Shown here one piece after another: positions 1 to 64,000 of a stretch of 64,000 bases of DNA. A program made the position numbers and the translations under genes. Numbering within the stretch: the stretch's first letter is position 1; every line of letters begins with the position of its first letter. Origin of the DNA: Luteibacter yeojuensis (lineage in GTDB: Bacteria > Pseudomonadota > Gammaproteobacteria > Xanthomonadales > Rhodanobacteraceae); NCBI RefSeq assembly GCF_011742875.1, contig NZ_JAAQTL010000001.1, positions 310,001-374,000 on the forward strand. Direction: 5' to 3'. The notes beneath the pieces were generated by a model. That model saw only the letters and a list, made by a program, of their open reading frames with translations. It did not search any database and was not told where the DNA came from.

Positions 1-1629
<1,629 letters not shown>

Positions 1630-1678
1630 GGGCTTTGGAGGCATCCGGAATAACGTGCCGTGCCGGCACGTGGGGCGC

Positions 1679-1800
1679 CCCTCTGTCCTTTTGCCTGAGA
1701 GTTTGGAGGCGTGGAGCCCCTTGCACCTTCGGCGCCGGATCGAACCGGTCTCTCCAGAGTGATGACTGCGCGGTGGTATGGGAGCCTGAGCGATTACGGG
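1679..1800 (-). promoter_or_regulatory. Glycine riboswitch upstream of gcvP
   Basis: Read on the minus strand, 1762 to 1681 gives the aptamer signature: CACTCTGGAGAGACC, then CCGAAGGTGCAAGG, then AACTCTCAGGCAAAAGGACA and a closing GAG. These are the conserved P1/P3 junction blocks of the glycine aptamer. The preceding stretch (about 1800-1763) holds a degenerate CTCAGG that may be the remnant or partner of a first aptamer, but a full tandem pair is not obvious. It sits directly ahead of gcvP, the classic position of an ON switch for glycine degradation. Ligand identity is from family knowledge; the mechanism (terminator or RBS) cannot be read here. Confidence 0.9.
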
Positions 1801-2287
1801 CGTTGCGCCTTCGGCAGCGGGTCCTTCCGCTTCTCCCACCGGGCCTTACCGGGCTGATTATACAGGGCTGCGGGCGCGGATGTCGGTCGTTTTCGCTCTG
1901 GACGCCGGGTTGGCGTGGGGCCGCGTAGGAAGGGACCGGCTGAGGTGTCAGGGATGCCACCCCTCCCAAGTGGGTCGGCTGGTCTTGGAGTGAGCGGCAG
2001 CATCATCGGCAATTGAGGGACAAATGGCGCCCAACGGAATCGATTTTGCGCAGGTGGCATCCGCTACCCGTCGTGCCTGCGAAGACAGGCACCCAGCGCC
2101 TTCCCGCCCCAGCGCTTCGCGAAGGCTTACGTCGTTACCTGTGAATTGCGCGGTACAGCAGGCTTGCCTGGGCGTTGTCCACCTTGTCCGGCACAAGGTG
2201 TCTGCGGACAGTGGCAATACAGGTCCAGGCCGGAAGAATGCTGGCATGGCCTTGTCCTTGCTTGGGAAGGGTAGAAGGAGCTTTCAC
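1801..2287. other. Intergenic stretch between gcvP leader and first orphan gene
   Basis: No convincing gene. An ORF with a potential start at 2024 is open through here but has low-complexity, arginine/proline-rich shadow composition upstream of 2288. The only recognisable element is a short hairpin repeat at 2070-2098 (listed separately). Confidence 0.5.
2070..2098. repeat. Intergenic hairpin repeat, copy 1
   Basis: GTCGTGCCTGCGAAGACAGG followed by CACCCAG. The arms TGCCTG and CAGGCA pair around CGAAGA. Related copies occur at 3245-3272 (TCGTCCCGGCGAAAGCCGGG) and 55618-55644 (TGTCCCCGCGAAGGCAGGGA), all followed by ACCCA. Pairing bases change together between copies, so the stem is conserved and not only the sequence. 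A dispersed intergenic element of unknown role. Confidence 0.6.
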
Positions 2288-2554
2288 ATGGCTAACGAGA
2301 CGGGTGGGCCGAGCGCTGACGATTGGAAATCGGTGCCATGGGAATTGCAGAACTATGTCTACTACTTCCTGCGCACGCGACACTTCCCAATCACGATCCG
2401 CAACACGTTGCTGATCGCGCACGTTCTTGCACGCCGCTTGGCCGACGGCCCGGTAGAACACCGCGACCTCGACATCGTGATCGAGACAAGCGCCGTTGAA
2501 TACTGCCTCGATGACCAGGCGCACACGTCTCAGTCGAGGGGAAGAAACGCATGA
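2288..2554 (+). CDS. Hypothetical protein (88 aa)
   Basis: Unrecognised small protein starting MANETGGPSADDWKSVPWEL. The ATG at 2288 is preceded by a good Shine-Dalgarno (AGAAGGAG, 2274-2281), and this start is preferred over the longer frame from 2024, whose extra residues look non-coding. The middle is hydrophobic and helical (NTLLIAHVLARRLADG) with no signal peptide and no clear membrane span. An ATG of a tiny 11-codon frame overlaps the stop (ATGA). It is isolated in an accessory-looking patch with lower GC than the neighbouring housekeeping genes. No function can be assigned. Confidence 0.55.
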   Translation: MANETGGPSADDWKSVPWELQNYVYYFLRTRHFPITIRNTLLIAHVLARRLADGPVEHRDLDIVIETSAVEYCLDDQAHTSQSRGRNA

Positions 2555-2689
2555 ACGCCATCACGGCCCTCGGCTACAAGAAGTAGCTGGTTCTCGCCTC
2601 TCGTGACGACCATTTTCAATGTCATGTCACGAGACTAGAATCGGCGGAAAACCGGAAGGCTGACCGATCGGACCAGGGATAACGTTACC

Positions 2690-3232
2690 GTGGATAAAGC
2701 AGCTTTTGAGAGTTTCTTTGACGAGGTAGTGTCCAGACCGTTGCTCGGCAGGGGATTCGTTCGATGCGGGAAGTCTCTCTTCGCCGAGATTCATGGCGTG
2801 CAGATCGGATGGGTTCGCGGAGGCGGGCGGTTCGCCTCGTCTGGAAGCGTCGCTCACTGCGTTTGTTTCCGGCACGCCTTTCTTCGCGACAAAGAGAGTC
2901 GGATTCCTGTCAAACCTCCTGGGTTCCCCGAGCAGTACCCATGGGTATTCGATCTGGAATTACTGCCCGCAAGCACACACAAGGACTGGCGATTTGACGC
3001 GGCCCGTCTCATGAACCTTCCCTACGGCCAATATACATTTGAAGGTCTCGCCGGGGCGACCGTTCGCGACGACCTGAACAGTCGACTTGCCGCCTTTCTG
3101 CGATATGCCGATTGGGCACTCAGCCTTACCGCCTCGGACGCCGTGGCACAGTTACGGGGATTCGCAGAGGATTACTGGATAGCAAGGCATTGGCTGGAGG
3201 ATTACGCCGGTCGCGCCGACACTCCAATTTAA
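2690..3232 (+). CDS. Hypothetical protein, possibly DUF4304-like (180 aa)
   Basis: The frame opens with GTG at 2690, preceded by CAGGGA about 11 nt upstream. The N-terminal pattern, a short helix (KAAFESFFDEVVSRPLL) then GRGFVRCGKSLFAEIHGVQIGWV, resembles the layout of DUF4304 proteins (helix, then a strand pair around a KG/CGK-type turn). That assignment is only a weak impression. The C-terminus is a helical ALSLTASDAVAQLRGFAEDYW segment. No signal peptide. It stands alone between an orphan gene and a repeat, in a lower-GC accessory patch upstream of the island. Proteins of this type are often cargo of variable regions. Confidence 0.6.
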   Translation: MDKAAFESFFDEVVSRPLLGRGFVRCGKSLFAEIHGVQIGWVRGGGRFASSGSVAHCVCFRHAFLRDKESRIPVKPPGFPEQYPWVFDLELLPASTHKDWRFDAARLMNLPYGQYTFEGLAGATVRDDLNSRLAAFLRYADWALSLTASDAVAQLRGFAEDYWIARHWLEDYAGRADTPI

Positions 3233-3244
3233 GTGCGCTGTGGG

Positions 3245-3272
3245 GTCGTCCCGGCGAAAGCCGGGACCCACA
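3245..3272. repeat. Intergenic hairpin repeat, copy 2
   Basis: TCGTCCCGGCGAAAGCCGGG then ACCCACAG just after the stop of the 180-aa gene. The arms CCCGGC and GCCGGG are perfectly complementary around GAAA. Same family as the copies at 2070 and 55618. It could double as a weak terminator, though there is no T-run. Confidence 0.6.
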
Positions 3273-3490
3273 GCCTCGGTTGTCCTGCACTCCCTATCGC
3301 CACCTACGGAGCCAGATAACCCGCAACGCAAATCCTTGCCTCAAGTGGTTTCACCAGTGAACATGTGCGGGCGCACCTAGACGCAACCACGCGCTGGCGA
3401 AAACTGCTATCCATTGCGAATGATGCCTTTGTGTCGTCAGGTAGCAGGATCAATCAGCGAAGCAGTCCAGTGGCCGCACCGCGGACGGGT

Positions 3491-3847
3491 TCAGCGCGAT
3501 GGGCCTTGTGCGGCTCGTTCGATGCATTCCAGCACGAACGACTCCAGGGACATGTTCGCCGGCAATAGTCCAGCCGTATGGACGAATTCCCGCGCCGCTT
3601 GCAGGAAAGCCTGTTTCGCCTGCGACGACTTGATGCGGGCCCTGGCTTGTCGTTGCCTGAGTTGCACGATGTGCGCCGAGGGCTGGCCGGGGCGTGAGAA
3701 CCTGGCATAACGGCGAAGTTCATCGGCGGCTGTCGCGGTATCACGTGCTGCATCGTCAATGGCGATTCGGGACATCCTCGCCTTCTCGAGGAGCGCGATG
3801 GCTTCCGGGGAAAGATCGGTGGGTGAGGGAGCCGGATAACTGGTCAT
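3491..3847 (-). CDS. Hypothetical protein (118 aa)
   Basis: Minus-strand frame starting at ATG 3847. The protein is hydrophilic, strongly alpha-helical and rich in Ala, Arg and Gln (RQRQARARIKSSQAKQAF), with no signal peptide or recognisable domain. It lies immediately outside the left junction of the genomic island, so its original upstream neighbour, before the insertion, would have been the tRNA-Leu gene. Its own promoter would have to lie between 3848 and the attL terminator hairpin. Coding status rests on frame length and balanced composition only. Confidence 0.5.
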   Translation of the reverse strand: MTSYPAPSPTDLSPEAIALLEKARMSRIAIDDAARDTATAADELRRYARFSRPGQPSAHIVQLRQRQARARIKSSQAKQAFLQAAREFVHTAGLLPANMSLESFVLECIERAAQGPSR

Positions 3848-3870
3848 GGCGATTCAAAGCCCGAAAACAA

Positions 3871-3898
3871 CGAAGCCCCGCATCGCTGCGGGGCTTCG
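3871..3898 (-). terminator. Rho-independent terminator, displaced tRNA-Leu terminator at attL
   Basis: Perfect hairpin with 12-bp arms (CGAAGCCCCGCA and its complement) around TCGC, followed on the minus strand by a TTGTTTT stretch. It matches, with one extra base pair, the hairpin at 11721-11740 downstream of the intact tRNA-Leu. It is therefore most simply the original tRNA terminator, pushed 7.8 kb away by the island. Confidence 0.8.
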
Positions 3899-3928
3899 TC
3901 TATAATTGGTGCCCAAGAGAGGACTCGA
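3891..3928. repeat. attL: 38-bp direct repeat, left end of the genomic island
   Basis: The 38 bases at 3891-3928 are identical to 11736-11773. They cover the last 20-odd bases of tRNA-Leu (TGGTGCCCAAGAGAGGACTC, plus strand) and part of the terminator stem. Similarity continues leftward through the hairpin with a single indel. After 3928 the sequence diverges from the tRNA, so this is a 3' fragment and not a gene. This is the classical product of integration into a tRNA 3' end. Confidence 0.93.
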
Positions 3929-4034
3929 TAGACACGCCGCTAAGTTGCTGATTCTATAGCGATCATCGTCAGCGCGCAAGCTTGCTTGTGGACCAGTACG
4001 TGGCAGACATTACGTGCTCGCGGGGGGGGGAGGG

Positions 4035-5141
4035 ATGACGGAATTTGATTACATCGAACATGGTGGACTTCGGGCCGCGCTAGAAAGCGACTACATCGAG
4101 ATGCAGCGCTGCGTTGAGGCCGAGGCGTGGAAGAGCGCGCAGGTCCTTGCAGGCAGCATCGTAGAGAGCCTCCTGATGGACTTCCTAGTATCGCGACCAA
4201 GCGATGGAGGCAAACCGGCCACACTGCGGCTGGACTTTTCTGACGCTATCAAAGAGTGCCTCAAAGAGAAAGCCATAACGGAGAGGACCGCCGACCTCTG
4301 CGCTGTGGTTCGCTCTTACAGAAATCTCATTCATCCCGCGCGCCTCGTGCGCCTGGGTGAGGCGAGCCCCACGAAAGCCTCCTGTGGAATTGCAGTGGGC
4401 CTAATTGACCTAATTACTTCAGAGGTCGGAGATTCGCGGCGCTTGGCGGTGGGCCTAACGGCGGAGCAGGTCCTTGCGAAGGTCGTTGCTGACACCAAAA
4501 GCGGTAGCTTAATGAAGCACCTGCTTTCCGGTGTGCGGGAATCTCATCTTATGAGGCTTGCGAAGGTGCTGTTGCCGGAAGCCCTTGCGGAACACGAGGC
4601 CGAATTCGACGACATAGGGCGAGTTGGGAGACTGACGGCCACGTTCAGGGCGGTCCTCGCAGCATTGCCGCCAGCCCGACAGACCGAAGTCGCCGATGAA
4701 TTCGCGTTACTGGTGCGGCAGGGATCTGAGCAAGAAATTGATCGGTACCGCCGAGGGTTCTTCCGAGCCCCTGACCTCCAGACGGTCAGTCCTCAATATA
4801 GAGATATGGTCAAAGATCATCTTTTGTCTGCACTTGGAGTAGGCGTTCAGATCGCCGACATAAGAGCCGCAACTGGAATCGGACGCTTTCTTTCCACGGG
4901 AGACGCGGCGGTGTGGGTAAATAATCTCGTTCGTGCCACGGTATCCAAGAGCGGCGTGATGCCGGTTCGAAAGTGGATGCACGAGTTCGTAGTAGCAGAG
5001 CACGGGTTTGTCTCGCCTGAGTTCGAACAGGCGGCTTTTGATCGCATGGATAAATCTATCGAGCGGCTCGAAAGGAATGGGGACGCTGTCAACGCCGAGC
5101 TAATCCGATCGACCAAATTGGAGATTGAGATCCCGTTCTAA
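4035..5141 (+). CDS. HEPN-like protein of unknown function (368 aa)
   Basis: First gene of the island. I prefer the ATG at 4035 (MTEFDYIEHGGLRAAL) over the upstream GTG at 4014, because the purine block GGGGGGGGGAGGG lies just ahead of it. The N-terminal 110 residues are helical and end in RSYRNLIHPARL (residues 93-104). The R-x6-H arrangement with an N three residues before the H is typical of HEPN-type RNase or toxin domains and of HEPN-like defence effectors. The remaining 250 residues are helical and unrecognised. It lies ahead of the PARIS-like pair, separated by two tiny frames, so it may be an accessory or independent defence gene. A nuclease role is inference only. Confidence 0.75.
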   Translation: MTEFDYIEHGGLRAALESDYIEMQRCVEAEAWKSAQVLAGSIVESLLMDFLVSRPSDGGKPATLRLDFSDAIKECLKEKAITERTADLCAVVRSYRNLIHPARLVRLGEASPTKASCGIAVGLIDLITSEVGDSRRLAVGLTAEQVLAKVVADTKSGSLMKHLLSGVRESHLMRLAKVLLPEALAEHEAEFDDIGRVGRLTATFRAVLAALPPARQTEVADEFALLVRQGSEQEIDRYRRGFFRAPDLQTVSPQYRDMVKDHLLSALGVGVQIADIRAATGIGRFLSTGDAAVWVNNLVRATVSKSGVMPVRKWMHEFVVAEHGFVSPEFEQAAFDRMDKSIERLERNGDAVNAELIRSTKLEIEIPF

Positions 5142-5218
5142 CCTTGGCTGCGATCATCGCCGAAGAGCGGACTGACGTGTACACGGACTGTATTCACTAA
5201 CTGCAAGAGGGATGCACG

Positions 5219-5410
5219 ATGGCGACAAGTATCAGGAAAGCTGCAAACCGTCTGCGAGCGAAACCTGAGGATGGAGTTGAACGGAAAGCCAAGTGCGCAA
5301 TGGGCTACCTTGCCGACGTCTACCTCCAGTACCGCGATCCAGAGCTGACGGGCGCGGTGATTGCTGCGCAGGTAGCGAGCACGCCGCACATCGAAGAAGC
5401 TTCACTGTAA
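5219..5410 (+). CDS. Small hypothetical protein (63 aa)
   Basis: Short basic protein starting MATSIRKAANRLRAKPEDGV, with a plausible ribosome site (AAGAGG, 5205-5210) nine bases before the ATG. No domain recognised. It lies between the HEPN-like gene and the ATPase, on the same strand. Its coding potential is uncertain because of its length. Confidence 0.45.
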   Translation: MATSIRKAANRLRAKPEDGVERKAKCAMGYLADVYLQYRDPELTGAVIAAQVASTPHIEEASL

Positions 5411-5418
5411 AACTACAG

Positions 5419-5571
5419 ATGAAGCCGGGTAGTAGGAAGCATCCGATGGGCGAAGGGAAAGCGAAAGAATGGGGCGCGACTGTCTTCGGGGCGGTCGGAA
5501 TGGGGCGGCCGGATGCGAGAACTTCGCGCTGCTTTGAGAAGGTGATATCACAGTTACGACAGGGTGGATGA
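5419..5571 (+). CDS. Possible tiny protein overlapping the ATPase start (50 aa)
   Basis: Frame MKPGSRKHPMGEGKAKEW to a stop whose TGA overlaps the ATG of the ATPase at 5568 (ATGA arrangement), as expected for translational coupling. No clear Shine-Dalgarno and no recognisable domain. Reported only because of the coupling geometry and the conserved co-orientation. Confidence 0.25.
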   Translation: MKPGSRKHPMGEGKAKEWGATVFGAVGMGRPDARTSRCFEKVISQLRQGG

Positions 5572-6947
5572 TGACTGCGACGCTGATCACAAGGATGGAA
5601 GTAAGGGACCTCTTTGGCCTCTACGATTATGTTTTGCCTCAAGAGGAGGATCTGAATAATGCAGCCATCCTCTACGGTGATAATGGAGCGGGCAAAAGTA
5701 CGGTGCTCCGGCTTGCATTTCACCTACTCTCTGCCGCGAATAACCGAGGTCATCGCACGGCGCTTTACGCTGCCGACTTCTCGTGCTTGCGTGTGGATCT
5801 TGCGAACGGCTCGGCGCTAATTGCTGAAAGGCTGACGAAGCGGGGCGTAACGTACCTTCGTCTGGCGATCCAGACGAACGGCTCTGACACTGCCGTCTGG
5901 GAATATGCACCTGACAACGAGCGATTGTTCGATGACGAATATCGAGAGGTCTACGTCTATCAAGATGCAAACGGAACCACTCGCAGGCGACTCAGAGCTT
6001 CGCGGCGTCCTGATGGCGTAGCCCATGGTCAGCAACACTATATGGAGGCACTCGGTGCCATCGTGCCAACGGTGTTTATCCTCAGCGCCGATAGAAGGCT
6101 TGATAGTGACGCGGTGTCAGATCCCTCTGATGAGATGGACGTTCGGCGCACCTTGAGCTATGGCGAGCCCAAGAAGCTAAACCAGCTTGTTGCGCGGGCG
6201 CGTGAGATCGCCCTTGCGCAGGCCATGAATAAAGCGTCGCAATGGGTTAGCCGAACTGCGGTGAGCGGAACGAATAGGGGCTCAACTAATGTCCATTCGG
6301 TCTACGCGGATGTTCTGCACAAGATCGCTCCGCCAAGGGGGCGGACTTCCGAAAGCAACGAGCAGCCTGATCTGGCGCAGCTCGTCAGGAAGCTGCGGGA
6401 CATTGATGAGCGGTCGGCGGCGTTGGCTCGATATGAGTTCACCACTCATCTGCCAACGGGTGATTTTCAGAAGGCGTTGTCTACGCGAAGCGCGAAGAAG
6501 GCGGAGCTCGCTGCCAATTTATTGAAGCCTTACGTAAAGAGCGTGGAAAGTAAACTTTCCGCGCTTGAGCCACTTTTTCGGTTGATTGATCGCTTTGTTG
6601 TGATGGTCAACGAAATGCTCAGCGACAAAATTATATCGTATAAGTTGAGTCAGGGTTTCTCGATCGTAAATAGGTTGGGGAAGCCGCTCCGCGCGGAGCA
6701 CCTTTCGTCCGGTGAGCAGCAGCTTCTTCTCCTGCTTTGTTATGTTCTAACGGCACGTGATGCTCCTACCGTTTTCATGATTGATGAACCGGAGCTATCG
6801 TTGAACGTGAAGTGGCAGCGTCAGCTTGTCCAGTCGCTTTTACAGATGACCGACGGCGCCTCCGTCCAATTCTTGTTTGCATCCCATTCGATGGAGCTCT
6901 TGGCTCAACATCGCCACCGCGTTGTCCGGCTGGATCGTCGCCCATGA
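5568..6947 (+). CDS. AriA-like AAA ATPase of a PARIS-type antiphage system
   Basis: ABC/SMC-like ATPase of 459 residues. Walker A is GDNGAGKST (37-45), signature LSSGEQQLLLLL begins near 379, Walker B is VFMIDEPELSLN (D406, E407) and the H-loop is FASHS (H440). This is the AAA_15/AAA_21 architecture of AriA. The downstream gene is a DUF4435 protein whose ATG overlaps this stop (ATGA), the two-gene order of PARIS (Phage Anti-Restriction Induced System). In characterised PARIS, the AriA multimer holds AriB and releases it on sensing a phage anti-restriction protein such as Ocr. Other AAA plus DUF4435 pairs exist, and the trigger here is unknown. Two adjacent ATGs (5568, 5571) could serve as start. 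Confidence 0.85.
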   Translation: MMTATLITRMEVRDLFGLYDYVLPQEEDLNNAAILYGDNGAGKSTVLRLAFHLLSAANNRGHRTALYAADFSCLRVDLANGSALIAERLTKRGVTYLRLAIQTNGSDTAVWEYAPDNERLFDDEYREVYVYQDANGTTRRRLRASRRPDGVAHGQQHYMEALGAIVPTVFILSADRRLDSDAVSDPSDEMDVRRTLSYGEPKKLNQLVARAREIALAQAMNKASQWVSRTAVSGTNRGSTNVHSVYADVLHKIAPPRGRTSESNEQPDLAQLVRKLRDIDERSAALARYEFTTHLPTGDFQKALSTRSAKKAELAANLLKPYVKSVESKLSALEPLFRLIDRFVVMVNEMLSDKIISYKLSQGFSIVNRLGKPLRAEHLSSGEQQLLLLLCYVLTARDAPTVFMIDEPELSLNVKWQRQLVQSLLQMTDGASVQFLFASHSMELLAQHRHRVVRLDRRP

Positions 6948-7783
6948 CTGGGCAAGAACGCTGGCTGATAGAAGAACTAATCGCTCGGTATGAAAATGAA
7001 CCTACTCTTCGTGATGTGTTTGTTGAGGGGGTCTTCGACTGCGAGGTGTTCAATCGCGTGTATGAGGGGCAGGCAAAATGCCCGGTTTTTTACTCAATCG
7101 ACTCAGTAAACGTTTCTCGCGAGGTTCTAGCTAAGTACGGACTAACGCTCGGAAATAGGCAGCGAGTGATAGCTTTAGCTAAAGAGCTCGAAGAACTCCA
7201 GGAGGGCGCGGCTGTCAGGTTTATGGCGGACCGTGACTTAGACCACTGGTTCGCGGGGCTCGAAGAGGTCGTGAGATTGAAGTGGACAATGTTCACGTGT
7301 GTGGAGGCACATTTCCTTACCCCAGAGGCTCTGCGGGAGATCGTGAGGGTCGCTGCGGCTGCCGACGTCACCGACGTCGTACGCTTCGCTAGGTCGATCG
7401 AGTGCGTTCTTCGTGATCTGTATTCCCTACGACTCGTCGATAGGCAGCTGACGCTGAATATGAGTTGGGTTGCCCTCCGTCGGTATCTTAGCCGTCGGAA
7501 AGATGAGGTGATCTTTGACGCCGAGCGGTATATCGATGCGCTGCTCAACAGCAATCAGTTGTTCCGAAGGAAGGCTGAGGTGATTGCGAGTTGGGCGGCG
7601 TGGAAGGGTGCAGACGCTCCTGACTCCCGCCAGGTAATGCAAGGCCACGATCTGACCGAGTTGCTTGCGTGGGCGGTGAGCGCTTTCGGCGGGGTGAAGA
7701 CCTTCGCTAGCACCGAGGCGATTGAGAGGTTGTTCGTCGTTCTCGCGAAAGGGGTGCCGACGCTCGCTGAGGAACTCGTCTAG
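6944..7783 (+). CDS. AriB-like DUF4435 (TOPRIM-type) protein of a PARIS-type system
   Basis: Protein of 279 residues from the ATG at 6944, which overlaps the ATPase stop by four bases. An earlier in-frame ATG at 6812 lies inside the ATPase gene and is not used here. The TOPRIM-like acidic signature is visible: VEGVFD (E28) and FMADRDLDHW (D96, D98, D100), in the spacing typical of DUF4435/OLD-type TOPRIM folds. In known PARIS systems AriB is the toxic effector, a nuclease reported to cut tRNA-Lys. The match here is at fold and operon level, so substrate and activity are inferred. The C-terminal half is helical and unrecognised. Confidence 0.82.
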   Translation: MTGQERWLIEELIARYENEPTLRDVFVEGVFDCEVFNRVYEGQAKCPVFYSIDSVNVSREVLAKYGLTLGNRQRVIALAKELEELQEGAAVRFMADRDLDHWFAGLEEVVRLKWTMFTCVEAHFLTPEALREIVRVAAAADVTDVVRFARSIECVLRDLYSLRLVDRQLTLNMSWVALRRYLSRRKDEVIFDAERYIDALLNSNQLFRRKAEVIASWAAWKGADAPDSRQVMQGHDLTELLAWAVSAFGGVKTFASTEAIERLFVVLAKGVPTLAEELV

Positions 7784-7811
7784 CGACAGCGCTTGGCATC
7801 GCCAGGCTAAA

Positions 7812-7851
7812 GGTACACAATGGACTAACCGTCGTTACGCCATTGTGTACC
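7812..7851. promoter_or_regulatory. Perfect 12-bp inverted repeat at the serine recombinase start
   Basis: Arms GGTACACAATGG (7812-7823) and CCATTGTGTACC (7840-7851) are exact reverse complements separated by 16 bases. The right arm ends one base before the recombinase ATG (7853), so any protein bound there would block its ribosome site. Eleven bases of the same motif (GGTACACAATG) also cover the start codon of the island integrase on the minus strand (11655-11665). Likely roles are an operator or a recombinase binding site; nothing in the sequence chooses between them. Confidence 0.75.
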
Positions 7852-7852
7852 C

Positions 7853-8536
7853 ATGAAGACTGTTGGCTACCTCCGAGTCTCGACTAAGCGTCAGGGAGCC
7901 AGCGGGCTGGGCCTTGAAGCCCAGAAGGCGGCCATCGCTGCGCATGTGACGCAGCGCGGCGCTCAGCTTGTCGATGTATTCGTGGAAGTGGAGAGCGGCG
8001 GGTCGAGCGACCGGCCGGAGCTGCTCAAGGCTCTTCATCTCGCCAAGGTCACGGGTTCCACGCTGGTGATCGCGAAGCTCGATCGTCTGTCGCGCAACGC
8101 GGCGTTTCTGCTGGCACTTCGGGACAGCGGAGTACGCTTCGTCGCGGCGGACATGCCGGATGCCAATGACCTCACGGTAGGGATCATGGCGCTGGTGGCT
8201 GAGCAGGAGCGGCAAGCCATTTCCAGCCGCACCAAAGATGCTCTGAGGGCCGCGAAGGCTCGCGGGGTGGTGCTGGGCAATCCCAACGGTGCCGAGGCGC
8301 TCAGGCGAGCGTCTAAGGGCAACGCGGCTAGTCTTGAAGCCATCAAGCGAGTTGCTGATGACCACGCACGAGACCTTCGCCCCGTCGTGGACGAACTGCG
8401 CTTGCTGGGAGTGACAGGGCTAGGCTCATTGGCGGCAGCGCTCAACGGCAAAGGCATCCTGACGCCGCGCGGGGCGAGGTGGCACAAGACAAGTGTTCGG
8501 AACCTATTGGAGCGTCAGTCGGCCTTGAGGAACTAG
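7853..8536 (+). CDS. Serine recombinase (resolvase/invertase family)
   Basis: Small serine recombinase of 227 residues. The resolvase domain starts at the N-terminus with YLRVSTKRQ (nucleophile S10), continues with KLDRLSRNAAFLLALRDSGV (the arginine-containing active-site segment) and a long E-helix (MALVAEQERQAISSRTKDALRAAKARG), and ends in a C-terminal DNA-binding region including AALNGKGILTPRG. Size and layout match Tn3/Gin-like or pin-type recombinases, not the large phage integrases. It follows the PARIS-like pair by 70 bases. A perfect inverted repeat overlaps its start region. It may invert or resolve DNA in the island; the neighbouring repeat array is a possible substrate, which is inference. 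Confidence 0.92.
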   Translation: MKTVGYLRVSTKRQGASGLGLEAQKAAIAAHVTQRGAQLVDVFVEVESGGSSDRPELLKALHLAKVTGSTLVIAKLDRLSRNAAFLLALRDSGVRFVAADMPDANDLTVGIMALVAEQERQAISSRTKDALRAAKARGVVLGNPNGAEALRRASKGNAASLEAIKRVADDHARDLRPVVDELRLLGVTGLGSLAAALNGKGILTPRGARWHKTSVRNLLERQSALRN

Positions 8537-9734
8537 CTCGGAGAGCCGCACGGCCTGACGGTGACGGTGCGCGGCTCAGTGGTGATCGAGCGATGACCGC
8601 GACAATGGCCGTAGCGAAGCTCAGTGATGGCACGCTTACAACGGAACCAAGCACTCACCCGCTTGCCTTGGCTTAGCGCCTGATCGACGCGACGAGGCGT
8701 GCTGTCTCTTTGCCGAGACGGATCGAATCTGCAACCGAGGAACTGGCGTCGCGGATGTGTGTCAGCTCCGCGTTGGTCATGGCGGCATCGCCGGGCGAGA
8801 GATCGGGCCACGTATGCACCTGCGGCGAGGGCTGTGACAGGCTGGGGTACAGGGGGGGGAATGAGGTAGGTCTACCGTTCGATACCCCAGCGGAAATCTT
8901 TCCAGAATATTTTGCGTCTCCCTTGAGGTCCTACAGACTTCCAGCCATGGGAGTGGGGGGGGCAGTTGCCTCCTACGCCACCTTAGGTCGTCTCTCTAGC
9001 CACGTGAGCCACGATGGCTCCTTAGCAAACCGTGGGAGGTTTTCGGGGTGGGAACTACGGCCCCGCTAGGTTCGTGGTTATACCCACCTAGAGGGGAGGG
9101 GGTCGATGACCACTACCGGGAGAATCCTGTGGAGACCTAGCGGCCCTTAGGCTCATTAGGAGTCCCTAGGGTAGGCAACTACGTTCCCCCTAGGATCGCA
9201 GTTATACCCGCTGTGCGGGGAGAACGAGGATGAGCAGAGGGAGTGAGCCATATGGAGGCCTCATGACCCTCAAGGAACCTTTAAGGGAGGGAACTACGTT
9301 CCCCCTAGGCTTCGTGTTTTATCCGGCTGACCTGGGGAGGGCTCTGGTGCTCAGCCTTAAGTGTCGAAAGAGCCTTTACGTCTCTATAGGGGACTCTCTC
9401 AGTATCCTCTCCCACCTTCCTCCTATGCTGTGACTTATATCTACAACCCCCCTTGGTGTCCATCTTGGCTCTTCAGGTGACCTAAGGAGCCTTAAGGAGC
9501 CTTAAGGAATCCTTCGGGAGGGAACTACGTTCCTCCTATGTTCCGACTTTTATTCTCACCACCGGTTGCGGCGGTCGAGAGGTCGCAGAAGCCGGAACGG
9601 TCCCTCAGGAATCCTAAGGAGCCCTTAGCATTCCTTTGGATATCCCTCAGTGCTTCGCTCCTATGCTGCATGTTTTATTATTCCCGGCGCCGGAGCAGGC
9701 GCTTAGCTCGCTCACAGCGGGCCGCTTCCCTTAA
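8537..9734. other. Non-coding zone of the island holding a periodic repeat array
   Basis: About 1.2 kb between the recombinase and the integrase without a credible gene: frames through it are short and of odd composition. From about 9050 to 9690 it carries about six degenerate ~118-bp repeat units (listed separately). It is unusually rich in the palindromes CCTAGG, CCTTAAGG and CCTAAGG, and in G-runs of eight (8852-8859 and 8955-8962). Confidence 0.8.
9050..9685. repeat. Array of about six degenerate ~118-bp repeat units
   Basis: The best-conserved box opens with GGGAACTACGTTCCCCCTAG and continues with a TCG, a TTAT/TTTAT block and a C-rich end, 36 bases in all. Full boxes lie at 9050-9085, 9174-9209, 9289-9324 and 9520-9555. 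Partial boxes lacking the GGGAAC half lie near 9412-9441 and 9650-9683. Aligned on one internal position, the spacings are 124, 115, 118, 113 and 124 bases. In the full copies GGGAAC can pair with GTTCCC around a TAC loop; the copies at 9050 and 9174 vary within this stem. The DNA between boxes is rich in CCTTAAGG-like palindromes. No family recognised. Confidence 0.75.
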
Positions 9735-11657
9735 TCAGCCGACGCGAGGTTTGCGTGTCGCATACGAGCGCCCGCTGTCGTCGGTGCTCCGGCACTCGGC
9801 AAGGAGGGCGCGGAGCCCCTTGATGTCAATGCCAAAATCCAGACCGCTTAGCGCCTCGTGATGCCTGTGGCGGGGGACTTGCAACGCGTGCTCGTACACG
9901 CCGCCAGTCGCGTCAGATGTCGCGTGGCCGACAATACTGTTCAGCGCGCCGTCGTCCAGAAGCCCTCGGCATGAGGTCTTGAACGTGTGCCTGAAGGAGT
10001 GGAATACCTTCACGTTCTTGACGTAAAGGCCGAGCATTTCGGTATAGGCCTTGAAATCGTCGGTTACCTTTCCCGCCGGATCATCCTTGCGCACCGGTGT
10101 CCACAGCGCCTGCGTGGCGCCGATATCCTCTCGGCGGTGTCGAATGAGATCCCAAATCCCAAGATCGATCAGATGAGGGTGCAATGGGATCGCACGGGAT
10201 GCCTGTGCCGTCTTTAGCGTCCGAAGGTGGTTTGGCTGGATCAGGATGACGGGAGTTTCATCGTCGCTGGCCGCGTGGACCGGCTCGAAGTCGGACACGA
10301 GCAGGCCGCCCAGCTCGTTGAGTCGGGCACCGGTGTAGGTTGCGAGCACGAGAAGCCAGGGGAAGTACGTATAGCGCTGCGCCTTGGACCGCCGGCCTTT
10401 CTGATTCCGACTGTCCAAGAACCTACGGAGGTTGTCCGGATGCAGCAGTGTGCGGATTTCTTCCTTGGTCCATGCTTCGCGCGGCGCCTGCGCGCCGCCC
10501 TCTGGCAGGAAGGCCCCTAGGCCCTGAGCGGGCGACTTATCAATGAGATGCTCTTCGGTGCACCAACGAAAGAAGCTCTTGATACGGTCGATGGACTCCG
10601 CCACGCGGGTCTTCGATTGCATGGCGTCCAGCGCGATGGTGGCCGAGGCTAGCTGCGCGACGGTCATCCCGCGATAGGCTGCGGTGCCTCTGCGCGGGCG
10701 CCTGTTCGCGAAGGCCTCGAACGCCGACAGGTCTTTACGCGTGAAACTCGTTAGTTGCCTCGACTCCCCGACAAGACCGCTGAAGTCCTCATAGGCGAGC
10801 CGTGCGCTATCGGGGACCGCGTTTTTCCATGCCGCTTGCCTAGCGCTCTGTGCCTTTGTGTAGCGGCTCCACGCGTCGCCTAGGGATATACCGCTGCCGC
10901 CCGCGCGAGGCTCGCTGATGAGCACTGGGGGCGCCTCAGAGACTGTCTCCGCAGTGGCTGAAGTCGACGAGCCAACAGCGGCGTGAACAGGCTTGGCGGC
11001 CGAGGGGCGCAGGTGCTCCAGCGTTCGACCAGGTTCTTCCGAGGCCACTGATTTTGCGTAGTACAGACTCGCAGCTTCGGGCAGCCAAGTCTGGATCAGG
11101 TCGCGTCCGGACACGGCGTCGAGACTGTCGTAGGTGGCACGCTCAATGAGCGGCGACCAGTCTGAGGCGTCGTCATCCGGCGCTACCTCAGTAGCGAGTT
11201 CGACGGCGCGAGCCCGAGCCCGTGTCAGTGCTTGCCCGGTGGCAGAAATGCAGTGCACATCGGTCACGGAGGGCGGCAGGATGGCCTCGGCGAGCTCGCG
11301 GTACTCGTCGCCCATTGCATCGCACCCGGCACCATAGGCCGCCAACGACATGCTCCCTAGCCCAGTCTCGATCAGCCGCCGGACCTCACCGTCCCTGTCA
11401 ATCATCCTTGCCTTCCAATCACGGACAAGGCGGTCGATCTCGGTGCGGGGGAGGTGCTTCATGAGTCTGCGAACGTGCGAGAAGAACTGACGAATCTGGT
11501 AAGCGAGGTAGCCAGCCTTGAGGATCGCGGCCCGCTGACTCCCTTCGAACAGCGACAGCCGCAGCTCAGTGCATCCGATGACCTCTTTAAGCGTCAATGG
11601 AACCCTGAGGCGGAGGTGATACGTCTCGTTCCTCAGGAGCAGGTAGGAGGGGCGCAT
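9735..11657 (-). CDS. Tyrosine recombinase / integrase (DUF6538 N-terminus, 640 aa)
   Basis: Site-specific integrase that would catalyse insertion into the adjacent tRNA-Leu. The start is taken at ATG 11657 (MRPSYLLLRNETYHLRLRVP), the usual opening of DUF6538-type integrases; an upstream in-frame ATG at 11729 would add 24 residues that run into the tRNA terminator. A long central region holds a core-binding SAM-like domain (FTRKDLSAFEAFANRR). The C-terminal catalytic domain shows ATYTGARLNELGGLL (Arg), the HSFRHTFKT box (H-x-x-R) and GHATSDATGGVYEHAL (Tyr). It reads away from the tRNA. GGTACACAATG on the minus strand includes its start codon, the same motif as at the serine recombinase start. 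Confidence 0.93.
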   Translation of the reverse strand: MRPSYLLLRNETYHLRLRVPLTLKEVIGCTELRLSLFEGSQRAAILKAGYLAYQIRQFFSHVRRLMKHLPRTEIDRLVRDWKARMIDRDGEVRRLIETGLGSMSLAAYGAGCDAMGDEYRELAEAILPPSVTDVHCISATGQALTRARARAVELATEVAPDDDASDWSPLIERATYDSLDAVSGRDLIQTWLPEAASLYYAKSVASEEPGRTLEHLRPSAAKPVHAAVGSSTSATAETVSEAPPVLISEPRAGGSGISLGDAWSRYTKAQSARQAAWKNAVPDSARLAYEDFSGLVGESRQLTSFTRKDLSAFEAFANRRPRRGTAAYRGMTVAQLASATIALDAMQSKTRVAESIDRIKSFFRWCTEEHLIDKSPAQGLGAFLPEGGAQAPREAWTKEEIRTLLHPDNLRRFLDSRNQKGRRSKAQRYTYFPWLLVLATYTGARLNELGGLLVSDFEPVHAASDDETPVILIQPNHLRTLKTAQASRAIPLHPHLIDLGIWDLIRHRREDIGATQALWTPVRKDDPAGKVTDDFKAYTEMLGLYVKNVKVFHSFRHTFKTSCRGLLDDGALNSIVGHATSDATGGVYEHALQVPRHRHHEALSGLDFGIDIKGLRALLAECRSTDDSGRSYATRKPRVG

Positions 11658-11677
11658 TGTGTACCAGTCTGTGTACC
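11655..11677 (-). promoter_or_regulatory. GGTACACA motif pair over the integrase start codon
   Basis: On the minus strand GGTACACAGACT is followed directly by GGTACACAATG, whose last three bases are the proposed integrase start codon. The second copy matches 11 of the 12 bases of the inverted repeat arms at 7812-7851. This points to a common binding protein for both island recombinases or to an integrase/excisionase arm site. Confidence 0.55.
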
Positions 11678-11720
11678 AAACGTGGACCAAGCGCGTCTTT
11701 CTGAATCCCAGATACAACAA

Positions 11721-11740
11721 AGCCCGCATCGCTGCGGGCT
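11721..11740 (-). terminator. Rho-independent terminator after tRNA-Leu
   Basis: Hairpin AGCCCGCA - TCGC - TGCGGGCT (8-bp arms), followed on the minus strand by TTGTTGT. It lies 11 bases after the tRNA CCA end. It is a near copy of the hairpin at 3871-3898 and was presumably supplied by the island att site. Confidence 0.75.
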
Positions 11741-11751
11741 TCGTCTATAAT

Positions 11752-11836
<85 letters not shown>

Positions 11837-11875
11837 AGGTGTCCCGAAGCAGCTTCGCCGCCCCGTGAGCCGCGT

Positions 11876-11904
11876 AGATTAGGTAGGTCGGGGAAACTTG
11901 TCAA
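11876..11904 (-). promoter_or_regulatory. sigma-70 promoter of tRNA-Leu
   Basis: On the minus strand TTGACA (11904-11899) and TAATCT (11881-11876) are separated by exactly 17 bases. Initiation would fall about 30 bases before the tRNA 5' end, leaving a short leader. Consensus quality and spacing are strong for a stable-RNA promoter. Confidence 0.8.
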
Positions 11905-11959
11905 CGATTTTGCACCCCGGATGTGAAACTATTTCACGTCCCCATCCAAAGGTTACTAA

Positions 11960-14674
11960 GTGACGAAGAAAAAGAAAGGCTCGGGCGCGGATCGCGGCCC
12001 CCGTAAGGCCAAGGCCACCCGACCGGGGAAGGCCCTGGCCAAATACCACGACCGCACGCCCTCGCCGGCGGTGGTCGACCCCCACGCCGACCGCGAGGCC
12101 CAGCGCTACGACCAGCCGATCCCCAGCCGCGAGGCCATCCTCGCGCTGCTCGAGGAGCGCGGCGAGCTCCTGCTGGCCGAGGACATCGCCCGGGCCCTCC
12201 GCCTGTTCACCGATTACGAGATCAACGCCCTGGGCAAGCGCCTGGGGGCGATGATCCGCGACGGCCAGTTGCTGCGGAACCGCCGCGGCGGCTACGCGCC
12301 GGCGCAGAAGCTCAGCCTCATCCCCGGTCGCGTCATCGCCAACGCCGATGGCTACGGCTTCCTCCGTCCCGACGAGGGCGGGGAGGACCTCTACCTCTCG
12401 CCCTCGCAGATGCGCAGCGTGCTGCATGGCGACCGCGTGCTCGCCAGCGTGGTCGGCATCGACCGCCGCGGCCGCCGCCAGGGCGCCATTGTGGAGGTGC
12501 TGGAGCGGCGTTCGCCGCGGCTGGTGGGCCGTGTGGTGGTCGAGAACGGCGTGACCCTGGTCGAGCCGGACGACCGCCGCCTGCACCAGAACATCATGAT
12601 TCCCGCCGGGCGGGACGCCGGTGCCCGTTCGGGCGAGATCGTGGTGGCCGAGATCACCGATCCGCCGACGCCGCATCGCGGCCCGTTGGGCACGATCCGC
12701 GCCGTGCTGGGCGAGCGTCTGCAGCCGTCGCTGGTCGTGGAAATGGCCATTGCTAGCCACGACCTGCCGCACGAGTGGCCGGCCCAGGTGATCCGCCAGG
12801 CCGAGGAGGTCGAGCCCAAGGTCACGGCGGACGAGCGCAAGGGCAGGGTGGACCTCCGCAAGCTGCCGCTGGTCACGATCGACGGCGAGGACGCGCGCGA
12901 TTTCGACGATGCCGTGTATGCCGAGGCACTGAAGGGCGGCGGCTTCCGGCTCATCGTCGCCATCGCCGACGTCTCGCACTACGTGCCGGTGGGGACGCCG
13001 CTGGATACCGAAGCCTACGAGCGCAGCACGTCCACCTATTTCCCCGGCTTCGTCGTGCCGATGCTGCCGGAGACGCTGTCCAACGGCATCTGTTCGCTGA
13101 ACCCCAGGGTCGACCGCCTGTGCATGGTGTGCGACATGGAGATCGATGCCGAAGGCGAAGTCGTCCACTCGAAGTTCTACGACGCGGTGATGTATTCGCA
13201 TGCGCGCCTCACCTACAACAAGGTATGGCAGGCGGTGGGCGAGCGGAACGCCGACGTGCGCGAGGAGATCGCCCAGGTGTTGCCGCAGGTGGATACCCTG
13301 CACAAGCTCTACAAGGCGATGGCGAAAGCGCGGAAGCGCCGCGGTGCCATCGATTTCGAGACGCCGGAAGTGAAGTTCCGTCTCGCCCCCACCGGCGATG
13401 TCGTCTCCATGGGCGCCACCGATCGCAACGACGCGCACAAGCTGATCGAAGAGTGCATGATCGCCGCGAACGTGCAGGCGGCGAAGTTCCTCTCGAAGCG
13501 GAAGATCCCGGCGCTTTATCGGGTGCACGCGCCGCCGCCGGCGGAGAAGTACGACGACCTGCTGCAGTTCCTGCGCGAGTTCAAGCTGAAGATGCCGCCG
13601 GTGGACGAAGTGACGCCGGCCGACTTCTCGGCCTTGCTGAAGAAGGTGCACGATCGCCCCGAGGCCGAGCTGATCCAGTCGGTCCTGCTGCGTGCGCAGA
13701 GCATGGCCGTCTACCACCCGGAGAACCAGGGCCACTTCGGCCTGGCGCTCGATGCGTATGCGCACTTCACCTCGCCGATCCGCCGCTACCCGGATCTGCT
13801 CGTGCACCGTGCCATCCGCTACGCCCTGACCAGGGGCAAGCCGGCCGACTACCTGTACAGCGAAGGGCAGATGGCCTCGATGGCCGTGCATTGTTCGCAG
13901 CGCGAGCGCCGTGCCGAGGAGGCCGAGCGCGACGTCGACGAGCGCTTCAAGTGCGCCTGGATGGAAAAGCACGTGGGCGAGGAGTTCGCCGGCACGATCA
14001 CCGGCGTCACCTCGTTCGGACTGTTCGTGGAACTGGCCGCCTCGCGTGTGTCGGGTCTTGTCCACGTATCGCAGCTGCCGAACGACTATTACAAGTTCGA
14101 TCCGGTGCGCCACCTTTTGTCGGGCGAGCGCACGGGCGCGAGCTATCGCCTGGGCGACTACGTGAGCGTGCAGGTGCTGCGCGCGAGCCTCGAGGATCGC
14201 AAGATCGATTTCCGCCTCGTCGCCCGTCTGACCGCGCTGCCCAAGCCGCCGGCACCCCTGCCTGCCGCGCCGGCGCCGGCGCCGAAGAAGGGCATGGCCG
14301 CGGCCGGCAAGGCCATCGGCCGCGCCGCGAAGAAGGCGGTCGGTCGCATCTTCGGCACCAAGGCCAAGGCGCCGGTTGCCGCCGGGCCGGCGACGGAGCA
14401 TCATGCGCGGCCCGCACGGCGGGGCGCGGCGGAATCCGAGGCCGTGACACCTGCGCACAAGCGCGGCTCCCGCACGGAGAGGGAGGCTTCCGTGGCGCCG
14501 AAGACGGCGTCAAGGCGCCGTGCTTCCGGCGGCCCCGTTGCGAAGAAACCGGCCGCCGGGACCAACGCCCCGAAGGCGGCGGCCAAGGCGGCGCCGGCAA
14601 AGCGCACCACCGCGAAGAAAACAGCGGCGAAGAGAACGCCGCCGCGTAAACCCAGGAGCAAGCCGCAACCATGA
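11960..14674 (+). CDS. rnr: Ribonuclease R
   Basis: 3'-5' exoribonuclease that degrades structured RNA in the cytoplasm (mRNA turnover, rRNA quality control). GTG start at 11960 (MTKKKKGSGADRG). Order of domains: basic N-terminus and winged helix, two cold-shock OB folds (GRVIANADGYGFLRPDEGG), RNB catalytic domain with DGEDARDFDDAVYAE (acidic residues D308 to D317), S1 domain (GEEFAGTITGVTSFGLFVEL), then a tail of about 150 residues rich in Lys, Ala and Pro (AKRTTAKKTAAKRTPPRKPR). The tail makes it 904 residues, longer than the usual 750-820. The stop overlaps the rlmB start (ATGA), so the two are translationally coupled. Confidence 0.97.
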   Translation: MTKKKKGSGADRGPRKAKATRPGKALAKYHDRTPSPAVVDPHADREAQRYDQPIPSREAILALLEERGELLLAEDIARALRLFTDYEINALGKRLGAMIRDGQLLRNRRGGYAPAQKLSLIPGRVIANADGYGFLRPDEGGEDLYLSPSQMRSVLHGDRVLASVVGIDRRGRRQGAIVEVLERRSPRLVGRVVVENGVTLVEPDDRRLHQNIMIPAGRDAGARSGEIVVAEITDPPTPHRGPLGTIRAVLGERLQPSLVVEMAIASHDLPHEWPAQVIRQAEEVEPKVTADERKGRVDLRKLPLVTIDGEDARDFDDAVYAEALKGGGFRLIVAIADVSHYVPVGTPLDTEAYERSTSTYFPGFVVPMLPETLSNGICSLNPRVDRLCMVCDMEIDAEGEVVHSKFYDAVMYSHARLTYNKVWQAVGERNADVREEIAQVLPQVDTLHKLYKAMAKARKRRGAIDFETPEVKFRLAPTGDVVSMGATDRNDAHKLIEECMIAANVQAAKFLSKRKIPALYRVHAPPPAEKYDDLLQFLREFKLKMPPVDEVTPADFSALLKKVHDRPEAELIQSVLLRAQSMAVYHPENQGHFGLALDAYAHFTSPIRRYPDLLVHRAIRYALTRGKPADYLYSEGQMASMAVHCSQRERRAEEAERDVDERFKCAWMEKHVGEEFAGTITGVTSFGLFVELAASRVSGLVHVSQLPNDYYKFDPVRHLLSGERTGASYRLGDYVSVQVLRASLEDRKIDFRLVARLTALPKPPAPLPAAPAPAPKKGMAAAGKAIGRAAKKAVGRIFGTKAKAPVAAGPATEHHARPARRGAAESEAVTPAHKRGSRTEREASVAPKTASRRRASGGPVAKKPAAGTNAPKAAAKAAPAKRTTAKKTAAKRTPPRKPRSKPQP

Positions 14675-15417
14675 GTGAAACCTGGATCGTCGGCATCAAT
14701 CCGGTCGAAGGCGCCCTCGCCAACGACCCGGATCGTGTCCGTGAAGTGGTGATCGAGCAGAACTCGAAGAATGCGCGTGTGAACGAGATCGCCGCGCAGG
14801 CGCGCCGGCTCGGCCTGCCGGTAAAGACGGTGGGCAAGGATCAACTGGAAAAGCTCGGTGGCGAAGCCCGCCACCAGGGCGTGATCGCGCGTTACGAAAC
14901 GCCGCCGCTGCGTGGCGAGAACGACCTTCCCGCGCTGCTCGAGGCCGCCGGTTCCGATGCGCTGGTGCTGGTGCTGGACGGCGTCACCGATCCGCACAAC
15001 CTCGGTGCCTGCCTGCGCAGCGCGGCGGCGGCGAAAGTCACCGCGGTGGTCGTCCCGAAGGATCGCGCGGTGGGCATCACGCCCACCGTGCGTCGCGCCT
15101 CGGCCGGAGGTGCGGACCTCGTGCCGGTGATCGCGGCGACCAACCTCGCCCGGGCATTGCGCCTGCTGAAAGATGCCGGTGTCTGGATCACCGGCCTCGA
15201 CGGCGATACCGACCAGTCGATCTACGACATCGACCTGAAGGGACCGATCGCGCTGGTGATGGGCAGCGAAGGCGACGGCATGCGCCGCCTCACCCGCGAG
15301 ACCTGCGATTTCGTGGCGAAGATACCGATGCCGGGAAGCATGGAGAGTCTCAACGTCTCCGTGGCGACCGGCGTCGTGCTGTTCGAGGCATTGCGTCAGC
15401 GGGGAGGTGGGCGATGA
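14671..15417 (+). CDS. rlmB: 23S rRNA (guanosine-2251-2'-O)-methyltransferase RlmB
   Basis: SPOUT-class methyltransferase that modifies G2251 of 23S rRNA in the P-loop of the peptidyl transferase centre. The 248-residue protein has the N-terminal substrate-binding domain (WIVGINPVEGALANDPDRV) and the trefoil-knot motifs LDGVTDPHNLGACLRSA, LVMGSEGDGMRRL and IPMPGSMESLNVSVATGVVL, diagnostic of TrmH/RlmB. ATG overlaps the rnr stop by four bases, and its own stop overlaps the next gene by four bases, so it lies inside an rnr-rlmB operon, the common arrangement in gammaproteobacteria. Confidence 0.97.
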   Translation: MSETWIVGINPVEGALANDPDRVREVVIEQNSKNARVNEIAAQARRLGLPVKTVGKDQLEKLGGEARHQGVIARYETPPLRGENDLPALLEAAGSDALVLVLDGVTDPHNLGACLRSAAAAKVTAVVVPKDRAVGITPTVRRASAGGADLVPVIAATNLARALRLLKDAGVWITGLDGDTDQSIYDIDLKGPIALVMGSEGDGMRRLTRETCDFVAKIPMPGSMESLNVSVATGVVLFEALRQRGGGR

Positions 15418-15686
15418 ACCTGTTCTGGCATGACTGGGCCGGCCTGATCGGCGTGACGCTGGTGCTCGTGGCGTTCTTCCTGCTCCAGGCGCACAAGCTA
15501 TCCGGGCAGGGTTACCTGTACCAGGGGATGAACCTGGTCGGCGCTTTCGGCATCCTGCTGTCGCTGATCTTCGGCACGTTCAATCTCTCGGCGTTCCTCC
15601 AGGAACTCGCCTGGTTTCTCATCAGCGTGTACGGCATCGTGCGCGGCGTGAAGTTGAAGAAGGCTGCGGTGGGGCCGCTTCCGTAG
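15414..15686 (+). CDS. Small integral membrane protein (CBU_0592-like, 90 aa)
   Basis: Protein with three hydrophobic segments (GLIGVTLVLVAFFLLQA, NLVGAFGILLSLIFGTF, LQELAWFLISVYGIVRGV) and short polar loops, ending in a basic tail. The layout matches the CBU_0592 family of small membrane proteins with no known function. The start overlaps the rlmB stop (ATGA), so it is translated with it. The YQGMNLVGAFG segment is the most motif-like part. Confidence 0.8.
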   Translation: MNLFWHDWAGLIGVTLVLVAFFLLQAHKLSGQGYLYQGMNLVGAFGILLSLIFGTFNLSAFLQELAWFLISVYGIVRGVKLKKAAVGPLP

Positions 15687-15699
15687 TTGCGGCCCAAAT

Positions 15700-15857
15700 G
15701 CGGGAGCCGCTTCGGCGGCGATGGGTGCTCGCGGCGACCTTGCCCGCTGCCGCGGGATCGCCGGCACAGCCGGCTCCCACGGTTTGCCGGCACAGCCGGC
15801 TCCCACGGTCTGCCGGCACAGTCGGCTCCCACGGTCTGCCGGCCCCCACGCTCTGTG
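15700..15857. repeat. REP-type element with tandem half-repeat expansion
   Basis: Starts as a standard genome repeat (GGGAGCCGCTTCGGCGGCGA near 15702), then the right half, GCCGGCACAGCCGGCTCCCA plus CGGTTT or CGGTCT, is repeated about three times as a 26-bp unit between 15758 and 15846, with single-base drift (CAGCCGG to CAGTCGG). A short minisatellite born from one REP arm. Confidence 0.8.
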
Positions 15858-15926
15858 GTGCCGGTCAGCGGGGGGTTACGCGCGTGATGTAGGATATTGG
15901 GAGGATCGGCGCAAGGCCGGTCCGCT

Positions 15927-15975
15927 CGCGGGGACGACCCCGCGATGCGCATCATCTCCGCGGGGACAACCCCGC
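15927..15975 (+). promoter_or_regulatory. Guanidine-II (mini-ykkC) riboswitch upstream of gdx
   Basis: Two GC-rich hairpins: CGCGGGG-ACGA-CCCCGCG (15927-15944) and GCGGGG-ACAA-CCCCGC (15960-15975), joined by 15 bases and followed within 20 bases by the gdx start. Paired stems with ACGR loops are the defining features of guanidine-II RNAs, which sense free guanidinium and often control SMR exporters. The first loop fits exactly; the second is ACAA, with A in place of the conserved G. The ribosome site (GGAG, 15982-15985) lies just after the second hairpin, so translational control is plausible. Confidence 0.85.
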
Positions 15976-15992
15976 CTTTGCGGAGCTTATCC

Positions 15993-16307
15993 ATGTACTG
16001 GACTGTTCTCGTGCTTGCCGGTCTCTTCGAGATCGCCTGGGCCGTTGGCCTGAAATACACCGAAGGTTTCACCCGCCTTGTGCCCAGCGTGCTGACGGCC
16101 GGCGCCATGGTGGTCAGCATCGTGCTGCTCGCCATCGCCACGAAGAAGCTTCCGCTGGGAACGGCCTATGCGGTGTGGACGGGCATCGGCGCGGTGGGTG
16201 CCGTGACGCTCGGTATCGTTCTGTTCGGCGAATCGGCGCAGCCGTTGCGGCTGCTGTGCGTCGGGTTGATCGTGATCGGGATCGTCGGCTTGAAAATTAC
16301 TGCTTGA
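15993..16307 (+). CDS. gdx: Guanidinium exporter Gdx/SugE (SMR family)
   Basis: Small multidrug resistance family protein of 104 residues with four transmembrane helices, in the inner membrane. It starts at ATG 15993 ([20 protein letters not shown]); an upstream in-frame ATG at 15897 would translate through the riboswitch and is rejected. E13 in LFEIAW is the proton/guanidinium-coupling glutamate of the Gdx subtype, and the [14 protein letters not shown] segment is the SMR signature. A guanidine-II riboswitch directly upstream supports guanidinium as the substrate over general drugs. Role: export of guanidinium in exchange for protons. Confidence 0.95.
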
Positions 16308-16308
16308 T

Positions 16309-16384
16309 GTAGGAGCCGCTATAGCGGCGAGGAAAATCTCGCGACAATCCGCACGATTGCTCTCGCCGCTATAGCGGCTCCTAC
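16309..16384. repeat. Inverted pair of REP elements
   Basis: GTAGGAGCCGCTATAGCGGC plus GAG, then about 30 bases, then its complement CTCGCCGCTATAGCGGCTCC plus TAC. Together they form one long hairpin between the convergent gdx and phoU genes, where it could act as a bidirectional terminator. The same element recurs at 26384, 29980, 32425 and 36589. Confidence 0.85.
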
Positions 16385-16393
16385 AACGACGCC

Positions 16394-17107
16394 TTACTTG
16401 TCGAAATCCGGGCTCGCCGTGTTGTCGCGCTTCGTGCGCGGCGCCACCAGCGGTTCGCCATGGACCACGAACCATACGTTCTCGGCGATATTGGTCGCGT
16501 GGTCGCCGATGCGTTCGATGTTCTTCGCCATGAACAACAGGTGCGTGCAGGGCGTGATGTTGCGCGGATCTTCCATCATGTAGGTGAGGAGGGCGCGGAA
16601 CACCACCGTATAGGCCTCGTCGAGGTCCGCGTCCGACTTCCACACCTCGTAGGCGGCCTCGGCATCCTGGTCGTGGTACGCCTTGAGCACATTGCGCAGC
16701 TGTTCGGCGGCGAGTTCCGCGAGGTTTGCCAGGCCGCCGGCGGCGGTGATCGGCGCCACGCGGCTCAGCGGGATGGAGCGCTTGGCCACGTTGGCGGCGT
16801 AGTCGCCGATACGCTCGATGTCCGCGGCGATGCGCAGGGCGGCGAACACGTTGCGCAGGTCGCCGGCGATCGGCGCGCGCAGGGCCAGAAGGCGGACCAC
16901 GTCCTGGCTGATTTCCTGCTCGAGCGCGTCGAGCGCATCGTCGTTGTCGACCACGCGCTGGGCGGCGCGCTCGTCGCGGCGCTCTACCACGTCGATGGCG
17001 GCCTCGAGCTGGGCGACGGCGAGTTCGCCCATCTTGACGATTTCGCCGGTAAGGCGCTTCAGTTCGTCGTCGTAGCTCTTGATGATGTGCTGGTGCGTGG
17101 TGTTCAT
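16394..17107 (-). CDS. phoU: Phosphate transport system regulator PhoU
   Basis: Cytoplasmic regulator of 237 residues that couples the Pst transporter to the PhoR/PhoB two-component system and represses the Pho response when phosphate is plentiful. It has the two-repeat three-helix-bundle pattern with the metal-binding signatures VVDNDDALDALEQEIS and RIGDYAANVAKR / RIGDHATNIAENV, typical of PhoU. Last gene of pstSCAB-phoU, 22 bases after pstB. Its final residues (KRDNTASPDFDK) are a short variable tail. Confidence 0.97.
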   Translation of the reverse strand: MNTTHQHIIKSYDDELKRLTGEIVKMGELAVAQLEAAIDVVERRDERAAQRVVDNDDALDALEQEISQDVVRLLALRAPIAGDLRNVFAALRIAADIERIGDYAANVAKRSIPLSRVAPITAAGGLANLAELAAEQLRNVLKAYHDQDAEAAYEVWKSDADLDEAYTVVFRALLTYMMEDPRNITPCTHLLFMAKNIERIGDHATNIAENVWFVVHGEPLVAPRTKRDNTASPDFDK

Positions 17108-17129
17108 CGCTAACCTCGGAAAGGTGGGC

Positions 17130-17963
17130 TCAGCCGAAACGGCCGGTGATGTAATCTTCGGTCTGCTTCTTGTCCGGCTTGGTGAAGATCTTTTCCGTCC
17201 GGTCGAACTCGATCAGCTCGCCCATGTACATGAAGGCGGTCATGTCCGAGCAGCGCGCCGCCTGCTGCATGTTGTGCGTCACGATGACGATCGTGAAATC
17301 CTTTTTCAGCTCTTCCACCAGCTGCTCGATACGGCTCGTGGCGATCGGGTCGAGCGCCGAGGTGGGTTCGTCGAGAAGCAGCACTTCGGGCTTCAGCGCG
17401 ATGCCGCGGGCGATGCACAGGCGCTGCTGCTGGCCGCCGGAAAGGCCCAGCGCGCTCTGCTTCAGCTTGTCCTTCACCTCGTCCCACAGCGCGGCGCCGC
17501 GCAGGGCTTGTTCGACGCGGCTCTCCATGTCGGCTCGCGAGAGCTTCTCGTGGTGGCGGATGCCATAGGCCACGTTCTCGAAGATGGTCATCGGGAACGG
17601 CACGGGCTTCTGGAACACCATGCCCACCTTGCTGCGCAGGCGGTTCAGCGAATACTTCGGATCGAGGATGTTCTCCCCGTCGAGGATGATCTCGCCGCTG
17701 GCGCGCAGGTTCGGGTAGATGGCATAGATGCGGTTGAAGATGCGCAGCAGGGTGGACTTGCCGCAGCCGGACGGACCGATGATGGCCGTGACCTGCTTCT
17801 CCGGCACGTCCATGGCGATGTCCTTCAGCGCGTGGAACTCGCCGTAATGGAAGTTCACGTTGCGCGCGATCATCTTCGCCGGCACCTGGCCAAGGTCCAC
17901 GCCCGAGGCATGGGGCGACGTGCCGAACCCGGGCTGGGAGGCGACTTCGTTCATGTTAGTCAT
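17130..17963 (-). CDS. pstB: Phosphate ABC transporter ATPase PstB
   Basis: ATP-binding subunit (277 aa) that drives phosphate import through PstA/PstC. Walker [13 protein letters not shown]-loop [13 protein letters not shown], signature [14 protein letters not shown], Walker [14 protein letters not shown] and H-loop [13 protein letters not shown] are all intact, and the PVPFPM segment is PstB-specific. Its start overlaps the pstA stop by eight bases, indicating coupled translation. Confidence 0.98.
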
Positions 17964-18822
17964 GGGACACCTTGGAGCGGAAGGCGAGACGGGCGATCAG
18001 GCTGAGCGCCAGCACGAACATCGTGAGGACGAAGGCGCCGGCCCAGGCGAGGGTGTTGATGTCCGGGCTCGGATCCTTCGTGTACTCGTAGATGACCTGC
18101 GGCAGGCTCGGCATCTTGTCGAGAGGGTTGAAGGTCATGAAGTTGTTGCCGAAGGCGGTGAACAGCAGCGGCGCGGTTTCGCCGCTGATGCGGGCGAGGG
18201 CCAGCAGCACGCCGGTGACGATACCCGAACGGGCGGCGCGGATCAGGATCTGCGTGGTGAGCTTCCACTGGGGTACGCCGAGCGACAGCGCGGCCTCGCG
18301 CAGGGTGCCGGGCACCAGGCGCAGCATCTCGTCGGTGGTGCGGACGATGACGGGCAGGGCGATCAGGGCGAGGGCGACGCCACCGGCGATACCCGAGAAG
18401 GTGATGTTGCCGTTCGACAGGTACTTCGAAGGCAGCACCACGATGGTGTAGACAAACAATCCCAGCACGATCGACGGCGCCGACAGCAGGATGTCGTTGA
18501 GGAAGCGGATGGTCGGGCCCAGGCGCGAACGGCGCGAGTACTCCGCCAGCCACGTGCCGGCGGCGACGCCGATGGGCGTGGCGATGAGGATGCCCAGGAT
18601 GTTCAGGATCAGGCTGCCGACCATGGCGTTCGCCAGACCGCCTTCCTCGCGATAGGCCGTGATCTTGGTGAACAGCTGCGGCTTCAGCGCGGTGATGCCC
18701 TGGCTCAGGGTCTCCCAGAGGATCCAGGCGAGGAACAGCAGGCCGATGCCGGTGGCGGTCACGCTGAGCACCATCGCGACGACGTTCGTGATGCGGCGCT
18801 TGGTATAGAGCGAGGCGGACAT
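17956..18822 (-). CDS. pstA: Phosphate ABC transporter permease PstA
   Basis: Inner-membrane permease (288 aa) with six hydrophobic segments and the EAA-like cytoplasmic loop ([29 protein letters not shown]) that contacts PstB. The [25 protein letters not shown] region is typical of PstA. It overlaps pstC by one base and pstB by eight, inside the pst operon. Confidence 0.97.
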
Positions 18823-19853
18823 CAGTTGCCCTCCTTCGTGGCGAGGCGGCGGAGCATGAGGCGCGCGATCAGCAGCACGATGAAGGTCACCACGAAAAGC
18901 AGGAAGGCGATGGCCATCAGCGCGGAGCGCTGCAAGCCCTGGGCCTCGCCGAACTGGTTGGCGATGGTGGAGGCGATGGAGCTGCCGGTCTCGAGGAACG
19001 AGAGGGAGAACTTGAACGTGTTGCCGAGCACGAAGGCGACCGCCATGGTTTCACCCAGCGCGCGACCGAGGCCGAGGAACACGCCGCCGATGACGGCCGT
19101 GCGGGTGTAGGGCACCACGATGTCCCAGACCACTTCCCAGGTGCTCGAACCCAGGGCATAGGCCGATTCCTTGAGGCGCGTGGGTACCGTCTGGAAGACC
19201 TCGCGCATCACCGAGGAAATGAACGGGATGATCATCACCGCCAGCACCAGGCCCGCGGTGAGCACGCCGGCGCCGAAGAATGGGTATTCGCTGGAGAAGA
19301 ACTTCGCGATGAAGGGCACGTGCTGCACCAGCCACGACACCTGCCCGTCGGGCGGATCCGCGCTGAAATTGTTCATCAGCCACGGCTTGATGTGCGTGGC
19401 GACGAACGGGGCGAAGATGAAGAGGCCCCACATGCCGTAGATGATCGAAGGGATGCCGGCCAGCAGTTCGATGGCCGAGGCGACCGGACCGCGTAGCCAC
19501 TGCGGGGCGATCTCGGTGAGGAAGAGGGCGATGCCGAAGCTGATCGGCACGGCGAACAGGAGGGCGATGAAGGCGGTGCCGACGGTACCCATGATGGGCA
19601 CGAGCGCACCGTACTGGTCGTTGCTGGGATCCCACGCGGCGCTCGTGAGGAAGCCCCAGCCGAAGGTGCGGAAGGCATCCTGGCCCAGCCACAGCGTCGA
19701 GCCCGCCGCGCCGATGAGCGAGAGCAGCACGATAAGGGCGCAGGCCTTGAGTACGCCTCCGAAGATCAGGTCGTTGCGCGCGTCCTTCGCGGCGCGGCCT
19801 GTCCCGGCGGAGCGCTCAAGAGGTGTCGCGGCGTTGCTGGCGGTGGCATGCAT
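18822..19853 (-). CDS. pstC: Phosphate ABC transporter permease PstC
   Basis: Inner-membrane permease (343 aa). A 30-residue polar N-terminus precedes the first membrane span (KACALIVLLSLIGAAGSTLWL). The PstC pattern continues with AIELLAGIPSIIYGMWGLFIF and the coupling loop ESAYALGSSTWEVVWDIVVPYTRTAVIGGVFLG. Together with PstA it forms the channel for periplasmic phosphate delivered by PstS. About 120 bases separate it from pstS, the largest gap in the operon. Confidence 0.97.
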   Translation of the reverse strand: MHATASNAATPLERSAGTGRAAKDARNDLIFGGVLKACALIVLLSLIGAAGSTLWLGQDAFRTFGWGFLTSAAWDPSNDQYGALVPIMGTVGTAFIALLFAVPISFGIALFLTEIAPQWLRGPVASAIELLAGIPSIIYGMWGLFIFAPFVATHIKPWLMNNFSADPPDGQVSWLVQHVPFIAKFFSSEYPFFGAGVLTAGLVLAVMIIPFISSVMREVFQTVPTRLKESAYALGSSTWEVVWDIVVPYTRTAVIGGVFLGLGRALGETMAVAFVLGNTFKFSLSFLETGSSIASTIANQFGEAQGLQRSALMAIAFLLFVVTFIVLLIARLMLRRLATKEGN

Positions 19854-19972
19854 GGCGGAAGCGGTTTCCCGGGCCTTGGCAAACTATGGGTCGCCGCCCC
19901 TCACGGGACGGCGACCCCCTTGGACGATACGCTGGACCGCCGTGTGTCACCGGCCGGTCGGATCGCCATGTC

Positions 19973-20992
19973 TTACTTGTTGAAGTCCGAGTTCCAGTAG
20001 GCCTGGATCTTCTGGGTCAGCGAGGTCGGCAGGGCCACGTAGTCGAGCGAGGCGGCGTCGGCCTGGCCCTTGTCGAAGGCGAACTTGAAGAAATCGAACG
20101 CCACCTTGGTGTGCGACGGGTTCTTCGACTTCTTGTACATGATGATCCACGTGGTCGCCGTGATCGGCCAGGCCTGATCGCCAGCGGCGTTCGTCATGAT
20201 CAGGTTGAAGTCCTTCGCGGAAGCCCAGTCGGCCGTGGCGGCGGCCGCACCGAAGGTCTCGGCGGTCGGCTGCACCCACTTACCCGCGGCGTTCTGCATC
20301 TGCGCGTAGGAGATCTTGTTCTTCTTCGCATAGGCGTATTCGACATAGCCGATCGAGCCCGGGATCTGGCGGACGTACTGCGAAACGCCCTCGTTACCCT
20401 TGCCGCCCACGCCGGTCGGCCAATCGACGGCGGTGCCGAACTTCACCTTCGAAGCCCACTCGTTGCTCACCTTCGACAGGTAGTTGGTGAAGTTGAACGA
20501 GGTGCCGGAACCGTCCGAACGGTGCACGACCGTGACCTTGACGTCCGGGAGCTTGACGCCCGGGTTGAGCGCGGCGATGGCCGGGTCGTTCCAGCGGGCG
20601 ACCTTGCCCATGAAGATGTCGGCGAGCACGGGGCCGGTGAGCTTCAGCTGGCCGGCGGTCACGCCCTGCAGGTTCACGATCGGCACGATGCCGCCGACGA
20701 CGCTCGGGAACTGGCCGAGGCCGAACTTGGTCAGGTCCTCGCTGCTGAGCGGGGCGTCGGAAGCGCCGAAATCGATGGTGCCTTCCTTGATCTGGGCGAT
20801 ACCCGCGCCCGAACCGACGGACTGGTAGTTGATCTTGTTACCGGTCGTTTCGGCGTACTTCGCCGACCACTTGGAGAGGACGGGATAGACGAAGCTGGAG
20901 CCGGCACCGGTGATGTCGGTGGCCTGCACGGCGGACATGCCGAAGAGCGAAGCGGCGACCAGCGCGGCAATGCGAAGTTTGCGTGTGAACAC
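19973..20992 (-). CDS. pstS: Phosphate-binding periplasmic protein PstS
   Basis: High-affinity phosphate binding protein of 339 residues. The GTG at 20992 is chosen because it gives a clean signal peptide (FTRKLRIAALVAASLFGMSA then VQA|TDITGAG) and has GAGGGG upstream; an in-frame ATG at 21118 would add 42 non-coding-like residues. Mature motifs TGAGSSFVYPVLSKW, SVGSGAGIAQI and FGASDAPLS form the phosphate site. First gene of the operon. Confidence 0.97.
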   Translation of the reverse strand: MFTRKLRIAALVAASLFGMSAVQATDITGAGSSFVYPVLSKWSAKYAETTGNKINYQSVGSGAGIAQIKEGTIDFGASDAPLSSEDLTKFGLGQFPSVVGGIVPIVNLQGVTAGQLKLTGPVLADIFMGKVARWNDPAIAALNPGVKLPDVKVTVVHRSDGSGTSFNFTNYLSKVSNEWASKVKFGTAVDWPTGVGGKGNEGVSQYVRQIPGSIGYVEYAYAKKNKISYAQMQNAAGKWVQPTAETFGAAAATADWASAKDFNLIMTNAAGDQAWPITATTWIIMYKKSKNPSHTKVAFDFFKFAFDKGQADAASLDYVALPTSLTQKIQAYWNSDFNK

Positions 20993-21082
20993 GGAGAAAT
21001 CCCCTCGATGGAAAGAGTGTCGGACGAAGCCCGCCCGGGGCCGTATTCCAGCCCTGCCGTGTTGCAATGAGACGTACTGAAT

Positions 21083-21118
21083 GTTGCAGACTGATGACAC
21101 CAGCCATTTTGGTGTCAT
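21083..21118 (-). promoter_or_regulatory. Palindrome and weak Pho-box-like site upstream of pstS
   Basis: Perfect 9-bp inverted repeat ATGACACCA (21094-21102) and TGGTGTCAT (21110-21118) with a 7-base spacer, about 100 bases before the pstS start. Overlapping it on the minus strand, GTGTCAT - CAGT - CTGCAAC (21100-21083) has two half-sites 11 bases apart, as in PhoB boxes, with the second half poorly matched. pst operons are PhoB targets in most proteobacteria, but the palindrome is not the usual direct-repeat Pho box. Confidence 0.4.
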
Positions 21119-21139
21119 ATTAGCAACTTACGAAAAGGC

Positions 21140-21799
21140 TCAAGCGATGAGCGGGGCCGTCTGTTCGCGCTCGGTGAGTTCGAGCCGGCGCCAGCGGTTG
21201 ACGATTTCGCAGAACAGCTCGGCCGTGCGTTCGGCGTCGTAGATGGCCGAATGGGCTTCGCGGGTGTCGAAGGTGAGTCCGGCCGCCAGTACCGCCTTGC
21301 TCAACACCGTCTGGCCATAGGCCAGGCCGCCGAGGGTGGCGGTGTCGAAGCAGCTGAAGGGATGGAACGGGTTCCGCTTGTGACCGACGCGGCGGACGGC
21401 CGCGTTGAGGAAGCCGAGGTCGAAGGCCGCGTTGTGCCCCACCAGCACCGCGCGCTGGCATCCGGCGACCCGCACCGCCTCGCGCACCGCGTTGAATACA
21501 TGGTCCAGCGCCTGCCGCTCGGGCAGGGCACCGCGAAACGGGTGGTCGGGGTCGATGCCTGTCACTTCCAGGGACCGCGGGTCGATATTCGCTCCCGGGA
21601 ACGGTTCGACGTTCGCGGCCACCGCCGGCTGGGGAACCAGGAACCCCGAGGGCTCCATGGCGATGGGCACGACGGCGATCTCGAGCAGGGCGTCCCGCTC
21701 GGCCTCGAAGCCGCCGGTTTCGACGTCGACGATGACTGGAAGGAATCCCCTGAACCGCCCGGCCATGGTCGAAGCGGTGCTGTTGCTCGTTGTATCCAT
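21140..21799 (-). CDS. rnt: Ribonuclease T
   Basis: DEDD-family 3'-5' exoribonuclease (219 aa) that trims tRNA ends and matures stable RNAs. The DEDDh motifs are visible: [10 protein letters not shown] (D, E), [11 protein letters not shown] (D) and [14 protein letters not shown] (H, D). Basic and aromatic segments typical of RNase T ([20 protein letters not shown]) are present. It starts at ATG 21799; a longer frame upstream has non-coding character. Confidence 0.96.
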
Positions 21800-22032
21800 C
21801 CGCGAAGGATATCAGCCCCCGGGGGCTGAGTGCCCCTGGGCCAGGGGCATGTTCGTTAAGCGAATGTGCGCGTGTCGTCGATCTGTAACAAAAAAGGCAT
21901 GGAACGGTAAAGCCGGCGGCCCATTCTTCGCGCCGTTGGCCCCTTTGAGGAATTTCGTACAGAAAAACCTCAAACGGACTCAGGGGTTCACACACGCCAA
22001 CAGCCATTCCTCACTTTCAGCGGAGACATCCC

Positions 22033-23406
22033 ATGCGTTCCAAGTTGCTCACGGTGGCCATCGCCGCCGGTCTGGGCGTGACCAGCTTCTCGGCCCTCGC
22101 CGCGACGCCGAAGTCGCAGCAGCCGGCCCGGGTCTCGGTCGACGCCGCCACCCTCCAGCAGCTGCAGGCGCAGCTCGCCGCCCTCCAGGCCAAGGTGGCC
22201 GAACTCGAGAGCAAGCAGGAAGCCCAGGCCGACGCGCAGATCGAGACGGCCAAGGCCGTGAACGAGGTCCAGGTGGCCGCAGCGAAGCCGACCGACGACC
22301 TGACCAAGAGGGTCGACAAGCTCGCCAAGATCGTGGACAACACCCACATCGGCGGCACGATGTTCTTCGACGTGACCGACATGACTCATAAGGAGAAGGT
22401 CGGCAACGGCCCGAACCAGACGAAGGACGGCCACGGCTCCACCAACGGTACCGGCTTCGACGTCAAGCGCTTCTACCTGGTCGTCGACCACACCTTCGAC
22501 GATATCTGGTCGGCCAACCTGACCACCGACTTCAGCTACCAGTCGTCGCTGTCGTCCACCAGCCTGTTCGTGAAGAAAGCCTACGTGCAGGGCAAGTTCG
22601 ATCCGCTCTTCACCGTCCGCTTCGGCGCGACCGACATGCCCTGGATCCCGTTCGTCGAGAAGTGGTATGGCTACCGCTACGTCGAGAACACCATCACCGA
22701 CCGCTCGTTCGAAGGCGGTCGCAGTGGCGGCACCGCCACCGCCGGCGGCGTGGGCGCGTTCGGCAACTCGTCCGACTGGGGTCTGCATGCCCTCGGCGCG
22801 ACGACCGGCGACAACTCGATCAACTACCAGGTGTCGGTCGTCAACGGCCGCGGCTACCGCAACCTGAGCCGCTCGAAGAGCGTGGATGCGGAAGCCCGCT
22901 TCGGCTACTCGCCGATCGAGCAGATGGTCATCGCCGTCGGCGGTTACACCGGCAAGCGTGGCAACGATGTCGAGAACGGCGCCCCGACCCGCACGGCCTC
23001 CCGCGGCGACGCCCTCGTGGCGTGGCGCGACAAGACCTTCGGTGCTGGCGTGGAGTACTTCCACTCCGAGAACTGGGACGACATCCTGAAGTACCAGGGC
23101 ACGGCGCCGGCTCCGCTCTCGATCAAGGACAAGGCCGACGGTTACTCGCTCTGGGCCGACTGGCACTTCGATCCGCAGTGGGCCGTGTTCGCCCGTTACG
23201 ACCGCGTCAGCTACAAGTACACGACGGTCGCCGACAGCGAGCGTGAGCTTAAGGACAAGTACTACAACGCCGGTGTGTCGTACGACATCCTGAAGAACCT
23301 GAAGCTCGCGCTGGTCTACAAGCACAACCGTCTCGATGGCCCGTACGCCACCCCGTACCACTACAAGACCGACGAAGTCGGTTTCTGGGGCCAGCTCAGC
23401 TTCTGA
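22033..23406 (+). CDS. Outer membrane porin of the O/P (phosphate-selective) family
   Basis: Trimeric-type porin of 457 residues. Signal peptide MRSKLLTVAIAAGLGVTSFS ends at SALA|ATPKS. A coiled-coil segment follows (residues ~35-100, AATLQQLQAQLAALQAKVAELESKQ), as in OprO/OprP-like proteins, then a beta-barrel with alternating aromatic strands ending in GFWGQLSF, a terminal Phe. The barrel motifs GFDVKRFYLVVDHTFDD and PWIPFVEKWYGYRYVENTITDR match the family. Location close to the pst operon supports phosphate or polyphosphate uptake, though other anions are possible. A strong terminator follows. Confidence 0.9.
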   Translation: MRSKLLTVAIAAGLGVTSFSALAATPKSQQPARVSVDAATLQQLQAQLAALQAKVAELESKQEAQADAQIETAKAVNEVQVAAAKPTDDLTKRVDKLAKIVDNTHIGGTMFFDVTDMTHKEKVGNGPNQTKDGHGSTNGTGFDVKRFYLVVDHTFDDIWSANLTTDFSYQSSLSSTSLFVKKAYVQGKFDPLFTVRFGATDMPWIPFVEKWYGYRYVENTITDRSFEGGRSGGTATAGGVGAFGNSSDWGLHALGATTGDNSINYQVSVVNGRGYRNLSRSKSVDAEARFGYSPIEQMVIAVGGYTGKRGNDVENGAPTRTASRGDALVAWRDKTFGAGVEYFHSENWDDILKYQGTAPAPLSIKDKADGYSLWADWHFDPQWAVFARYDRVSYKYTTVADSERELKDKYYNAGVSYDILKNLKLALVYKHNRLDGPYATPYHYKTDEVGFWGQLSF

Positions 23407-23444
23407 CCGGTATCGGAAGGGAGTTCGACTCAGGGACGAAACGG

Positions 23445-23472
23445 ACGGCGGGCGCAAGCCCGCCGTTTTTTT
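23445..23472 (+). terminator. Rho-independent terminator after the porin gene
   Basis: ACGGCGGGC - GCAA - GCCCGCCGT with nine paired bases and a GNRA-type loop, followed by a run of seven T. It lies 38 bases after the porin stop. Confidence 0.95.
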
Positions 23473-23670
23473 AAGGGTTTTACGAATCGTCTCAACCACC
23501 CGGCATGCCCTCGCGACGTCGCCCGCTGAACGAAACGACCGGGGGATTCGACGTCCACGAATCCGGAAGACCGCAAGGCATGGGGCTCCGCGCCGTTTGC
23601 GCGGAGCGAGCCTGAACCGGCGTCCCGATCCCTCTTGCATCTGTCATATCCACTCCGTAGCTTCCGGCGA

Positions 23671-24018
23671 ATGAAGCGCTTCCCGGCCCCTTCCATTCGA
23701 CGCCTCGCGAGCACGTTCCTCGTGTTCCTCGCGCTGTTCGTCGCGTGCGCCGGTGTCCAGGCGATGTCCTGCCCTGATGTGACCGACACGGTCGCCGTCG
23801 CCTTGTACGCGGATGCCGGGAGCGACCCGGCCGATCCCGGCGACGAAGGCCTGCGCTTGTCGCTCGAGGACAACAACAGCGGCCTCGACGACAGCTTCGA
23901 CGTCCCGCCCGAGCATGCGGTGAACATGCCGCGGCTCCATCCGGGCCGGCCTCCTGGCCTTGTGCCTCCGCCCCACGCGCACGCACGCAGTTCCGAACTG
24001 CGTCCTCCGATCGCCTGA
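23671..24018 (+). CDS. Small exported protein of unknown function (115 aa)
   Basis: Basic N-terminus and hydrophobic core (MKRFPAPSIRRLASTFLVFL, then ALFVACAGVQA|MS) form a clear signal peptide. The mature part is acidic (DAGSDPADPGDEGLRLSLED) and ends in a His/Pro-rich stretch (RLHPGRPPGLVPPPHAHARS). No domain known. The start at 23671 is chosen over 23635 because it begins the signal peptide. A CTGTCAT heptamer (23641-23647), one half of a Pho box, lies just upstream but lacks the second half. The His-rich tail might bind metal; that is speculation. Confidence 0.55.
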   Translation: MKRFPAPSIRRLASTFLVFLALFVACAGVQAMSCPDVTDTVAVALYADAGSDPADPGDEGLRLSLEDNNSGLDDSFDVPPEHAVNMPRLHPGRPPGLVPPPHAHARSSELRPPIA

Positions 24019-24147
24019 TCCCGGCGCGCGTCTGCGCGCCCGTTTCACCCCCCACCCCTTTTCCCCGCGCTACCGGCACATCGCCGGGCGCCGGCGGCTG
24101 CCTGTGCGGCCGTCACTTCCCAACGCAAATAAAAAAAGGAACATGTC

Positions 24148-24837
24148 ATGGAACGCCTCATCGAAGGTTTCGATCATTTCCGCCGCCACATGACCGCCGA
24201 ACAGCGCGACCTCTTCGCGCGCCTCGCTTCGGGGCAGACTCCCCACACCATGTTCATTACCTGCGCCGATTCGCGCGTGATGCCCGAAATGATCTTCGGG
24301 GCACAGCCCGGCGAGCTGTTCGTCTACCGCAACGTCGGCAATATCGTTCCTCCGTATGCGCAGCACGTGAGCGGCGTCGTCGCCGCCATCGAATATGCGG
24401 TCACTGCCCTCAAGATGAAGCACATCGTCATCTGCGGTCATTCCGATTGCGGTGCCATGAAGGCGCTGCAGAACCCGGCCGCGCTCAAGGGCAAGCCTTC
24501 CGTGGAGCAGTGGCTCAAGCATGCCGACGTGGCGCGCTATGTGGTGGCCGAGAACCGGCCCACGATCCAGGGCGAGGAAGGCCTGCGCTACCTCACCGAG
24601 GAAAACGTCGTCGGCCAGCTGGAACACCTGCGTACGTTGCCGGCCGTCGCCGCCGCGATGGCGAATGGCAGCCTGCGCATCCACGGCTGGATCTACGACA
24701 TCGCGAAGACGGAGATCACCGCCTTCGATCCGGCCGAAGGCCGTTTCCGTCCCCTGCTCTCAGGCGACGGAAACGTGCCGGATGCCACCCCGCACGCGCG
24801 TTTCTCGACGCCGGCGCCGGTCGCCTCCGCCGCTTAA
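24148..24837 (+). CDS. Beta-class carbonic anhydrase
   Basis: Zinc enzyme (229 aa) that interconverts CO2 and bicarbonate. Zinc ligands and the Asp/Arg dyad are intact: CADSRV (C39, D41, R43) and CGHSDCGAM (H98, C101). The FVYRNVGNIVPPY block is typical of bacterial beta-CA. No signal peptide, so cytoplasmic. Ten bases before a SulP transporter on the same strand, a frequent pairing in which the anhydrase works with a bicarbonate/anion carrier. The ribosome site AAAAAAGGAAC lies 10 bases upstream. Confidence 0.95.
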   Translation: MERLIEGFDHFRRHMTAEQRDLFARLASGQTPHTMFITCADSRVMPEMIFGAQPGELFVYRNVGNIVPPYAQHVSGVVAAIEYAVTALKMKHIVICGHSDCGAMKALQNPAALKGKPSVEQWLKHADVARYVVAENRPTIQGEEGLRYLTEENVVGQLEHLRTLPAVAAAMANGSLRIHGWIYDIAKTEITAFDPAEGRFRPLLSGDGNVPDATPHARFSTPAPVASAA

Positions 24838-24846
24838 GGATCCATC

Positions 24847-26364
24847 ATGCGCAGCTATTTTTCTCAAGGCCTTTTTGGCCGCGACCTCCTTGGATCGGTG
24901 GTCGTCTTTCTTGTCGCCTTGCCGTTGTGCATGGGTATCGCCATCGCCTCCGGCATGCCGCCCAGCGCGGGTCTGATCACGGGCATCGTGGGCGGCCTCG
25001 TCGTGGGTGCCATTGCCGGATCGCCGCTGCAGGTCAGCGGTCCGGCGGCGGGCCTGGCCGTGCTCGTCTTCGAGCTGGTGCGCGAGCACGGCGTGGCCGC
25101 CCTCGGTCCCGTCGTGCTGCTGGCCGGCCTGATCCAGGTCGTCGCCGGCCTCTGCCGGGTGGGGGTCTGGTTCCGCATGACCTCGCCGGCCGTGGTGGCG
25201 GGCATGTTGTCGGGCATCGGCATCCTCATCGTCGCCTCGCAGTCGCATGTGCTGCTCGACGCCATTCCGAAGGCACGCGGTCTCGAGAACTTCGCCGCCC
25301 TCCCGGCGGCGGCGTGGGAGACGGTCACCGGCACGGGTGGTGGACAGACACCCGGCGCGCTCATGATCGGCCTCGGCACCATCGCGATCATGCTCGGCTG
25401 GGAGAAGCTGCGGCCGGCGAAGCTCCGCTTCATCCCCGGCGCGCTGCTCGCCGTCGTGGCGATGACGGCGGTCGCGCAGATCGGCGCCTTCGACGTGAAG
25501 CGGGTGGACGTACCGTCCAACCTGTTCTCGGCGGTGAGCCTTCCGACCGCCGGTAGCCTGTTCGGCGTGTTCGACGCCACGCTGCTGGTTGCCGCGGCCA
25601 CCTTCGCCTTCATCGCCAGTGCGGAGACGCTGCTCTCGGCGGCCGCGGTGGACCGCATGCACGATGGGGCGCGTACCAACTTCGACCGCGAACTCACGGC
25701 ACAAGGCGTAGGCAACCTGATCTGCGGCTTCCTCGGCGCGTTGCCGATGACCGGTGTGATCGTGCGTAGCGCGGCAAACGTGCAGGCTGGCTCGGCCACC
25801 CGCATGGCCGCCATCCTGCATGGCGGCTGGCTGCTCGGCTTCGTCATGCTGTTGCCCTGGCTGATGCGGATGACGCCGGTGTCGTGCCTTGCCGGCATCC
25901 TCGTGTACACCGGCGTGAAGATGGTCAATCCGAAGCAGATCAAGGACCTCGCCGTGTACGGCAAGGGCACCGCGGCGGTCTACGTGGCCACCACGGTCGC
26001 CATCGTCGCGACCGACCTGCTCACCGGCGTGATCGTCGGCTTCGGCATGTCGCTGCTGCGCCTGGCCTTGCTGTCGTCGAAGCTGAAGATGGATGTGACC
26101 CACCACGACGAGCCGGGCACCGCCACCTTGCGCCTCGAGGGTTCGGCCACCTTCCTCAAGGTGCCGACGATGGCGCGCACGTTGGAACGCATTCCGCCGA
26201 ACACGCGCCTCTCGGTCATGCTGGACCGGCTGCACCACATCGACCAGGCGTCGCTGGAACTGCTGCGCGAATGGGGCAGGAACGCCTCGAAGCGCGGGTG
26301 CGAACTGGTGGTGGACTGGCAGGAGCTGGGAAGGCGCGTGGAGGGCTCCAGGCGCGCGGCGTGA
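24847..26364 (+). CDS. SulP family anion transporter (probable bicarbonate or sulfate)
   Basis: Inner-membrane carrier of 505 residues. About 11-12 hydrophobic spans start with GSVVVFLVALPLCMGIAIAS; the SulP signatures SGPAAGLAVLV, IGILIVASQSH and TGVIVRSAANVQAGSATRMA are present. A short C-terminal STAS-like domain (KVPTMARTLERIPPNTRLSV, then HHIDQASLELL) follows. Coupled to a beta-carbonic anhydrase upstream, so bicarbonate is the favoured substrate (inference from context); sulfate cannot be excluded. Confidence 0.9.
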   Translation: MRSYFSQGLFGRDLLGSVVVFLVALPLCMGIAIASGMPPSAGLITGIVGGLVVGAIAGSPLQVSGPAAGLAVLVFELVREHGVAALGPVVLLAGLIQVVAGLCRVGVWFRMTSPAVVAGMLSGIGILIVASQSHVLLDAIPKARGLENFAALPAAAWETVTGTGGGQTPGALMIGLGTIAIMLGWEKLRPAKLRFIPGALLAVVAMTAVAQIGAFDVKRVDVPSNLFSAVSLPTAGSLFGVFDATLLVAAATFAFIASAETLLSAAAVDRMHDGARTNFDRELTAQGVGNLICGFLGALPMTGVIVRSAANVQAGSATRMAAILHGGWLLGFVMLLPWLMRMTPVSCLAGILVYTGVKMVNPKQIKDLAVYGKGTAAVYVATTVAIVATDLLTGVIVGFGMSLLRLALLSSKLKMDVTHHDEPGTATLRLEGSATFLKVPTMARTLERIPPNTRLSVMLDRLHHIDQASLELLREWGRNASKRGCELVVDWQELGRRVEGSRRAA

Positions 26365-26383
26365 CATCGTCGATGCCGGATAT

Positions 26384-26460
26384 GTAGGAGCCGCTATGGC
26401 GGCGAGCGGAGCTTGCGGCGGATTGGCAAGATTTTCCTCGCCGCTATAGCGGCTCCTACA
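26384..26460. repeat. Inverted pair of REP elements
   Basis: GTAGGAGCCGCTATGGCGGC plus GAG, 30 bases, then CTCGCCGCTATAGCGGCTCC plus TACA, the same long hairpin as at 16309. It separates the convergent SulP and nth genes. Confidence 0.85.
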
Positions 26461-26542
26461 GAAGAGGGGGACCGAAAGAAACCTTGTGGGGCCGGCATGG
26501 CCGATCCCCGCACGGTGGCGTTGACCGGGCCGGTTTCCCGGC

Positions 26543-27181
26543 TCAGTCCGGCTTCGTCTTGTGCTTGTACGCGCAGAGGTCGACGATCGCGCAGGCGGGG
26601 CAATCCGGCTTGCGCGCCTTGCAGACGTAGCGTCCGTGCAGGATCAGCCAGTGGTGCGCGTCCTGGATGAATTCCTTCGGGATCGCTTTCTCAAGCTTGT
26701 CCTCGACCTTGCGCACGTCCGGTCCCGGTGCCAGACCAGTGCGGTTCGCCACGCGGAAGATGTGCGTGTCCACGGCGATGGTGGGTTGACCGAAGGCGGT
26801 GTTGAGCACGACGTTCGCCGTCTTCCGGCCCACGCCGGGCAATTCCTCGAGCGCCTCGCGCGAGGTCGGCACCTCGCCCGCATGGCGGTCCACGAGGATC
26901 CGGCTCATGGCGATCAGGTTCTTCGCCTTGTTGTTGTAGAGGCCGATGGTGCTGATGTAACCCTTCAGCTTTTCCAGTCCCAGGTCGAGGATCTTCTGCG
27001 GCGTGTTCGCCACGGGGAAGAGCTTGCGCGTGGCCTTGTTCACGCCCACGTCGGTGGCCTGCGCCGAGAGCGCCACGGCGGTCAGCAGTTCGAAAGGCGT
27101 GGTGTATTCGAGTTCGGTCTTCGGATGCGGGTTCAGTTCGCGCAGGCGGCTGAACATCTCGACCACGTCGGCCTTTTTCAC
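26543..27181 (-). CDS. nth: Endonuclease III
   Basis: DNA glycosylase/AP lyase (212 aa) for oxidised pyrimidines in base excision repair. The GTG at 27181 ([20 protein letters not shown]) gives the usual length and overlaps the stop of the upstream rnfB-like gene (GTGA). The helix-hairpin-helix [13 protein letters not shown] holds the catalytic lysine, AVDTHIFR the catalytic Asp, and [17 protein letters not shown] the C-x6-C-x2-C-x5-C [4Fe-4S] site. Confidence 0.97.
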
Positions 27182-27786
27182 GGGTTGTCCTTTTTCCTGG
27201 CTTTCGCGCGGGCGAGTGCCTCGAGCACGGCGTTCTTCGCCGCGGGTGCCGCCACGTCCACCTTGCTGGCGGCGAGCTGGCGGTCGCGCGCGTCGCGCTC
27301 TCGGGCCAGTCGTCGCTCGCGCCGCTGGAAGCGCCGGCGTGCCGCGTCGGCATGCACGCGGTCGTCCGCCTGTGCCTGCGGCATGGGATCGAGGACGATG
27401 CAGTCCACGGGGCACGCGGGTACGCAGAGCTCGCAACCGGTGCACAGGTCGGCCACGACCGTGTGCATCTGTTTCGACGAACCGACGATGGCGTCGACCG
27501 GGCACACCTGGATGCACTTCGTGCAGCCGATGCAGTCCGCCTCCACGATGCGGGCCAGCGTGCGCGGCTTCTCGATGCCGCGCGACGCATCCAGCGGCAG
27601 CACGGGACGGTCGAGCAGGGCGGCCAGCCGTGCGATGCCGGCGGCACCGCCGGGCGGGCAGCGGTCGATCGCGGCCTCGCCGGCGGCGATGGCTTCAGCG
27701 TAGGGACGGCAGCCGTGGAAACCGCATTGCTCGCACTGCGTCTGCGGCAGCAGGTCGTCGATGCGGTCGGCGAGCGTGGGCGTCAT
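27178..27786 (-). CDS. RnfB-like ferredoxin-type electron carrier
   Basis: 202-residue Fe-S protein related to RnfB/RsxB. It has the N-terminal Fe-S (Rnf) domain with C18, C21, C26 and C43 ([13 protein letters not shown] ... DRCPPGG), then two [4Fe-4S] motifs [16 protein letters not shown] and [16 protein letters not shown], and a basic Ala/Arg-rich tail ([20 protein letters not shown]). It lacks the N-terminal membrane anchor of classical RnfB, and no other rnf genes are nearby. Translationally coupled to nth (GTGA), so it may serve the Fe-S cluster or redox state of endonuclease III or of unrelated enzymes; this is inference. Confidence 0.92.
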
Positions 27787-27810
27787 GGCTGGCGCGGCCG
27801 GATGGCCGGA

Positions 27811-29919
27811 TCAGCGCACGGTGGCGCCCGGCGCCGCGCCCTGGTCGGCGTCGAGCAGGAAGAGGTCCGCGCCGCCGTCGCCGGCCGAGAGGATCATCCC
27901 CTCGGAAAGGCCGAAGCGCATCTTGCGCGGCGCGAGGTTGGCGATGAAGACGACGTTGCGGCCGACGAGTTTCTCCGGCTCGCCGTAGGCGGCGCGGATG
28001 CCCGAGAAGATCTGGCGCTTGCCGAGCGGACCGGCATCGAGTTCGAAGCGCAGGAGCTTGTCCGAGCCGTCCACGAATTCGCAGGCCTCGACCTTGCCGA
28101 TGCGCAGGTCGAGCTTGGCGAAGTCGTCGATGGAAATGGTGGCGGTTTCAGTGGTGGCGTCGGTCATGGCTTTCGGAGCTTCTTTGGCTTTCTTTGCGGG
28201 TTTGGCTTCCGCGGCGACGGCCTTGGCCTGTTCCGCGGGGGAGAGGGATTCCTTCGACGATTCGACCATGGCTTCGATCTTCTTCGGATCGAGGCGGCCG
28301 AAGAGCGGCGAGAATCCGTTGACGCTGTGGCCGAAGAGTTCGCGGCGGGCATCGGCGAAATGCTCCACCGGCGCACCGAGGAAATCCTCGGCCATCGCCA
28401 CCGTCTTCGGCAGGATCGGCTTGATCAGGCTGGCAAGCAGGCGGAAGACGTGGATCGCCAGCGTACAGATCTGTTGCAGTTCGTCGCGGCGGCTCTCGTC
28501 CTTCGCCAGCTTCCACGGTGCCACCGCGGCGATGTAGCCATTGGCATCGTCGGCGAGCGCGACGAAGCGGCGGCACACTTCGGCCAGGTCGCCGCTGTCG
28601 TAAAGGGCGACGGTCTCGTCGTAGGCCCGGAGGAAATTCGGCCACCAGGCCGACATGGGCTCCTCGAAGCGGTCGGCCAGCTTTCCGTCGAAGTGCGAAT
28701 GCAGGAAACCCGCCGTGCGGCTGGCGATGTTCACCCATTTGCCGACGAGGTGCGAGTTCACCCGCTCCTCGAACGACTTCAGGTCGAGGTCCACGTCCAC
28801 CGGATTCTCGGTAAGCATGGTGGCGAAGTAGTAACGCAGCGCTTCAGGGTCCAGGCCGCTGTCCAGGTAGGTGCGCGCCTGGATGAAGGTGCCGCGCGAC
28901 TTGGACATCTTCGCGCCGTTGACCGTCAGGTACCCGTTCACGTGCAGCGCGGTGGGCGTGCGCATCCCCGCCCCATGCAGCATCGCGGGCCAGAACAGGC
29001 CGTGGAAGTTGATGATGTCCTTGCCGATGAAATGGTGCATCTCGGCCGTGCTGTCGGGGCCGAGGAAGTCGTCGAAGCGCAGGTCGGTGCGCTCGCACAG
29101 GGCCTTGAACGAGGCAAGGTAACCCACGGGCGCGTCGAGCCACACGTAGAAGAACTTGCCCGGCGCGTCCGGAATCGGAAAACCGAAGTAGGGCGCGTCG
29201 CGGGAGATGTCCCAGTCGCGCAGGCCCCCATCCAGCCATTCGGCCAGTTTCGCGGCGACGCCCGCGTTGGCGACCGGCTTGCCGCCGGTGAACCTGCCGC
29301 CGAACCAGTCGCGGAGCAGGGTCTCGAACTTGCCCAGTTCGAAGAAGTAGTGCTCGGAATCGCGCAGGATCGGCGTGGCGCCCGACATGACCGAATAGGG
29401 ATTCAGCAGCTCCGTCGGCGCGTAGGTGGCGCCACAGTTCTCGCAGTTGTCGCCGTACTGGTCCGGCGTGCCGCAGACGGGGCAGGTGCCCTTGATGTAG
29501 CGGTCGGGCAGGAACATGTCGCGCTCGGGATCGTACAGCTGCTGGATGTCGCGGCGGGCGATGTAGCCGCCGTCGCGCAGCCGCGTGTAGATCGCGGTCG
29601 CGAGTTCCCGGTTCTCCGGCGAGTGCGTGGTGTGGTACTGGTCGTAGCTGAAATGGAAGTCCGTGAAGTCGGCCTCGTGGCCGGCCCGGATGGCCGCGAT
29701 GTAATCCTCGGGCGACTTCCCCGCCTTTTCGGCGGCGAGCATGATCGGCGTGCCGTGCGCGTCCTCGCCGGCTACGTACCATACCTCGTTGCCCTGCATT
29801 CGCTGCGCCCTCGCCCAGATGTCGGCCTGGATGTAGCCGAGCATGTGGCCCAGGTGCAGCGGGCCGTTGGCATAGGGGAGGGCGTTGGTGACGAGGATGC
29901 GGCGGGCCATGATTCGCAC
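27811..29919 (-). CDS. metG: Methionyl-tRNA synthetase
   Basis: Class I synthetase that charges tRNA-Met, about 700 residues. HIGH-type motif PYANGPLHLGH, zinc knuckle CPVCGTPDQYGDNCENC, KMSKS loop AKMSKSRGTF, anticodon-binding helical domain, then a linker rich in Lys/Ala and a C-terminal tRNA-binding OB fold (IDDFAKLDLRIGKVEACEFV to the end). The start may be ATG 29919 or 29910 (MARRILVTNALPYANG); neither has a strong ribosome site. The nearby gene order nth, rnfB-like, metG, with apbC divergent, is typical of xanthomonads. Confidence 0.98.
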   Translation of the reverse strand: MRIMARRILVTNALPYANGPLHLGHMLGYIQADIWARAQRMQGNEVWYVAGEDAHGTPIMLAAEKAGKSPEDYIAAIRAGHEADFTDFHFSYDQYHTTHSPENRELATAIYTRLRDGGYIARRDIQQLYDPERDMFLPDRYIKGTCPVCGTPDQYGDNCENCGATYAPTELLNPYSVMSGATPILRDSEHYFFELGKFETLLRDWFGGRFTGGKPVANAGVAAKLAEWLDGGLRDWDISRDAPYFGFPIPDAPGKFFYVWLDAPVGYLASFKALCERTDLRFDDFLGPDSTAEMHHFIGKDIINFHGLFWPAMLHGAGMRTPTALHVNGYLTVNGAKMSKSRGTFIQARTYLDSGLDPEALRYYFATMLTENPVDVDLDLKSFEERVNSHLVGKWVNIASRTAGFLHSHFDGKLADRFEEPMSAWWPNFLRAYDETVALYDSGDLAEVCRRFVALADDANGYIAAVAPWKLAKDESRRDELQQICTLAIHVFRLLASLIKPILPKTVAMAEDFLGAPVEHFADARRELFGHSVNGFSPLFGRLDPKKIEAMVESSKESLSPAEQAKAVAAEAKPAKKAKEAPKAMTDATTETATISIDDFAKLDLRIGKVEACEFVDGSDKLLRFELDAGPLGKRQIFSGIRAAYGEPEKLVGRNVVFIANLAPRKMRFGLSEGMILSAGDGGADLFLLDADQGAAPGATVR

Positions 29920-29979
29920 GGTCGGCTGTGGGACCGGGGATTATGGCATGTGACCCCGCCGCGTCATCGCTTCGTCGGC

Positions 29980-30007
29980 TTCTCGCCGCTATAGCGGCTC
30001 CCACAGG
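29980..30007. repeat. Single REP element
   Basis: TCTCGCCGCTATAGCGGCTC followed by CCACAG, the palindromic core of the same REP family, between metG and the DUF2147 gene. Confidence 0.75.
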
Positions 30008-30454
30008 CTATTCCTGACGAATCCATTCCTGGCTGCGGCCGATGAGGGAGAAACCGATGTAGCCGTGCACGTCGAGCTTGCTGCCGCCGTCCATCAGCTT
30101 CAGCGTGACTTTGTAGATCTTGCCCTTGGCCGGGTCGAGGATCTGGCCGCCGGACCACTCGTCGCCGTCCTTCTTCAGGCCCCACATGATGGTCATGCCT
30201 TCGATAGGCTTGTTCTTGCGCTCGCCGTCGCATTTGGCGCAGACCGGGTGCGGACCGTGCTCCGACTTCAGCACCTGCACCACCTTGCCTTCGAGCAATC
30301 CGCCGTTTTCGCTGATTTCCACGATGGACTTCACTTCGTGGGTCTTGTCGTCGATCGTCTTCCACTTGCCCACAGGGGTGTCGTTGGCGGCCAGGACGGG
30401 AAGGGCGCTCGCGGCCAGGGCGAGGGCAAGGGTCGTGCGGATCAAGGATTTCAT
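30008..30454 (-). CDS. DUF2147 domain-containing exported protein
   Basis: Signal peptide MKSLIRTTLALALAASALPV with cleavage near LAA|NDTP, then a DUF2147 domain: GKWKTIDDKTHEVKSIVEI, GLLEGKVVQVL, MWGLKKDGDEWSGGQILDP and KIYKVTLKLMDGGSKLDVHG. The start at 30454 is chosen over the upstream ATG because it begins the signal peptide. Mature size about 126 residues, periplasmic, two cysteines (CAKC). DUF2147 has no established biochemical role. Confidence 0.92.
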   Translation of the reverse strand: MKSLIRTTLALALAASALPVLAANDTPVGKWKTIDDKTHEVKSIVEISENGGLLEGKVVQVLKSEHGPHPVCAKCDGERKNKPIEGMTIMWGLKKDGDEWSGGQILDPAKGKIYKVTLKLMDGGSKLDVHGYIGFSLIGRSQEWIRQE

Positions 30455-30690
30455 AGGCTTCCGGGCTTCCCATACGGTCAGGTATGGCCGAGCCTGACGA
30501 GGGCCGTGGCGGCCGTCAAGCTGCATCGCGCCAGACGGAGAGGGCGGCTGCCGGAACGTACCCGGCGCGCCGCCTCTTTTGGGGCCGGGCCTGGCGGCTC
30601 GCGCGCCGCTGAGGGGGGCGAGGCGAAAAACTGTCGGCGCAGGGCGCAGTCCTACATAATGGGAAGTCTCAGAATTTCCCCATCCCCCTT

Positions 30691-31776
30691 ATGACCCAGG
30701 CCAGCGAAACCCTCGTCCGCGGCATCCTCGACCGCATCATCGACCCCCATTCGGGCCAGCCGCTGGGCGCGTCCGTGCGTGCCGTCGGCGTGGATGGCGA
30801 CCGGATCTCGGTCGATATCCTGCTCGGCTACCCGGCGGCCGGCTACGTCGAACTCGCCGCCGCCGAGGCGAAGGCGGCGCTCGAGGCCGATCCGGCGATC
30901 TCGGCCGCGGCCGTGTCGGTGGCCTGGCGCGTGCACGCCCACAAGGTGCAGGGCCAGCTCGCCCCGTTGCCGGGCGTGAAGAACATCGTCGCGGTCGCCT
31001 CGGGCAAGGGCGGGGTGGGCAAGTCCACGGTGTCGGTGAACCTGGCGCTGGCGCTGGCCGCCGAGGGCGCGACGGTCGGCATCCTCGACGCCGATATCTA
31101 CGGTCCGAGCCAGCCGCGTATGCTGGGCCTGGCCGGCAAGCCGGTCTCGCCGGACGGCAAGAGCATCGAGCCGATGCGCGCGCACGGTCTGCAGGCCATG
31201 TCGATCGGGGTCCTCATCGACGAGGACACGCCCATGATCTGGCGCGGCCCCATGGTCACCCAGGCCCTCATGCAGCTCCTGACCGACACGCGCTGGGAGG
31301 CGCTGGATTACCTCATCATCGACCTGCCGCCGGGCACGGGCGACATCCAGCTCACCTTGTCGCAGAAGGTACCCGTCTCCGGCGCGGTGATCGTCACCAC
31401 CCCCCAGGACATCGCCCTGCTCGACGCACGCAAGGCCCTGGGCATGTTCCGCAAGGTGGAGGTGCCGGTCCTGGGCGTGGTGGAGAACATGGCCACCCAC
31501 GTCTGCACCCAGTGCGGACACGAGGAACACATCTTCGGCCATGGCGGCGGCGCGCGAATGGCGGCCGAGGCCGGCATTCCCTACCTCGGCGACCTGCCGC
31601 TGGACATCCGCATCCGCGAACAGGCGGACGAAGGAAGGCCCACGGTGGCCGCCATGCCGGACTCGGACCTGGCCATGCGCTATCGGGCCATCGCCCGCGC
31701 CACGGCCGCCAGGCTTTCCCTGCAGGCGCGCAATAAGGCCATCGGCTTTCCCAAGATCGTCATCCAGAACACCTGA
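30691..31776 (+). CDS. apbC: Iron-sulfur cluster carrier protein ApbC/Mrp
   Basis: P-loop ATPase (361 aa) that transfers Fe-S clusters to apoproteins. N-terminal MIP18/DUF59-like domain (residues ~5-90), deviant Walker [11 protein letters not shown] (104-113), switch region [27 protein letters not shown], and the paired cysteines [12 protein letters not shown] used for cluster binding. Divergent from the DUF2147 gene; a TACATAAT stretch (30653-30660) could be its -10. dcd follows after 67 bases on the same strand, a common xanthomonad pairing. Confidence 0.96.
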
Positions 31777-31843
31777 GCGGGCTCCGGTAGCGCGTTCGGC
31801 GACGTTCCTATACCTTTCCGGCTCCAGCGAGGGAGAGACAGCA

Positions 31844-32410
31844 TTGAGCATCAAGTCCGACAAGTGGATCCGCCGCATGGCCGCGGAGCACGGCATGATC
31901 GAGCCGTTCGCTCCAGGCCAGGTCAAGGAGCGGGACGGCCACCGTCTGGTTTCCTACGGCACGTCCAGCTACGGCTACGACGTCCGTTGCGCGGATGAGT
32001 TCAAGGTCTTCACGAACATCAATTCCACGATCGTCGATCCCAAGGCGTTCGACGAGCGCAGCTTCGTCGACATCAAGTCCGACGTCTGCATCATTCCGCC
32101 GAATTCCTTCGCCCTCGCACGCACCGTCGAGTACTTCCGCATTCCGCGCAAGGTACTCACGATCTGCCTGGGCAAGAGCACCTACGCGCGCTGCGGCATC
32201 ATCGTGAACGTGACGCCGCTCGAACCGGAGTGGGAGGGGCACGTCACCCTGGAGTTCTCCAACACCACGCCGTTGCCCGCGAAAATCTACGCCAACGAGG
32301 GCGTGGCGCAGATGCTGTTCCTCGAGTCCGACGAGGAATGCGAAGTGTCGTACGCCGACCGCGGCGGCAAGTACCAGGGCCAGCGCGGCGTCACCTTGCC
32401 GAGTACCTGA
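31844..32410 (+). CDS. dcd: dCTP deaminase
   Basis: Deaminates dCTP to dUTP for dTMP synthesis. The TTG at 31844, with GAGGGAGAG 8-15 bases upstream, gives [20 protein letters not shown] and 188 residues, the normal length; longer upstream frames run through apbC and are rejected. Conserved blocks: [53 protein letters not shown] and [10 protein letters not shown] (nucleotide binding). Homotrimeric enzyme by family. Confidence 0.97.
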
Positions 32411-32424
32411 ACACCCCCCTCATT

Positions 32425-32539
32425 GTGGGAGCCGCCATAGCGGCGAGAAGCCCACAGAGCGATGAAGCGGCGAGGTTCGCTCCTCGTGCGCCGAAGCGGC
32501 GAGGCCAGTTTCCCTCGCCGCTATAGCGGCTCCTACAGG
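32425..32539. repeat. REP cluster (three arms)
   Basis: GTGGGAGCCGCCATAGCGGC plus GAG at the left, a degenerate GAAGCGGCGAGG pair in the middle, and CTCGCCGCTATAGCGGCTCC plus TACAG at the right, filling the space between dcd and the lipoprotein gene. Confidence 0.8.
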
Positions 32540-32634
32540 GCCGCCGGCTGGCCCCGCTCACCGGTTTGTCGCCATACACCCCTTGCGCGGTAGACTTGCC
32601 TCTTCACGCCACACCCGATCCACGGAGACACCGC

Positions 32635-33126
32635 ATGATCCGAGTTCCCACCCTGATGGCCCGCGGCGCCGCGGCGATCTTCCTCGCCAGCATGCTGGTC
32701 TTGGCCGGTTGCCATCGTGGCGCCTCGAAGTCCGACCACGTCACGGCGGAGCAGGGCCAGTTCGACTACACCATCAAGGCGTACAAGAGCGGCCAGTTCC
32801 TCGTCGACGGCGCCGTGCTCTCCGCCGCCGATACCGGTAGCCACTTCGCCTACCTGAAGGACCAGGGCAAGCTGCCGAAGACGGTGCTGGTGCTGCCCAG
32901 CGACGAGTCCAAGATCCGCGACAACCACCTGGGCTTCCTGGCTCGCATGCAGCTGGACTACGGCTTTGCCGTCTACTACGACAAGAAGGGCGAACTGGTT
33001 CGCCTGAACGCCGTGGAAGAAAAGGCCCGTCAGCTCGAAGACACCCCGCACAAGGCGGCACTGCCGGATCGCATGCAGGGCAAGGAAGCGTCCAGCGGCG
33101 CCTACGACTCGCAGACGCAGCAGTAA
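32635..33126 (+). CDS. Putative lipoprotein (163 aa)
   Basis: Type II signal peptide MIRVPTLMARGAAAIFLASM then LVLAGC, a clear lipobox with the acylated Cys at residue 26. Position +2 is His, so sorting by the Asp rule would favour the outer membrane. The mature part (FDYTIKAYKSGQFLVDGAVL, FAYLKDQGKLPKTVLVLPSD) has no recognised domain; the C-terminus is Gln/Ser-rich. The start is set at the ATG beginning the signal peptide. Function unknown; single gene flanked by REP elements. Confidence 0.8.
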   Translation: MIRVPTLMARGAAAIFLASMLVLAGCHRGASKSDHVTAEQGQFDYTIKAYKSGQFLVDGAVLSAADTGSHFAYLKDQGKLPKTVLVLPSDESKIRDNHLGFLARMQLDYGFAVYYDKKGELVRLNAVEEKARQLEDTPHKAALPDRMQGKEASSGAYDSQTQQ

Positions 33127-33159
33127 ACCGAAACCGAAACCGATCGGCGGCTCCCTCGC

Positions 33160-33249
33160 CATGCGTGGGAGCCGCTTCAGTGGCGATGGATGCTTGCGGC
33201 AAGCGTGCCCGCTGTCGCGCGGGATCGCCGGCATAGCCGGCTCCCACAA
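33160..33249. repeat. REP element pair between convergent genes
   Basis: GTGGGAGCCGCTTCAGTGGC plus GATGG, then CGCGGGATCGCCGGCATAGC plus CGGCTCCCACAAG, a diverged version of the family like the one at 15700. Confidence 0.7.
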
Positions 33250-33264
33250 GACGAGGCAGCTCCC

Positions 33265-33678
33265 TCAGAGAGCTAGCAGACCCTTCAAGGCTTCCAGCAC
33301 TCGGGATGCTTCGCCCTCACCGTATGCCTCGGCCTGGCCATGCCCCCACACCGGCCCCGGCCACGCCGCATCGCCCTCCACGCGCGCGATCACATGCACG
33401 TGCAACTGGCGCACGATGTTTCCCAGTGCGCCGATGTTGAGCTTGTCGCACGGCGCGACGGACCGCAGCGCCGCACCCGCCAGATCTACCTCGCGCCATA
33501 GTGCCGCGCGATCGGCCTCGGCGAGATCCGCCACCTCCACCATGCCCGGTTGCCTCGGAACGAGCACCAGCCAGGGATAGCGGCGGTCCCGCATCAGCAG
33601 CACACGGCACACGGGCAGGTCGCCGACGGCAACGGTGTCGGCGGCCAGTCGCGCATCCAGCGCGAACGCGTCGCTCAC
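33265..33678 (-). CDS. HIT family protein
   Basis: 137-residue histidine-triad protein. The nucleotide-binding core is ALGNIVRQLHVHVIARVEGD, with the H-x-H of the triad (LHVHVIAR); the N-terminal CRVLLMRDRRYPWLVLVPRQ strand pair also fits. Such proteins hydrolyse or transfer nucleotides, but substrate is unknown. Its start overlaps the stop of the dienelactone hydrolase gene by four bases, so the two are co-translated on the minus strand. Confidence 0.88.
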   Translation of the reverse strand: MSDAFALDARLAADTVAVGDLPVCRVLLMRDRRYPWLVLVPRQPGMVEVADLAEADRAALWREVDLAGAALRSVAPCDKLNIGALGNIVRQLHVHVIARVEGDAAWPGPVWGHGQAEAYGEGEASRVLEALKGLLAL

Positions 33679-34364
33679 TGGAGCTCCTGGGCGAAGAATG
33701 CCAGCGTGCGCTCCATGGCGAGCTTTGCACTGGGCTCGTCGTAGGTGGGCCCCACTTCGCGGTTGAAGCCGTGATCGGCCGGGTAGACCCAGGTATCCAT
33801 GTCGGGCTTAAGCTCGCGGTGCTTCTCCACCACCTCGGGCGGAATCGAGTGGTCGCGTTCGCCGAAGTGGAAGATGACGTTGGCCTTCGCCGGCTCGGTG
33901 AGGAACGGTGCGTTGCGGGCGCCGTAGTAGCTTGCCGAGGGCAGGCCGAGGCGCAGCGCCGCGAGCATGGCGACGGTGCCGCCCCAGCAGTAGCCCACGG
34001 TCCCGACCTTCACCTTGTAGCGGTCGGCGATGAGCGCCGCCGCGATCCCGACGTCCTGGGTGGGGCGTAGCAGGCCCAGCTCGGCGACCATCTTCAGGCC
34101 CTTCTGTACGCCGTCCTGGTCGTATCCCAGTTCCGCGCCCTTTTCAACGGGGTCGAAGAGGGACGGTGCGATGGCGACGTAGCCCTCCCGCGCAAAGCGG
34201 TCGGCCACGCCGCGGATATGGGCGTTGACGCCGAAGATCTCCTGGATGACCACGATCCCGCCCTTGGGCGTGCCTTCGGGCTCCGCCAGGTAGGCGTCCA
34301 TGCTCTCGTGCGGTCGGGAGGTATCGAGGATCAGGGTGTGGCCCATGGGTTGCATCTCCGTCAT
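33675..34364 (-). CDS. Dienelactone hydrolase family protein
   Basis: Alpha/beta hydrolase of 229 residues. Nucleophile elbow GYCWGG (C126), Asp in GERDHSIPPE, and His in YPADHGFNR form the Cys-Asp-His triad of dienelactone hydrolases; QEIFGVNAHIRGVADRFA is the typical N-terminal block. No signal peptide. No aromatic-degradation genes are near, so the physiological ester or lactone is unknown. Followed by a HIT protein with overlapping stop and start. Confidence 0.93.
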   Translation of the reverse strand: MTEMQPMGHTLILDTSRPHESMDAYLAEPEGTPKGGIVVIQEIFGVNAHIRGVADRFAREGYVAIAPSLFDPVEKGAELGYDQDGVQKGLKMVAELGLLRPTQDVGIAAALIADRYKVKVGTVGYCWGGTVAMLAALRLGLPSASYYGARNAPFLTEPAKANVIFHFGERDHSIPPEVVEKHRELKPDMDTWVYPADHGFNREVGPTYDEPSAKLAMERTLAFFAQELQ

Positions 34365-34447
34365 GTAGGGTGGGGGAGCGGATTGCCCATCTTAACCAGG
34401 CGCCCGTGCAGGGGGCTTGACCGGAAACCCCATTTGCCGCGAACGGC

Positions 34448-34453
34448 TATAAT
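34448..34453 (+). promoter_or_regulatory. Probable -10 box of rimO
   Basis: Perfect TATAAT, 31 bases before the rimO ATG. No -35 at good spacing is evident (a TTGACC at 34417 is 25 bases away), so this is only a candidate. Confidence 0.35.
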
Positions 34454-34483
34454 GCGCGGCTTCCTCCCCCCGGTACCCACGGC

Positions 34484-35806
34484 ATGTCCCAGGCCGCACA
34501 GACCCAGAAGATCGGCTTCGTCAGCCTTGGCTGCCCGAAGGCGCTCGTCGACTCCGAACGCATCCTCACCCAGCTCAAGGTCGAGGGCTACGAGATCGTG
34601 CCCACCTACGATGCCGCCGACGCCGTGGTGGTGAACACCTGCGGTTTCATCGACTCCGCGGTGCAGGAATCGCTGGACGCCATCGGCGAGGCGCTGCACG
34701 AGAACGGCAAGGTCATCGTCACCGGCTGCCTGGGCAAGCGCCAGGAACTGATCCGCGAGAGCTATCCCGACGTGCTGGCCATCACCGGGCCGCAGGACTA
34801 CGCGTCGGTGATGGAGGCGGTGCACCAGGCGTTGCCGCCCACCCGCAACAAATTCCTCGACCTGGTGCCCGACACGGGCGTGAAGCTCACGCCGAAGCAC
34901 TACGCGTACCTCAAGATTTCCGAGGGCTGCAACCACCGTTGCAGCTTCTGCATCATCCCGTCGATGCGTGGCGACCTTGTCAGCCGGCCGGTCGACCAGG
35001 TGCTGCTCGAGGCCGAGAAGCTCGTGAAGGGCGGGGTGAAGGAGCTGCTCGTCATCTCCCAAGATACGAGCGCCTACGGCGTGGACGTTCGTTATGCCGA
35101 GCGCGAATGGCGCGGTAAGTCCTACCGCACGCGCATGACCGAACTCTGCGCAGGCCTGTCCGAACTGGGTGTGTGGACGCGCCTGCACTATGTCTATCCC
35201 TACCCGCACGTGGACGAAGTGATGCCGTTGATGGCGGAGGGCAGGATCCTTCCCTACCTCGACATCCCGTTCCAGCACGCCAGTCCGCGCATCCTCAAGC
35301 TGATGAAGCGTCCCGGTAACGTCGACAAGACGCTGGAGCGCATCCATAACTGGCGCCGACAGGTACCGGATCTCACCATCCGCAGCACCTTCATCGTGGG
35401 CTTCCCCGGCGAAACCGACGCGGAGTTCCAGGAACTGCTCGACTTCCTTCGCGAGGCCGAACTGGATCGCGTCGGCGCGTTCGCTTACTCGCCGGTGGAC
35501 GGTGCGAAGGCCAACGAGCTGCCGGGACAGATCGACGAGGAACTGAAGGAAGACCGCCTCGAGCAGTTCATGGCGGTGCAGGCGGAGATCTCGGCGGCGA
35601 AACTGCAGCGGAAGATCGGCAAGACCATCAAGGTGCTGGTCGACGAGATCGATGCCGAAGGTGCCTGGGGCCGGTCCAGCGCGGATGCGCCCGAAATCGA
35701 CGGCGCCGTGCGCATCGACGACGGCCAGCTGCTTAAGCCGGGCCAGTTCGTCGACGTGATCGTGGAAGAGGCGGACGCGCACGACCTCTACGGCCGCCTG
35801 GCCTGA
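34484..35806 (+). CDS. rimO: Ribosomal protein uS12 methylthiotransferase RimO
   Basis: Radical-SAM enzyme (440 aa) that methylthiolates Asp89 of ribosomal protein S12. N-terminal UPF0004/MTTase domain with cysteines in [14 protein letters not shown] and [10 protein letters not shown], radical-[11 protein letters not shown] (C-x3-C-x2-C), and a C-terminal TRAM domain ([20 protein letters not shown]). The uS12-specific form is suggested by [10 protein letters not shown]. Directly followed, five bases later, by the DUF3025 gene on the same strand. Confidence 0.97.
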
Positions 35807-35810
35807 GTCC

Positions 35811-36599
35811 ATGCGTTATGTGGCGCCGACGCGGGAAGCGCTCGATCGGAGCGTGCTCACGTCGCCGCCGCTGTCGGATTGGGCGGATTTCGCGCCGCTT
35901 CTGCGCGCTGCGGACTGGCCGGAGGTGGACGGACTCAACACCCTCTGGCCCGACGGCGCGCGTCATCGCTTCGTCGCACAGGACAAAGCCCTGCTTGCCG
36001 ATGGCCTGCATTACGAGCAGCGCATCGCCGACCGTGGCGCCATCGCCACGCGCCCCGCGAACTGGCACGACCTGTTCAATGCGTTCGTATGGCTGCGATA
36101 CGGGGCGATCAAGCGCGCGCTGAATGCGCGGCAGGTGGCGGAGATAGCGATCATGGGCCCGCGCGAGCGCTCGCGTCCGCAATGCGCGCTGACCCATTTC
36201 GACGAAGCCGGCCTGGTTGTGACGCTGCACGACGGCGACATGCTCGATGCGTGGAACGCGCACGACTGGCATCGCCTGTTCTGGGTGCATCGCCATGCGT
36301 GGCTGAGCGGAGGCGCGCGCGTCGACGTCTTCGGGCACGCCTTGCTGGAGCACGCGCTGACGCCCGGCAAGCTGCTCGTCGGCAAGGCGCTTGTCGTAAT
36401 GGGTAAAGACGATGCCGTTGCGCGCTGCGCGGAAGCGATCGCATCCGGTGCGATACTCAACGACCCGCTGGAACTGCGGCCACTGCCGGTATCCGGCGTG
36501 CCAGGGTGGCATGCGGATACGTCGAACGAGTCGTTCTACAAGGAATCGCCGTGCTTCCAGCCACTGCGAGAAGGCCGCACCTATCCCGCGCCGCTATAG
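35811..36599 (+). CDS. DUF3025 domain-containing protein
   Basis: 262-residue cytoplasmic protein with family blocks HYEQRIADRGAIATRPANWHDLFNAFVWLRYG (aspects of a WHDLFNA motif) and FGHALLEHAL. His, Trp and Asp are frequent, and the WHDLFNAFVW region is the recognisable signature. Role unknown. It follows rimO closely (5 bases), so probably co-transcribed. Confidence 0.85.
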   Translation: MRYVAPTREALDRSVLTSPPLSDWADFAPLLRAADWPEVDGLNTLWPDGARHRFVAQDKALLADGLHYEQRIADRGAIATRPANWHDLFNAFVWLRYGAIKRALNARQVAEIAIMGPRERSRPQCALTHFDEAGLVVTLHDGDMLDAWNAHDWHRLFWVHRHAWLSGGARVDVFGHALLEHALTPGKLLVGKALVVMGKDDAVARCAEAIASGAILNDPLELRPLPVSGVPGWHADTSNESFYKESPCFQPLREGRTYPAPL

Positions 36600-36620
36600 C
36601 CTTGGCGAAGCGGCTCCCAC
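36589..36620. repeat. REP element at the DUF3025 gene end
   Basis: CGCCGCTATAGCCTTGGCGA plus AGCGGCTCCCAC, a rearranged REP copy whose left arm overlaps the DUF3025 stop. It may supply the end of that transcript. Confidence 0.6.
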
Positions 36621-36633
36621 ATAAATCGGCTCG

Positions 36634-37269
36634 CTACACCAGCCCGTGGTCGCGCACGAAGTCGAGCAGCAGCCCGTCGTGGTCCACACCCAGCTTGCGC
36701 ATCGCATCGCGCTTCTGCCGGCTGATGGTCTTCACCGATTTGCCTTCGCGCTCCGCGATCTCTTGTAGCGACATGCCGGCGACGAACAGCCGGATGACTT
36801 CCTTTTCGCGCGGCGACAGGTCGGCGCCCGGCATGGCCTCGGATACCTCGTCGGTTTCGTGGAGGATGTCGAGGAGCGTTTCGCTCAGGTAGGTTTCGCC
36901 GGCCGCCACCGCGCGTACGGCGACGGGCAGCTCTTCCATCGACGCGCGCTTGTCGACGATGCCGCGCACGCCGCGGTGGAGCATCGTCATCAGCGCGGCG
37001 GGGCGGTTGATCATGGTGAGCACCACCACGGCGCGGCCCGGATATTCCTTCATGATCGTCTCGAGGAGGGCGAATCCATCGTCCTGCCGGTCACTCGGCA
37101 TGAGAAAATCCGTAACAACGACGTCGCAGGGACGGTCGGCCAGCATGGCCAGGAGCTCGTCGGCGGAGCTCGCCTCGCCCTCCACCTCGATGTGCGCGGT
37201 CCGCAGCGCCAGCGCGCCGCCAACGAGGACCAGGGGGTGGTCGTCTGCCAGAATGACCTTGAGTGGCAT
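36634..37269 (-). CDS. LuxR/NarL-family response regulator (EvgA/BvgA-like)
   Basis: 211-residue two-component regulator. Receiver domain LKVILADDHPLVLVGGALAL with phospho-acceptor D54 in VVTDFLMPSD, and the LuxR helix-turn-helix LSPREKEVIRLFVAGMSLQE (then IAEREGKSVKTISRQKRDAM). Divergent from a BvgS/EvgS-like hybrid kinase across 84 bases, so they form a likely pair. The HTH is of the NarL subfamily; target genes unknown. Confidence 0.93.
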   Translation of the reverse strand: MPLKVILADDHPLVLVGGALALRTAHIEVEGEASSADELLAMLADRPCDVVVTDFLMPSDRQDDGFALLETIMKEYPGRAVVVLTMINRPAALMTMLHRGVRGIVDKRASMEELPVAVRAVAAGETYLSETLLDILHETDEVSEAMPGADLSPREKEVIRLFVAGMSLQEIAEREGKSVKTISRQKRDAMRKLGVDHDGLLLDFVRDHGLV

Positions 37270-37353
37270 GTCTCGTGTTCTCCTTCCTGCATTGCGGTAC
37301 GGCGGACTTCCCGTCGATTATGCCCATGAAGGTCCCTCCGACGAAGTTCACCC

Positions 37354-40300
37354 GTGATCTCACGCCTGCTCCTGTTAATCCTGCTTGTGCTGGCGGCCCC
37401 GGTCGCGGCGTCACCTGAGACGCCGCTTTCGCGGGAGGACGCGGACTGGCTGCGCCACCATCCGGTCGTCACGGTGGGTGCCTACCGGGAGGGGTACCCG
37501 CCCTTCGAGGAGCTGCGCGACGGCGAACTGGAGGGCCTGGGCCCCGACTACCTGCGCGAGATGGCCCGCGAACTGGGCGTGACCCTGCAGACGCGCACCT
37601 ACCCGACCTGGCCGGAATTGCTCGGTGCGCTGGCCCGCGGCGAGATCGACGTCGCCACGTCGGTCACGCCGCTGGAGACGGGGATGCCGGGTATCCGCGT
37701 GGGTGCCACCTATTTCGAGTCGCTGCCGGCGCTCGTCGAGCGCGCCGACGCGCCCGTCGTCCGTCGCCCGGGCGACCTGCGCGGCAAGCGCCTGGCCGTG
37801 CATGCGGGCTATTTCGACATCGCGTCGCTGCGTCGCGAGCTTCCCGAGACGATCCTGGTCGAGACGCGTTCCACGGCGGAGGCACTGGCGCGGGTCCGCT
37901 CCGGCGACGTCACCGCCTATATCGACAATCCGTATTCGGCCAGGGAGTTCGTCTCGCGGCTGGGTCTCGAGGGCGAGTTGCGGGTCGGTGCGCCGCTCGC
38001 GTTACCCATCAGCGCGCTTGCCTTTGCCGTGCCCGCGGACCGTGCGCCGCTCGGCCGCGCGATCGATCGGGCGCTGGGCGAGTTGACGGCCGCCGACCAT
38101 GGCCGGCTGCGTGCACGCTGGGTCGGCCGCGATATCGCGCCGCGCCCGCGGCAGGCCGGCATTCCTCTCAGCGAGAAGGAAAAGGCCTGGTTGAAGGCCC
38201 TTCCGCCATTGCGCCTCGGCGTGGACCCGAGCTACGCGCCCTTCAGCCTGCTCTCGGGCAAGGGCGAGGCCGAGGGCCTCGCGCTCGACTACGTGCGCGA
38301 GATCGCCGCCGAACTCGGCATCCGCCTTACGCAGGTGCCCAGCGAGAACTGGGCGGGCACGGTGGAGAAAGTGCGCCGCGGCGAGGTGGACCTTGTCGCG
38401 GCCATCAATCCCCAGAGCGCCACGTTTCCGCAACTCGAGCCCAGCGTTCCTTACCTCGACTTCCCGATCATGATCGTCACCCGCGAGGGCGCACCCACTA
38501 TCGCGGGTGACGAGGACCTGGCGGGAAAGCGGGTGCTCGGCAACGTCACGCGCGAACCGGTGCGCCGCCTGCTGGCGCGCATCCCCCACGTGCAGGCGAT
38601 TCCCGTCGAGACCGAGCGCGAAGGTCTCCGGCGTCTCGCGGCGGGCGAGGGCGACGCCTTCGTCGGCAATCTCGCTTCGGTGGACTACCACATTCGCGAC
38701 GCGTTCCTCGGCCAGCTGAAGGTCGCCGCACCCACCGGCGACAGCGAGGCCATCGCGATCGGCGTGAGTCGCGATTTCGCGCCGCTGCTGCCCCTGGTCA
38801 ATCGCGTGCTCGTGAACCTGCCGACGCATCGCCAGCAGGAGATCCGCAACACCTGGTTCGCCTCGCATTACGTCGTCGGCCCGACCTGGCACGAGATCGC
38901 AAGCCGCGTGCTGCCTTTCGTCGCCGTGCTGCTCGTGTCCCTGGTGGCGATCAGCTACGCCTACCTGAACCTGCGCCGGGAAACCCGGCGGCGCGAACGC
39001 ACCGAGCGGCGCCTCGCCGAGGTCACCGCGCACGTACCCGCGGTGGTCTACGAGGCCGTGCGTGGCACCGACGGGACCTACACGATGACCTATGTCGGTG
39101 GCGATCCGCAGAGCATCCTCGGCGTGGAGCCGGCGGAACTGCTGGCGGGCGAGGCCATGATGCTCGCTCCGGTGCCGGACGAGGATCGCGAGAAGCTGCG
39201 CGCCGCCTTCGAGCGTTCGGCACGCGAACTCGTGCCGTTGCACGTCACCGTGCGTGCGTTGATCGACGCGCGGGTGCGCTACCTCAGTTCCGACGCGGTA
39301 CCGCTGGCCGCGGCGGACGGCACGGTGCGCTGGAACGGTTACTGGGTGGACGTGACCGCGCAGGAACTCGCGTCGCGCGGCGTCGCGCGGGCGCGCGACG
39401 AGGCGGAGGCCGCGACGCGCGCCAAGAGCGACTTCCTCGCCACCATCAGTCACGAGATCCGCACGCCCATGAACGGCGTCATCGGCCTTCTCGACGTGCT
39501 CGAGCGCACCCCGCTGGACGCATCGCAGCGCGGCATGGTCTCCACCATCGAGCACTCGGCCGAGGCGCTCCTGCACATCCTCGACGACGTACTCGACTTC
39601 TCGAAGATCGAGGCGGGGCACCTCGAGCTGGATCCGCAACCGGCCGACGTCCGCGCCATCGTCGAAGGCGCCGTCGCGATCCTCGCGGCGCAGGCCGAGG
39701 CCAAGGGCCTGGTCTTGCGCGTGGGTGTCGACGACACGCTCGCGCCGTTGCTCGTCGTGGACGACGGCCGTCTGCGCCAGGTCCTGCTGAATCTCCTCGG
39801 CAACGCCATCAAGTTCACCAGCCAGGGCGAGGTGCGTGTGGACGTGCATGCGGACGAACGGCACGGTGCGCGGCAGCGCCTCCGCTTCGTGGTGGCCGAT
39901 ACCGGCATCGGTATCCATGCGGCGAAGCTGCGTCATGTGTTCGCGCCCTTCAGCCAGGCCGATTCCTCGACGAGCCGCCGTTTCGGCGGTACCGGCCTGG
40001 GCCTGAGCATCTCGCGCCGCCTCATCGAACACATGGGCGGACATATCGCCATCGACAGCGAACCCGGGCAGGGCACCGCGGTAACGGTGACGCTGGAACT
40101 GCCGGTGGCGGACGCGCCACGCCCATCCACGCATGCGCCGGAATCCGGGATGCTTCCCACGCCGGCCGCCCGGCGCGAGGCGCGCATCCTCCTCGCCGAG
40201 GATCATCCGGTGAACCAGGAGCTGGTGCGCGTACAGCTCGGCTTGCGCGGCTACGTGTGCGACGTCGTGGACGACGGTGTTGCCGCGCTGGCTGCGCTGG

Positions 40301-40902
40301 CGTCGGCGACGTACGACCTCCTGCTGGTCGATTGCCACATGCCGCGCATGGACGGCTACGAAGTCGCGCGCGACATTCGCCGTCGCGAGGCGGGCACGGG
40401 ACGGCACCTGCCCATCGTGGCGATGACCGCCGACGCGCGTTCGGACCAGCGCGAACGCTGCCTCGCCGCGGGGATGGACGACCTGCTGCGCAAGCCGATC
40501 CGGCTGGAAGCATTCCACGCCACGATCGAACGTTGGCTGGCCGCCGCGGACGGGGCGTTGCCGTTGCTCGATATGGAACGCATGCGCCGTGCCTTCGGCA
40601 GCGACGAAAAGGTCGTTACCGTCATCCGTGCCGGCGTGGGCACGACACGCGATGCGCTGCGCAAGCTTCCTGCCTTGCTGGAGCGCGCCGATGCCGGGGA
40701 AGTGGCGGGTTGGATCCACCACGTGCTCGGCGGCGTCAATGTGTTCGGACGCTTTGCCGTGGGCGAGGAGGGCGAACGGATGGAGCTGGCCTTGCGCGAG
40801 GGCGGCGAGGTCGATCCGGTGGCGCTTGCCGCGTTCGCCGCGGACGTCGCACGCTTCGCCGACGGGCTCGAGCGGCGCGCGGTGGCGATGTCTCAGTCGT
40901 AA
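37354..40902 (+). CDS. Hybrid sensor histidine kinase, BvgS/EvgS-like
   Basis: Inner-membrane kinase of 1182 residues with GTG start. Domains in order: signal sequence ([19 protein letters not shown]), two tandem periplasmic solute-binding (VFT) domains (about 30-260 and 270-510), one membrane span (about 520-545), PAS-like domain (about 560-680), HisKA with phospho-His H700 ([13 protein letters not shown]), HATPase ([30 protein letters not shown]), receiver with D993 ([14 protein letters not shown]), and a C-terminal Hpt-like domain with H1122 ([13 protein letters not shown]). This is the full His-Asp-His phosphorelay of BvgS/EvgS. Paired with the divergent LuxR-type regulator. The ligand of the VFT domains is unknown. 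The end overlaps greB by ten bases, convergent. Confidence 0.95.
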
Positions 40903-41393
40903 TCGACGGAAATCACGGCGAACCGCGTGCGCCCGCCCGGCAGTTCGGCCTCGAACTCGTCGTCCACGCGCTTCTTCAGCACGGCCCGCGCCATGGGCGA
41001 ATCCACGCTGATCCAGCCCTTGCGCGCATCCGTCTCGTCGGGCCCGACGATGCGATAGCGCACGGTCTCGCCGGTCTCCACGTTCTCGAGTTCCATCGTG
41101 GCGCCGAAAAAGACGGCATCGCGCTGCGTGGGCGTCGCTTCCACCACCTTCAGCACGGGGATGCGTTTGCTGAGGTAGCGTGCGCGACGGTCGATCTCGC
41201 CGAGCTGCTTCTTGCGGTAGGTGTATTCCGCGTTTTCCGAACGGTCGCCTTCCGCGGCGGCGGCCGCAAGCGCCTTCACCACTTCGGGGCGCACGGTATG
41301 CCACAGGTGGTCGAGTTCGGCCTTCAACCGCTCGAAGCCTTCGCGCGTGATGATCGCGGTAGAGGAGGGCGAAGGCGGGCGCCAGCGGCTCAT
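40893..41393 (-). CDS. greB: Transcription elongation factor GreB
   Basis: 166-residue factor that stimulates transcript cleavage by arrested RNA polymerase. Long coiled-coil N-terminus [20 protein letters not shown] with the acidic tip [20 protein letters not shown], and C-terminal FKBP-like domain ([35 protein letters not shown]). Length and the GREB-type tip distinguish it from GreA. The start at 41393 is chosen by family length. Overlaps the 3' end of the kinase gene on the other strand. Confidence 0.96.
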
Positions 41394-42652
41394 GGCGACA
41401 CCTTGCGCGCGGTGGCGAGAGTCGCGAGCAGGGCCTCGACGTCGGCGGCGAGCGGATGCTCCGGATAGTCGGCGAGGAGCCGCCTGCCGAGCGCGGCGGC
41501 TTCGGCGACCTGGCCCAGGCGCTCGTGCATGCGCAGCGCCAACAGACCGTGATACGGCGCGCCCATGTCGCGCGGCCAGGTGCGCAGGTAGCCCAGGGCA
41601 AGGTGCAGGGCGAGCCGTGTCATGCCCCCATGCGCCGCGGTATCGGCCAGGGGGCCGCAGGTGCCCGGATCGTCCGGCAGGAAAGCGGTATCCACGCCAA
41701 GGCAATCCTGCACCACGCCCAGCGCTCGCCGGGTCTCGTTCGCGGCGACGAGCGCGGCGATCCAGATCTGCCCGTGCACGAGCAGTTCCGGCTGGCGGTC
41801 CTGCGCGCGCAGCAGTTCGCGATAACGTGCATGCAAGGGTGCGGGCGCGAGTCCCTCGCGGAGGCGCTCGGTGAGGATGTCGGTCGCCCCCGGCACGTCG
41901 TCGCGCGCGATCAGGTTCACGTGGGCCAGCAGCGCCATGTCGTCGTCGGGCTCCGCGGCTTCGGCGATCGCCATCGATTCGGGACGGTAGCCCAGCGCTT
42001 CGTGCCGATGGTGGATGAGCGCGCCCATCAGGTGGAAGTTGTACACGGTGAGGTAGTTCGCGACGAGGTAATAACCCAGCGTACCGAAGAAGGTGGGGCC
42101 ATGGTCCTTCATGGCGTACTGCGCCGCGGCCTGGAGCAGGCTGCTGGCCAGCATGACGGCGAACAGCAGCAGGTAAGGGCTGCCGAAGCGGCGTATCGCC
42201 GCTACCCAGGTAACCGGGTTCAGTGCCGCGCCCACGCCGTCGAAGGTCAGCGACATCGTGATCACCGGCAGCACGAAGGCGAACAGCAGCGATACCAGCA
42301 ATCCCGGCACGCCGAGGAAGATGGGCGCCAGCACGCCGACGGCATTGCCGGTGAGCTGGATGAGGATCAGCGCGACGCTGGTCTTGTCCTCGCTGTTGAT
42401 CGCCAGCTCGGGCGGATCGGCGTAACCGTCCGCGCTGTGCCTCAGGCATTCGAAGGCATAGGTGTAGATGGCCATCCAGCCAAGCCCGATGACGAGCAGC
42501 TTCAACCCCGTGATGGGGAGGAAGGCGAGCGATTCGAACAAGGTGATCGCGCCGATGGTCATCGGCGCCGCGCCGCGCATGGGATAACGCCAGCCGATGC
42601 GGGCGCGCTCGCCGAACGACATGCCGGCATCGGCGAGTTCGTGACGCGGCAT
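41390..42652 (-). CDS. Multi-pass membrane protein of unknown function (420 aa)
   Basis: Unrecognised. About six hydrophobic spans occupy residues 25-220 (for example [20 protein letters not shown] and [20 protein letters not shown]). The C-terminal half (residues 230-420) is soluble, Ala/Arg-rich and helical ([40 protein letters not shown]), reminiscent of tetratricopeptide-like helical repeats. Its stop overlaps the greB start by four bases (ATGA), and its start overlaps the DUF853 ATPase gene end, so the three share one minus-strand operon. Possible membrane-anchored adaptor (inference). Confidence 0.75.
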
Positions 42653-42654
42653 GC

Positions 42655-44154
42655 TCAGCGCCTGCCGCCGAAGATGCCGCCCAGGATGCCGCGCACGATC
42701 TGTTGCCCGGCACGCGAGCCGGCGGTGCGCACCATGGATTTCGCCATGGTTTCCAGCATGCCCTGGCGCCGCTTCGTGCCGAACACCGCGTCGCGCACGG
42801 CGCTTCCCCAGTCCGAGCCGCCCTCGTCGTCTTTCGCGCTTCCCTTGACCGGCGGCGCATCGGGCGAGTTCTTCTCGCTGGCCCGGGCGGCAAGCCGCTC
42901 CTCGGCGGATTCCCGGTTCACCGGCGTGTCGTACTTGCCGCCCACCGGCGAGCGGGCCCGCACCGCGGCGCGTTCCTCGGCGGTGACGGCACCGATGCGG
43001 CATGCCGGTGTCGACACCAGCACCTTCTGCACCGGCGAGGGCACGCCGCCGTCGCCGAGCGTGGACGCCAGCGCCTCGCCCGTGCCGAGCGTGCCGATCG
43101 TCTGCACGACGTCCAGCTTCGGATTGCGCGCGAAGGTTTCCGCGGCGGCCTTCACCGCTTTCTGGTCGCGCGGCGTGAACGCACGCAGCGCGTGCTGCAC
43201 GCGGTTGCCCAGCTGGCCGAGGATTTCGCCCGGCACGTCGTCCGGATTCTGCGAGCAGAAGTACACACCGACGCCCTTCGAGCGGATGAGCCGCACCACC
43301 TGTTCCACGCGTTGGCGCAGCGCGGCCGGCGCGTCGTCGAACAGCAGGTGCGCCTCGTCGAAGAAGAAGACCATCTTCGGCTGGTCGAGATCGCCGACCT
43401 CCGGCAACTGTTCGAACAGTTCCGACAGCAGCCAGAGCAGGAAGGTGGAATACAGGCGAGGCTTCAGGATAAGCGTGTCGGCGGCGAGCACGCTGATGAC
43501 GCCGCGGCCGCTCATGTCCTGGCGCATCAGGTCGGCGAGTTCCAGTGCCGGTTCGCCGAAGAACGCATCGGCGCCGTCCTGCTCAAGCTTTAGCAGCGCG
43601 CGCTGGATCGCGGCGACGCTTTGCGAGCCGATCAGTCCGTAGCGCGCCGAAATGTCCTTGGCGTGCTCCGCGGCGAAGCCGAGCATCGCGCGCAAGTCGG
43701 CCAGGTCCAGCAGCAACAGGCCCTCGTCGTCGGCCACGCGGAAGATCACTTCCATCACGCCTTCCTGCGTGTCGTTCAGCTCGAGGATGCGCGAAAGGAG
43801 GGTGGGCCCCATTTCCGACACCGTGGCGCGCACGGGATGTCCGGCCTTGCCGTAGATATCCCAGAACACGACGGGATTGGCCTGCGGCTTCCAGTCCGCG
43901 AGGCCGAGGTTCGCCAGCCGCGCGACCAGTTTCTCGGACGGGACGCCGGCCGCCTGCGACAGGCCGGCGAGGTCGCCTTTGGCATCGGCCAGGAAGCAGG
44001 GCACGCCCATCCGGGAAAAGCCCTCGGCCAGGAGCATGAGGCTGACCGATTTGCCGGTACCGGTGGCCCCGGCGATCATGCCGTGGCGGTTGCCGTAACG
44101 GGAATCGAGGGCGACGGTGCCCTCGTCGCCCCGGCCGATGAGGATCGTTGGCAT
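42655..44154 (-). CDS. HerA-like ATPase, DUF853 (YjgR-type)
   Basis: P-loop ATPase of 499 residues in the FtsK/HerA superfamily. Start ATG 44154 ([20 protein letters not shown]); the longer frame upstream is rejected. Walker [13 protein letters not shown] (residues ~28-39), Walker [13 protein letters not shown], and the C-terminal DUF853 block with [20 protein letters not shown] and [16 protein letters not shown] basic low-complexity tail ends in GGIFGGRR. YjgR-type proteins are common in proteobacteria without a settled role; DNA pumping or loading has been proposed for the superfamily. Confidence 0.9.
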
Positions 44155-44303
44155 GGTTTCGTCCTTAAGGATGGCCTGAAGAATGACCTGAACAAGTCTA
44201 CGCAACGGCACGCCGTTACGGAGGATTTTCCTCGCGATGGTGCTTGAGTCCAGCCGCCCCGGGGGGTAACGTTGCCGGCAATGTCTTGCCCTCGAGTCCG
44301 TGC

Positions 44304-45830
44304 ATGTCCGTCCGTATCCCGCGACCTTTCCTGATCCTGCCGCTTGCCATCCTCGCCGGCTGCGCATCGAGCGGCGCCCCCCGTTCCGGCAAGGCGACGC
44401 CCGAGGTCAATGCGTTGTACGACCGGATGAACCAGGCGAGCAAGGGGTACGAGGCATCGATCGACCAGGCACGCCGCGGCGATACCCCCGAGGCGGACCG
44501 CACCCGCAAGCAGGCGCTCGACCAGTTGAAGGATGCCTCGGCGCGCTGCGCGCTGACCGCGGGATGCGACCAGCAGCGCTTCGCTGCCGTGTTCGACCGC
44601 TTGCTCCGCCTGAAGGACGGCAGCTTCATCGAGGGCGAAAACGCGGACGATACGGAGCAGGAAGGCGAGGCGGGCGCCCAGCCCGGCGACGTGGCCGGCT
44701 CCGTCGCCATCGGCTCGCTCCCGCAGGCCCAGCGCAGCGTCACCATGCTCAAGGGCCAGCAGTTCTCGGACCTGATGGTGATGAACGGTCCCGTGAAGGC
44801 CGCGCTGGAAATGTGGCTGACCCAGCTGCGTCCGAACCTGATGGACGCCTATGTCAACTACCAGATGATGCGTTACAAGATGTGGCCGGCCTACAAGAAG
44901 GCCGACCTGCCCGAAGCGCTGCTGTTCGGCATCATGGCGAAGGAATCCGGCGGCAAGGTGCATGCGGTGTCGCGCTCGGGCGCATCGGGCCCCTTGCAGT
45001 TCATGTATGCGACGGGCCTGCGCTTCGGCCTTTCGAACGACGGCGGCTTCGACCAGCGCTTCGATCCGACCATGGCCGCACAGGCCAATGCCGAATACAT
45101 CGACGAGCAGCTGGGCGTCTTCAACAACAACCTCGAGCTGACGCTCGCCGCGTACAACGGCGGCGAAGGGCGCATGCGCCGCATCGCCGCCGCGAATCCC
45201 GGCGCCGGCTTCTACGATCCGCAGATCTACGGCCAGATGTCGGCGGAAACCCGCGACTACGTGCCGATGGTGCTCGCGGCGGCGTGGCTGTTCCTGCATC
45301 CGGACAGCTACCACCTCACCTGGCCGAAGGTCGACGGCGACGCCGGCGAGATCGTGCTGAAGCGCCCCGCCTCCATCGCCGAACTCACGGTATGCCTCGG
45401 CTCCGCGCAGGGCATGTCCGAAGGCTGGTTCCGTACCTTGCGCAACCTCAATCCGCGCCTCGATCCGCAGATGAGCCAGCCGGTCGGCGCGCGGCTGGCA
45501 GTGCCGAAACAGCTTGAAAAGGCCTATGCGACCAGCTGCACCGATGGCCCCTGGCCCATCCTTGCCAGCGACCTGCACAACGCGGTGAAGATCCTCGCGC
45601 CGGCCCCGCCGGCGGCCACGTCGGCGGCGCTGGCGAACGCGTCCACGCCGGCCTCGTCGAAGGCGTCGCCGGGCGCGTCGAAGCGTTACACGGTGCGTCG
45701 CGGCGACACGCTCGTAGCTATCGCGCGCAAGAGCAGTTGCGCCGATGTCGAGGACATCGCGCGCATGAACGGACTGAAGGGCCACCAGCTGAAAGTGGGG
45801 CAGGCGCTCAAGGTTCCTGTCTGCCGGTAA
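44304..45830 (+). CDS. MltD-like membrane-bound lytic murein transglycosylase
   Basis: Periplasm-facing lipoprotein of 508 residues. Start ATG 44304 gives signal MSVRIPRPFLILPLAILAGC with lipobox LAGC. Transglycosylase domain (about 190-320): catalytic E214 in MAKESGGKVH, then SGASGPLQFMYATG and LAAYNGGEG. The C-terminus has one LysM domain (YTVRRGDTLVAIARKSSCAD). MltD homologues usually have two or more LysM copies; one is visible here. Cleaves peptidoglycan glycan strands to 1,6-anhydro products. It is divergent from the DUF853 gene. Confidence 0.93.
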   Translation: MSVRIPRPFLILPLAILAGCASSGAPRSGKATPEVNALYDRMNQASKGYEASIDQARRGDTPEADRTRKQALDQLKDASARCALTAGCDQQRFAAVFDRLLRLKDGSFIEGENADDTEQEGEAGAQPGDVAGSVAIGSLPQAQRSVTMLKGQQFSDLMVMNGPVKAALEMWLTQLRPNLMDAYVNYQMMRYKMWPAYKKADLPEALLFGIMAKESGGKVHAVSRSGASGPLQFMYATGLRFGLSNDGGFDQRFDPTMAAQANAEYIDEQLGVFNNNLELTLAAYNGGEGRMRRIAAANPGAGFYDPQIYGQMSAETRDYVPMVLAAAWLFLHPDSYHLTWPKVDGDAGEIVLKRPASIAELTVCLGSAQGMSEGWFRTLRNLNPRLDPQMSQPVGARLAVPKQLEKAYATSCTDGPWPILASDLHNAVKILAPAPPAATSAALANASTPASSKASPGASKRYTVRRGDTLVAIARKSSCADVEDIARMNGLKGHQLKVGQALKVPVCR

Positions 45831-45881
45831 TCCGGTTGCAGGTGCTCGGGCCGTGGTGCCGAGTGACGTATTGCCTGGTCC

Positions 45882-46328
45882 TTACGCCACCGCGTGCGGC
45901 TCGGTCATCCAGCTCGCGGTGGGCTCACGTCGTTCCGAGGCGGAAAGCTCCTTGATCTGGCGCATGAGGCGCAGGATCTGCCGGTGCAGCTCTTCCATGC
46001 CAGGACGGCGCGAATCCATGGTCTCGTGGTAGACGCAGGCGATCCAGAGGGCGACGCCGCGCGTGGCGATCAGCGGGTTTTCGGAACGGGCCTTGCCCAG
46101 GCCGATATCCGGGCCATGCCCGTATGTGCTGTAACGCTCTTCCGGCGGTGTGCCGTACAGGTGAGGGAAATCGCAGGCCGCGGCCTGTTCCATCTCGCGC
46201 CGCACCAGGTGCTGGAGGTCGGCATGGGCACGCACCGGAAGGGCGAGCACGACGCGTTCGATATCGGCGAGCTGCCGGCGAAGGCGTATTTCACGATTCA
46301 CGGCAATGAGATGAGTGACCAGACGCAT
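45882..46328 (-). CDS. Hypothetical protein (148 aa)
   Basis: Unrecognised cytoplasmic protein beginning MRLVTHLIAVNREIRLRRQL. Features: long amphipathic N-terminal helix, a YGTPPEERYSTYGHGPDIGL segment, and a helical region ELHRQILRLMRQIKELSASE. No signal peptide or motifs. Its composition matches host codon use, so it is likely real. It lies convergent to the transglycosylase gene and about 130 bases from psd. Confidence 0.65.
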   Translation of the reverse strand: MRLVTHLIAVNREIRLRRQLADIERVVLALPVRAHADLQHLVRREMEQAAACDFPHLYGTPPEERYSTYGHGPDIGLGKARSENPLIATRGVALWIACVYHETMDSRRPGMEELHRQILRLMRQIKELSASERREPTASWMTEPHAVA

Positions 46329-46459
46329 GGACGACTTCCCCTAGTACGGATGCTTCTCTGTGGTCCCGTGCCTCTCCCCTGGCGAGACGACGGTCGAGGG
46401 AGAATACCCCGCCGATGCGTCAAATGTAAGACGTTTTCGTCACATTGTGACGTCTTTCG

Positions 46460-47317
46460 TCACTGATTCGTGACGGCGGCCCCGGCCCAGCGTCCCAGCC
46501 TTTGCCCGACGATAACCTGCTGTTGCGGCTGCAAATCGTCCAGCATGTAGCCCTCCGGCAGGAGGAGGATGACGGTCGAGCCCATGTTGAACCGGGCCAT
46601 TTCGGCAAAGCGCTCGAGCTTCACGTGACGGTCGCGGCAGTCGTGCCGGCGAATCTCCGAAGCGTAGGGCGGAATGGCCAGCCCGTCCCAGACGGTGGCG
46701 ACGCTCGATACGAGGATCGCGCCCACCATCACCGAGACGAACGGACCATGTTCGCCCTGGAAGTGGCAGACCAGCCGTTCGTTGCGCGCGAACAGGCGGG
46801 GAATGGCTTCCACCGCGAAAGGCGCCACGCTGAAGATCCGTCCGGGCACGTGGGTGGTGCCGGTGAGATCGCCTTCCAGCGGCATGTGCACGCGATGGTA
46901 GTCGCGCGGCGAGAGATAGATGGTCACGAAGCTGCCGTTGCGGAACGGCAGGGCTGCCGCCTCGTCCCCCAGCAGTTCGGCGGCGGTGTATTCCTGCCCC
47001 TTGGCCTGGAAAATCCGCCCGTCGCGGATGCGCCCGGACTGGCTGATGCGGCCGTCGGCCGGCGACAGCAGCGTTGCCGGATCGGGGTCGGCACGGCGTG
47101 CATCCGCCTTCAGCTTGCGAGTGAAGAAGGCGTTGAAGTGCTGGTACGCGAAGGGGTCGGGCTGGGCCGCCTGGCTCATGTCGACGTCATAGCGCGTCAC
47201 GATCTCCCGGATCAGGAAGTTCTTCCATGGGGCCCATTCCCAACGGGTCGCCCAGTAGACGATGCGCGAGAGAAAACGGTGCGGGAGGATGTACTGCAGC
47301 AGGACGTTGGGTTTCAT
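46460..47317 (-). CDS. psd: Phosphatidylserine decarboxylase proenzyme
   Basis: Inner-membrane pyruvoyl enzyme (285 aa) making phosphatidylethanolamine. Start ATG 47317 (MKPNVLLQYILPHRFLSRIV). Conserved blocks: FNAFFTRKLKADARR, LLSPADGRISQSG, YLSPRDYHRVHMPLEGDL (catalytic Asp and His), and the self-cleavage site FNMGSTVILL with the pyruvoyl-forming S247 (LGST type). The LysR gene on the same strand overlaps this start region by a few bases. Confidence 0.97.
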   Translation of the reverse strand: MKPNVLLQYILPHRFLSRIVYWATRWEWAPWKNFLIREIVTRYDVDMSQAAQPDPFAYQHFNAFFTRKLKADARRADPDPATLLSPADGRISQSGRIRDGRIFQAKGQEYTAAELLGDEAAALPFRNGSFVTIYLSPRDYHRVHMPLEGDLTGTTHVPGRIFSVAPFAVEAIPRLFARNERLVCHFQGEHGPFVSVMVGAILVSSVATVWDGLAIPPYASEIRRHDCRDRHVKLERFAEMARFNMGSTVILLLPEGYMLDDLQPQQQVIVGQRLGRWAGAAVTNQ

Positions 47318-48252
47318 TCGCGGGAGTATAGGGGACCGGGCCGCGGCGTCACCTGCGTCACGAGGAAATCGATGAAGGCCCGTACGCGTGGAGGCATGAA
47401 GCGGCTGTGCGGGTAGATGACGTTGTAGGGACGCGTGCGGCCGCCGAATCCGGCCAGCACCTCGACCAGCCGGCCGCTCGCGAGGTCGTCTTCCACTACG
47501 AAGCGATAGGCCTGGAACAGCCCGCCCCCTGCGCGGGCGAGGGTCACGCAGCCGAGCACGTCGTCGGAGAGGGTGTAGCTGCTTTCCGCCTCGTACTCGA
47601 TGTCCTCGCCGCCGTCGCGGAACAGCCACGGAATCCGTCGGCCGCTGCTGGGCAGGTCGAACTGGATGCATTCGTGCGCGGGCAGATCGGCCAGCGAACG
47701 GGGGGTGCCATGCCGCTTCAGATAAGCCGGAGATGCCACGATGACGAGCGGCGCGTCCTCGAGGTGGCGTGCGATCAACAAGGAATCGGCCGGCAGGCGC
47801 ACACGGATCGCCAGGTCGAAGGTCTCGTCCGCGAAACCAATGTTGCGGTTGGCAATGTGCACGTCGAGGCGGATTCCGGGATGCTCCCGGTGAAAGTCCG
47901 GCAGACGGGGCAATAACCGGTAGTGCGCGTACGTGGTGGGCACGCTGATGCGCAGTCGCCCGGAGAGCTGCGTGTCCTGGCCACTGGCCATGCGTTCCGC
48001 ATCGGCGAACTGGGCGAGGGCCTGCCGGCATTGCTCCATGTAGACGCGGCCTGCGTCGGTAAGGCGGATCTGCCGGGTGCTGCGCACGAACAGGCGAACG
48101 CCCAGGCGCGCTTCCAGCCGGGCCACGGAACGGCTTACCGCCGCTGGCGTCACGCCCGCCGCGGTGGCCGCGGCGGTAAAGCCGCCGAGCTCCCCCGCAA
48201 GGCAGAACAGCTCGATGCTGCCGAGCATCAGGTCGTCGAATTGCCGGTGCAT
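47314..48252 (-). CDS. LysR family transcriptional regulator
   Basis: 312-residue regulator. N-terminal winged HTH LGSIELFCLAGELGGFTAAA then AVSRSVARLEARLGVRLFVR, followed by a LysR effector domain (RLRISVPTTYAHYRLLPRLP, DLAIRVRLPADSLLIARHLE). Divergent from the SDR gene across 121 bases, so it probably controls it; the stop overlaps the psd start. Ligand unknown. The region between holds a TTATCCACA-like stretch (48293-48301) resembling a DnaA box, probably chance. Confidence 0.93.
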   Translation of the reverse strand: MHRQFDDLMLGSIELFCLAGELGGFTAAATAAGVTPAAVSRSVARLEARLGVRLFVRSTRQIRLTDAGRVYMEQCRQALAQFADAERMASGQDTQLSGRLRISVPTTYAHYRLLPRLPDFHREHPGIRLDVHIANRNIGFADETFDLAIRVRLPADSLLIARHLEDAPLVIVASPAYLKRHGTPRSLADLPAHECIQFDLPSSGRRIPWLFRDGGEDIEYEAESSYTLSDDVLGCVTLARAGGGLFQAYRFVVEDDLASGRLVEVLAGFGGRTRPYNVIYPHSRFMPPRVRAFIDFLVTQVTPRPGPLYSRE

Positions 48253-48373
48253 GCTTTACACCATGTAACTAGTCATTTGCTCCGGATCATATTTATCCAC
48301 AGGCGGCGCATCAATAGATTGTGCATCAACCCGGCCGCGCGGCCGGTACCCCTCTATCGTCCGGAGCACACCC

Positions 48374-49108
48374 ATGAGCACCCGAAATACCGTCATCGTC
48401 ACCGGCGCCTCCAGCGGCCTCGGCTTCGCCATCGCCAAGGCCTTCCTCGACCTGGGCTACAACGTGGTCGGCAACGGCCGCAGCCAGGCCCGCCTCGACG
48501 AGGCCGCCGCCGCCCTCGGCAACAGCGATCGCTTCCTGACCGTCGCCGGCGACGTCGCGTCGCCCGAAACGGCCGAGCGTCTTTTCGACCATGCGATCGA
48601 AGCTTTCGGCCAGGTCGATGTGCTGGTGAACAACGCCGGCATCTTCATCGCCAAGCCCTTCGCCGAATATACGCCCGAGGACATCGACGCGGTCATCGAC
48701 ACCAATCTGCGTGGGTTCATCTACCCGTCCCAGGTTGCCGTGCGGCACATGGCGGCGCGCAAATCGGGCCACATCGTCAACATCACCGCGAACATCGGGC
48801 TACATCCGGACCGCAACGTGCCGGCCGCCCTCGCCGTGCTGATCAAGGGTGGCCTCAACGACGTCACGCGCGGCCTGGCACTGGAACTCTCTCCGCACAA
48901 TGTCCGCGTGAGCGCGGTGGCGCCCGGGATCATCGAGACGCCGATGCACGCTCCGGAAACCCATGCGTTCCTCAGCGGGCTGAACCCGATGGGCCGGATG
49001 GGGCGTCCGGAAGACATCGCCGAAGCGGTCGTGTACCTCGTCCGCAGCACCTTCACCAACGGCGTCGTGCTGCCGGTCGACGGTGGCGCGAGCACCGGTC
49101 GCTGGTAA
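48374..49108 (+). CDS. SDR-fold protein lacking the canonical catalytic residues
   Basis: Rossmann-fold short-chain dehydrogenase/reductase relative of 244 residues. Cofactor motif TGASSGLGFAIAKAF (10-23) and NNAGI (87-91) are intact, so NAD(P) binding is likely. The catalytic positions are unusual. The usual Ser of the SS-type motif is replaced at NITANIG (residues 136-142), and the Y-x3-K has lost its Tyr: K158 is present in ALAVLIKGG but residue 154 is Ala. Such atypical SDRs may be binding proteins or use altered chemistry. Followed by a tautomerase-family gene; LysR gene divergent. Confidence 0.85.
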   Translation: MSTRNTVIVTGASSGLGFAIAKAFLDLGYNVVGNGRSQARLDEAAAALGNSDRFLTVAGDVASPETAERLFDHAIEAFGQVDVLVNNAGIFIAKPFAEYTPEDIDAVIDTNLRGFIYPSQVAVRHMAARKSGHIVNITANIGLHPDRNVPAALAVLIKGGLNDVTRGLALELSPHNVRVSAVAPGIIETPMHAPETHAFLSGLNPMGRMGRPEDIAEAVVYLVRSTFTNGVVLPVDGGASTGRW

Positions 49109-49115
49109 CGCCGCC

Positions 49116-49328
49116 ATGCCTTTCGTCACTGTCCGCATCACTCGCGAAGGCAATACGCCGGAGCAGAAGGCCCAGGTGATCGCCGAGATCACGGAGACGT
49201 TGGAGCGCGTGCTCGGCAAATCCCCGGAAGTGACCCACGTGGTCATCGAAGAAATAGCGATGGAGGATTGGGGCTATCGCGGCGTACCGACGTCGCGGTT
49301 GCGCGGGCCGGATCCCGGGCCTCGTTAG
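49116..49328 (+). CDS. 4-oxalocrotonate tautomerase-like protein (70 aa)
   Basis: Tautomerase superfamily member starting MPFVTVRITREGNTPEQKAQ, with the N-terminal catalytic Pro exposed after Met removal. The VTHVVIEEIAMEDWGYRG segment fits the family. It begins 7 bases after the SDR stop, so they are co-transcribed under the LysR regulator, presumably in metabolism of a small carbonyl or aromatic compound (inference). Confidence 0.85.
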   Translation: MPFVTVRITREGNTPEQKAQVIAEITETLERVLGKSPEVTHVVIEEIAMEDWGYRGVPTSRLRGPDPGPR

Positions 49329-49547
49329 CTGCCGAACCGGCAGAAAAGGCGACATCTGTAGGTGATTTCGGCAAAGGAAAGCGGGTGTGCAGCTCTTGTT
49401 CACCTGACGGCTCCTACTACCTGACTGCATCGCCGCCCGCCTGCCCAACAGGCGGGCTCCGGTTCGTCAGGCGGTACGTGGTGCAGGGGCTCGTAACCGT
49501 GGTGCGTCATGCCACCAGGAACGGTGGCGTCACTCGGGATCGCCACC

Positions 49548-52500
49548 ATGAAGCAGAAGTTGCGTGCGTCGAGCGGCCGCCGCGCAGGGGTGTGCCATGG
49601 AATGGCAGGCCCATGCAGGGTCCTTCGCCTGGCTTTCCTGGGCGCGTGGGTCGCCTTGCCTTCCGCGAAGGCACAGCAGGTCGTCCTGCAGCCTTATGAC
49701 CCCGTAAACAACGACGGCAAGGTCGGGCAGACGGTCGTCGGCGCCGGTGCCGACGTCATCCTGTCGGGTCCCGAACAGTTCCAGGCGGGATCGAGCGGTG
49801 CGCAGAACACGACGCTGGGCGCACTCGATACGCTCGGGCGGCTCATGTCGGGCAAAGAATGGATCGATGCGCCGCGCCTGAATCCCGGCACGCAGAACTT
49901 CGGCGTGAGTGTGCCCGACCCCATCACCGGCGGCCGCCGTGTCGTCTCCGTTTATAACTCCGCCAACCTGTTTCCCACTCCGCCGGTCACCTATGCCACC
50001 ACGGTGCCCGACGTGGTGAACGTGAACGACCAGCAATACATCGACGCGCGTGTCGCCACCGTGACCTCGGCGGGCGGCACGCTCACGGTGGACATAGGCA
50101 CGCCCGGCGCGGCATCGAGCGGGGCGGCGAACGGTTGGACGATGGCCGCCAAGCAGAGTTCGCTCTTCTATGCCGACGGTACCGGAAGCGCCGTCAGCAA
50201 CATCGACTGGACGTCGAACAATCGCATCACGTTCACCGGCGAAGTAGCCGATCCCACCGAGCCGCAGACGTACAGCGTCACTTATGTGGCGCATTTTGCC
50301 GGCACCTTCACTGTGACGACCAGCGATGGCGTGGCCCGCGCGCATACGGTGACCAACGACGCGCAACTGCGCGACTACAACGACTTCCTCATTGCCCAGC
50401 TGCAGGCCGGCAATCTCGATCCGGCGCGATATAGCGGGCTGTTCGCGCAGGCGTTCAACTGGACCACCGAACACATCGTGTACGGGATCAGCGCCGACAG
50501 CCCACCCGACGAAGTGGCCCAGCCGATCGGCAATCGCATTGTCATGCACCTGGTAGGCTCCAACGCGCATGGCACGGTCGCCGCCGGGGCGATGCTGGAA
50601 GTCGCCAACGCCAACCATGGCGCCCTGCGCGGCGAAGGTGGCGCGAGCGTGGTCGTCGACGGGACGCTCGCCACCACGCATACGGCGGGCGACGGCTCGG
50701 CGATGGTTCTCGTCGGGGGCAGCAGTGGCGTGAACAACGGCGTGATCAACGGGAACTTCTTCCGTAACGATGCCGGCGCGATCATCAACAGCGCCTACGG
50801 TTCCAACGTGGTCGACCTCCAGACAGGCAGCCGTTTCGACAATACGGGCATCCTGAACCTCGCCACCGGATCGACCAACGGCGCGGGCAAGTCGACCGGT
50901 ATCCGCCTGGGAGCGGGAACGATCGCCACCAACAACGGCATCGTCAACATCGGCGTCACCGGCACGCGATCGAACGGGTCGATGGACGGCATCTACATGG
51001 ACGCCCCCACGGCACGGTTCACCAACGCCGCCACCGGCGTCATCTACATCGGTCGCGGTCCGCAGTCCGCGCCGGGGGCGCCGGCTGCGGATCTCGCGAT
51101 CAACCAGGGCACCATCACGACCGGCATCAACGTGCCCAGCGCGGCGACGGTGAGCAATCTCGGCAGCATCGTCGTCGGCACGCTCACCCAGAATGCCGCC
51201 GGTATCCTGGTGACCTCGCCGGCCGCCGTCGTGAACAACGCCGGCATCGTCGACGTGAACGGCCGCGCCGCCGCGGTGCCGCGCGAGAACGTCGGCTTGC
51301 TGGTGCAGAACGGGGGCGCGAGCGGCAGCGTCGTCAACAGCGGCACGATCAACCTCAACGGCGTGAACGGCACGGGTATCAAGGCGCTGTCCACCGCCGA
51401 TGTCGCGGCCCTGGCGACCTCGACCGGCACGATCAACGTGGCCGGCGGCGCCGATCCGTCCAGCGGCACGCGCAACATCGGCGTCTGGGCCGAAGGGCAA
51501 GGCAAGGCCACCGCGAGCGCGAACGTGCGGGGCAGGGTGAACCTGCTCGGCGACGGCGCGATCGGCATCCACGCGCGCGGACGCGCGACGGTGGATGTCG
51601 CGGCGGGCGCCGCGCCGGTATTCGCGGGCGGCAACAAGCAGATCGGGTTCTTCGCCTTCGGTAACGACGCACGCATCCGGGTCAACGGCGGTTCCACGCT
51701 CGATGTGTCCACGGCGCAGTCGACCTTGTTCCGCCTGGACAGCGGCGCCGATTTCGACGGCACGGGACTGACGATGAGCGCATCCGGCCTGGAGTCCACC
51801 GGGATGCTCGGCAGCGGCACCGGCTCCGTGCTGAACACGCGCAATGCCAACATCGCCGTCTCGGGCAGCGGGGCGATGGGTGTGGTGGCCGAAGGCGGGT
51901 CGGTGGCGACCATCGACGCCGCCACGACGATGTCGCTGACCGGCAGCGGTGCCGTCGCAGGCATTGCCGACGGGCAGAAACACGGTCTCACGGGTGCCAA
52001 CAGCGGTAACCCGGTAGCGGCGACCTCGCTGTCCAGTCTCGCGAGCCTCAACGCGGCGCAGCCGGGTGTCATCGGCTATATCGCGCGGAACGGCGCATCC
52101 CTGACGAACGCCGGTGCCATGCGTTTTACCGGGGCGGCGGCCACCGGTTTCATCGTCGAGACCAACGCCTCCGCGACCAACCGTGCCAGCGTCGAGTTGA
52201 GCGGGCCGGGCGCGACGGGGGCGATCCTGCGCACGGGCGGCAGGTTCGCGAACGACGGGACGATCCATGTCGGCAGCGGCACGGGTGTCCGCGTGGAGGG
52301 GAGCGGCACGCAGCGCCTGAACCCGGCGGGGACGATCGCGGTGGACGACGGTGTCGCCGGCGTGCAACTGACCGACGGCGCGGGCCTCGTCCTGGGCAGT
52401 GGCGACTCCGCCATCGTCACCCGCGGCTCGGCGCACGGCGTGCTTCTCGACAGCGGCGCCACGTCGCTGGCGGCCAACGGCACGACCATCACTTCGCTGG

Positions 52501-55031
52501 GCACCGGCAATGCCATCGAGAACGCGGCGGAAACCGCGAACATCACGCTGACCGGCGCCACGCTCCGGGTGGGCGACGGCGCGGGATTGCGCACGGCCAC
52601 CCCGATCGATCCGGCGTCCAGCGCCACCTTCGAGGTGGATGGCGCGGGCGTCGGTTATGCGCTCCGCCGCGCCGACGGTTCGCCCGCGAGCGCGGACCTG
52701 GGTATCGGCGGCGGCTTCGTCGTGCATGGAAACGGCCCGGGAGCGATCGGTATCCAGGCCTTGACCAGCGGTGCCGTGAACAGCGCGGCCATGGTCGAGA
52801 TCCGTAACGCGGCCGGTGGCCCCGCGCTGCTGGCGGGCACGGCGTCCTCGGTGGGCAACAGCGGCATGCTGACGTCCGCCAGCACGGTGTCCCCCGTGGT
52901 CGACCTTTCCAATGGCGGCGGCACCCGCTTCGCCAACAGCGGCAGCGTCCTGGCGGCGACGCCGGCAGCCCTGGCCGTGCGCGGCAGCGCCGGCGACGAC
53001 ACGGTAACGATGGGCGCGGGAGCGGTTCGCGGCGAGATCGCGACGGGGGGCGGCAGCGACACGTTCGCCTGGACCGGTGGCAGCCTCGATGGCGGTCTGA
53101 CGATGGGCGACGGGCCAAAGAACACCGCGACCGTGGGCGCAGTGGACACCTCGTCCACCGACCACCTGCTCGCCGGTGCCGGCGGTGGGAACACGTTGAC
53201 GTTCAGCGGCACGGAAGCCCGCGGCGGCTCCTTTGCCGTCGACGCGCCGGCGAAGGGCATCAACCTGGGCACGGGATGGAACACCATCGCGTTCGCCGGT
53301 GGCGCGCGATTCACGCTGACCGGTGACGTGAATCTCGCGAACAGCGAGGTCACGATCGATCCGGCATCGACGCTGTTCGCCGGAGACAATGTGCATCCGA
53401 CGATCGCCGGCGGATCGCCGGGCTCGGCGAACGTCGCCAACGCGGGAACGATCGACCTGACCAACGGCGCGGGCTCGCCGGGCAATACATTGACCGTCGA
53501 CGGGAACTACTCGGGCTCGCCGGGCGGTCTGCGCCTGGTCAGCCGGCTGGACCAGGGTGGGCCGCTAGGCGCGCAGGCGACGGACCGGCTGCTGGTGACG
53601 GGCGATGCCGCTGGCGAGACGATCGTCACCGTGTCGCCGGCGACCGATAGCAGCGGCGCCTTGACCGATCTCGACCGGAGCGGCTACATCGGCGCGGACG
53701 AAGGCATTTCCCTTGTGCAGGTGGCCGGCGCATCGTCGGGCGGCGCGTTCCGGCTGGACGGGGGTTACCTGGTCTTCGGGCCCTGGCAATACGGCCTGTA
53801 CGCCTTTTCCCCCGATGCCGCCGACGCCTCGCAGCGCGTGGTGGGGACCGCGGGAGCGGGTTCGTTCTGGGACTATCGTCTCGCCAATGTGCTGGTATGC
53901 CAGGAGGCGTGTCCGGCAATCACCACCGCATCGCCGGCACCGACACCCATCGCGGGAGAGTCTTATGTTGTCCCGCCGGCGCCGGCCGGAGCACCGGGAA
54001 CGCCACCCGACACGCCGCAAGTGCCCCTGGTGCCGCTGGCCGCTTCGGCATCGCGTCCGGCCCTGGCCCCGCAGGTGCCCGCGTACATCGCGTCGCCCTC
54101 CGCGCTGGCGCTCTATGGTTACCGCACGATCGACAACCTGCATCGTCGGTTGGGCGAGATACGCGATCAGGACGACAGTGGCGAAGGCGTCGGTGGGGAA
54201 CCCTTCCTGCGCGTCATGGGAAGCGACTACCGCTATTCGACCGATCGCCCGTTCAGTGCATTCGGCGTCGATTACGACGTCGATATGCGCGCTATACAAG
54301 TCGGCGTCAACCTGGTGGCGCTCGATGCCGATCGTTCCGCGCTTCGTGCGGGGATCGCCTATACGCACGGCAGGATCCGCCTCGATCCCCGCGCGCCCGA
54401 CGGATACAGCCACGCGGCATTCGATGCCAACGGGATCGCGATGTTCCTGACCTGGCAGCAGCGCAGCGGCTTCTATGTCGACCTCGTCGCCTCGGGCGAC
54501 CGTTACCGGGGCGACATCGACACGGCGCGGAGCAAGGCCGTGGCGCGTCTTCGCGGTGCGGGCTGGAGCGGCTCGGTCGAAACGGGTTATCCATGGCGAC
54601 TCGACGGAGGCTGGGTACTCGAGCCGCAGTTGCAACTGGTGCGCCAGCACGTGGGCCTGCGCGACCAGATCGACCGGGACGGGACGACCACGCGTTACCG
54701 CGTTTTCGAGCAGACCGTCGGGCGGGCGGGGCTGCGTTTCCATCGCACCTGGCTGACCGATGGTGGCGACGAGGCCACCCCCTACGTTCGCCTCAATTAC
54801 GTCCGCGGGTGGGGCGGCAGGGCCGCCGTGACAGTGGGGGCCGATGGCTACGACGTTTCGCAGACATTTACCGGAGGAAGCTTCGGCCGGATGGCGGAGA
54901 TCGGCCTCGGGGGCACATTCGCCTGGAACGATCGGCTGTCGATCTACGGCGAGGCCGACTGGCAAACCAACCTGGGGGACGCCGGGGCTCGCGGCTGGTC
55001 GGCAAATCTTGGCTTACGCTGGAATTTCTGA
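49548..55031 (+). CDS. Autotransporter (type V secretion) with beta-barrel domain, 1827 aa
   Basis: Surface autotransporter. Long signal sequence (MKQKLRASSGRRAGVCHGMA ... LRLAFLGAWVALPSAKA|QQ), then a passenger of about 1400 residues built of repetitive Asn/Gly/Ser-rich beta-helix turns (GVNNGVINGNFF, VVNSGTINLNGVNGTGI, DGTIHVGSGTGVRV). A Pro-rich linker (about residues 1463-1500, APTPIAGESYVVPPAPAG) precedes the barrel, about 1523-1827, which ends in WSANLGLRWNF with a terminal Phe. The start is taken at 49548 (CACCATG, Met before KQK); an in-frame ATG at 49509 adds 13 non-signal residues. Likely adhesion or biofilm protein; ligand unknown. A small secreted gene follows 4 bases later. Confidence 0.95.
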   Translation: MKQKLRASSGRRAGVCHGMAGPCRVLRLAFLGAWVALPSAKAQQVVLQPYDPVNNDGKVGQTVVGAGADVILSGPEQFQAGSSGAQNTTLGALDTLGRLMSGKEWIDAPRLNPGTQNFGVSVPDPITGGRRVVSVYNSANLFPTPPVTYATTVPDVVNVNDQQYIDARVATVTSAGGTLTVDIGTPGAASSGAANGWTMAAKQSSLFYADGTGSAVSNIDWTSNNRITFTGEVADPTEPQTYSVTYVAHFAGTFTVTTSDGVARAHTVTNDAQLRDYNDFLIAQLQAGNLDPARYSGLFAQAFNWTTEHIVYGISADSPPDEVAQPIGNRIVMHLVGSNAHGTVAAGAMLEVANANHGALRGEGGASVVVDGTLATTHTAGDGSAMVLVGGSSGVNNGVINGNFFRNDAGAIINSAYGSNVVDLQTGSRFDNTGILNLATGSTNGAGKSTGIRLGAGTIATNNGIVNIGVTGTRSNGSMDGIYMDAPTARFTNAATGVIYIGRGPQSAPGAPAADLAINQGTITTGINVPSAATVSNLGSIVVGTLTQNAAGILVTSPAAVVNNAGIVDVNGRAAAVPRENVGLLVQNGGASGSVVNSGTINLNGVNGTGIKALSTADVAALATSTGTINVAGGADPSSGTRNIGVWAEGQGKATASANVRGRVNLLGDGAIGIHARGRATVDVAAGAAPVFAGGNKQIGFFAFGNDARIRVNGGSTLDVSTAQSTLFRLDSGADFDGTGLTMSASGLESTGMLGSGTGSVLNTRNANIAVSGSGAMGVVAEGGSVATIDAATTMSLTGSGAVAGIADGQKHGLTGANSGNPVAATSLSSLASLNAAQPGVIGYIARNGASLTNAGAMRFTGAAATGFIVETNASATNRASVELSGPGATGAILRTGGRFANDGTIHVGSGTGVRVEGSGTQRLNPAGTIAVDDGVAGVQLTDGAGLVLGSGDSAIVTRGSAHGVLLDSGATSLAANGTTITSLGTGNAIENAAETANITLTGATLRVGDGAGLRTATPIDPASSATFEVDGAGVGYALRRADGSPASADLGIGGGFVVHGNGPGAIGIQALTSGAVNSAAMVEIRNAAGGPALLAGTASSVGNSGMLTSASTVSPVVDLSNGGGTRFANSGSVLAATPAALAVRGSAGDDTVTMGAGAVRGEIATGGGSDTFAWTGGSLDGGLTMGDGPKNTATVGAVDTSSTDHLLAGAGGGNTLTFSGTEARGGSFAVDAPAKGINLGTGWNTIAFAGGARFTLTGDVNLANSEVTIDPASTLFAGDNVHPTIAGGSPGSANVANAGTIDLTNGAGSPGNTLTVDGNYSGSPGGLRLVSRLDQGGPLGAQATDRLLVTGDAAGETIVTVSPATDSSGALTDLDRSGYIGADEGISLVQVAGASSGGAFRLDGGYLVFGPWQYGLYAFSPDAADASQRVVGTAGAGSFWDYRLANVLVCQEACPAITTASPAPTPIAGESYVVPPAPAGAPGTPPDTPQVPLVPLAASASRPALAPQVPAYIASPSALALYGYRTIDNLHRRLGEIRDQDDSGEGVGGEPFLRVMGSDYRYSTDRPFSAFGVDYDVDMRAIQVGVNLVALDADRSALRAGIAYTHGRIRLDPRAPDGYSHAAFDANGIAMFLTWQQRSGFYVDLVASGDRYRGDIDTARSKAVARLRGAGWSGSVETGYPWRLDGGWVLEPQLQLVRQHVGLRDQIDRDGTTTRYRVFEQTVGRAGLRFHRTWLTDGGDEATPYVRLNYVRGWGGRAAVTVGADGYDVSQTFTGGSFGRMAEIGLGGTFAWNDRLSIYGEADWQTNLGDAGARGWSANLGLRWNF

Positions 55032-55035
55032 TCCG

Positions 55036-55596
55036 ATGAAGACGAAATTGGCCTGGCTGTCGATCCTCTCGTGCGTCATCGTCGCGGCAAGGGCACAGGA
55101 GGCGATGCCGCCGGGAACGACACGGCTCGTCGACTTCGAAACCCTGCCGTCCGGGACGATCGCCACCCCGTTCAAGGACCCGGGTGGCCGTTTTACCCTT
55201 GCGGCCTCGCGTCGCGGTCCGTTTCTTTACGGGGAGCGGGCGGAAACGGGTATGCGTCCCATGTCGGGCAGATACCTCGCCATCCGTCCCGGCACCTCCG
55301 AACGCACGAACCTCACCAGCATCCTGCTGGCACCAGGCATGAACGGGAGCGACGTGTCGTTCGATTACTGGATCCAGACGCCGGGCGAACAGGCGGTGAA
55401 GCTCGGCTGCGTCTTCAGTGGCGGGCCGGAGACGTCCGCATGGTCCGGTGCCACCGTCCGCACCGGCAACTACAGTTGCCATGCCCCTCCTGGCGCCACG
55501 GTCCGCGAGATCCACCTGAGCACGACCTTCGACGGCGGCATCCTGCGCATCGACAATCTGGTTGTCCACATGGGTAGCGCCCTGGCGAAAGACTAG
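55036..55596 (+). CDS. Secreted protein of unknown function following the autotransporter (186 aa)
   Basis: Signal peptide MKTKLAWLSILSCVIVAARA|QEAMP (about 20 residues). The mature part is beta-rich (VDFETLPSGTIATPFKDPGG, FDYWIQTPGEQAVKLGCVFS), with two Cys likely paired (GCVFS and YSCHAPP), and resembles a small carbohydrate- or surface-binding jelly-roll. No family identified. The ATG is 4 bases after the autotransporter stop, so it is in the same transcript and may act with it. Confidence 0.75.
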   Translation: MKTKLAWLSILSCVIVAARAQEAMPPGTTRLVDFETLPSGTIATPFKDPGGRFTLAASRRGPFLYGERAETGMRPMSGRYLAIRPGTSERTNLTSILLAPGMNGSDVSFDYWIQTPGEQAVKLGCVFSGGPETSAWSGATVRTGNYSCHAPPGATVREIHLSTTFDGGILRIDNLVVHMGSALAKD

Positions 55597-55617
55597 GTCG
55601 TCGTCCCGCAGAAACGT

Positions 55618-55644
55618 TGTCCCCGCGAAGGCAGGGACCCAGCG
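55618..55644. repeat. Intergenic hairpin repeat, copy 3
   Basis: TGTCCCCGCGAAGGCAGGGA plus CCCAGCG. The stem CCC-GC / GGCAGGG is imperfect. Same family as at 2070 and 3245. It lies between convergent genes. Confidence 0.55.
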
Positions 55645-55690
55645 ACCTAGGCGTCGCGACGGCGTGAGGTGTTCCCACGCGGTCACGGGT

Positions 55691-57634
55691 TCACTGTGTC
55701 ACAGGCAATTCGACGTAGGTGCCGTTTTCGCCGTCGCGCACGATCCGCTGCGTCGCCTTGCGGTAATCGCCGGGCTTCGCGTTGAAGATGTTCGGGACGA
55801 AGGTCTGCGGGTTGCGGTCGTAGAGGGGAAACCAGCTCGACTGGATCTGCACCATCACGCGGTGGCCCGGCTGGAAGACATGGTTCACCGTCGGGAGCGG
55901 AAAGCGGTATTCGAGCGGTTTGCCCGGTGTCAGCGCTTTCGGCTTGTCGTAGCCCTCCCGGTAGCGGCCGCGGAAGATTTCCATGGCGACCGGTAGCTGG
56001 TAGCCGCCCACCGACGGTTTCTCTTCCACCTCGTCGGGATACACGTCGATCAGCTTCACGACCCAGTCGCTGTCCGTGCCGCTGGTGGAGGCGAGCAGGT
56101 GAACCAGCGGTTCGCCGGCGACTCCCATGGGTTGCTCGAGCACGGGCGAGACGTAGGTGAGCACGTCGGTGCGGGTGGCGAACTGGCGCTGGTCGTCCAC
56201 GAGCCATTCCGGCCAACTGTCGACCTGGTCGGGCACGCCGTGCGACCACGGTTGGATCGGGCGCAGTCTGTACGGCACGGGTTTCGCCGGGTCGGACACA
56301 TACTCGTCGGCACCGGCAGCCGGCACGGCTTCGCCGAGGCCGCCATCCGCTTCCACGTACCAGCGATGCATTGTCGGCGGGCAGTCGCTGCGGCAGCTGG
56401 AAGGCCACCGGTCGAGCTTGCGCCATACGTTCTCGCCGGTGACGAAGGCATTGACCGGTGCGATGTCCGCCTTGGGTGCATCGTCTTTCAGGTACTGTGC
56501 CAGGAAGGGGCGCAGGATCCGCTGACGGAACATCGTGCCGGTATCGCTGCCCAGGTCGATCGCGCCGATGTGGTCGGCCTTCTCCCAGGTCTTCGCGTGG
56601 CGCCAGGGCCCGATCACCAGCCAGAGCTTCCGGTGGTCCGGATCGCGCGGCGCGAGGGCGCGATACACGGCCATGTCGCCATAGTTGTCTTCCTGGTCCC
56701 AGAGGCTGTGCACAAGCATCGTCGGGACCGTCATCGGCTCTTTCGCGGCGATCTTGTCCAGCGCCTGCTCCGACCAGAAGCCGTCGTAGGCCGGATGGGC
56801 GAGGATCTTCTGCCAGAAGCCGAGGGCCTCCATGCCGTAAGCGCGGCCGATGTCGCCCGCCGAGCCGATGTGCAGGTAGAGGTCGTAGTCGTCGCGGAAC
56901 CCCGAGGTCCAGCCGATGTCGCTCCGGCGCGAATTCACCATGCCGTAGATGTAGGGAATCATCTGCTGGCGGAAGGCGCCGCGATGGAACCAGTCGTCGC
57001 CCATCCAGCCGTCGATCATGGGATTGATCGGCACGGCCACCTTCAGGGCGGGATGCGGCCGGATCGTGGCGATCATGGCTTCGAAACCGTCGTAGGAAAT
57101 GCCGATGATGCCGACCTTCCCGTTGGATTCGGGCACGTGCTTCACCAGCCAGTCGATGGTGTCGTAGATGTCGGACGACTCGTCGACGGCGGTGGGATTG
57201 CCGTGACCGATCGGCGGCCGGTTCATCACGAAGTCGCCTTCCGATCCGTTCTTGCCGCGGATGTCCTGGATGACGCGGATGTAACCGTCCTGCACGATGA
57301 CATCGGCCGGGTTGTCGTAACCCCGCAGCGTGGGGCCGAGGTGGGGGCTGTCCCCCCGATGGCCCATGCCGTCGGCGCCGTAGGGCGTGCGGGTGAGCAG
57401 CATGCCGGCATGCTTCGCGCCTTTCGGCACGAGGATCACCGTATGCAGCTTCACGCCGTCGCGCATGGGAATGTCGACGGTGCGCCGTTCGAAGTCGAAG
57501 CCCGGATTCGTGGGCGCGAAATGCGCCGGAATCTCGCTGGGCAGTTCCTTGTAGGTGTGTTCGCCGCCAGCCGCCGAGGTCGCGAGGACCCCGGCGGCGA
57601 GCGCGGCGATACCCGATCGCAGCAAAGCTTTCAT
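55691..57634 (-). CDS. Alpha-amino-acid ester hydrolase (CocE/NonD, S15-like)
   Basis: Exported serine hydrolase of 647 residues, matching xanthomonad alpha-amino-acid ester hydrolases in length and layout. Signal peptide MKALLRSGIAALAAGVLATSAAG. Catalytic triad in alpha/beta-hydrolase order: S180 (GISYDG), D313 (LWDQEDNYG), H346 (GPWRHAK). The acidic pocket cluster YGADGM and DDWFHRGAFRQQ and the C-terminal jelly-roll (TFVPNIFNAKPGDYRKATQR) fit. Hydrolyses esters of amino acids and can transfer them to beta-lactam nuclei in characterised relatives; the native substrate is unknown. Ten bases after the TonB receptor on the same strand. Confidence 0.93.
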   Translation of the reverse strand: MKALLRSGIAALAAGVLATSAAGGEHTYKELPSEIPAHFAPTNPGFDFERRTVDIPMRDGVKLHTVILVPKGAKHAGMLLTRTPYGADGMGHRGDSPHLGPTLRGYDNPADVIVQDGYIRVIQDIRGKNGSEGDFVMNRPPIGHGNPTAVDESSDIYDTIDWLVKHVPESNGKVGIIGISYDGFEAMIATIRPHPALKVAVPINPMIDGWMGDDWFHRGAFRQQMIPYIYGMVNSRRSDIGWTSGFRDDYDLYLHIGSAGDIGRAYGMEALGFWQKILAHPAYDGFWSEQALDKIAAKEPMTVPTMLVHSLWDQEDNYGDMAVYRALAPRDPDHRKLWLVIGPWRHAKTWEKADHIGAIDLGSDTGTMFRQRILRPFLAQYLKDDAPKADIAPVNAFVTGENVWRKLDRWPSSCRSDCPPTMHRWYVEADGGLGEAVPAAGADEYVSDPAKPVPYRLRPIQPWSHGVPDQVDSWPEWLVDDQRQFATRTDVLTYVSPVLEQPMGVAGEPLVHLLASTSGTDSDWVVKLIDVYPDEVEEKPSVGGYQLPVAMEIFRGRYREGYDKPKALTPGKPLEYRFPLPTVNHVFQPGHRVMVQIQSSWFPLYDRNPQTFVPNIFNAKPGDYRKATQRIVRDGENGTYVELPVTQ

Positions 57635-57644
57635 GACCTCTCCA

Positions 57645-60600
57645 TCAGAAGTCGTAGGTGACGCCGAAACGCGCGTAGCGGGGCGGGGTGTAGCTGTTGA
57701 CCTGCCCGTAGCCGTCGTTGATCGAGCCGCTGCTGCCGGATACCGGATTGGTGGATTCCGGCCGCTGCTGGTTCAATACGTTGAAGACCGAGACGTTGAA
57801 GGCCAGCTTGCGGTCCGCCCAGAGCGGACGGTATTCCACGTTCAGGTCGAGCAGTTCCTCCCACGGCTGGCGGCCCTTCGCACCGTAGGCCGACGGCTGG
57901 CCGAAGCAGAAGTGGTAGTAGCTGCCGTAACCCGACGGGTCGCTTTCGTCGGCACCGTAGCGGCCGAGGCAGGACTTCGGCGTGCCCGACTGGACGGTGA
58001 GGTTGGCCGAGACCATCCATTCCGGCGCGATCTGGTACGAGCCGTAGAGCTTCAGCTGGTGCTTGCGATCGTTCGCGAGGTAGCCGTTGGCGTAGTCCAT
58101 CAGCGTCGCGTAATCCCAGTCGCGCGTCGCCGCCACCGAACCCTGGTTCACGTCCGAACGCACCTGGCCCTCGGTGTTGCCGTAGCTGCGCGAGAACAGG
58201 TAGTCGATCTTGCCCGACCACTTGCCGTCGAACGGGTGGGACAGGTACATGTCCAGGCCGTAGTAGTTGCGCTTCAGGTGGCTGAAACCGAAGTCGGCAT
58301 TGGTGACCGTGACGTCGTAATAGCCGCCGCCGTCCTTCGCCAACTGGTACACGTTGGCGCGGCCCGGATTGGAGAGGTAACAGCTGCCGATCGTGAGCGC
58401 GTCGATGTCGGCGCCCTGGGCGGCGGCGGCCCGGCCGATGGCACCGTTGTCGCACACGTCGTCGAGTGCGTTGCGCAGCTTGCGCACCGTGGCCTTCGCG
58501 CCCCACACCCAGTCGGCGTTGAGCTGCTGGTCCATGCCGAGGATGAACTCGTCCTGGTACTCCGAGGTGATGTTCTTGGCGCTGACGGTGCGGGGATCGG
58601 GCGGCTGGCCGTATTCGCCGTTGGGCGACACGCCGCCGCCGGTCTGCGAGGCGATATAGGAGATACCGGTCGGCAGGCCGTTCGCGTCGATGCCGGTATA
58701 GGTGAAGTACTGGTTCACCGCGAGCGAGCCGGCGGACGTACGCAGCGCGACCGAAGCGGGCATGGCGAGGAAGTAGCGGCCGGCGTTGCCGTAGATCTTC
58801 ATGGTGGAATCGCCGTTCACGTCCCAGCTGAAGCCAAGGCGCGGCGCCCACTGCGGTTTGGTCAGCCGGAGGTACGGCTGGCCGGAGGGGTTGTAGTTGG
58901 TGAACTGGTCGTTGCGCAAGCCGAGCGAGAGCAGCAGGCGGTCGGTGACCTGCCAGTCATCCATGATGTACTGGGCGCGCTGCTTCACGCGCACCGAGGC
59001 CAGCGTGTTGTAGTGGCGGTAGTAGGCGAAGTAGCCGTCCTCGCCGCCGGGATAGTCGCCCGGCTTGCCCACGAACGGGTTGTCGCTGATGTTGAGGTTG
59101 GGGTCCTGCTTGCCGTACCACAGCTCGTAACCGTCGCCGCCGATGGTCGTGCCGTCGTCGATGTCGTGGGAATCCTGGTTGTCGATGCCGGCGGTGATGG
59201 AGTGGGTGCCGATCTTGTAGTTGAGGTCGATGCGCAGGTTGCGGTTGGTCGACTCGTGGTCCGGGTTGTCGACGGTGTCGAGCGTCTGGCCGTTGCTGAT
59301 CGGCTTGCCGCCGTTGAGCGCGGGATTCTGCTGGTTCACGCCGCCGATGAAGGGGCCGGTGACGCCCGTGTCCGGCGGCTCGTTGTAGTAGGTGAGCTTG
59401 GACTTGCCGTACAGGGCGGTGAGGGTCAGGTCGTCGGTGATGTAACTGGTGTACTTGGCGACATACATCGTCGCCTTCGTCTTGTACGTGTAGTCGGTAC
59501 CGGCATAGTCACCGATCGCCTGGTCGGTGTAATCGTAGGCGTATTTGTTACCGTTGCTGCGATGGGTCTGGTTGACGCCGGTCAGTTCGAGGATGTTGCT
59601 GTCGTTGATGTTCCAGTCGAGCTTGCCGTACCACTTGGGGTCCTTGTAGGTGTAACGCGTGTCGTAGGCATGGTTCACGTCGCCGATGGCGTTGCCCTTG
59701 CTGCGTTCCATCTCCACCGCGGCGAAGGCGTAGAGCTTGTCCTTGATCAACGGGCCGCCGGCATAGGCGCTCACGGTGGTGCTCCACTCGTGGTTGTCGT
59801 CGTTGCGCTGGAAAGTGGAGCCCGGCGGATTGGGATTGCCGTGGCCGTAGGCGATGTTGCGTGCGCTGGCGCGCGCGAAATCGGGCTCCCACAGCACCTG
59901 CGCACCGAAGTGCCATTCGTTCGTGCCGCGCTTGCCCACCTGGCTGATCACGCCGCCGTCGGAGCGGCCGTACATCGCCGAATAGCCGCCGCTCAGCACT
60001 TCCTGCTGGTCCACGGCGCCGTAGGGCAGGGTGATGCCGCCGAAGCCGCTGAGCGGGTCGGTGGTGTTCATGCCGTTGATGTAATAAGCGTTCTCCGAGA
60101 CCGCGGAGCCGGCGAAGCTGACCAGGGTATTGCCGAACGCACCCTTGAAGCCGCGCGCGCCGGGCGAGGCGCCGGGTGCCAGCAGGGCGACGGCCTCGGC
60201 CGTGCGGGCCAGGGGCAGCCGGGCCATGTCGCCCGCGGTGATCACCGTACTGGAGGCCACTGTGGCGACGTCGATCTTCGGCAGGGTGGTGGCCGAGACG
60301 GTCACGCCTTCGAGTTGCTGGGCCTGGCCGGCGGTGGTGCCGTCGAAGGAAACATCGGTGGCGGCACCGACGCGCAGCGTGACGTTGTCGCGCGTGTCCA
60401 CGACGTTGCCATTGGATTTCAGCGAAACCTTGTAGGTGGCCAGCGGCAGCGACTCGACCGAATATCGGCCGCGCGCATCGACCGGCACTTCGCGAACGAG
60501 GCCGTTGCTGCCTTCGATCATGACGGTCTCGCCGGCGGCGGCGGGCGCCTGGCCGGCGATGCGGCCGGTGGTGGCCTGGCCGAAGGCCACGCCGGACAGG

Positions 60601-60656
60601 GAGGCCGCGACGGCGGCGCACAGGAGGGTACGTCGGAGGTTGGGGCGGGAACTCAT
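57645..60656 (-). CDS. TonB-dependent receptor, Oar-like with carboxypeptidase-regulatory domain
   Basis: Outer-membrane receptor of 1003 residues. Signal peptide MSSRPNLRRTLLCAAVAASL (to FGQA), then a carboxypeptidase-regulatory-like beta-sandwich (about 30-105: VPVDARGRYSVESLPLATYK), a plug domain (IDVATVASSTVITAGDMARL; INGMNTTDPLSGFGGITLPY), and a large barrel that ends in FGVTYDF with terminal aromatic. This OmpA-related Oar type is typical of xanthomonads. The ester hydrolase gene follows directly, so peptides or amino acid esters are possible ligands (inference). A DeoR-type regulator lies upstream. Confidence 0.95.
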   Translation of the reverse strand: MSSRPNLRRTLLCAAVAASLSGVAFGQATTGRIAGQAPAAAGETVMIEGSNGLVREVPVDARGRYSVESLPLATYKVSLKSNGNVVDTRDNVTLRVGAATDVSFDGTTAGQAQQLEGVTVSATTLPKIDVATVASSTVITAGDMARLPLARTAEAVALLAPGASPGARGFKGAFGNTLVSFAGSAVSENAYYINGMNTTDPLSGFGGITLPYGAVDQQEVLSGGYSAMYGRSDGGVISQVGKRGTNEWHFGAQVLWEPDFARASARNIAYGHGNPNPPGSTFQRNDDNHEWSTTVSAYAGGPLIKDKLYAFAAVEMERSKGNAIGDVNHAYDTRYTYKDPKWYGKLDWNINDSNILELTGVNQTHRSNGNKYAYDYTDQAIGDYAGTDYTYKTKATMYVAKYTSYITDDLTLTALYGKSKLTYYNEPPDTGVTGPFIGGVNQQNPALNGGKPISNGQTLDTVDNPDHESTNRNLRIDLNYKIGTHSITAGIDNQDSHDIDDGTTIGGDGYELWYGKQDPNLNISDNPFVGKPGDYPGGEDGYFAYYRHYNTLASVRVKQRAQYIMDDWQVTDRLLLSLGLRNDQFTNYNPSGQPYLRLTKPQWAPRLGFSWDVNGDSTMKIYGNAGRYFLAMPASVALRTSAGSLAVNQYFTYTGIDANGLPTGISYIASQTGGGVSPNGEYGQPPDPRTVSAKNITSEYQDEFILGMDQQLNADWVWGAKATVRKLRNALDDVCDNGAIGRAAAAQGADIDALTIGSCYLSNPGRANVYQLAKDGGGYYDVTVTNADFGFSHLKRNYYGLDMYLSHPFDGKWSGKIDYLFSRSYGNTEGQVRSDVNQGSVAATRDWDYATLMDYANGYLANDRKHQLKLYGSYQIAPEWMVSANLTVQSGTPKSCLGRYGADESDPSGYGSYYHFCFGQPSAYGAKGRQPWEELLDLNVEYRPLWADRKLAFNVSVFNVLNQQRPESTNPVSGSSGSINDGYGQVNSYTPPRYARFGVTYDF

Positions 60657-60745
60657 AGGATGCTCCGGAAGGCTTCTGGTATGACGGTGGAATTCAATCG
60701 ATTCAAAACGAGGACGGGTGGAGGCCTTCCTGGCGCGGTCTTGTT

Positions 60746-61501
60746 TCAGGCGTATGCGATATCGCCCACGGCCTTACGAATGGCGGCGATCGCGCGGGAC
60801 CGTTCCGAGCGACGGTCGGTGACCAGCACGTCGATACGGTCCGCGGGACACCAGGCGACGCGGCTGCGTACGCCGATCTTGGAATAGTCGGCCGCGATCA
60901 CGATGCGCCGCGCATTCGCGCACATCGCCCTCGCGACCTCGGCTTCTTCCATTTCGAAACTGCTCGCGCCGGCCTTCGCCTCGATGCCCACGGGGGAAAG
61001 GATGGCGAGGTGGGGCTGGTAGCGGGCGATCTCCGCGACCGTCGCCGCACCCTGGGTGCAGCCGATCTGCGCGTTGAAGCGCCCACCGAGCAGGTGCACG
61101 TCGTTGCCGGGCCGGGCCGCGAAGCGCGCGGCCACGTCGACGGCATTGGTGACGATGGTGAGGCCACTGCGTGTGGCCAGCGCCTCCGCCACGAGGTTCA
61201 TGGTGCTGCCCGCATCCATGAAGACGGTCTGGCCGCTTTCCACCAGCGAGGCCACTTTCTTGGCGATAGCCCGCTTTTCGCGTACGCGTGTGGCGTGGCG
61301 GACGTCGATCGGCGGTTCGTCGCCGGTGAGCACCGCGCCGCCGTGCACGCGGCGGATCTCGCCGCGCTCCGCCAGCTCGACGAGGTCGCGGCGAATGGTC
61401 TCGCGCGACACGCCAAGTTCCGTGACGATCCGCTCTACCGATACCTGGCCGCTGGTGCGCAGCAGGTCGCGGATGCGGGAGTGTCGTTCTTCATGCCACA
61501 T
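60746..61501 (-). CDS. DeoR/GlpR family transcriptional regulator
   Basis: 251-residue regulator. N-terminal HTH MWHEERHSRIRDLLRTSGQV then ELGVSRETIRRDLVELAERG, and a DeoR C-terminal sensor domain (KKVASLVESGQTVFMDAGST, LTIVTNAVDVAARFA, LGGRFN, FEMEEAEVARAM). The DAGST and LGGR motifs are the sugar-phosphate-type ligand site. Start ATG 61501 gives the standard N-terminus; it overlaps the permease gene end by 11 bases. The regulator is last in the transporter operon and just upstream of the TonB receptor. Confidence 0.93.
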   Translation of the reverse strand: MWHEERHSRIRDLLRTSGQVSVERIVTELGVSRETIRRDLVELAERGEIRRVHGGAVLTGDEPPIDVRHATRVREKRAIAKKVASLVESGQTVFMDAGSTMNLVAEALATRSGLTIVTNAVDVAARFAARPGNDVHLLGGRFNAQIGCTQGAATVAEIARYQPHLAILSPVGIEAKAGASSFEMEEAEVARAMCANARRIVIAADYSKIGVRSRVAWCPADRIDVLVTDRRSERSRAIAAIRKAVGDIAYA

Positions 61502-63122
61502 GGCGTCGTTCCTTGAGGACGTGGAGGAGGAGGCGCATCGCGCCCAGCGCCAGGGCGCCGGCAAGCACGACGCACATCGCATAGGCGGCCGCCTGCGCGA
61601 GGAAACCGTTTTCGTCGAGGCGCATCACGGTGACCGAGGCGAGCCCAAGGTCCGGCGTGACCAGGAAGATCACCCCGGAAAGGGTCACCATGGAGCGCAT
61701 GAACAGGTAGAAGAAGGTGGAGACCGCGGCCGGTGCCGCGAAGGGCAGCACCGCGTCGCGCAGCACGTGGAAGGTGCCTCCGCCGGACACCGCGACCGCA
61801 TCGTCCAGCGCATCGGGCACCTGGCGCATGCCGGTCTGCATCGCGAGGAAGGACTGCGCGTGGTAGTGGTACAGGCTGCAGAAGGCGACGATCGCGATGC
61901 TGCCGTAGAACCAGCCGGACAACACGCCGCGATCGAAGGCCAGAACGTAACCGAGACCGAGCACCATGCCCGGCACCGCGGCGGGCAGCGACGCGAGGAA
62001 TTGCACGGGACGCGCGATGGCGCGCGGTGCGTGGCGCAGGCCGGCGGCAAGCGCGAAGACCAGGATCGACCCCGCGCACGCGGCGAGCAGCGACATGCCG
62101 AGCGAAGTCGCGACCGGACCGTAGCCCTCGGGCATGCCGACATAGTTCGCCAGCGTCAGCGTGCGGTCGTAGGGCCACAGCTTCACGACGCTCACGTACG
62201 CCACGGTCGCCACGACGGCCACGAGCGGCAGCAGGGCCAGCGCGCTCAGCGCGCCGAGGGCGGCATCGCGGGCCGGGTGTCTGGCCGGTTGCAGCATGCG
62301 TCCGGGCATCGCGTCGCCGCTGTCCTGGCGGCGCCGGGCGATGCGACCGAGCCAGACCGAGAGGAGCGCGGGGGCGAGCAGCACGACCCCCAGCGTCGCA
62401 CCCATGGCGAAATCGAGCTGGCCCACCACTTCGCTGTAGATCTCCATCGCGAGCACGCGATAGTTCCCGCCGACGACCACGGCGCTGCCGAAGTCCGTGA
62501 GCGTCTCGGTGAAGACGAGGAAGGCGGCGGCAAGCAGCGCGAAGCGCAGGCGCAACAGCGTCACGTCGACGAATTGCCGCCAAGGGGTGGCACCCATCGA
62601 CGCGGCGGCGTCGTAATGGCGCGCGGGCGTGCGGACCAGCGCCGCCGACACGATGATCGTCACCTGCGGCAGACCGTACAGCGTGTTCGCCACGAGGAGC
62701 CCCCAGAAGCCGTAGATATCGGTCGGCAGGCCGGTGAGCCGGTGGACGAGGCCGTTGCGGCCGAGCAGGCAGACGAGGCCGAGGCCCAGCACGAGCGACG
62801 GCGCGAGCATCGGCAGGAGGAGGGTGCCGCGGATCAACGCCTTGCCCGGCAGACGGGAGCGATGCAGCGCCATCGCGAGGGCAATGCCGAGCGGCACACA
62901 GCACAGCGTCGTGGCGACACCGATGGCGAGGCTGTGCAAGGCCGCGCGCGGAAGGCCGGGATCGTCGAACAGGCGCAGGTAGTTCGCCAAGGTGAGGGCG
63001 CCGTGCGCGTCAGTGACGCTGCGCCAGAGCACCGTGGCGAGCGGCTGCACGAAGAACAGCAGCAGGGCGAGCACAGGCAGGGCCACGAGCGACACTCCCG
63101 CGCTGCGACCCGCGGAGTTCAT
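61491..63122 (-). CDS. ABC transporter permease, fused two-domain type (PhnU2/Fbp-like)
   Basis: Inner-membrane permease of 543 residues with about 12 hydrophobic spans, i.e. two tandem permease domains in one chain. Two EAA-type loops are visible (YDAAASMGATPWRQFVDVTL; DDAVAVSGGGTFHVLRDAVL). Start ATG 63122 follows from overlap with the upstream ATPase (stop 63119). The fused layout occurs in ferric-iron (Fbp-like) and 2-aminoethylphosphonate (PhnU2) importers; the substrate is not decided by the sequence. No binding-protein gene is visible in the window. Confidence 0.9.
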   Translation of the reverse strand: MNSAGRSAGVSLVALPVLALLLFFVQPLATVLWRSVTDAHGALTLANYLRLFDDPGLPRAALHSLAIGVATTLCCVPLGIALAMALHRSRLPGKALIRGTLLLPMLAPSLVLGLGLVCLLGRNGLVHRLTGLPTDIYGFWGLLVANTLYGLPQVTIIVSAALVRTPARHYDAAASMGATPWRQFVDVTLLRLRFALLAAAFLVFTETLTDFGSAVVVGGNYRVLAMEIYSEVVGQLDFAMGATLGVVLLAPALLSVWLGRIARRRQDSGDAMPGRMLQPARHPARDAALGALSALALLPLVAVVATVAYVSVVKLWPYDRTLTLANYVGMPEGYGPVATSLGMSLLAACAGSILVFALAAGLRHAPRAIARPVQFLASLPAAVPGMVLGLGYVLAFDRGVLSGWFYGSIAIVAFCSLYHYHAQSFLAMQTGMRQVPDALDDAVAVSGGGTFHVLRDAVLPFAAPAAVSTFFYLFMRSMVTLSGVIFLVTPDLGLASVTVMRLDENGFLAQAAAYAMCVVLAGALALGAMRLLLHVLKERRHVA

Positions 63123-64000
63123 GCGCACACCCACGCGCCGCGCATCGCGTCGACGGACACCGGCTCGCCGCGTGCGAGCACGCTGTTCCCCGGCACTTCG
63201 GCAAGCAGGCGGCGGCCGCGCCATGCCAGGGTCACGCGGGCGAGGTTGCCGAGGAAAACGGTGTCCTCGACCACGGCTTCGCCGCGCGCATCGCTTCGGA
63301 TCGCCACGTCCTCCGGGCGGAGGCAGAGTTCATACGTCGTTTCCCCGCCGGGCGGCCGGCGCTCGAGGAACCCCGGCATGGTTTCGCGCACGAAGGACGT
63401 CGGCAACAGGTTGGCGCGACCCACGAACTCGGCGACGAAGCGCGAGCGCGGACGCTCGTAGAGATCGCGCGGCGTGCCGGCCTGCTCGATGCGCCCGTGG
63501 TTCATGCAGACGATGGTGTCGGCCATCGCCAGCGCTTCTTCCTGGTCGTGCGTGACCATGATGGTCGGAATGCCCAGTGCGCGCTGGAGCAGGCGGATCT
63601 CGCTGCGAAGCTGCCCACGAATGGCGGGATCGAGCGCGGAAAGCGGCTCGTCGAGCAGGAGCATCGCAGGCTCGGTGGCCAGGGCACGGGCCAGCGCCAC
63701 GCGTTGCTGCTGGCCGCCGGAGAGCTCGTCCGGGAACCGCGACCCCAGTCCGCCGAGGCCGACGCGTTCCAGCAGCTCGCTGCAGCGCGCGGCGATCTTC
63801 GCCGGCGAATCGCGGCGCAGGCGCATCGGATAGCCCACGTTCGCGGCGGCGGTCATGTCCGGAAAGAGCGAATAGGCCTGGAACACGAGTCCCATGCGCC
63901 TTTCCCGCGCGGGCAGGGCGGTGATGTCGCGGCCGCCGAGGGCGATGCGTCCGGCATCGGGCGCCGTCAGTCCGGCGACGATGCGCAACAGCGTGGTCTT
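63119..64000 (-). CDS. ABC transporter ATP-binding protein (partial, MalK/PhnT type)
   Basis: ATPase of an importer, cut by the right edge at its Walker A end (GKTTLLR region; the visible part begins KTTLLRIVAGL). Q-loop MGLVFQAYSLFPDMTAAANV, signature [15 protein letters not shown], Walker B AMLLLDEPLSALDP and H-loop VTHDQEEALAMADT are intact, followed by a TOBE-like C-terminal domain (LRPEDVAIRSDARGEAVVED). Its stop overlaps the permease start. The type fits iron, phosphonate, spermidine or sulfate importers; phosphonate type is suggested by the fused permease but not proven. Confidence 0.93.
   Translation of the reverse strand, partial: KTTLLRIVAGLTAPDAGRIALGGRDITALPARERRMGLVFQAYSLFPDMTAAANVGYPMRLRRDSPAKIAARCSELLERVGLGGLGSRFPDELSGGQQQRVALARALATEPAMLLLDEPLSALDPAIRGQLRSEIRLLQRALGIPTIMVTHDQEEALAMADTIVCMNHGRIEQAGTPRDLYERPRSRFVAEFVGRANLLPTSFVRETMPGFLERRPPGGETTYELCLRPEDVAIRSDARGEAVVEDTVFLGNLARVTLAWRGRRLLAEVPGNSVLARGEPVSVDAMRGAWVCA

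Follow-up and report, generated by a model that had tools for sequence, protein, structure and literature searches.

Putative tandem promoters for T7-type phage RNA polymerases, each with a different specificity segment, in an integrative island of Luteibacter yeojuensis

The stretch of Luteibacter yeojuensis DNA analysed here (64 kb in full length, called the window below) contains an integrative island at positions 3891-11773. It is 7.88 kb long and is bounded by a 38-bp perfect direct att repeat at tRNA-Leu (Table 1). An integrase and direct-repeat att ends at a tRNA are features of phage satellites. Core genes known from satellites include P4 alpha, psu, sid and others of the kind. The island ORFs scanned gave no PHROG or Pfam match to genes of this type, no virion family and no ParB-like match; as no P4 core gene is recognised, membership of the P4-like satellites is not claimed for the island. 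No RNA polymerase (RNAP) gene of the phage type was found in the L. yeojuensis genome. Relatives of the integrase are rare: they occur in two of 147 family genomes (this one included), and eight proteins, the integrase itself among them, are found at E<=1e-30. The other locus with a relative (L003) lacks the promoter box described below, and a scan of the genome contig collection for integrase relatives gave none.

The cargo includes an ATPase and a 279-aa protein whose genes overlap. The detection rule for PARIS, as set out in a section of PMC9122126, uses a threshold of 27 for AAA_21 and of 27 for PF14491 (DUF4435). The island ATPase has an AAA_21 domain (87.1 bits), which places it in the AAA_15/AAA_21 group of ATPases to which AriA belongs, and it matches solved AriA at E=4.4e-12. 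The 279-aa protein has no PF14491 match in its own sequence; this family is matched by six of 34 aligned relatives at E<=0.1, and some relatives are named DUF4435. Its profile matches solved AriB weakly (E=0.12); for its predicted fold (pLDDT 95) the best match is AriB (E=9.2e-8, TM 0.67). Given the AriA match, the relatives named DUF4435 and the predicted-fold match, the cargo is, as judged from sequence and modelled structure, probably a PARIS-type AriA/AriB pair.

Between the genes of the two recombinases lies a repeat array. It is non-coding and functional-looking, as the initial annotation had described it, and its four long copies are found at 9034, 9158, 9273 and 9504. The partial boxes noted at the same time are real: a 42-nt repeat family has members at 9414 and 9527, and the sixth box, near 9650, is recovered through the core pattern (9660). 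The part conserved in all six units begins about 15 bases inside the box as originally drawn. On the plus strand the core is CCTAKG-N-T-NNNNN-TTWTA, with G as first base in unit 1; on the minus strand it is TAWAA-NNNNN-A-N-C-N-TAGG (about TAWAA-NNNNN-ARCNTAGG), and +1 is the first G of TAGG. Each box thus has an AT-rich block (-16 to -12), a variable 5-nt spacer (-11 to -7) and an initiation block (-6 to about +6) which is common to all six units and contains the TA-GG start. A 65-sequence alignment describes a conserved directional motif from about -17 to +6 with a GG start, and 6/6 window boxes are found, promoter 1 with TAGC at its start.

All six boxes of the window lie in the array (region 9050..9685) on one strand. 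The predicted start sites are spaced at 124, 115, 118, 113 and 125 nt, and the six spacers are all different. The pattern CCTANGNTNNNNNTTWTA, with at most one mismatch, has six matches in 64 kb against 0.11 expected, a number reached in none of 100 shuffles. A spacer-blind matrix, trained in part on the window boxes themselves, has six matches in the island against a Markov mean of 0.01 and a maximum of 1 in 200. Elsewhere in the L. yeojuensis genome no box is found at E<=1. The DNA between the boxes has diverged; the six cores are all recognisable, that of promoter 1 with a changed start. Tandem satellite DNA and a decayed coding gene were rejected as explanations: neither a long ORF nor coding homology across the boxes was seen. 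Between the array and the serine recombinase gene are two runs of eight G (8852-8859 and 8955-8962), which are possible slippage sites.

Table 1. Features of the island, with predicted promoter elements listed from left to right within the array
Feature	Position	Strand	Remarks
att repeat, left end	3891..3928		38-bp perfect direct repeat
375-aa protein	4014..5141	+	weak sub-threshold DUF4145
AriA-like AAA_21 ATPase	5568..6947	+	PARIS-type
AriB-like 279-aa protein	6944..7783	+	gene overlaps AriA gene by 4 nt
Short serine recombinase	7853..8536	+	resolvase domain, partial Recombinase domain
48-aa leftward ORF past array	8673..8819	-	no Pfam match; no clear ribosome-binding site by eye
Putative promoter 1	9053..9084	-	+1 9066, spacer CCACG; weakest copy (TAGC, not TAGG)
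Putative promoter 2	9177..9208	-	+1 9190, spacer CTGCG
5' leader hairpin, promoter 3	9287..9305	-	GGGGGAAC-GUA-GUUCCC type, -11.1 kcal/mol
Putative promoter 3	9292..9323	-	+1 9305, spacer CACGA
Putative promoter 4	9410..9441	-	+1 9423, spacer GTCAC
Short repeats, promoter 5 leader	9481..9517	-	CCTTAAGG/CCTTAGG, 10-nt spacing
5' leader hairpin, promoter 5	9517..9536	-	-8.2 kcal/mol
Putative promoter 5	9523..9554	-	+1 9536, spacer GTCGG
Putative promoter 6	9648..9679	-	+1 9661, spacer CATGC
Tyrosine integrase	9735..11729	-	DUF6538 domain; promoters' strand, upstream of promoters
att repeat, right end	11736..11773		overlaps tRNA-Leu 3' end
tRNA-Leu (CAG)	11752..11836	-	integration site

Downstream of the core, several units continue with a 5' hairpin and then with CCTAAGG-type (CCTTAAGG-type) repeats. 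Palindromes of this type had been reported between the boxes and are indeed there: six exact copies of CCTTAAGG lie in 8980-9665 (minus strand), none in the other 7162 bp of the island and three in 12000-63990 of the window. The GGGAAC/GTTCCC stem proposed with them is complete in the units at 9305 and 9536 and imperfect in those at 9066 and 9190. Across the collected leaders the hairpin folds in 29 of 72 (near-duplicates L100 and L101 included) against 19.5 expected from shuffles, and the stem shows some compensatory variation (GGAAAC/GTTTCC, GGAAGC/GCTTCC, GGGAAC/GTTCCC). A structured RNA, one of the possibilities raised at the outset, is not supported as the main nature of the array; the stem is rather an accessory leader hairpin in a minority of the boxes. 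The leader of promoter 6, GGAGCGAAGC, resembles those promoters of phage contigs L105 and L145 which point away from the RNAP gene.

The initial annotation had held that no known repeat type fits the array. The core does correspond to one: it has the form of a promoter of T7-family phage RNAPs, on the minus strand. T7-type promoters share with the window boxes the footprint (about -17 to +6), the AT-rich upstream block and the TA-GG start. They also resemble the wider set of boxes in that, in phages, a box is found upstream of the RNAP gene, and in that some have a 5' leader hairpin. The window boxes differ in lying in a bacterial island without an RNAP gene, in being six in tandem, and in having specificity segments that are all different.

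The boxes are neither confined to one strain nor the remains of a decayed gene, the two outcomes that the initial annotation had named as refuting its reading. A two-box pattern finds one further genome among 398 of the order, G139 (locus L005), which has seven boxes at about 57-nt spacing and one lone box. A 30-nt model built from these 14 boxes (window and G139), before any RNAP was examined, matches 13 of 233 family genomes at E<=0.05 per genome. Chance matches are expected at this threshold across 233 genomes, but in all 13 either the spacer-blind scan finds at least two boxes or RNAP sequence adjoins the box. Clusters of boxes are seen again in several genera. A 65-box model (R2, using 65 of 69 boxes) matches ten of 398 order genomes at E<=0.01, all in one family (f1), which is probably the host family, Rhodanobacteraceae.

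Other collections were searched as well. Two-box patterns have no match in the viral contig collection. The single-box pattern has eight there, in contigs of 35-44% GC, and these were judged to be chance matches; only L025 has a second copy, with two mismatches. The two-box pattern has 13 matches in the genome contig collection, 12 of them in DNA of 25-43% GC, and L013 (Pseudomonas umsongensis, 60% GC), with two near-identical copies, was judged unrelated by eye. Whole-array blastn against phages and plasmids gave no match, and a single 10-bit match in Xanthomonas phage f20-Xaj (Autographiviridae) was put down to chance.

The boxes go together with T7-like RNAPs. Of the 13 box genomes, four have complete T7-like RNAP genes and two have RNAP fragments. 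RNAP sequence is present in seven of 233 genomes (fragments in three of the seven; G013 and G140 are examples), and one RNAP match is from Dyella silvatica. Boxes occur in six of the seven genomes with RNAP sequence and in seven of the 226 without (p=5.6e-8), a test that is not fully independent because the G031 and G140 boxes lie in or beside RNAP fragments. G425, G071, G481 and G049 carry their boxes within T7-like prophages that encode a PF00940 RNAP. All four have a box upstream of the RNAP gene; G425, G071 and G481 have one inside it, and G425 and G071 have one upstream of a 523-aa gene which, from its position, we take to encode the head-tail connector. Phage contigs that were obtained later and stand outside the models have a box upstream of the RNAP gene in five of six cases with upstream DNA (L141, L142, L144, L146 and L150, of which L141 and L146 are near-duplicates; L145 has none).

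The 5-nt spacer region is the specificity region of T7 promoters, and T7 RNAP reads it strictly; near-match spacers may therefore not be tolerated. Within seven phages and prophages the spacer is identical in 12 of 20 box pairs (permutation mean 0.45; 0 of 20000 reach 12), and it differs between phages. This test omits L100 and L101 (near-duplicates of G425 and G071), the single-box L105 and G140, and the phage contigs obtained later. Exceptions among the phages are G049, with three spacers in three boxes, and G071 and G481, with one deviant box each. Nine satellite-type loci have an identical spacer in one of 100 pairs (permutation mean 2.3, not significantly low); repetition as low as this is also what random sampling of the pool can give, so that diversity alone is no proof of selection. 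A repeated spacer is found in six of seven phages versus one of nine satellite-type loci (p=0.009), and the eight spacers of G139 are all distinct.

Different satellite-type loci have 15 spacers in common against 6.3 expected (30 of 5000 shuffles reach 15), and eight of their 43 spacers are found in the phage set against 3.9 expected (66 of 5000). Given this excess of shared spacers, satellite-type loci seem to draw, at the level of sequence, from a common pool. The GTCGG spacer of promoter 5 is shared by G031, G014, phage contigs L104 and L144 and the prophage remnant G140. The other five window spacers (CCACG, CTGCG, CACGA, GTCAC, CATGC) have no exact partner in the phage set. Within the prophages, the promoters at G071:C1:835475 (-), G481:C1:92553 (+) and G049:C212:53749 (+) have a spacer unlike the other promoters of their locus. 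In G071 and G481 the odd promoter precedes a similar small ORF (by eye), as if suited to being switched on by a foreign RNAP. The spacer of the promoter at L145:2495 (-) differs from that of the stretch inside the L145 loop.

The RNAP alignment has 34 rows, all at least 73% identical to the query, and some of them represent the same protein. Over the full length of the protein, the most variable 17-residue segment starts at residues 667-673. Comparison with T7 identifies this segment as the specificity loop, and it has 28 distinct forms in the 34 rows. A scan finds a promoter-like stretch within the loop codons themselves in ten of 12 phage contigs with the loop and in three of four prophages (L100-L104, L141, L142, L144, L146, L150, G425, G071 and G481); L143, L145 and G049 have a similar but weaker stretch by eye. 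No T7 promoter is seen by eye in the loop codons of T7. The loop stretch and the promoter ahead of the RNAP gene have the same spacer in eight of 11 non-redundant phages (G049 by eye). The match between spacer and loop is supported by the statistics and the loop codons, the exceptions being L103 and L142, which mismatch, and L150, which agrees at four of five bases.

If the satellite boxes are RNAP promoters, their spacers should be writable in loop codons though they are non-coding. Read in the loop codon frame, 35 of 43 satellite spacers give dipeptides of real RNAP loops against 19.4 expected, a value reached in 0 of 5000 column shuffles. The result holds without the window (29/37, p=0.0002) and for distinct spacers only (23/31, p=0.0002), and becomes 34/42 without a captured RNAP piece in G031; the two other frames give p=0.22 and 0.07. 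The six window spacers translate to TT, TA, TR, SH, SR and TC, all of which occur in RNAP loops. Adjacent spacer columns depend on each other at N1-N2 (p=0.0006) and N3-N4 (p=0.0002), with no dependence at N2-N3 (p=0.54). We regard the codon-frame test as the strongest evidence for the array as a putative panel of promoters for different RNAPs.

Five related elements (G139, G031, G084, G014 and G121) resemble the window in having mixed-specificity arrays on one strand. A common 72-aa protein and a ParB-like protein are encoded directly downstream of the array or box cluster in all five; in G121, which lies at a contig end, the core operon is visible only in part. An AlpA-like protein is common to G139, G031, G084 and G014, and related integrases are found in G139, G031, G084 and G121. 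G139, G031 and G014 encode gp14-like virion proteins, and G139 and G031 a second virion-like protein (phrog_308), which from its position we take to be gp13; both are related to those of the T7-like prophages. The window island has no protein in common with these five elements at E<=1e-6. An integrase lies beside tRNA-Leu in the window, G139, G031, G084 and G036, and integrase fragments do so in G019. In G481b a tRNA-Leu is about 3 kb from the boxes and no integrase is recognised; no tRNA is present in the stretches of G014 and G121 examined. The nine satellite-type loci include G481b, G019 and G036 (the last at a contig end) as box clusters without a core operon, which are satellites by analogy only. 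All 43 satellite-type boxes lie on one strand within their element, and this is the integrase strand in the window, G139, G031, G084, G121 and G036. In G084 the boxes form two clusters, the first preceding the core operon and the second next to the integrase; the genes between them are on the opposite strand. The window looks like the integrase-side part alone: cargo and array, and no core operon. The array of G031 (G031:C23:87845-87991) includes a captured piece of a phage RNAP, residues 684-732, which starts at the loop-internal promoter.

The array probably consists of six tandem minus-strand promoters for T7-family single-subunit RNAPs of T7-like phages of the host family. Since the boxes have common blocks and a different 5-nt segment, each promoter should serve the RNAP of a different phage group. 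Promoter identity and mixed specificity are supported by the sequence comparisons; activation of the element would proceed as follows. An infecting T7-like phage would supply the RNAP, which the host genome lacks. It would fire the cognate promoter, and the resulting leftward transcription would activate the element, through transcription as such and perhaps through primer synthesis for replication or transfer. In the related satellite-like elements the array would switch on the downstream core operon. Leftward of the array in the island there is no convincing gene, only the 48-aa ORF, and the cargo genes face the opposite way. Candidate outputs would be this ORF, an antisense RNA across the cargo or, if the island is circular, the integrase in sense. 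Several specificities would allow one element to respond to many phages. With moderate confidence, we extend this to a general proposal: mobile elements would maintain collections of orthogonal phage promoters, with one promoter for each RNAP specificity, taken from different T7-like phages and used as broad sensors or traps, and in the phages the code would be written twice, in promoters and in loop codons.

The initial annotation had offered a decoy and an origin-like region among its explanations, and both are live options. T7-type promoters also prime replication, and the short repeats near the left end of T7, named SRL, have a genome-end role. In the T7 genome (NC_001604) regularly spaced CCTAAAG-type repeats at 175-355, mostly 12-13 nt apart, adjoin the phiOL promoter at 405. 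The window is similar in placing regularly spaced repeats by a promoter; they differ in their 10-nt spacing and in reading CCTTAAGG/CCTTAGG rather than CCTAAAG. An origin or packaging role is therefore plausible: the units may copy a T7-type genome-end module, at which a helper RNAP would prime replication or concatemer processing of the excised island. This overlaps with the promoter reading, and we regard it as tentative. It suits the window array, which is enriched in CCTAAGG-type repeats, and the phage RNAP promoter leaders with CCTAAAG/CCTAAGG repeats at 10-12 nt (L104, L103, G049), but clear repeats are absent from some window units, and of 20 elements scanned for clusters of at least four regularly spaced repeats, the window, G481a, L103 and L104 alone have them. 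The literature found on CCTAAAG repeats is unrelated; in a passage of PMC6918029, for example, CCTAAAG is part of a primer. A decoy would be a different function for the same promoters: as strong promoters they would draw phage RNAP into useless antisense transcription and lower phage yield, alongside PARIS. This is possible but rather unlikely. The PARIS-type pair, the dearth of leftward genes past the array, and six specificities without a resident RNAP, which would make a broad trap, all suit it. Against it, the array directly precedes a conserved operon in five related elements, all boxes point one way, which a titration site would not need, and six single-copy sites are few in the face of phage replication.

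That the array is a relic, namely promoters left over from decayed prophages and gathered beside the integrase without present function, is improbable. Captured or broken RNAP genes do exist (the G031 piece that starts at an internal promoter, the fragments in G013 and G140), and the core operon of the related elements is absent from the window island; yet all six cores have stayed recognisable while the DNA between them diverged, six specificities are hard to derive from one decayed phage, and the clusters recur across genera. We give very little credence to an operator array for another DNA-binding protein, such as integrase arm sites or sites for a ParB-like protein or a repressor. A directional repeated 18-bp motif adjoins the integrase, and a ParB-like gene follows the array in the five related elements. 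However, the motif is the same in the window, which has no ParB-like match in the ORFs scanned and no common protein at E<=1e-6, and the codon-frame match of spacers to RNAP loops has no reason if the boxes are operators. Least probable is a structured non-coding RNA family or a CRISPR/attC-like array. The whole array folds with a modest advantage over shuffled sequences (z -2.5 and -2.9, 20 shuffles each) and some units have the hairpin, but the conserved part is linear with a variable spacer, most boxes lack the hairpin, and no Rfam covariance model reaches its gathering score in the array. The repeats are 64-74% alike, too divergent for CRISPR, and no cas family is among the matches listed for the island ORFs.

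Much of what surrounds the promoter reading is already known: T7-type promoters, RNAP-promoter orthogonality, T7-like phages with temperate features, satellites, and PARIS in satellites. LUZ100 is a T7-like phage with temperate features whose RNAP and promoter form one such orthogonal pair, and passages of its description (PMC10134795) place a phage promoter in front of the RNAP gene. The LUZ100 promoters differ in sequence from the boxes, most having AATTACCACACAG. P4-like satellites resemble the island as small integrase-bearing elements at a tRNA with anti-phage cargo. We know of no counterpart of the promoter array in them. PARIS was described from P4-like satellites with defence hotspots, according to part of Rousset et al. 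2022 (PMC9122126). P4-like satellites have P2 as helper, whereas the island's helper would be a T7-like phage. In the open-access literature, no report joining satellites with phage RNAP promoters was found.

If the promoter reading is true, satellite-like elements and defence islands can listen to phage RNAPs, and to many phages at once, by means of stacked promoters. This would account for the ability of one element to follow several helpers or enemies; the island itself could react to many different viruses on infection, or trap them. RNAP-promoter coevolution would become readable from genomes, and natural sets of orthogonal T7-type promoters and RNAPs would be at hand. The loop-internal promoter raises the question of whether one DNA stretch encodes both the reader and what the reader reads.

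Outside the island, the window contains a glycine riboswitch at 1673-1767 (-) and a guanidine-II riboswitch at 15926-15974 (+). A 26-bp tandem repeat of about three copies (96% matching) is found at 15760-15843.
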